A stretch of 19,493 nt of DNA from an uncultured Erysipelotrichaceae bacterium (GTDB taxonomy: Bacteria > Bacillota_I > Bacilli_A > Erysipelotrichales > Erysipelotrichaceae). The notes under the pieces are model-generated. The model saw nothing but the letters and a program-made list of their open reading frames with translations, searched no databases and had not been told where the DNA came from. Both the position numbers and the translations under genes were made by a program. Location of the stretch: positions 1 to 19,493 of the forward strand of contig CACZPD010000203.1 of NCBI GenBank assembly GCA_902782955.1, written 5' to 3'. Shown here one piece after another: positions 1 through 19,493 of this stretch (positions are counted from its first letter, which is position 1; each line of letters starts with the position of its first letter).

Positions 1-342
1 ATCGGCAGGGACCGGCACAGGAACGGTGTTTACCGGATCTCGAAAACCGGCAAACACGCTGTGACGGAATGCACATGTGTTTTCAGTGAAAACGGATATT
101 CCCTGTTCCGGTGCATCCTGCAGACAGGCAGGACACACCAGATCCGGGTCCATCTCTCTTCAGGCGGATTCCCGATCATCAACGATCCCGTTTACGGGAT
201 CAGGGACAAGGTGATTTCACAAATGGGATTATGGGCATATGAGATCGTATATACAAGTCCCGTTTCCGGAAAAAAACATAAAATAAAAGCTCCGGTCAAG
301 TTAGAAGAACAGTTTCCGGAGAACTGGAATATACTTATCTAG
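1..342 (+). CDS. RluA-family RNA pseudouridine synthase, C-terminal part (5' end outside window)
   Basis: The frame is open from base 1, so the gene starts before the window and only the last 113 residues are visible. The family converts specific uridines in rRNA or tRNA to pseudouridine in the cytoplasm. The [10 protein letters not shown] signature of the RluA/RluC/RluD family is present, followed by the typical NDPVYG stretch. The visible start reads [13 protein letters not shown] and [10 protein letters not shown], which matches the strand before the signature in relatives. The catalytic aspartate (HRLD motif) would lie upstream and cannot be checked. The stop codon TAG is embedded in the AGGAGG ribosome binding site of the next gene, so the two are probably co-transcribed. 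Which uridine is modified cannot be told from this fragment. Confidence 0.9.
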
Positions 343-354
343 GAGGACATAATT

Positions 355-1557
355 ATGAAGTATGATTTCACATCCATTATTGACCGCATCGGAAAAGATG
401 CCATGGCCGTTGATCTGCCCGCAAATGATCCGAAATATAATATCAAAGAAGGATATGACATTATTCCCATGTGGGTTGCGGATATGAATTTCGCGACAGC
501 TCCTTCCATTGTTGAAAGCGTGCAGAAACGTCTGGAACACCCGGCATACGGCTATTTCGGTCCCAGAGATGAATATTATGATTCCATCATCCGCTGGCAT
601 GAAGCCAGAAACGGCGTGCATGGAATGGAAAAGAAACATATCGGATATGAAAACGGCGTGCTCGGCGGCGTCATTTCCGCAATGAATGTGCTTTGTTCCA
701 AAGGAGACAATGTGCTCGTTCATTCACCGACCTATATCGGCTTCACCTTCTCGCTTGAAGACAACGGATATCATATTATCCACAGCCCGCTGTACAAGGA
801 TGAAAACGGTGTATGGCGCATGGACTATGAAGATATGGAGAAGAAGATCGTCGAGAACAATATCCATACAGCCATCTTCTGTTCCCCGCACAATCCGACC
901 GGACGCGTCTGGGAAAAGGAAGAGATCGAAAAGGCCATGGAGATCTACGAAAAGCATCAGGTCTGGGTCATTTCCGATGAGATCTGGAGTGATCTGCTGA
1001 TGAACGGAAACAAGCATATTCCCACACAGAGCGTCAATGCCTATGCGCATGACCATACAGCCGCCTACTACGCTCCCAGCAAGACATTCAACCTTGCCGG
1101 CTTTATCGGCAGCTATCATGTCATTTACAACGACTGGCTGCGTGACCGTGTAAGGAAGGAAAGCAGGAATACCCATTACAATTCCATGAATGTACTGTCC
1201 ATGTATGCCCTGATCGGCGGATACAGTGAAACAGGAAGTGAATGGGTTGACGAAGTCATTGAAGTCCTTAGCGGCAATATCAACTATGCCTGCGATTACA
1301 TCGAAAAGCATTTTGAAGGTGTGTCTGTTTCCAAACCGGAAGGCACATATATGCTGTTCATCGACTGTGAGGACTGGTGCAAAGCCAATCATACATCTCT
1401 GGATGATCTCATCCAGAAAGGCTGGAATTACGGCGTGATCTGGCAGGACGGCAGACCTTTCCACGGAGAATACAGCATCCGCCTCAATCTTGCCCTGCCT
1501 CTTTCAAGGGTACAGGAAGCCTTCCGCCGGCTGGATGAATTCGTATTCCATCAGTAA
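355..1557 (+). CDS. MalY/PatB-family PLP-dependent C-S lyase (cystathionine beta-lyase type aminotransferase fold)
   Basis: A 400-residue fold-type I pyridoxal phosphate enzyme. Family members cleave C-S bonds of cystathionine or cysteine conjugates, giving thiol, pyruvate and ammonia. Visible motifs are IIPMWVADMNF near residue 37-46 (typical of MalY/PatB), CSPHNPTGRVW at 176-186, SDEIWSDL at 207-214 with the PLP-ring aspartate D208, and APSKTFNLAGF at 240-250 with the Schiff-base lysine K243. SIRLNLALP near 374-382 carries the carboxylate-binding arginine R376. Length is normal for the family. The ATG follows AGGAGG by 8 nt, and that site overlaps the stop of the upstream pseudouridine synthase gene, suggesting translational coupling. 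Substrate (cystathionine, cysteine or another beta-substituted amino acid) cannot be decided from sequence. Confidence 0.93.
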   Translation: MKYDFTSIIDRIGKDAMAVDLPANDPKYNIKEGYDIIPMWVADMNFATAPSIVESVQKRLEHPAYGYFGPRDEYYDSIIRWHEARNGVHGMEKKHIGYENGVLGGVISAMNVLCSKGDNVLVHSPTYIGFTFSLEDNGYHIIHSPLYKDENGVWRMDYEDMEKKIVENNIHTAIFCSPHNPTGRVWEKEEIEKAMEIYEKHQVWVISDEIWSDLLMNGNKHIPTQSVNAYAHDHTAAYYAPSKTFNLAGFIGSYHVIYNDWLRDRVRKESRNTHYNSMNVLSMYALIGGYSETGSEWVDEVIEVLSGNINYACDYIEKHFEGVSVSKPEGTYMLFIDCEDWCKANHTSLDDLIQKGWNYGVIWQDGRPFHGEYSIRLNLALPLSRVQEAFRRLDEFVFHQ

Positions 1558-1559
1558 GC

Positions 1560-1596
1560 AAAAAAAGCGATTCGCACATGAATCTCTTTTATTTTT
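1560..1596. terminator. Bidirectional Rho-independent terminator between two convergent genes
   Basis: AAAAGCGATTC (1563-1573) pairs with GAATCTCTTTT (1580-1590) around a 6-nt loop with one C/T mismatch. A-rich on the left and T-rich on the right, it can end transcription in both directions. It overlaps the last codons of the minus-strand patatin gene. Confidence 0.7.
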
Positions 1597-2485
1597 CCAG
1601 ATATGCTTTCAATGCCGGAAGGATCTCCTTTGCGTCTTCATATCCCAGTTTCCAGAGATTGCCCAGGACTTCCAGATCCTTTTCAAACCGTGCCATCCTT
1701 ACAGGCTGACTGGGCGCGATCACAAAGATCCTGCCGTTTTCCTCCATCGCATCCACCATATCCAGAAGGACGTTGTAATTAACGCGTTCCTCGCGCAGGC
1801 ATTTCTGGAAGCGCGGATAATTCCTGTACTCCCTCTCGATCAGCGGAAGCGGCGGGATGATCGACTTGCGGTAATCCCTTGCGCGTGTGCGCACGACGAC
1901 TATTTTTTCATAGTCATGTTCCAGAGCCCACGGCAGCGGGACGCGTACGGCACATCCGCCGTCCAGGTACTTACTGCCGCTGATCTCGACCGGTTCACTG
2001 ATATACGGGACTGTTGCGGATGCACGGATGGCCTGCAGGATATCCGGACTGCTCTTCTCAAAGTATTCAGCTTCCCCCGTTTCCAGATTTGTCGCGACTG
2101 CATAAAATCTTCTGCGCGGATCATAGAAGCGGTCATCCCGGAATGGTTCCTCTTCTGATAATGTATCAAAAAGATATGTAAATCCTGTGATTCCGTGATC
2201 GACGCGGTAAGCACCGATACCGACATACTTCGGGTCATGTCTGTGCCTCAGGTTGATCCTTGCGCAGCGGCCGATCTGTCCGGCAACATATCCCATCGCG
2301 GACATTGCGCCGGCACTGACCCCGATCGTCGTTTCAAAGTTGATATCATTTTCCATCAGCGCATCCAGTACGCCTTGTGTATATAAGCCTCTCCATGCGC
2401 CTCCTTCCAGCACCAGGCATCCCGGTGTAAGAATATCGGAAGCATCACCATGAGGTATTTCATCAAATCCTGAATACTGTTCCAT
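1589..2485 (-). CDS. Patatin-like phospholipase family protein (YjjU-like)
   Basis: Predicted serine lipid acyl hydrolase with a Ser-Asp dyad. From the chosen start (298 residues) it shows LEGGAWRG (oxyanion hole) near residues 27-34, GVSAG with nucleophile S57, and LDGG with catalytic D175. An ATIGVSAGA-like context and the early YVAGQIGR segment resemble the E. coli YjjU subgroup. The start is set at the ATG ending at 2485 because AAGAGG lies 6 nt upstream. A GTG ten codons earlier (2515) is in frame but lacks a well-spaced site. No signal peptide or membrane segment is seen, so it is probably cytosolic. It lies downstream of a HAD phosphatase gene on the same strand, with a terminator between. 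The physiological lipid is unknown. A second, unrelated-subtype patatin is encoded at 15985-17301. Confidence 0.88.
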   Translation of the reverse strand: MEQYSGFDEIPHGDASDILTPGCLVLEGGAWRGLYTQGVLDALMENDINFETTIGVSAGAMSAMGYVAGQIGRCARINLRHRHDPKYVGIGAYRVDHGITGFTYLFDTLSEEEPFRDDRFYDPRRRFYAVATNLETGEAEYFEKSSPDILQAIRASATVPYISEPVEISGSKYLDGGCAVRVPLPWALEHDYEKIVVVRTRARDYRKSIIPPLPLIEREYRNYPRFQKCLREERVNYNVLLDMVDAMEENGRIFVIAPSQPVRMARFEKDLEVLGNLWKLGYEDAKEILPALKAYLEK

Positions 2486-2538
2486 ACTGTACCTCTTACC
2501 CACAAAAGGATACACCTTTTTCTGAAAAATGCATGCAT

Positions 2539-2562
2539 AAAAAACTCCCTTTGCGAAGGGAG
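2539..2562 (-). terminator. Rho-independent terminator after the HAD phosphatase gene
   Basis: Read on the minus strand, a 7-bp stem (2556-2562 with 2545-2551, 4-nt loop) is followed by six T (2544-2539). It sits just after the HAD gene stop and only 54 nt before the patatin start, so the patatin gene needs either read-through or a promoter overlapping this element. Confidence 0.8.
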
Positions 2563-2569
2563 CTGACTT

Positions 2570-3373
2570 TTATATGATGTGTAGTTCTTCCAGCATGACG
2601 GCAACACCGTCATCCTTGCAGTCCGGGGCGGTATACATAGCGACCTTTTTCAGATCGTCCTTTGAATTGCCCATAGCCACGCTGATGCCTGCCTTTTCCA
2701 CGAACGGCGCGTCGTTTCCGGCATCCCCGAAGGCAATGACATTATCCCATGTCAGCCCTGTCAATTCCAGCACTGCTTCAACTGCTGTGGCTTTATTGAC
2801 GGATTTTGAAAAGACATCATAACCGTGCCGGTATGACCATCCGAATCCCAGTTCCGGACTGGAATCCATAAGATCTGCCATCTCTTCCTGCTCCGCGATC
2901 ATGAAAGTCCCGAGCGGATATCCGTGCCGCAGATGATGTGTTCTCTGCTCATCATCACGGATAATGAATTTTTTCATGTGGGAATCCTTATCCAGATAAC
3001 CGGCGATAAACCGGTCGTAATTGGCATACGTTACGATATGGTCTTCAAATTTAAAGCCAAGTCCGATCCGGTGTTCATCGCTGTAGCGGATCAGCTTGTT
3101 CATGGTTTCTTCAGACATTTCCTTCTTCATCAGGACCTTGCCGTTCCTGTCGGAAAGGCATGCGCCGTTGATCGTACTGATCATATCCATCGGCAGATCT
3201 TCAAACAGGGACGGCTGCAGGAAAGTAAAATGCCTGCCGGTATTGATCAGAACATGCATCCCTTTTTCAATGGCTTTATGAAAATCCTTGCGGAGTCTTT
3301 CGCTCATGCGCGGTTCTCCCGCAGGGATGATCGTATTGTCTATATCCACGGCGATTATTCTGATATCTTTCAT
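2570..3373 (-). CDS. Cof-type HAD-superfamily hydrolase (sugar or nucleotide phosphatase)
   Basis: A 267-residue cytosolic phosphatase of the HAD class IIB (Cof/YbiV-like) group. These enzymes use an aspartyl-phosphate intermediate and Mg2+ to dephosphorylate small sugar phosphates, nucleotides or cofactors. Motif I is VDIDNT with nucleophile D10 and acid D12; the residue after D12 is Asn rather than the usual Gly. Motif II is LINTGR with T45, motif III is the lysine K194 in NKATAVEAV, and motif IV is FGDAGNDAPF with D217 and D221. The cap domain of about 100 residues lies between motifs II and III, as expected for C2B caps. The start codon is preceded by AGGAG. The promoter would lie in the short gap shared with the divergent tRNA gene (a possible TTGCGC and TATATT pair with 18-nt spacing, 3426-3397). 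The substrate cannot be inferred. Confidence 0.9.
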   Translation of the reverse strand: MKDIRIIAVDIDNTIIPAGEPRMSERLRKDFHKAIEKGMHVLINTGRHFTFLQPSLFEDLPMDMISTINGACLSDRNGKVLMKKEMSEETMNKLIRYSDEHRIGLGFKFEDHIVTYANYDRFIAGYLDKDSHMKKFIIRDDEQRTHHLRHGYPLGTFMIAEQEEMADLMDSSPELGFGWSYRHGYDVFSKSVNKATAVEAVLELTGLTWDNVIAFGDAGNDAPFVEKAGISVAMGNSKDDLKKVAMYTAPDCKDDGVAVMLEELHII

Positions 3374-3390
3374 GTTTTTCTCCTCATTTG

Positions 3391-3399
3391 TGATACAAT
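3391..3399 (+). promoter_or_regulatory. Extended -10 promoter element for the tRNA-Arg gene
   Basis: TGATACAAT is an extended -10 (TG-N-TACAAT) ending 12 nt before the first tRNA base. No convincing -35 is seen at the usual distance. The promoter call rests on this hexamer and its position. Confidence 0.5.
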
Positions 3400-3411
3400 A
3401 TATGGGCTGAT

Positions 3412-3485
3412 GTCCTCATGGCGCAATTGGATAGCGTGTCAGATTCCGAATCTGGAGGTTGCGGGTTCGAGTCCCGCTGAGGACG
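3412..3485 (+). tRNA. tRNA-Arg (anticodon CCG, reads CGG)
   Basis: A cloverleaf folds cleanly. The acceptor GTCCTCA pairs with TGAGGAC. The D arm holds GCGCAATTGGATAGCG. The anticodon arm is TCAGA, loop TTCCGAA and TCTGG, giving anticodon CCG. The T arm is GCGGG, TTCGAGT and CCCGC. The discriminator base is G, and CCA is not encoded in the gene. It is the only RNA gene seen here and stands alone with its own terminator, which follows after a few bases. Confidence 0.95.
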
Positions 3486-3489
3486 CCTG

Positions 3490-3519
3490 AAACCGGATCA
3501 AGTCCGGTTTTTCTTTTTT
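3490..3519 (+). terminator. Rho-independent terminator of the tRNA-Arg transcript
   Basis: AAACCGGA (3490-3497) pairs perfectly with TCCGGTTT (3503-3510) around a 5-nt loop, followed by a T-rich tail to 3519. The terminator overlaps the last codons and stop of the convergent ygiQ gene, so the same bases serve two genes. Confidence 0.85.
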
Positions 3520-5360
3520 GCGGAGGGTTTCCCTTCCGTTTTTTTCTTTGCGGCGCCTGTATTCTTCCTGGGTGGGATCAGGCATTCCTTCCCGTATCCG
3601 ATCAGGTCGGTGCGTTTTTCAAGTACGAGCGCTTCCCGGACTAGTTCGTAATTCCGCGGATTTTTAAACTGGATCAGCGCCCTCTGCATGGCTTTTTCAT
3701 GCGGGTTTCTGGCGACATAAACAGGCTTCATCGTGACCGGGTCATAGCCCGTATAATACATGCAGGTAGAGATCGTGGACGGTGTCGGATAGAAATCCTG
3801 TACCTGTTCGGGATTGAGGTGATGTTCATTCAGATAACATGCCAGCGCGATCGCATCCCGCAGCGTGCTTCCCGGATGGGAAGACATCAGATACGGAACG
3901 GCGTACTGGTTCATCTGCAGTTCTTTGTTGATGCGGGTAAAGGCATCGATGAACCTGTTGTAAATCTTCACCGGCGGCTTGCCCATTCTGGAAAGTACAT
4001 TGTCGGAAACATGTTCCGGCGCGACCCGGAGCTGTCCGCTGATGTGATATCTGCACAGTTCCTCCAGGAAACTCTGGTCCGGATCGAGCAGCGCGTAGTC
4101 AAACCGGATCCCAGAACGTACGAATACCTTTTTCACGCCGGGAAGCTCCCTCAGCTTTTTTAACAATGCAAGATAGTCACTGTGATCGACTTCGAGATTT
4201 CTGCATGGCTTTGGAAACAGGCACCGCTTATTTGTGCAGGCGCCGTATTTCAGCTGTTTGCGGCAGGCCGGCGCGCGGAATTCTGCTGTCGGCCCTCCGA
4301 CATCATGAATGAATCCCTTGAAATCCGGTTCAGTCAAAAACTGTTTTGCTTCATTCACAATGGATTCATGTGACCGTGACTGGATGATCCTGCCCTGATG
4401 GAATGTCAGGGCACAGAAACTGCATTCCCCGAAACATCCCCTGTTGGATGTCAGTGAATATTTGATCTCTCCGAAGGCAGGAATACCGCCTTCTTTTTCA
4501 TACATCGGATGGTATGCCCGCATATACGGAAGCGCGTATACGCTGTCCATTTCTTCCTGTGTCAGCGGTTCGGAGGATGGATTCTGTACAACGAACATCT
4601 TTCCCCCGTAACATTCACACAGCTTGTTTCCGGCACACGGGTCCGTATTCTCATACTGGATGCGGAAGCTTTCCGCATACGCCCGCTTATCCTGCAGGAT
4701 CTCTTCGAAATCCGGAAGCCGGACCGCATCGGAGATCATATCTTCGTTCCGTGTTTTAAATACAGTTCCTTTGATCCAGGTGATATCCCGGATATCAATG
4801 CCCGCGGCCAGGGCGTCAGCGATCTCGACGATGCTGTGTTCCCCCATACCGTAGGAGATCAGATCCGCTCCGGAATCCAGCAGGATGGACCGGCGGATCT
4901 TGTCGGACCAGTAATCATAATGACCCAGGCGGCGCAGGCTCGCTTCAATTCCGCCGAGTATGATCGGTGTCTTCTTGAATGTCCTGCGGATGAGATTGCA
5001 GTAAACCGTCGCGGCATAATCCGGGCGTTTCCCGATCACGCCGCCGGGACTGTACGCGTCAAAGTTCCTTCTCTTTTTTGCGACTGTATAGTGATTGACC
5101 ATGGAATCCATATTGCCGGAAGACACTAAAAAAGCAAGCCGGGGTTCTCCCAGAACGGCTATGCTTTCATTTTTTCTCCAGTCAGGCTGTGCGATCATTC
5201 CAACAGAATACCCGTTCGCCTCAAGAATACGGCAGATGATGGCTGCACCGAAACTGGAATGATCCACATAGGCATCCCCGCAGATATACACAAAATCCAG
5301 CTGTTCGATCTTTCTTCTTTTCAGATCCCGTCTGGAAACAGGAAGAAATCCGTCTGCCAT
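3498..5360 (-). CDS. ygiQ: YgiQ-family radical SAM protein
   Basis: A 620-residue radical SAM protein of the YgiQ (UPF0313) family, whose reaction is not established. The radical SAM cluster motif is GCFGECSFC with C309, C313 and C316 binding a 4Fe-4S cluster. The N-terminal region (about 20-200) resembles a B12-binding-like Rossmann fold, as in family members, including FVYICGDAYVDHSSFG at 23-38. IKYSLTSNRGC leads into the cluster. Later segments such as VRSGIRFDY and LRVAPEHVS, and the distal YPTPSTISTCMYYTG, are hallmarks of the family. The last 25 residues are a lysine-rich, probably disordered tail. The start has AGGA 7 nt upstream and lies 2 nt after the rnz stop, so the two genes form an operon. 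The 3' end is shared with the tRNA terminator on the other strand. Confidence 0.94.
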   Translation of the reverse strand: MADGFLPVSRRDLKRRKIEQLDFVYICGDAYVDHSSFGAAIICRILEANGYSVGMIAQPDWRKNESIAVLGEPRLAFLVSSGNMDSMVNHYTVAKKRRNFDAYSPGGVIGKRPDYAATVYCNLIRRTFKKTPIILGGIEASLRRLGHYDYWSDKIRRSILLDSGADLISYGMGEHSIVEIADALAAGIDIRDITWIKGTVFKTRNEDMISDAVRLPDFEEILQDKRAYAESFRIQYENTDPCAGNKLCECYGGKMFVVQNPSSEPLTQEEMDSVYALPYMRAYHPMYEKEGGIPAFGEIKYSLTSNRGCFGECSFCALTFHQGRIIQSRSHESIVNEAKQFLTEPDFKGFIHDVGGPTAEFRAPACRKQLKYGACTNKRCLFPKPCRNLEVDHSDYLALLKKLRELPGVKKVFVRSGIRFDYALLDPDQSFLEELCRYHISGQLRVAPEHVSDNVLSRMGKPPVKIYNRFIDAFTRINKELQMNQYAVPYLMSSHPGSTLRDAIALACYLNEHHLNPEQVQDFYPTPSTISTCMYYTGYDPVTMKPVYVARNPHEKAMQRALIQFKNPRNYELVREALVLEKRTDLIGYGKECLIPPRKNTGAAKKKTEGKPSAKKKNRT

Positions 5361-5362
5361 AA

Positions 5363-6271
5363 TCAGTCCTCAAATTTCATTGTTTTTTTCTGCCCGTCAG
5401 TGGATATCACGATATTCGGAAAGATATTCCGGATGTCTTCTTCCCAGATTTCCGGATGGGGCATGCTGGTGCTGTAATGGGTAAACCAAAGCTCCCGGCA
5501 TTCTGCCTCTTTCGCGATTTCTGCCGCTTCCTGCATCATCATATGCTTGTTCTGCAGTGCTTTTTCCAGTTTTTCCGGATCGCCGTACATGCCTTCCAGA
5601 ATGCACAGATCAGCGTCTGCAGCATGTTCGGTTATTCCGGCAGTGGGTCTGGTATCGGTTGCATAGAGCATCTTCAGACCTCTCCTGTTTTCTCCGAGCA
5701 CCATATCCGGCGTATATGTAATGCCTTCGTATTCAGCTGTATTTCCTTTCTGCAGAATACTCCAGCATTTTACAGGCACATTATTGTTCTTTGCTTTCTC
5801 CACATCAAATTTGGGCTGCCGTGGAAGTGTGAACTCGTATCCGTAGCAAGGCACCCTGTGATCCAGATGAAAGGCAGTGATCTGCAATTCATCCAGGCTG
5901 AAGGATACTTCCCTCTCCCGGTATTCATAGGCATGCAGTTCAAAAGGAATATATCTGGCAATCTTCTGAACGCCGTCCAGAATCTCCGGAAGTCCTTTGG
6001 GACCGAAGATCCGCACCGGCTCCGTCCTGTCTGCCTTTGCCATGGACAGCAATAAACCAGGCAGTCCTGCAGTATGATCCGCATGAAAATGCGTCAGCAG
6101 GATCGTATCGATATGCCGGCATGAAAAACCCGCTTTATTCAGCGCGATCTGTGTGCCTTCTCCGCAGTCAACCAGCAGACTGCTTCCTTTATACCTGACA
6201 AGAAGCGATGTCAGCCATCTGTCAGGGATCGGGACAGTTCCGCCTGTACCAAGTAAACAAATATCCAACAT
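5363..6271 (-). CDS. rnz: Ribonuclease Z (tRNA 3' endonuclease)
   Basis: A 302-residue metallo-beta-lactamase-fold enzyme that removes 3' trailers from tRNA precursors, needed where CCA is not encoded, as for the tRNA-Arg nearby. The zinc site is clear: HFHADH with H61, H63, D65 and H66, then H138 in FHLDHRVPCYGY, D206 in YATDTRP and H265 in FTHYS. The N-terminus LLGTGGTVPIPDRW and LVDCGEGTQ are typical of bacterial short-form RNase Z. The segment LPRQPKFDVEKAK is in the tRNA-binding exosite position. The start is the ATG at 6271 that begins MLDICLLGT, because this matches the family N-terminus. The open frame continues upstream to 6667 but there it only shadows the ABC transporter gene. Upstream AGGT is a weak ribosome binding site. 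Only 27 nt separate the start from the preceding terminator. Confidence 0.95.
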   Translation of the reverse strand: MLDICLLGTGGTVPIPDRWLTSLLVRYKGSSLLVDCGEGTQIALNKAGFSCRHIDTILLTHFHADHTAGLPGLLLSMAKADRTEPVRIFGPKGLPEILDGVQKIARYIPFELHAYEYREREVSFSLDELQITAFHLDHRVPCYGYEFTLPRQPKFDVEKAKNNNVPVKCWSILQKGNTAEYEGITYTPDMVLGENRRGLKMLYATDTRPTAGITEHAADADLCILEGMYGDPEKLEKALQNKHMMMQEAAEIAKEAECRELWFTHYSTSMPHPEIWEEDIRNIFPNIVISTDGQKKTMKFED

Positions 6272-6298
6272 AAAATACCTATGCGTATATGTTAACAC

Positions 6299-6332
6299 AA
6301 AAAAGGAGATACCTCGCTTGCGAAGTATCTCC
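6299..6332 (-). terminator. Rho-independent terminator of the opp operon
   Basis: On the minus strand GGAGATAC (6332-6325) pairs with GTATCTCC (6312-6305), with additional pairing inside, followed by six T (6304-6299). It lies 36 nt beyond the oppF stop codon and closes the oppABCDF unit ahead of rnz. Confidence 0.85.
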
Positions 6333-6368
6333 CGTCTACGAATTACTGTAAGGAAATGAATTCCGTCA

Positions 6369-7313
6369 TCAGACGGCTGCCGTCCACTTTGCGAACTCTT
6401 CCGGTGTTGCCAGAACAGAGTGTGTTTTGGAAAGATCGTGAAGTACGCCCAAAGAATAATCCACGCCTTCTTTTGCCTTATCATATGACAGTGCAACTCT
6501 CTGCTTTTCCACGATCGGGTTCGGCATCGGAATGGCCGAAAGCAGGGATTTTGTATACGGATGAATCGGATTCTGGAAGATCTCATCCGTCGTTCCTGTC
6601 TCAACGATATATCCCAGATGCATGACGCCGATCCGGTCGCTGATGTATTTGACCATGGAGAGATCATGCGCGATGAACATATAGGTAATACCCATTTCTT
6701 CCTGCAGATCCTTCATCAGATTGACGACCTGCGCCTGGATGGAAACATCCAGCGCTGAGATCGCTTCATCCGCGATGACCAGTTTCGGCTGCATGACCAG
6801 AGCTCTGGCGATACCGATACGCTGTCTCTGTCCGCCGGAGAACTGCTGCGGATAACGTGTAGCGTGTTCCCTTGACAGACCTACTTTTTCAAGGATCGCG
6901 TATACTTTTTCGTTGAGTTCCTGTTCACTGCTGTACAGCTTGTTGATCTCAAGGCCCTGGGCGATGATATCCCTTACTTTTTTACGGGGATTGAGACATG
7001 CCATCGGATCCTGGAAGATCATCTGCATATTTGTGCGCAGATGTTTTTCTTCAGCCGGTGAAAGTTTGCCGCTGATATCATGCCCGTCAAAGATGATCTT
7101 TCCGGCTGTCGGATCATACAGACGGATGATCGCTCTTCCGGTCGTGGATTTTCCTGAACCGGATTCTCCTACAAGACCGTATGTTTCACCGGGATAGATA
7201 TCAAAGCTGATGCCGTCCACGGCTTTTGTCGTATAGGTTCTGGAAATACGGAAATGCTGTTTAAGCCCTTCGACATGGAGGAGAGGTTCTGCATCATAAT
7301 TTACTTTAAGCAT
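6369..7313 (-). CDS. oppF: Oligopeptide ABC transporter ATP-binding protein OppF
   Basis: One of the two nucleotide-binding subunits that power peptide import at the inner face of the membrane. It is 314 residues with Walker A GESGSGKS at 49-56, Q-loop Q101 in IFQDPMACLNP, signature FSGGQRQR at 158-165, Walker B LVIADE at 178-183 with catalytic E183, and switch H216 in IAHDL. The C-terminal oligopeptide-type extension ends with a segment resembling Firmicutes AmiF/OppF (HSVLATPEEFAKW) and lacks cysteine-rich iron-sulfur motifs. It is the last gene of the operon and overlaps oppD by 8 nt (7306-7313). The terminator at 6299-6332 follows. Confidence 0.95.
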   Translation of the reverse strand: MLKVNYDAEPLLHVEGLKQHFRISRTYTTKAVDGISFDIYPGETYGLVGESGSGKSTTGRAIIRLYDPTAGKIIFDGHDISGKLSPAEEKHLRTNMQMIFQDPMACLNPRKKVRDIIAQGLEINKLYSSEQELNEKVYAILEKVGLSREHATRYPQQFSGGQRQRIGIARALVMQPKLVIADEAISALDVSIQAQVVNLMKDLQEEMGITYMFIAHDLSMVKYISDRIGVMHLGYIVETGTTDEIFQNPIHPYTKSLLSAIPMPNPIVEKQRVALSYDKAKEGVDYSLGVLHDLSKTHSVLATPEEFAKWTAAV

Positions 7314-8400
7314 ACTTTTCGTTCTCCTTCTTCATCTTTTCCAGGCGGTCTTTCAGCTGTTCCGGCAGTTCGTACTGCGGCGCTCTCGGATCGCACAGCC
7401 ATGAAGCTACACGATGCTGTCCGCCGACGTTGAACATCGGAGGCTCAGCTTTATAATCGATCGCGAGCGCATACGGATTACGCGGTGCGAACGCGTCACC
7501 GACGATGTCCTCCATCAGATCCGGCGGTGTGCCCGGGATCGCGAACAGACGCTTGGAATTCGTGTCGGTATCCGGCATGGAAGCGAGCAGTCCCCATGTA
7601 TACGGGTGACGCGGATCATAGAAGATCTCTTCGATCGCTCCTTTTTCGATAATACGGCCGGCATACATAACGTCAACGTAATCCGCTACCTTGGCAACGA
7701 CGCCGAGGTCATGCGTGATATAGATGACACTGATGTTATGTTCTTTCTGGAGTTTCTTGATCACTTCAAGGATCTTGGCCTGAATGGTAACGTCCAGTGC
7801 AGTTGTAGGCTCATCGCAGATCAGGATATCCGGATTGCAGGCAAGCGCGATCGCAATGACGACACGCTGCCGCATACCGCCTGAAAGCTGGTGCGGATAC
7901 TGCTTGAAACGTTTTTCCGGATCTTCTATACCTACTTCCGTCAGCAGGTGGATCGCTCTTTCTTTCGCCTCTTCCTTTGTGATCTTTTCATGGATCAGCA
8001 TGCCTTCGGTAATCTGCTTGCCGATGGTCATGGTCGGATCCAGTGAAGTCATAGGATCCTGGAATACCATGGCGATATGCTTTCCGTTAAAGCGGTAACG
8101 GATCTCTTTCTGGGAGAGCTTTGTCATATCCACAGTTTCCTGTTCTCCTTTTTCGTTAATGAATGTATAATCGATCTTCCCGCTTTCGATTGTACCGTTA
8201 TTTGCGAGAATACCCATGATTGTCTTGACAGTTACCGATTTTCCGGATCCGGATTCACCGACGATTGCAATGGTTTCACCCTTAAACAGATCCATTCTTA
8301 CACCACGAATCGCATTGACTTTACCATTTGCGGTCTGGAAGGAAATATTCAGATCACGTACAGATAATACTCTGTCTTTCTTATCTCTTTTTGTTGTCAT
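7306..8400 (-). CDS. oppD: Oligopeptide ABC transporter ATP-binding protein OppD
   Basis: A 364-residue ATPase subunit that pairs with OppF. Walker A is GESGSGKS at 48-55, the Q-loop is Q114 in VFQDPMTSLDP, the signature is LSGGMRQR at 172-179, Walker B is ILICDE at 192-197 with E197, and the switch histidine is H230. The C-terminal region (about 290-340) has the oligopeptide-ABC layout PPDLM, APRNPYA and EPPMF. The four cysteines that bind a 4Fe-4S cluster in many DppD/OppD proteins are here D302, N308, D315 and S333, as in other Firmicutes Opp/Ami proteins. The start has GGAGG 6 nt upstream and lies 9 nt after the oppC stop. It overlaps oppF by 8 nt. Confidence 0.95.
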   Translation of the reverse strand: MTTKRDKKDRVLSVRDLNISFQTANGKVNAIRGVRMDLFKGETIAIVGESGSGKSVTVKTIMGILANNGTIESGKIDYTFINEKGEQETVDMTKLSQKEIRYRFNGKHIAMVFQDPMTSLDPTMTIGKQITEGMLIHEKITKEEAKERAIHLLTEVGIEDPEKRFKQYPHQLSGGMRQRVVIAIALACNPDILICDEPTTALDVTIQAKILEVIKKLQKEHNISVIYITHDLGVVAKVADYVDVMYAGRIIEKGAIEEIFYDPRHPYTWGLLASMPDTDTNSKRLFAIPGTPPDLMEDIVGDAFAPRNPYALAIDYKAEPPMFNVGGQHRVASWLCDPRAPQYELPEQLKDRLEKMKKENEKYA

Positions 8401-8409
8401 ACATTCCTC

Positions 8410-9441
8410 CTAGTGTTTCTGGTTCGGATCGAACGCATCGCGAAGACCATCCGCAAACAGGTTGAAACTCAGCATCAGTAATGCCAGTACAATGATTGCA
8501 CTGAAAATCATATACGGATGTACCGTCAGAGATTTGTATCCATCTGAAATCAATGTTCCCAGCGAAGCTGCCGGAGCAGGAATACCTAAACCCATAAAGG
8601 AAAGATACGCTTCCGTGAAGATCGCACTGGGCACCGAGAACATCGCCATAGTAATCAGCTGTCCGAAGATATTCGGAAGTATATCCTTAAAAATGATCGA
8701 AAAATTCTTCGCACCGAGTGTTCTGGATGCCAGAATATACTCTGCTTCTTTCAGTTTCAGTACCTCAGCCCTTGAAATACGGGACATACCGATCCATCCG
8801 GTAATCATGAGTGCGAAGATGATTGAAGACATACCCGGAGGAAGTACCAGTCCGAGAAGAGTGACGAGGACCAGCGTTGGGATACCATTAAGAATCTCAA
8901 CAAAACGCTGCATGATCATATCGACCTTTCCTCCAAAATAACCGGAGATCAGACCGTACGACATACCAATGATAATATCGATAATAACAGCCACGAAGGC
9001 AATAAACAGCGAAATTCTCGTTCCCTCCCAAACTCGCGTAAAGAGGTCTCTTCCCAATGTATCTGTACCGAACCAGTAATATATGTTATCCAGTCCCTTT
9101 TCAGCATAGATATTTCTTCCATACTCATATCCGTTCATGAAACCGATTTTTTCCAAACCCGGAATACGCGGCGGAAGTCCTTGGTTTGCCAGATCCTGTG
9201 TATAGTATGTACGTCCGGAGATCATTGGGCCGATGATCGCCATCAGGATAATCACAGAAATGATAATCAGTCCGATGACAGCACCTTTATTTTTCGAGAA
9301 ATTGATCCAGACATCTTTCAGGAAAGATGTTTGTCTGTATACTTTATCTTTCAGCTTGACATTTTCCTGCACAAAGACAAAATCTTCCGGATCGTAGTCG
9401 TTCTCGATAATAGGCACATGCTTTTCAAATGTTTCACTCAT
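8410..9441 (-). CDS. oppC: Oligopeptide ABC transporter permease OppC
   Basis: A membrane subunit of 343 residues. A cytoplasmic N-terminal stretch of about 55 residues precedes the first membrane helix (GAVIGLIIISVIILM). An extracytoplasmic loop with PPRIPGLE and YYWFGTDTLGRDLFTRVWEG follows, typical of OppC. The coupling (EAA) motif sits in EYILASRTLGAKNFSIIF ahead of the last helices, where it contacts OppD/OppF. The start chosen is the ATG at 9441 because AGGAGGG lies just upstream. The open frame extends 20 codons further but would overlap oppB without a good ribosome binding site. It follows the oppB stop by 1 nt, so translation is probably coupled. Confidence 0.94.
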   Translation of the reverse strand: MSETFEKHVPIIENDYDPEDFVFVQENVKLKDKVYRQTSFLKDVWINFSKNKGAVIGLIIISVIILMAIIGPMISGRTYYTQDLANQGLPPRIPGLEKIGFMNGYEYGRNIYAEKGLDNIYYWFGTDTLGRDLFTRVWEGTRISLFIAFVAVIIDIIIGMSYGLISGYFGGKVDMIMQRFVEILNGIPTLVLVTLLGLVLPPGMSSIIFALMITGWIGMSRISRAEVLKLKEAEYILASRTLGAKNFSIIFKDILPNIFGQLITMAMFSVPSAIFTEAYLSFMGLGIPAPAASLGTLISDGYKSLTVHPYMIFSAIIVLALLMLSFNLFADGLRDAFDPNQKH

Positions 9442-9442
9442 T

Positions 9443-10378
9443 TTAGCTGCCCTCCTTCGCAACACGAATACGCGGATCGATAATACCGTACAGGATATCA
9501 ATAATCAGCATCATAACAATATACATAGCGGAATAAACAAAAGCACACGCAATGGTAACATTATAATCATTACTCTGAATGGCAGTGACCATCATCGTGC
9601 CGATGCCGGGAACACCGAATACCTTCTCAACGACCATGGAACCTGTCAGAAGATTAACCAGGATAGGACCCATGATAGTAATAATTGGAATAAGTGTATT
9701 CCGGAGCGCATGCTTCAGGATCAGATCTCTCTGACGCACACCTTTCGCCTGAACAAGGAGAATGTAATCTGAACCGAGAACATCGATCATTTCAGACCGG
9801 GTAAATCTCGAAACGTTTGCCATGGGACTCATTGCAAGAGCAATCATCGGACCGATAAAACTCTTGGCAACAATTTTCGAATTATACAAGATAGGTATCC
9901 ATCCAAGCTTAAAACCGACAAAATACGCCAGCAAAAGCGCGAATACATACGCAGGCACAGACACGCCAAGAATCGAAACGATAGAACAAAGAGTATCGAT
10001 CCATGAGTTATGTCGAAGAGCCGCTGCTATTCCGAGGCCTAAGCCAATCGTTGTACCCAGCAGCATTCCCAAAGCACCTACACGGATGGAAACACTAAGA
10101 GGTCCTTTCAGCATATCTGCGACTGCTTTGTTCTTATTCAAAACATACGAGTTTCCTAGATCGCCTTTCATCATAGCTCCCAGATATTTGAAAAACCGGA
10201 TGATAAATGGCTTATCCAGACCGTATTTTGTATATAAAAGAGCTTTCTGTGCTGCTGTTAGTTTCTCATCGTTAAACGGAGATCCCGGCATAAAGTCCAG
10301 CATCAGAAACAAAACAAATATAATCGCAGACAAGGTTAGGATACTGATCAGCACTCTTTTCAGTATATATTTGGACAT
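9443..10378 (-). CDS. oppB: Oligopeptide ABC transporter permease OppB
   Basis: A membrane subunit of 311 residues with about six helices, beginning with a helix at residues 8-30 (typical OppB/DppB N-terminus ILKRVLISILTL). LGNSYV in the first outer loop and the EAA coupling loop AKGVRQRDLILKHALRN are diagnostic. The C-terminal GVPGIGTMMVTAIQSNDYN is also conserved. The start has AAAGGAAAC upstream. It is separated from oppA by 96 nt that contain a strong hairpin, and is followed after 1 nt by oppC. It forms the membrane channel as a heterodimer with OppC. Confidence 0.95.
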   Translation of the reverse strand: MSKYILKRVLISILTLSAIIFVLFLMLDFMPGSPFNDEKLTAAQKALLYTKYGLDKPFIIRFFKYLGAMMKGDLGNSYVLNKNKAVADMLKGPLSVSIRVGALGMLLGTTIGLGLGIAAALRHNSWIDTLCSIVSILGVSVPAYVFALLLAYFVGFKLGWIPILYNSKIVAKSFIGPMIALAMSPMANVSRFTRSEMIDVLGSDYILLVQAKGVRQRDLILKHALRNTLIPIITIMGPILVNLLTGSMVVEKVFGVPGIGTMMVTAIQSNDYNVTIACAFVYSAMYIVMMLIIDILYGIIDPRIRVAKEGS

Positions 10379-10411
10379 AAACTGTTTCCTTTCTTCTATA
10401 GCATATAAACA

Positions 10412-10440
10412 TAATAGAGCGGATTATCCCCGCTCTATTA
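10412..10440 (-). other. Intercistronic stem-loop between oppA and oppB
   Basis: An 11-bp perfect stem (TAATAGAGCGG at 10412-10422 with its complement at 10430-10440) closes a 7-nt loop. No long T-run follows on the minus strand, so it is not a full terminator. Such hairpins between a binding-protein gene and permease genes commonly protect the upstream mRNA or attenuate transcription, giving more OppA than OppBCDF. That role is inferred here. Confidence 0.75.
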
Positions 10441-10474
10441 CGTCAGTGGAAATACTTAATGCCTGATCAGAAGA

Positions 10475-12157
10475 TTATTCCATAACCTTCTGGTTCAGAT
10501 TCAGTCTCCATGCATAACCCTGAAGTCTCTGTGTGAAGCCTGGGTCTGATTTGTACTGATCAACGAGGTCGCCTGTCAGAGTAACGACATCGGTATTGCC
10601 CTGCTGGTAGGACAGCGCTGCAGACTGTGCTTCAGAGACAAATGTGAAGACGAGCTCATCTGCATAATCTTTCTGATTTTCTGCATCCCAGTAATTCGGG
10701 TTCTTTGTGAATGTATATTCGTGATTTTCTTCCCAATTGGAGAATACATACGGTCCAACATAGAGCAGATCATCAAGGCTCTGAGCATAAGTATCTTTGT
10801 GAGCGTTGAAGAACTCTTCATTGAGCGGGAAGAATGACGGGAATGCCATCAGACCGAGGGCAAATCCGCACGGACGGTCAAGAGTAACAACGAATGTATG
10901 ATCATCTGTTGCTTCTACACCAAGTTCTTCCATCGGTTTATCGCCGTCGTGTGTAGCTTTTGCGTTCTTGACACCAATTGTTTCAAGAATGAATGCGTAT
11001 TCAGACTGGAGTTCCGGATCATTCAGACGTCTCCATCCAAAGACGAAATCATTTGCTGTTAACGGCGTGCCGTTGGACCATGTAACACCCTCACGGATCT
11101 TGAATGTATAAACTGTGCCGTCATCGGAAATATCCCAGGACTCTGCGAGGTCTTCGACCGGCTGTGCATTTTCATCGAGTTTTGCCAGACCGCCGATGCA
11201 GAGAGACTGCATGATGAAGGAACCGCCGTCTGTTGCGACATGGTGATCCATCGTGTTCAGGTCAGCGTTGATGGCAACTTTGAGTGTCTTATCTGCTCTG
11301 TCAACGGTAACTTCACGGTAGGAGTCAACACCTGCGTTGTGGAATTCGATTCCCGAGACTGCAGGATTGATCAGCATAGCGCTGCCGTTCTGGAAAACCG
11401 GGATAATACCCATATCATCAATGATGAGCTTTTCAGCAGCAATCAGATCTGCCCATCTCTTTTCCGGATCAGCAGCATCTTCACCGACTTCTGCCTTTTC
11501 AAGCAGTGCATCATATTCATCGTTGAAATAGTAGTTGTTATAGCCAGACTGTTTGGAATAGAACAGATCCAGATATGTCTGCGGGTCAGCATAGTCAGGG
11601 CCCCATCTTGTCAGACCGACCTGATATGTCAGACCATTCATCATATCCAATCTTTCTTTCTTGGTCTTGGAAACGAGAGTAACATTGATTCCCAGGTTAT
11701 CCTGCCACATCTGCTGAATAGCTGCACAAACTTTTCCAGGTGCTTCGGAGTCTGTTTCATAAAGGAGTTCAATAGAGATATTATCAACACCGAGTTCCTT
11801 CTTTGCTTCTTCAATCAGTTTTTTTGCTTCTTCAGGATTGTATTCGATCAGGTTTCCGACCGTTTCACGATAGTCTTTTCCGTCCGGACCATATGCGAAG
11901 TCTTTCGGGATAAATCCTTCCGCAGCAATGGAGCCGTCTTTGAGGACGAGATCCGCAATTTCCTGTCTGTTAATGGACATGGACAGTGCTTTACGAAGAT
12001 TCAGGTTCTGATACTGTTTACTGAGTTCTTCGTTGATTTTTGTTTCTGCAGTTTCACCTTCACCACCTTCTGGTGCCGCCGGTTCAGAACTGCCGCCACT
12101 GCATCCTGCAAGCATTGCAAGTGCAAGAGCTGCTGCAAGTAATTTCTTGTACTTCAT
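10475..12157 (-). CDS. oppA: Circularly permuted oligopeptide-binding lipoprotein OppA (SBP family 5)
   Basis: A 560-residue extracytoplasmic peptide receptor for the OppBCDF importer. The signal peptide ends in the lipobox LAGC (lipid-modified C19), and a Gly/Ser/Pro/Glu-rich linker runs to about 40. The lobes are in swapped order. Residues 42-285 carry what is normally the C-terminal half: NLRKALSMSINRQEI at 53-67, then GLTRWGPDYADPQTYLDLF at 181-199, where D188 matches the peptide-amine-binding Asp of E. coli OppA, then IIPVFQN at 251-257. Residues 286-560 carry the normal N-terminal half: TLKVAINADLNTMD at 291-304, AESWDISDDGTVYTFKIREG at 338-357, GTPLTANDFVFGWRR at 363-377 and GPYVFSNW at 468-475, ending YAWRLNLNQKVME at the hinge strand. 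Each part occurs once and the length is normal. The start has GGGAGG upstream. See the findings. Confidence 0.93.
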   Translation of the reverse strand: MKYKKLLAAALALAMLAGCSGGSSEPAAPEGGEGETAETKINEELSKQYQNLNLRKALSMSINRQEIADLVLKDGSIAAEGFIPKDFAYGPDGKDYRETVGNLIEYNPEEAKKLIEEAKKELGVDNISIELLYETDSEAPGKVCAAIQQMWQDNLGINVTLVSKTKKERLDMMNGLTYQVGLTRWGPDYADPQTYLDLFYSKQSGYNNYYFNDEYDALLEKAEVGEDAADPEKRWADLIAAEKLIIDDMGIIPVFQNGSAMLINPAVSGIEFHNAGVDSYREVTVDRADKTLKVAINADLNTMDHHVATDGGSFIMQSLCIGGLAKLDENAQPVEDLAESWDISDDGTVYTFKIREGVTWSNGTPLTANDFVFGWRRLNDPELQSEYAFILETIGVKNAKATHDGDKPMEELGVEATDDHTFVVTLDRPCGFALGLMAFPSFFPLNEEFFNAHKDTYAQSLDDLLYVGPYVFSNWEENHEYTFTKNPNYWDAENQKDYADELVFTFVSEAQSAALSYQQGNTDVVTLTGDLVDQYKSDPGFTQRLQGYAWRLNLNQKVME

Positions 12158-12187
12158 TTTCTTTCCTCCCTTTGGAAATATAAATAA

Positions 12188-12215
12188 AGTATATCAGTAA
12201 TGATTAATCTTGCAA
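12188..12215 (-). promoter_or_regulatory. Promoter of the oppABCDF operon
   Basis: On the minus strand TTGCAA (12215-12210), a 16-nt spacer and TATACT (12193-12188) preceded by TG form a good sigma-A-type promoter with an extended -10. Transcription would begin about 20-25 nt before the oppA start, leaving a short leader that holds just the GGGAGG ribosome binding site. Confidence 0.7.
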
Positions 12216-12521
12216 GAAAAAATCCATTCCTTTTTCACATAAATGAAAAGTATTCATTATTTAAAATGAAACACTTTTCAAATATTTCGACAAGAAAAGA
12301 CAGCGCTTTCATAAATCACTGCCCTTCTGATATTAATGATTTTCAGTTTTCAGATTAGTAAAGTGAAAACGGTTAATCTGCATCGATATAACTAAAAAAT
12401 TTGAAAACTGAAATAAATATGATCCTTTGTATGAGTGAACCTTACGGAAAAAGCAAAATCGTATATTAACGTTTCTTTTCCGTGGAATTATCCATAAGCG
12501 TTTTTATTATCTCTCTTTTTC
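12216..12521. other. AT-rich intergenic region with TGAAA/TTTCA palindromes upstream of oppA
   Basis: No coding frame or RNA gene is seen in this 306-nt gap. It contains several palindromes: AATGAA-AAGTA-TTCATT at 12242-12258, TGAAA-CACT-TTTCA at 12267-12280, and a perfect 12-bp inverted pair TTTCAGTTTTCA (12341-12352) with TGAAAACTGAAA (12402-12413). Nested inside that pair is CAGATTA (12351-12357) with TAATCTG (12374-12380). These sit upstream of the oppA promoter and could bind a regulator, but no known operator is matched. No terminator with a clear T-run is seen after ppaC. Confidence 0.5.
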
Positions 12522-14156
12522 TTATAGTTCCTGGATCATCGCTGACAGTTTCGGCATCATCTGCTGTTTTCTCGAGATGATGTGCGGATCGAATCCCGTA
12601 TGTTCATCAAAATTAGATTCAATAAGTTCTGAAACTACTTTAGAAAGCGGCCCGGAGAAGACGAAATAGGAACCTTCGCCCATTACATCCGTAAACAGCA
12701 TGACAAGCAGATCCAGTCCCTTTGTCTTCTGTTCCTCTTCCAGATTCTTGATGAAAGGTGGCAGGATCGCCTGGACATCTTCCATACGTGAGTAATTGGT
12801 CTGTCCGATGGCGATCTTGTACTGACCGATCTCATAATTCTTCAGGTCTCTGTTCAGGATCTCATGCGGCGTGGCATCCTTCAGGGCGATGGAAGCACCG
12901 AGCATTTCCCTTGCATAGGCATCGATATCCTCGATCCCTGCCCTGTCGGCCAGCCATCTTGCCGTCATTTTATCCCGCTCCGTTGTTGTTGCAGACTTGA
13001 AATTCAGCGTATCTGAAAGGATCGCGCTCAGCAGGAGACCGCACATATTTTTGTCCGGCAGCATGCCGTTTTCCTGATAGAGATTTGAAATGATCGTGCA
13101 TGTGCATCCGCATTTCTGGTTGCGGTATTCGATTGGCTTGCTGGTAGTGACATCCCCGATATGATGATGGTCGATGATTGCCACGATCTCCGCCTTGTCG
13201 ATGTTGTTGATGACCTGTGTCATGGCGCTGTGGTCAACAAGCACAAATTTGCGCTTCTGATAGTTTCTCGTATGATACCGGGAGAAAGCCCCGACGATAT
13301 TATCATTGTCATCCAGTACCGGATAGGAACGTACACGGGTGCTTGCCATCCGGACGATCACATCTTCCACATAATCGGAATCCTTGAACGCAATTACCTT
13401 GTTTGACATGATTTCCTTTACGGCGTAGCTTTCCGTGATGACCCTTGCGGTATGCATGGTGTCATGCTGCGTTGTAATAACAGCGCATTTGTTCTCGCTT
13501 GCCTTCTGCATGACAAAATCGGAAACAGCCTGCCCGCAGGTAACGACGAGGCACTTGGCCCCCATGTCGATGACCATATTCTGCTTCTGTTCGCCGCTTG
13601 AAGTGATGACGATGCTGTCTTTCATGTTGTAGATGGAAGCTTCCTTCCCGTCAAGGGCAACGATATAGATCTTTCCGTTGGTGCTGAAGTAGGACGGGGA
13701 GTATTGAATCTGGCCGCCGATCGTACGGGCAATATTGCCCAGTGTGGCGGAAGACATCAGCTGGTCGAGATCTGTTTCAGGATGGATCCTTACACGGGAA
13801 AGATCGCTGGCTGTGCATACACCTACAAGCTTGTTGTTTTCATCTACGACACAAAGCGACCTGTTGCGTGTCTTGAGCATCATATGCCAGGCGTGATGGA
13901 CTGTTTCATCCACACGGACAATCGTCGGCTCATCCATTTCGATATCCTTCAGCATCGCTCTTGCGTCTGTCAGAAGCAGCGGATTTTCCTGTCCGAAGCG
14001 TTTCAGGATAAATTTGGTTTCTTCATTCAGCGGTCCCTGCCGGCAGGGAATCGCAGAATATCCGAGACGATTCAGCATATCGGCATATGTAATGGCCGAG
14101 CAGATGGAATCACTGTCCGGATTTTTGTGTCCGATGACGTAAATGTTATTGTTCAT
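12522..14156 (-). CDS. ppaC: Manganese-dependent inorganic pyrophosphatase, family II, with CBS-DRTGG-CBS regulatory insert
   Basis: A cytosolic enzyme that hydrolyses pyrophosphate to two phosphates, pulling biosynthetic reactions forward. It has 544 residues in the layout DHH part 1, CBS, DRTGG-like, CBS, DHH part 2, DHHA2. Metal-site residues are visible: H10, D14 and D16 in GHKNPDSDS, D308 in LVDHS, D329-H330-H331 in IIDHHHIGD, and D382 in LSDTLNF. The DHHA2 domain ends with the substrate-binding ISRKQQ (R529, K530). The insert at about 65-300 has CBS-like segments (SLCVVDENNKLVGVCTASDL and RSYPVLDDNDNIVGAFSR) around a DRTGG-like domain. In characterised clostridial relatives these bind adenine nucleotides and tune activity; here this is inferred. 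The start has GGAGG 6 nt upstream and lies 12 nt after the previous gene in a five-gene operon. Confidence 0.95.
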   Translation of the reverse strand: MNNNIYVIGHKNPDSDSICSAITYADMLNRLGYSAIPCRQGPLNEETKFILKRFGQENPLLLTDARAMLKDIEMDEPTIVRVDETVHHAWHMMLKTRNRSLCVVDENNKLVGVCTASDLSRVRIHPETDLDQLMSSATLGNIARTIGGQIQYSPSYFSTNGKIYIVALDGKEASIYNMKDSIVITSSGEQKQNMVIDMGAKCLVVTCGQAVSDFVMQKASENKCAVITTQHDTMHTARVITESYAVKEIMSNKVIAFKDSDYVEDVIVRMASTRVRSYPVLDDNDNIVGAFSRYHTRNYQKRKFVLVDHSAMTQVINNIDKAEIVAIIDHHHIGDVTTSKPIEYRNQKCGCTCTIISNLYQENGMLPDKNMCGLLLSAILSDTLNFKSATTTERDKMTARWLADRAGIEDIDAYAREMLGASIALKDATPHEILNRDLKNYEIGQYKIAIGQTNYSRMEDVQAILPPFIKNLEEEQKTKGLDLLVMLFTDVMGEGSYFVFSGPLSKVVSELIESNFDEHTGFDPHIISRKQQMMPKLSAMIQEL

Positions 14157-14168
14157 AATTCCTCCTGG

Positions 14169-14648
14169 TCACTGCACATAAGAGAACACTGAGCCGGTTT
14201 TCGTCTCCGTCCCTTCCTGTGAGATAAAATGTCCTGCGGCGATCGTAAACTGAAGCAGATACCCTTCCGGAACCCCCATCATTTCCATGATCTTCCGGTA
14301 ACGGTACTGATTCAGCGTATCGTTGAGTCTGAAGGAAAAGAAATACTGCATGCCGTTTTCCTGCATATACCGCTGAAGACTGCCGGCAGCTTTCAAAGTA
14401 TCTTCCGAAGTATAAGCGGTGCTTCCGTCTGCGAAAGCAAGTATGACCAGAGGGGCATCGAGATGACATTTTTCCTCTCCGGCAAACGCCTCGATCTCAT
14501 TCAGAAGATCACGGTTTCTGAAAAACACGAAATGATATGGTCTTTTTTCACTTTGATAATCTGTTTTCATGACAGCTTCTTCCATTTCCTGCAGAACGGA
14601 CGAAGAAATGCTTTCTTCACGAAAACCTGTGATCCGGATCTGTCCCAT
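14169..14648 (-). CDS. Divergent, shortened nitroreductase-like protein
   Basis: A 159-residue protein resembling the nitroreductase/FMN oxidoreductase fold but shortened. Matches are the N-terminal helix pattern FREESISSSVLQEMEEAV, the strand RPYHFVFFRNRDLL at about 36-49, APLVILAFADG at about 65-75, the central helix AAGSLQRYMQENG, and MGVPEGYLLQFTIAAGHF near 123-140, which fits the family's G-P-x-G-Y and A-x-x-x-G pattern. The basic RRSxR motif that holds the FMN phosphate is not recognisable, so flavin binding is doubtful. The start overlaps the upstream map stop region (TGA then ATG one base later) without a good ribosome binding site, so translation is probably coupled to map. ppaC follows after 12 nt. 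It could be a flavin-free regulatory or structural relative; function unknown. Confidence 0.6.
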   Translation of the reverse strand: MGQIRITGFREESISSSVLQEMEEAVMKTDYQSEKRPYHFVFFRNRDLLNEIEAFAGEEKCHLDAPLVILAFADGSTAYTSEDTLKAAGSLQRYMQENGMQYFFSFRLNDTLNQYRYRKIMEMMGVPEGYLLQFTIAAGHFISQEGTETKTGSVFSYVQ

Positions 14649-14649
14649 A

Positions 14650-15486
14650 TCAGTATGTCAGGATCTCATTCCCTGTTTCGGTGATCAGGATCGTATGTTC
14701 CCACTGGGCGCTGTCCGATCCGTCTGACGTATAGATCGTCCATCCGTTATAGCGGTCGATCACAACGCCTGCCTTGCCGGCATTGATCATCGGTTCAATG
14801 GTAAAGACCATGCCCGGTACCAGGACCATGCCTGTTCCCTTTTTGCCGATATGGCTGATGAAAGGATCTTCATGGAAGTCATTGCCTACGCCATGTCCGC
14901 CAAGTTCCCTGACAACACCGTAACCGAGTGAATGCGCGTATTTGGAAATGGCATAGCCGATATCCCCTACCGTTGCCCACGGCTGGGCAGCCGCTATTCC
15001 GATCTCCAGACATTTTTTCGTCTCTTCGGTCAGCTTCTTTCTTGCATGTGAAACATCACCGATCATGAACATGCGGGAAGCATCCGCATAATATCCTTTA
15101 TAGATCGTCGTGACATCCACATTGATGATATCCCCGTCATGCAGTTTGCGCAGACGGCTCGGGATACCGTGGCATACTTCCTCATTGATGGACGTGCATA
15201 CATGTTTGGGGAAGCCTTCATATTTGTAAGGCGCGCAGACCGCATCATGCGCATGCGTAAATTCCTTTACGATGTTGTCGATCTCCTGTGTGCTCATGCC
15301 GGCATGTATGTGTTTTGCGACTTCATCCAGCACTGCTGTGTTGATCTTCCCTGCCTCGCGGATCCCTTCGATCTGTTCAGGTGTTTTGATCAGGGAAAGA
15401 TCCGGTACTTCCTTTCCGTGTTTTCTGAGCTGTTCCATGCGTTCCAGAACTGATTCCGGAATATCATTTCGTCTTGTTTCTGTCAT
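14650..15486 (-). CDS. map: Type I methionine aminopeptidase
   Basis: Removes the initiator methionine from nascent proteins using a dinuclear metal centre. It has 278 residues, and all key residues are visible: H106 in EVCHGIPS, D124 in INVDVT, D135 in YADASRMF, H198 in GGHGVGNDFHEDP with H205, E231 in FTIEPMI, and E263 in AQWEHTIL. Relative to the E. coli enzyme there is an N-terminal extension of about 33 residues before IKTPEQIEGIREAG, charged and probably helical, with no zinc-finger cysteines. Its start overlaps the dut stop as ATGA (15483-15486), showing translational coupling. It is placed in a patatin-dut operon rather than in the ribosomal protein region where map often lies, so a second map may exist elsewhere. 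Confidence 0.96.
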   Translation of the reverse strand: MTETRRNDIPESVLERMEQLRKHGKEVPDLSLIKTPEQIEGIREAGKINTAVLDEVAKHIHAGMSTQEIDNIVKEFTHAHDAVCAPYKYEGFPKHVCTSINEEVCHGIPSRLRKLHDGDIINVDVTTIYKGYYADASRMFMIGDVSHARKKLTEETKKCLEIGIAAAQPWATVGDIGYAISKYAHSLGYGVVRELGGHGVGNDFHEDPFISHIGKKGTGMVLVPGMVFTIEPMINAGKAGVVIDRYNGWTIYTSDGSDSAQWEHTILITETGNEILTY

Positions 15487-16007
15487 TCTTTTTTCCTCAT
15501 ATCCGTACTCCCGAATCCGCCGGTCCTTTTTTCCTCTGCTGTATCGTCTTCGGTAATTGCATAGGCAAGAAAGATGCCCTGGACCATCCCGTCAGACTGC
15601 CGGATCGAAAGTGTTTTTCCTTCTCTTGTATCATTTGTGATCTTGCAGAAAATATGTCCTTCATTATCTGCATGATAATAATCGCTGTCGATGATGCCGA
15701 CCGTGTTGTTCAGCTGCATGCGGTATTTAAAGCCCAGTGAACTGCGCGGGAAAAGCATCAGGACGTATCCTTCTTTCATTTTAACACGGATCCCCGTCGG
15801 AATGAGTGCCTCTTCCTGCGGCAGAAGTGTTATATCAGCCGGCGCAAAAAAATCATAACCGGCCGATCCTGCTGTTGCCCGCTTCGGCATTTTCAGATTA
15901 TCATATATTTTCTTTACCGTTTCCGCAGAAGCTTCCGGATCAAGCTTTTTCCATCCTTCCGCGAACTGTCCGAAACTGACTTTTTCAAATTTCGCTGCTT
16001 TTTCCAT
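15483..16007 (-). CDS. dut: dUTP diphosphatase (dUTPase)
   Basis: Hydrolyses dUTP to dUMP and pyrophosphate, keeping uracil out of DNA and feeding dTMP synthesis. It has 174 residues and all five trimeric dUTPase motifs: AGYDFFAP near 49-56, PRSSLG at about 88-93, GIIDSDYY with NEGHI, GMVQGIFLAY, and the C-terminal RTGGFGST that closes over the active site. An N-terminal extension of about 45 residues (FEKVSFGQFAEGW) is of a type seen in other Firmicutes dUTPases. The start has GGAGG about 9 nt upstream and lies inside the end of the patatin gene (overlap 15985-16007). Its stop overlaps the map start. The pyrophosphate product is a substrate of PpaC encoded in the same operon. Confidence 0.94.
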   Translation of the reverse strand: MEKAAKFEKVSFGQFAEGWKKLDPEASAETVKKIYDNLKMPKRATAGSAGYDFFAPADITLLPQEEALIPTGIRVKMKEGYVLMLFPRSSLGFKYRMQLNNTVGIIDSDYYHADNEGHIFCKITNDTREGKTLSIRQSDGMVQGIFLAYAITEDDTAEEKRTGGFGSTDMRKKE

Positions 16008-17301
16008 CCGCTGATTCCTCCGGGAGTTCTTTCATCATACATGTAACAAAATCTGCCAGTGCCTGCTCAAAAGGATAAACAGTAAGTGCCATGTTTTCTG
16101 TCAGGATCCTGTGTTCCGGAAAGAAATTCGCATGGATCATCTTTTCTATGATTCCTTTGGTATTCAGTGTTTTGGCATATTCCGCCAGATCCCTGATCCC
16201 CTGCATCGCAGGCATGTTATCGTAATTTTTATCAACCGCACCGGCAAATTCGGCCAGGATCCGGTTTCTCGCCTCTTCATAGGTGTAGAGCCAGGTATCA
16301 TCCATTCCGCATATGCGCATCAGATGATCCATCATCCCGTAAAAATAATCCCTGTATTCCAGATGTGTTTTGTCCATGTATTCAAGCAGCCGGTTGCGGA
16401 TATGCTGGCGGGAACGGAAACGCTCACCGATGTTGGAAGCCAGTTTGATCCTGGTTTCCAGCATCAGCATCTGCGGATACCACTTATGGAAGAATGCCGG
16501 CAGTTCCGCTTTTTCAAACGTATATACGTAACCTTCATACACGCCGTAAAACTTGCACGCATCCAGATAACCGATCCGGAAGGAATGTTCCAGCAGGCTT
16601 CTGTCAAACTCCAGAAACCGAGGAAGATCCTGGGTCGGGGAAATGTAATCGATCCGGGGTCTGTCCCGGTAACCGGGGTGCGTGGCCTCGTGTCTGAGAT
16701 CGATAGCGATCACCTCTTCGGCACCTTGCCGTAAAGCAAAATCCACCGGCAAATTGTCAAAGTATCCGCCGTCCACATATTCCTGTCCGTCGATGACTTT
16801 CACCGGGAATGCAGGAAATGCGCTGGCACTGGCGATCAGCCAGTCCTTTCCCCTTTCACGCATCATTTCCTTGGTGACATAGACCGGTTCATGTTTCGGA
16901 TGGGTGGCTGTGATACAGCCGAAATCGATATCCGAGGCAAAGAATTTTTCCGGATCGAATTTCTCCTCTACCTGCTTTTCAAACGGGGAGATATCAACTC
17001 CTCTGTCTTTAAAATAGCTTACAGCTGTATTCAGTAATGATTCTCTTTCACTGACGATCTTATTCAGGCTGATGTCAAACGGAATGTAGCTTCCGATAAT
17101 ATCGTCTGCTTTCAAATGTGTATAAATATCAAAAAATCCCGCGTAGTCTTTCTGTACGAGCATGAGAGCGTTCAGCGCGCCGACGCTGGTGCCGAAAACC
17201 ATGTTCCAGTCATTCTTCCCCAAGTCGATCAGTGCCCTGATCACACCCGCCTGATAAACTCCTTTTGTTCCGCCGCCGGCAAGTACCAATGCTTTTTTCA
17301 T
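15985..17301 (-). CDS. Patatin-like phospholipase family protein with long C-terminal region
   Basis: Predicted Ser-Asp lipid acyl hydrolase of 438 residues. Motifs are LAGGGTKGVYQAG at 7-19 (oxyanion hole), GTSVG at 37-41 with nucleophile S39, and VDGGYFDNLP at 176-185 with catalytic D177. The N-terminus starts directly at the first strand with no signal peptide, and the Lys-Lys-Ala-Leu start fits the family. Residues 200-438 are a helical C-terminal region of unknown role. It is clearly a different subtype from the patatin at 1589-2485. It is the first gene of the operon with dut, map, the nitroreductase-like gene and ppaC, and overlaps dut by 23 nt. The ATG is preceded by GAGG at short spacing. 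It diverges from ddl across a 76-nt gap. Confidence 0.9.
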   Translation of the reverse strand: MKKALVLAGGGTKGVYQAGVIRALIDLGKNDWNMVFGTSVGALNALMLVQKDYAGFFDIYTHLKADDIIGSYIPFDISLNKIVSERESLLNTAVSYFKDRGVDISPFEKQVEEKFDPEKFFASDIDFGCITATHPKHEPVYVTKEMMRERGKDWLIASASAFPAFPVKVIDGQEYVDGGYFDNLPVDFALRQGAEEVIAIDLRHEATHPGYRDRPRIDYISPTQDLPRFLEFDRSLLEHSFRIGYLDACKFYGVYEGYVYTFEKAELPAFFHKWYPQMLMLETRIKLASNIGERFRSRQHIRNRLLEYMDKTHLEYRDYFYGMMDHLMRICGMDDTWLYTYEEARNRILAEFAGAVDKNYDNMPAMQGIRDLAEYAKTLNTKGIIEKMIHANFFPEHRILTENMALTVYPFEQALADFVTCMMKELPEESADGKSSEI

Positions 17302-17323
17302 GTCCTCATTCTATCACGCAGCA

Positions 17324-17352
17324 CTGTAATTTTCCGATTATTTTAGTATAAT
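17324..17352 (+). promoter_or_regulatory. Candidate promoter for ddl
   Basis: TATAAT at 17347-17352 is a perfect -10, with a weak -35 (CTGTAA, 17324-17329) at 17-nt spacing. The expected start is about 20 nt before the ATG, with AGAGG just upstream of it. I could not assign the promoter of the divergent patatin operon in the same gap. Confidence 0.55.
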
Positions 17353-17377
17353 GTTCTGGTATATCTGAGAGGTGTTT

Positions 17378-18583
17378 ATGAAACTGAATGTAGCTGTTTT
17401 TTTCGGCGGTGAGTCTGTGGAACATGAAGTAAGCATCATTTCCGCGAATCAGGCGATCCGTGCTATGGATAAAGATAAATACAACGTTATACCTGTTTAT
17501 GTATCCAAAGACCGCAAAATGTACTGCGGTGAACTTCTGGATAAAGTGGAGACCTTCAAGGACCTGAATGACGCCGTTTCCAAGAGCACACAGGTAACGA
17601 TCATCCGCGAAGACAACAAAGTCATCATCAGACCGGTCAAAACAAAACTGTTCGGTGCGAAGGACATCGGCACAATCGATGTGGCGATACCGGTCATGCA
17701 CGGCACCAACGGTGAAGACGGAACGATCCAGGGATTCCTTGAAATGATGAAGGTCCCGTATGCGGGATGTGATCTGTACGGCGCGGCTGTCGGGCAGGAC
17801 AAAGTGCTGCAGAAGCACATCCTGAATGACAATGGTCTCCCGCTGACCAACTGGTTCTGGGTATACGGCGAAGAGATGGACGATCATCCGGAAGAAGTTC
17901 TGCGCAAGGCACACAAGCTGATCTACCCGGTCATCCTCAAGCCTGCGCGCACCGGTTCTTCCGTCGGTATTTCCGTTGCCCGCAATGACGAAGAGTATAT
18001 CCAGTGCTTTGAAGAAGCGAGACAGTATGACGAAAAAGTCATCACGGAAAAAGTCGTAAAGCCGATGGTCGAGATCAACTGCTCTGTCCTGGGTGATTCC
18101 TATCACGCAGAAGCAAGTGTCCTCGAACAGGTAGGGCATACTTCCTCCACCGATCTTCTGGATTTCCAGCAGAAATACCAGGGCGGCGGTAAATCCGCGA
18201 AATCCGGTCCTTCCAAAGGCATGGCTTCCGCAGCCAGGATCGTACCGGCACCGGTCAGCGAAGGGATCACGAAGCAGATCCAGGAACTCGCGCTGAAGAC
18301 ATTCCGCGTGCTCGGCGCAGGCGGTGTCTGCCGGATCGATTTCATGATGGACGCAGAAACAAAACGCGTCTATGTAAATGAGATCAATACGATCCCGGGT
18401 TCCCTCGCCTTCTATCTCTGGCAGGAAAGCGGCATCTCCTTCCGGGAACTGATGGACAAACTTGTGGAACAGGCTCTGGAAAGAGAAAGAAGAAGGTCCA
18501 GAATGACTTTCTCATATGATACGAACCTGCTGAGCACATACAGCGCGGAGAGCGCAAAAGGCGCGAAATCATCCAAGTTATAA
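17378..18583 (+). CDS. ddl: D-alanine--D-alanine ligase family protein
   Basis: An ATP-grasp ligase that joins two D-alanines for peptidoglycan precursors, in the cytoplasm. It has 401 residues, longer than the usual 300-370. Motifs are FFGGESVEHEVSI with E15, VMHGTNGEDGTIQG at 107-120, KPARTGSSVG at 188-197, RIDFMM with metal ligand D321, and NEINTIPGS with E335 and N337. The omega-loop segment is DFQQKYQGGGKSAKSG at about 262-277, longer than in E. coli Ddl and with Phe where E. coli has Tyr216. The C-terminus carries about 30 extra, basic and Ser/Ala/Lys-rich residues. The ATG at 17378 is chosen because AGAGG lies 5 nt upstream; a GTG two codons earlier overlaps that site. D-Ala-D-Ala is the expected product, but a D-Ala-D-X specificity is not excluded. 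Confidence 0.93.
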   Translation: MKLNVAVFFGGESVEHEVSIISANQAIRAMDKDKYNVIPVYVSKDRKMYCGELLDKVETFKDLNDAVSKSTQVTIIREDNKVIIRPVKTKLFGAKDIGTIDVAIPVMHGTNGEDGTIQGFLEMMKVPYAGCDLYGAAVGQDKVLQKHILNDNGLPLTNWFWVYGEEMDDHPEEVLRKAHKLIYPVILKPARTGSSVGISVARNDEEYIQCFEEARQYDEKVITEKVVKPMVEINCSVLGDSYHAEASVLEQVGHTSSTDLLDFQQKYQGGGKSAKSGPSKGMASAARIVPAPVSEGITKQIQELALKTFRVLGAGGVCRIDFMMDAETKRVYVNEINTIPGSLAFYLWQESGISFRELMDKLVEQALERERRRSRMTFSYDTNLLSTYSAESAKGAKSSKL

Positions 18584-18591
18584 GAATCAGG

Positions 18592-18620
18592 ACGGTGTAA
18601 AAAATTACACCGTTTTGTTA
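18592..18620 (+). terminator. Rho-independent terminator after ddl
   Basis: ACGGTGTAA (18592-18600) pairs perfectly with TTACACCGT (18605-18613) around AAAA, followed by a short, interrupted T-run. The weak tail suggests some read-through into deoD. Confidence 0.7.
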
Positions 18621-18624
18621 TACT
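18616..18624 (+). promoter_or_regulatory. Candidate extended -10 promoter for deoD
   Basis: TGTTATACT is an extended -10 (TG-N-TATACT) located 28 nt before the deoD ATG and overlapping the tail of the ddl terminator. No good -35 is seen. The ribosome binding site AAGGAG follows at a normal distance. Confidence 0.45.
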
Positions 18625-18652
18625 GAAAGCAGTAGAAAAGGAGTTTAATCAT

Positions 18653-19363
18653 ATGCCTACACCTCATAATAGTGCAGAAAAAAACCAGATTGCGAAATCA
18701 GTATTGATGCCTGGTGATCCGCTCCGGGCAAAATTCATTGCGGAGACATTTCTTGAAAATCCTGTCCTCGTAAACAACGTACGCGGGATCGGCGGTTATA
18801 CCGGAACATATAAAGGTGTTCCTGTAACGGTCATGGCCAGCGGCATGGGCATGCCCAGCATCGGCATCTATTCCTATGAATTATTCAAATTCTATGATGT
18901 TGAGAATATCATCCGTGTAGGATCCTGCGGCGCATACCTTCCCGAACTGCATATATTCGACGTCTTCCTCGGAACTTCATCCTGGTCTGAGAGCACCTTT
19001 GCCAAAACACAATGCGGCAATGACGCTGAATATATGGATCCAAGTGAAGAACTGAACAACAAGCTCAGAAAAGCAGCAGCGGATCTCGGCATCCCGATGA
19101 AAGAAGGAATCATTCATTCCTCCGATGTCTTCTACCGTGAGAGCATGGATTCAGCAGTTGATATCGTACAGAACAAGCACTGTGCGGTATGTGAGATGGA
19201 GAGTTTCGCGCTGTTCTCCAACGCCAAGGTACTCGGCAAAAACGCAGCCTGCATCCTCACGATTTCCGACAGCCTCGTAACCAATGAGGATACAACACCG
19301 GAGCAGAGGGAAAAGAGCTTCACCAACATGATGAAGATCGCTCTGGAAGCTGCCATCGCATAA
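18653..19363 (+). CDS. deoD: Purine nucleoside phosphorylase, DeoD type
   Basis: Cleaves purine (deoxy)ribonucleosides with phosphate to free base and (deoxy)ribose 1-phosphate in purine salvage. It has 236 residues, the normal length for the hexameric DeoD family. Matches are PTPHNSAE with H5 (which reaches a neighbouring active site in the hexamer), MPGDPLRAKFIAETFLE at 19-35 with phosphate-binding G21 and R25, NNVRGIGGYTGTYKG at 41-55 with R44, RVGSCGA at 88-94 with R88 and S91, EMESFALF at 181-188 with ribose-binding M183 and E184, and TISDSLVT with catalytic D206. AAGGAG lies upstream of the ATG. It follows ddl on the same strand, separated by a terminator, and has its own terminator. 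Confidence 0.96.
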   Translation: MPTPHNSAEKNQIAKSVLMPGDPLRAKFIAETFLENPVLVNNVRGIGGYTGTYKGVPVTVMASGMGMPSIGIYSYELFKFYDVENIIRVGSCGAYLPELHIFDVFLGTSSWSESTFAKTQCGNDAEYMDPSEELNNKLRKAAADLGIPMKEGIIHSSDVFYRESMDSAVDIVQNKHCAVCEMESFALFSNAKVLGKNAACILTISDSLVTNEDTTPEQREKSFTNMMKIALEAAIA

Positions 19364-19367
19364 CATT

Positions 19368-19392
19368 ACTGCCCTGCGGGGCAGTTTTTTTC
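19368..19392 (+). terminator. Rho-independent terminator after deoD
   Basis: ACTGCCC (19368-19374) pairs with GGGCAGT (19379-19385) around TGCG, followed by seven T (19385-19391). It is a textbook intrinsic terminator five bases past the stop. Confidence 0.93.
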
Positions 19393-19433
19393 TTTCAACC
19401 GGAAATTAACGAATTGCGCCGGAAGTATTGATA

Positions 19434-19461
19434 TTGACTTATATCAAAATCGTTCTATCGT
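19434..19461 (+). promoter_or_regulatory. Possible promoter at the window edge
   Basis: TTGACT (19434-19439), a 16-nt spacer and TATCGT (19456-19461) could form a promoter for a gene beyond the window. The -10 is poor. Otherwise nothing recognisable lies in 19393-19493. Confidence 0.25.
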
Positions 19462-19493
19462 TAAATCATGAATATCACGCCACGCTTCGGCGA

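What the first reader, a model, noticed from the sequence alone, without database searches (positions are those of the whole stretch)
10475..12157. Natural circular permutation of the oligopeptide-binding protein OppA
Seen directly: one uninterrupted 560-codon frame with a normal signal peptide and lipobox, in which segments of the SBP family 5 fold occur in swapped order. NLRKALSMSINRQEI, RWGPDYADP and IIPVFQN, which in ordinary OppA (E. coli, B. subtilis) belong to the second half, come first. TLKVAINADLNTMD, AESWDISDDG and GTPLTANDFVFGW, which normally follow the signal peptide, come after residue 286. No segment is missing or duplicated. Known: cluster C binding proteins have one conserved lobe order. 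Inference: a tandem duplication of oppA, or an equivalent rearrangement, followed by loss of the outer halves and re-attachment of the signal peptide, produced a true circular permutant. I know of no described natural case in this family.
Basis: partly seen in the sequence, partly recalled or inferred. Interest (0 to 1): 0.93.

Follow-up and report, generated by a model that had tools for sequence, protein, structure and literature searches.

The report
OppA repeatedly rewired by circular permutation
This bacterial gene encodes a peptide-catching surface protein of the OppA family whose parts run in rotated order compared with ordinary OppA, and the same kind of rotation has likely arisen several separate times in related bacteria and been undone at least once, which would make OppA a natural test case for how evolution rewires a working protein.

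Summary
ORF 10475-12157 (minus strand, 560 codons) is a family 5 binding lipoprotein whose segments run 2-3-4-1 instead of 1-2-3-4, each present once. A predicted structure (pLDDT 87.9) superposes on solved OppA lobes in the same swapped order. It is not an assembly artefact: eight further protein clusters (69-89% identical) and five MAG loci share the order. In those five genomes it is the only close oppA, oppB follows it, and dN/dS is low (0.07-0.18).

The larger result is recurrence. Trees of rotated sequences place three permuted classes (A = window, B, C) in separate canonical clades (AU p 9.7e-7 for A+B, 1.7e-59 for A+C). Four more classes (D-G) occur in the same GTDB class. All three possible rotations of four segments exist: 2-3-4-1 (A, B, D, F), 3-4-1-2 (C, E), 4-1-2-3 (G). 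Canonical-order proteins nested in class B look like reversions. The window's opp operon looks recombined: a contig with 92% identical upstream genes carries a canonical oppA. Route of origin and function are inferred, not shown.

The parts
10475..12157 (-). Circularly permuted oppA, 560 codons, segment order 2-3-4-1
12038..12157 (-). Signal peptide, lipobox (LAGC) and low-complexity linker, residues 1-40
   Evidence: sequence; low pLDDT 1-6 and 13-36
11300..12037 (-). Residues 41-286: segments 2, 3 and 4, which in ordinary OppA form the second half
   Evidence: model 41-258 on 3o6p 311-526
11285..11317 (-). Joint of the old C-terminus to the old mature N-terminus, about residues 281-291
   Evidence: joint alignment
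10478..11299 (-). Residues 287-560: segment 1, which in ordinary OppA follows the signal peptide; ends at the hinge (...RLNLNQKVME)
   Evidence: model 286-560 on 6npo 46-317
10413..10439 (-). Inverted repeat (terminator-like, seen by eye) between oppA and oppB
   Evidence: sequence; not tested by folding
9443..10378 (-). oppB, permease
   Evidence: PF00528
8410..9444 (-). oppC, permease
   Evidence: PF00528 and PF12911
7306..8400 (-). oppD, ATPase
   Evidence: PF00005 and PF08352
6369..7313 (-). oppF, ATPase
   Evidence: PF00005 and PF08352
12239..12518 (.). Stretch in which the window changes from an opp operon nearest L001/G002 to a backbone nearest L010 (recombination edge or contig joint)

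Best explanation
The gene encodes a family 5 substrate-binding lipoprotein whose segments run in circularly permuted order, and it likely works as the peptide receptor of the oppBCDF importer encoded directly downstream. Shown: order 2-3-4-1, a short fusion of the old C-terminus to the old mature N-terminus, new chain ends at the hinge between the lobes, conserved operon position, purifying selection. Predicted: the chain folds into the ordinary two-lobed OppA. Inferred: the old termini lie side by side in lobe I and can be joined, the hinge tolerates new ends, peptide binds in the cleft as in other OppAs, and the lipid anchor now holds lobe II instead of lobe I. Inferred origin: a fully or partly duplicated oppA gave signal peptide and linker fused to the C-half, followed in frame by the N-half, and the redundant ends were lost. 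The disordered linker behind the lipobox would accept a new start almost anywhere, which would explain why the family was permuted repeatedly (classes A-G, three rotations) and could go back (canonical-order rows inside class B). The operon then likely moves between related genomes by recombination.
For: Order. Independent assemblies; class B on a 580,541-base contig, E and F on contigs of 2,165,257 and 3,195,757 bases. Fold: pLDDT 87.9 and 86.5, superposition in swapped order. Selection: dN/dS 0.138-0.181 in 6 class A pairs, 0.070-0.136 in 5 class B pairs. Operon: oppB follows in 5 of 5 class A, 9 of 9 class B and the one class C locus. Only close copy: 5 of 5 class A genomes, 9 of 9 class B and the class C genome (other matches at most 32% identical). 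Independent origins. A tandem pair of canonical oppA genes exists in L013, so raw material for duplication is present.
Against: No binding or transport data. No doubled gene or remnant found, so the route is open. In the N-half tree class A is split by canonical P0016/P0034 (99/96), which asks for recombination or a second event. The reversion rests on p 0.0097 with a group named after the first tree was seen. E and G are long branches. Fold evidence is a prediction; the class C model used an alignment that mixes both orders.
Confidence: 0.85

Rival explanations
1. Assembly artefact: the swapped order comes from a misassembled tandem oppA pair in a metagenome.
For: The window and the class A relatives come from metagenome assemblies, and tandem oppA pairs exist in relatives (L013).
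Against: Nine class A clusters and 58 class B proteins share the order; breaks are at the same place within a class; E and F lie on contigs of 2.2 and 3.2 Mb; frames are intact and under purifying selection.
Confidence: 0.02
2. One ancient permutation, with canonical order regained many times.
For: A, B, D and F share the same cut at the hinge.
Against: AU tests reject A+B and A+C as one clade; A, B, C, D and F each have canonical sisters; C, E and G are cut elsewhere.
Confidence: 0.04
3. Fission and fusion: oppA split into two separately exported halves that were later fused in the other order.
For: The C-lobe can be solved as a separate chain (3o6p, 227 residues), so halves may fold alone.
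Against: No pair of separate signal-peptide-bearing half genes was seen in the loci read, though this was not searched systematically.
Confidence: 0.2
4. The canonical rows inside class B are not reversions; canonical order was kept and class B arose several times.
For: Recurrence is seen elsewhere in the family.
Against: On the tree I count three changes (one gain, two returns) against seven gains by hand.
Confidence: 0.2
5. The mosaic at 12239-12518 is a chimeric contig joint, not recombination.
For: It is a metagenome contig and the change of nearest relative is sharp.
Against: Identity to L002 also drops on the other side of the operon (83.0% at 6383-11938, 68.8% at 5386-6272), and gene order PPase-oppA is the same in L001, L010, L015 and L040.
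Confidence: 0.25

Closest known systems
OppA / SBP_bac_5 (PF00496), cluster C binding proteins, e.g. PDB 6npo, 5kzt, 8are
   Same: All segments, lipoprotein export, operon with oppBCDF, predicted fold
   Different: Segment order rotated; chain ends at the hinge; anchor on lobe II (inferred)
TpMglB-2 (Tp0684) of Treponema pallidum, 'Type Ic' binding protein (PMC4990184, passages read)
   Same: A lipid-anchored ABC-importer binding protein with natural circular permutation; its authors raise anchoring as a possible reason
   Different: Type I / cluster B sugar-binding fold, cut inside the N-lobe, poor sequence match to its canonical counterpart; no independent repeats or reversion were told in the passages I saw
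Other natural circular permutants (saposin/swaposin, DNA methyltransferases, transhydrogenases; PMC3320104, part 1 of 3 read)
   Same: Rotated order with kept fold; duplication and fission-fusion as the two main models
   Different: Here permuted and canonical forms are orthologues at one operon slot, in class A and C with canonical sisters at about 70-86% identity, with several rotations in one family

Membership tests
SBP_bac_5 / OppA family | Match to PF00496 above the gathering score | tested here: met
   284.7 bits against 32.4, in two stretches
SBP_bac_5 / OppA family | Ordinary N-to-C segment order | tested here: not met
   2-3-4-1
SBP_bac_5 / OppA family | Two-lobed fold | tested here: met
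   Predicted only:
SBP_bac_5 / OppA family | Lipoprotein in an opp operon | tested here: met
   Lipobox LAGC; oppB, C, D, F downstream
SBP_bac_5 / OppA family | Peptide binding | not testable with these tools
   No assay
NCBIfam OppA equivalog (NF011684) | Score above the curated cut-off | tested here: not met
   213.7 against 947 bits; canonical sisters were not scored as a control
Circular permutant | Rotated order, no segment lost or doubled | tested here: met
Circular permutant | Same three-dimensional fold as the canonical form | tested here: met
   Predicted only: each half superposes on solved OppA in swapped order
Permutation by duplication | Doubled or partly doubled intermediate | tested here: inconclusive
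   Separate tandem genes in L013; no doubled frame among rows listed (largest 620 aa) or ORFs
TpMglB-2-like 'Type Ic' binding proteins | Type I / cluster B fold | tested here: not met
   The window is family 5; the listed PDB matches are OppA/DppA-like

The most novel reading that the evidence does not exclude
OppA of these bacteria is a hot spot of circular permutation: at least five and probably seven independent rotations (A, B, C, D, F firmly; E and G probably), covering all three non-trivial orders of a four-segment scheme, with at least one return to canonical order, and with permuted and canonical alleles traded at one locus by recombination. In 7 of 7 classes the cut lies at the hinge or in lobe II, so each event would move the lipid anchor from lobe I to lobe II, which may be what selection favours.
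Probability: 0.55. Interest if true: 0.9.

Novelty: new variant of a known kind. Interest (0 to 1): 0.82.

Why it matters
Natural circular permutants are usually compared across remote relatives, where the route and the cost can no longer be read (my general knowledge). Here permuted and canonical forms are orthologues at one operon slot, as close as 86% identical in class C, and the event recurs, so how permutation happens, whether it is neutral and whether it can be undone become directly testable. For transport biology it separates anchor position from fold: the membrane tether of a binding protein would have been moved to the other lobe several times. For annotation, 6 of the 7 permuted class B proteins that carry an NCBI name are called 'hypothetical protein', while both canonical rows with an NCBI name there are called peptide transporter binding proteins.

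Tried and rejected
Assembly artefact: rejected. One origin for A, B and C: rejected by AU tests. Remnants of missing ends beside permuted genes: none; tblastn of five canonical proteins against 900 bases upstream and up to 1300 downstream of 15 permuted loci gave a best E of 0.97. G432, taken at first as a spanning hit, proved canonical and was dropped. L019 (a fragment at a contig end) was not classified. The class C break points were compared with two canonical relatives by eye at DNA level; the letters allow more than one reading, so no claim is made. A NurA match of the first half (E 5e-4, below the family cut-off) was taken as chance. Names of the genomes of D-G: the tools give none. Foldseek and VIA-align list mostly the larger half of the permuted models. 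Literature: eight searches in a library without most subscription journals; 'circular permut' with 'OppA' gave 0 papers, and with 'oligopeptide-binding protein' 1 paper, seen as a listing only.

Full report
What is there. The minus-strand ORF 10475-12157 encodes 560 residues: signal peptide with lipobox LAGC, a low-complexity linker, then family 5 binding-protein sequence. Pfam SBP_bac_5 matches in two stretches; given alone, the first half matches profile 209-367 (residues 44-206), and the second half matches 2-211 (residues 333-557). The three PDB alignments printed are split and swapped. With four HMMs cut from an alignment of canonical family members the window reads seg2-seg3-seg4-seg1, each once; 3 of 3 canonical controls read 1-2-3-4.

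Not an artefact. A protein search (4111 hits, best 120 listed) contains nine clusters with the permuted order, the window's own and eight more at 69-89% identity, and 111 canonical ones. A scan of GTDB-species contigs gave 19 loci: 5 permuted, 13 canonical, 1 fragment not classified. The five are MAGs titled Solobacterium sp. or uncultured Erysipelotrichaceae; two titles name sheep gut. In each of those five genomes the permuted gene is the only close match. The rest are short or partial matches at 26-46% identity, one match to the signal peptide alone in G005, and in G002 a 65-residue piece that is the 5' end of the same gene on another contig. MAGs are incomplete, so absence is weak evidence. 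The window's own genome is not held.

Selection and operon. dN/dS is 0.138-0.181 in six class A pairs and 0.070-0.136 in five class B pairs (dS 0.68-1.79, so partly saturated). The window gene is followed by oppB, oppC, oppD and oppF. oppB follows the permuted gene in 5 of 5 class A, 9 of 9 class B and the one class C locus. Within the roughly 3 kb read for each, classes E and F have oppB downstream, and D and G have oppF/oppD-like genes upstream.

Recurrence in the family. A search of 272 genomes of the family (119 with a match at E <= 1e-40) shows permuted genes in 15: five class A, nine class B, one class C (orders checked). Of 338 proteins retrieved by three searches, 68 are permuted: 9 A, 58 B, 1 C, and 270 are canonical (the searches were seeded with permuted queries, so this is no frequency). 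A careful tree of 65 rotated sequences forces five changes of order on supported branches: A is one clade (97/98), C sits beside canonical P0102 (100/97), B with four canonical rows is another clade (100/100) whose sisters are canonical. AU tests reject A+B (p 9.7e-7) and A+C (p 1.7e-59) as one clade. Trees of each half alone place B and C the same way. Against a simple history of class A: in the N-half tree A is split in two, with canonical P0016/P0034 beside P0006-P0009 (99/96), while in the C-half tree A is one clade (100/99).

Reversion. Canonical-order proteins P0260-P0263 fall inside class B in the whole tree and in both half-trees. Holding the permuted B rows together without them is rejected at p 0.0097 (this group was named after the tree had been seen). 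Genome G134 carries the same form (90% to P0260, single match 1-533, canonical by HMM). Their hinge reads NINH...[YF][QK]N, like most class B ends and starts shown. One or two returns to canonical order are the simplest reading; without reversion I count seven gains by hand on the tree.

Beyond the family. A profile of the joint (old C-end fused to old N-start) was run over 395 genomes of the GTDB class and, in a wider form, over 392 of the phylum (the two samples overlap). Besides A and B it hit G274, G287, G323, G303 and G305 and G279; G432 was a false alarm. ORF checks show D (G274) and F (G323, G303, G279) as 2-3-4-1, E (G287) as 3-4-1-2 and G (G305) as 4-1-2-3. D has a canonical sister in G287 (100/99) and F has canonical sisters (100/100); E and G are on long branches and their places are unsure. 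3 of 8 genomes in the family of G303 have the F form. 1 of 61 in the family of G305 has the G form; seven others hold relatives at 34-39%, six of which were printed as 1-2-3-4. In the order of G287, 1 of 4 genomes has the E form. E and F lie on contigs of 2.2 and 3.2 Mb. In all, 21 of 124 distinct ORFs with family 5 segments in the loci read are permuted. Other phyla could not be reached with the searches at hand.

Where the cuts lie. A, B, D and F are cut between segments 1 and 2, at the hinge; C and E between 2 and 3; G between 3 and 4. Segments 2-4 make up lobe II and the last strand of lobe I (domain limits of OppA recalled). So in 7 of 7 classes the chain, and hence the lipid anchor, starts at lobe II. 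The joint profile cannot see cuts inside the stretch it covers (roughly the last 70 and first 90 residues), so the pattern is suggestive only.

Mosaic locus. Contig L010 matches the window's upstream genes at 91.7% nucleotide identity over 5,629 bases (window 12519-18146), but its oppA is canonical, and its oppA and oppB-D match at 73-78%. L001 and G002 have permuted oppA and match the window's opp operon at 83%, but their backbones at 68-72%, apart from one 86-base stretch at 76%. Synonymous divergence mostly crosses the same way: window-L010 dS 0.28-0.58 in five flanking genes against 0.90-2.42 in opp genes; window-L001 1.31-2.42 against 0.57-1.12. The exception is oppD, 0.90 to L010 (148 codons) and 1.04 to L001. 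The operon, or its oppA-oppC part, has likely been exchanged between related genomes; a chimeric contig joint between 12238 and 12519 is the alternative.

How it most likely works and arose. Shown: order, conservation, operon slot. Predicted: fold. Inferred: peptide binding and delivery to OppBC as in other OppAs, with the anchor on lobe II; origin from duplicated copies with loss of ends. The linker behind the lipobox would tolerate any downstream start and the old termini would meet in lobe I, which may be why the event recurs. No intermediate was found: the largest open frame in the rows listed is 620 aa, and no ORF carries the segments twice over.

Known work. TpMglB-2 of Treponema pallidum is a published circular permutant of a different binding-protein cluster, also lipid-anchored, and its authors raise anchoring as a possible reason (PMC4990184, passages). 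The general models are in PMC3320104 (part 1 of 3 read). No report of a permuted OppA appeared in the searches, in a library that lacks most subscription papers.

Noticed in passing
window 3412-3487: tRNA-Arg (anticodon ccg), the only RNA gene found; a 188-codon ORF reads partly through it.
   Followed up: no
window 10413-10439: An inverted repeat between oppA and oppB, with similar ones by eye in most of the 15 permuted loci printed; it may set the ratio of binding protein to permease.
   Followed up: partly
L013 7789-9426 and 9600-11249: Two canonical oppA genes in tandem on one strand, a possible substrate for permutation by duplication.
   Followed up: partly
P0061: A 453-aa protein that joins helix-turn-helix domains to a piece of canonical OppA; a database oddity or a real fusion.
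   Followed up: no
L140 615-2456 (G274, class D): This permuted protein ends in a repetitive acidic tail (STDDE repeats), unlike the other classes.
   Followed up: no
window 1589-2515 and 15985-17301: Two proteins that look patatin-like (GGG/GxSxG motifs by eye) in one 19-kb window; labels recalled, not searched.
   Followed up: no
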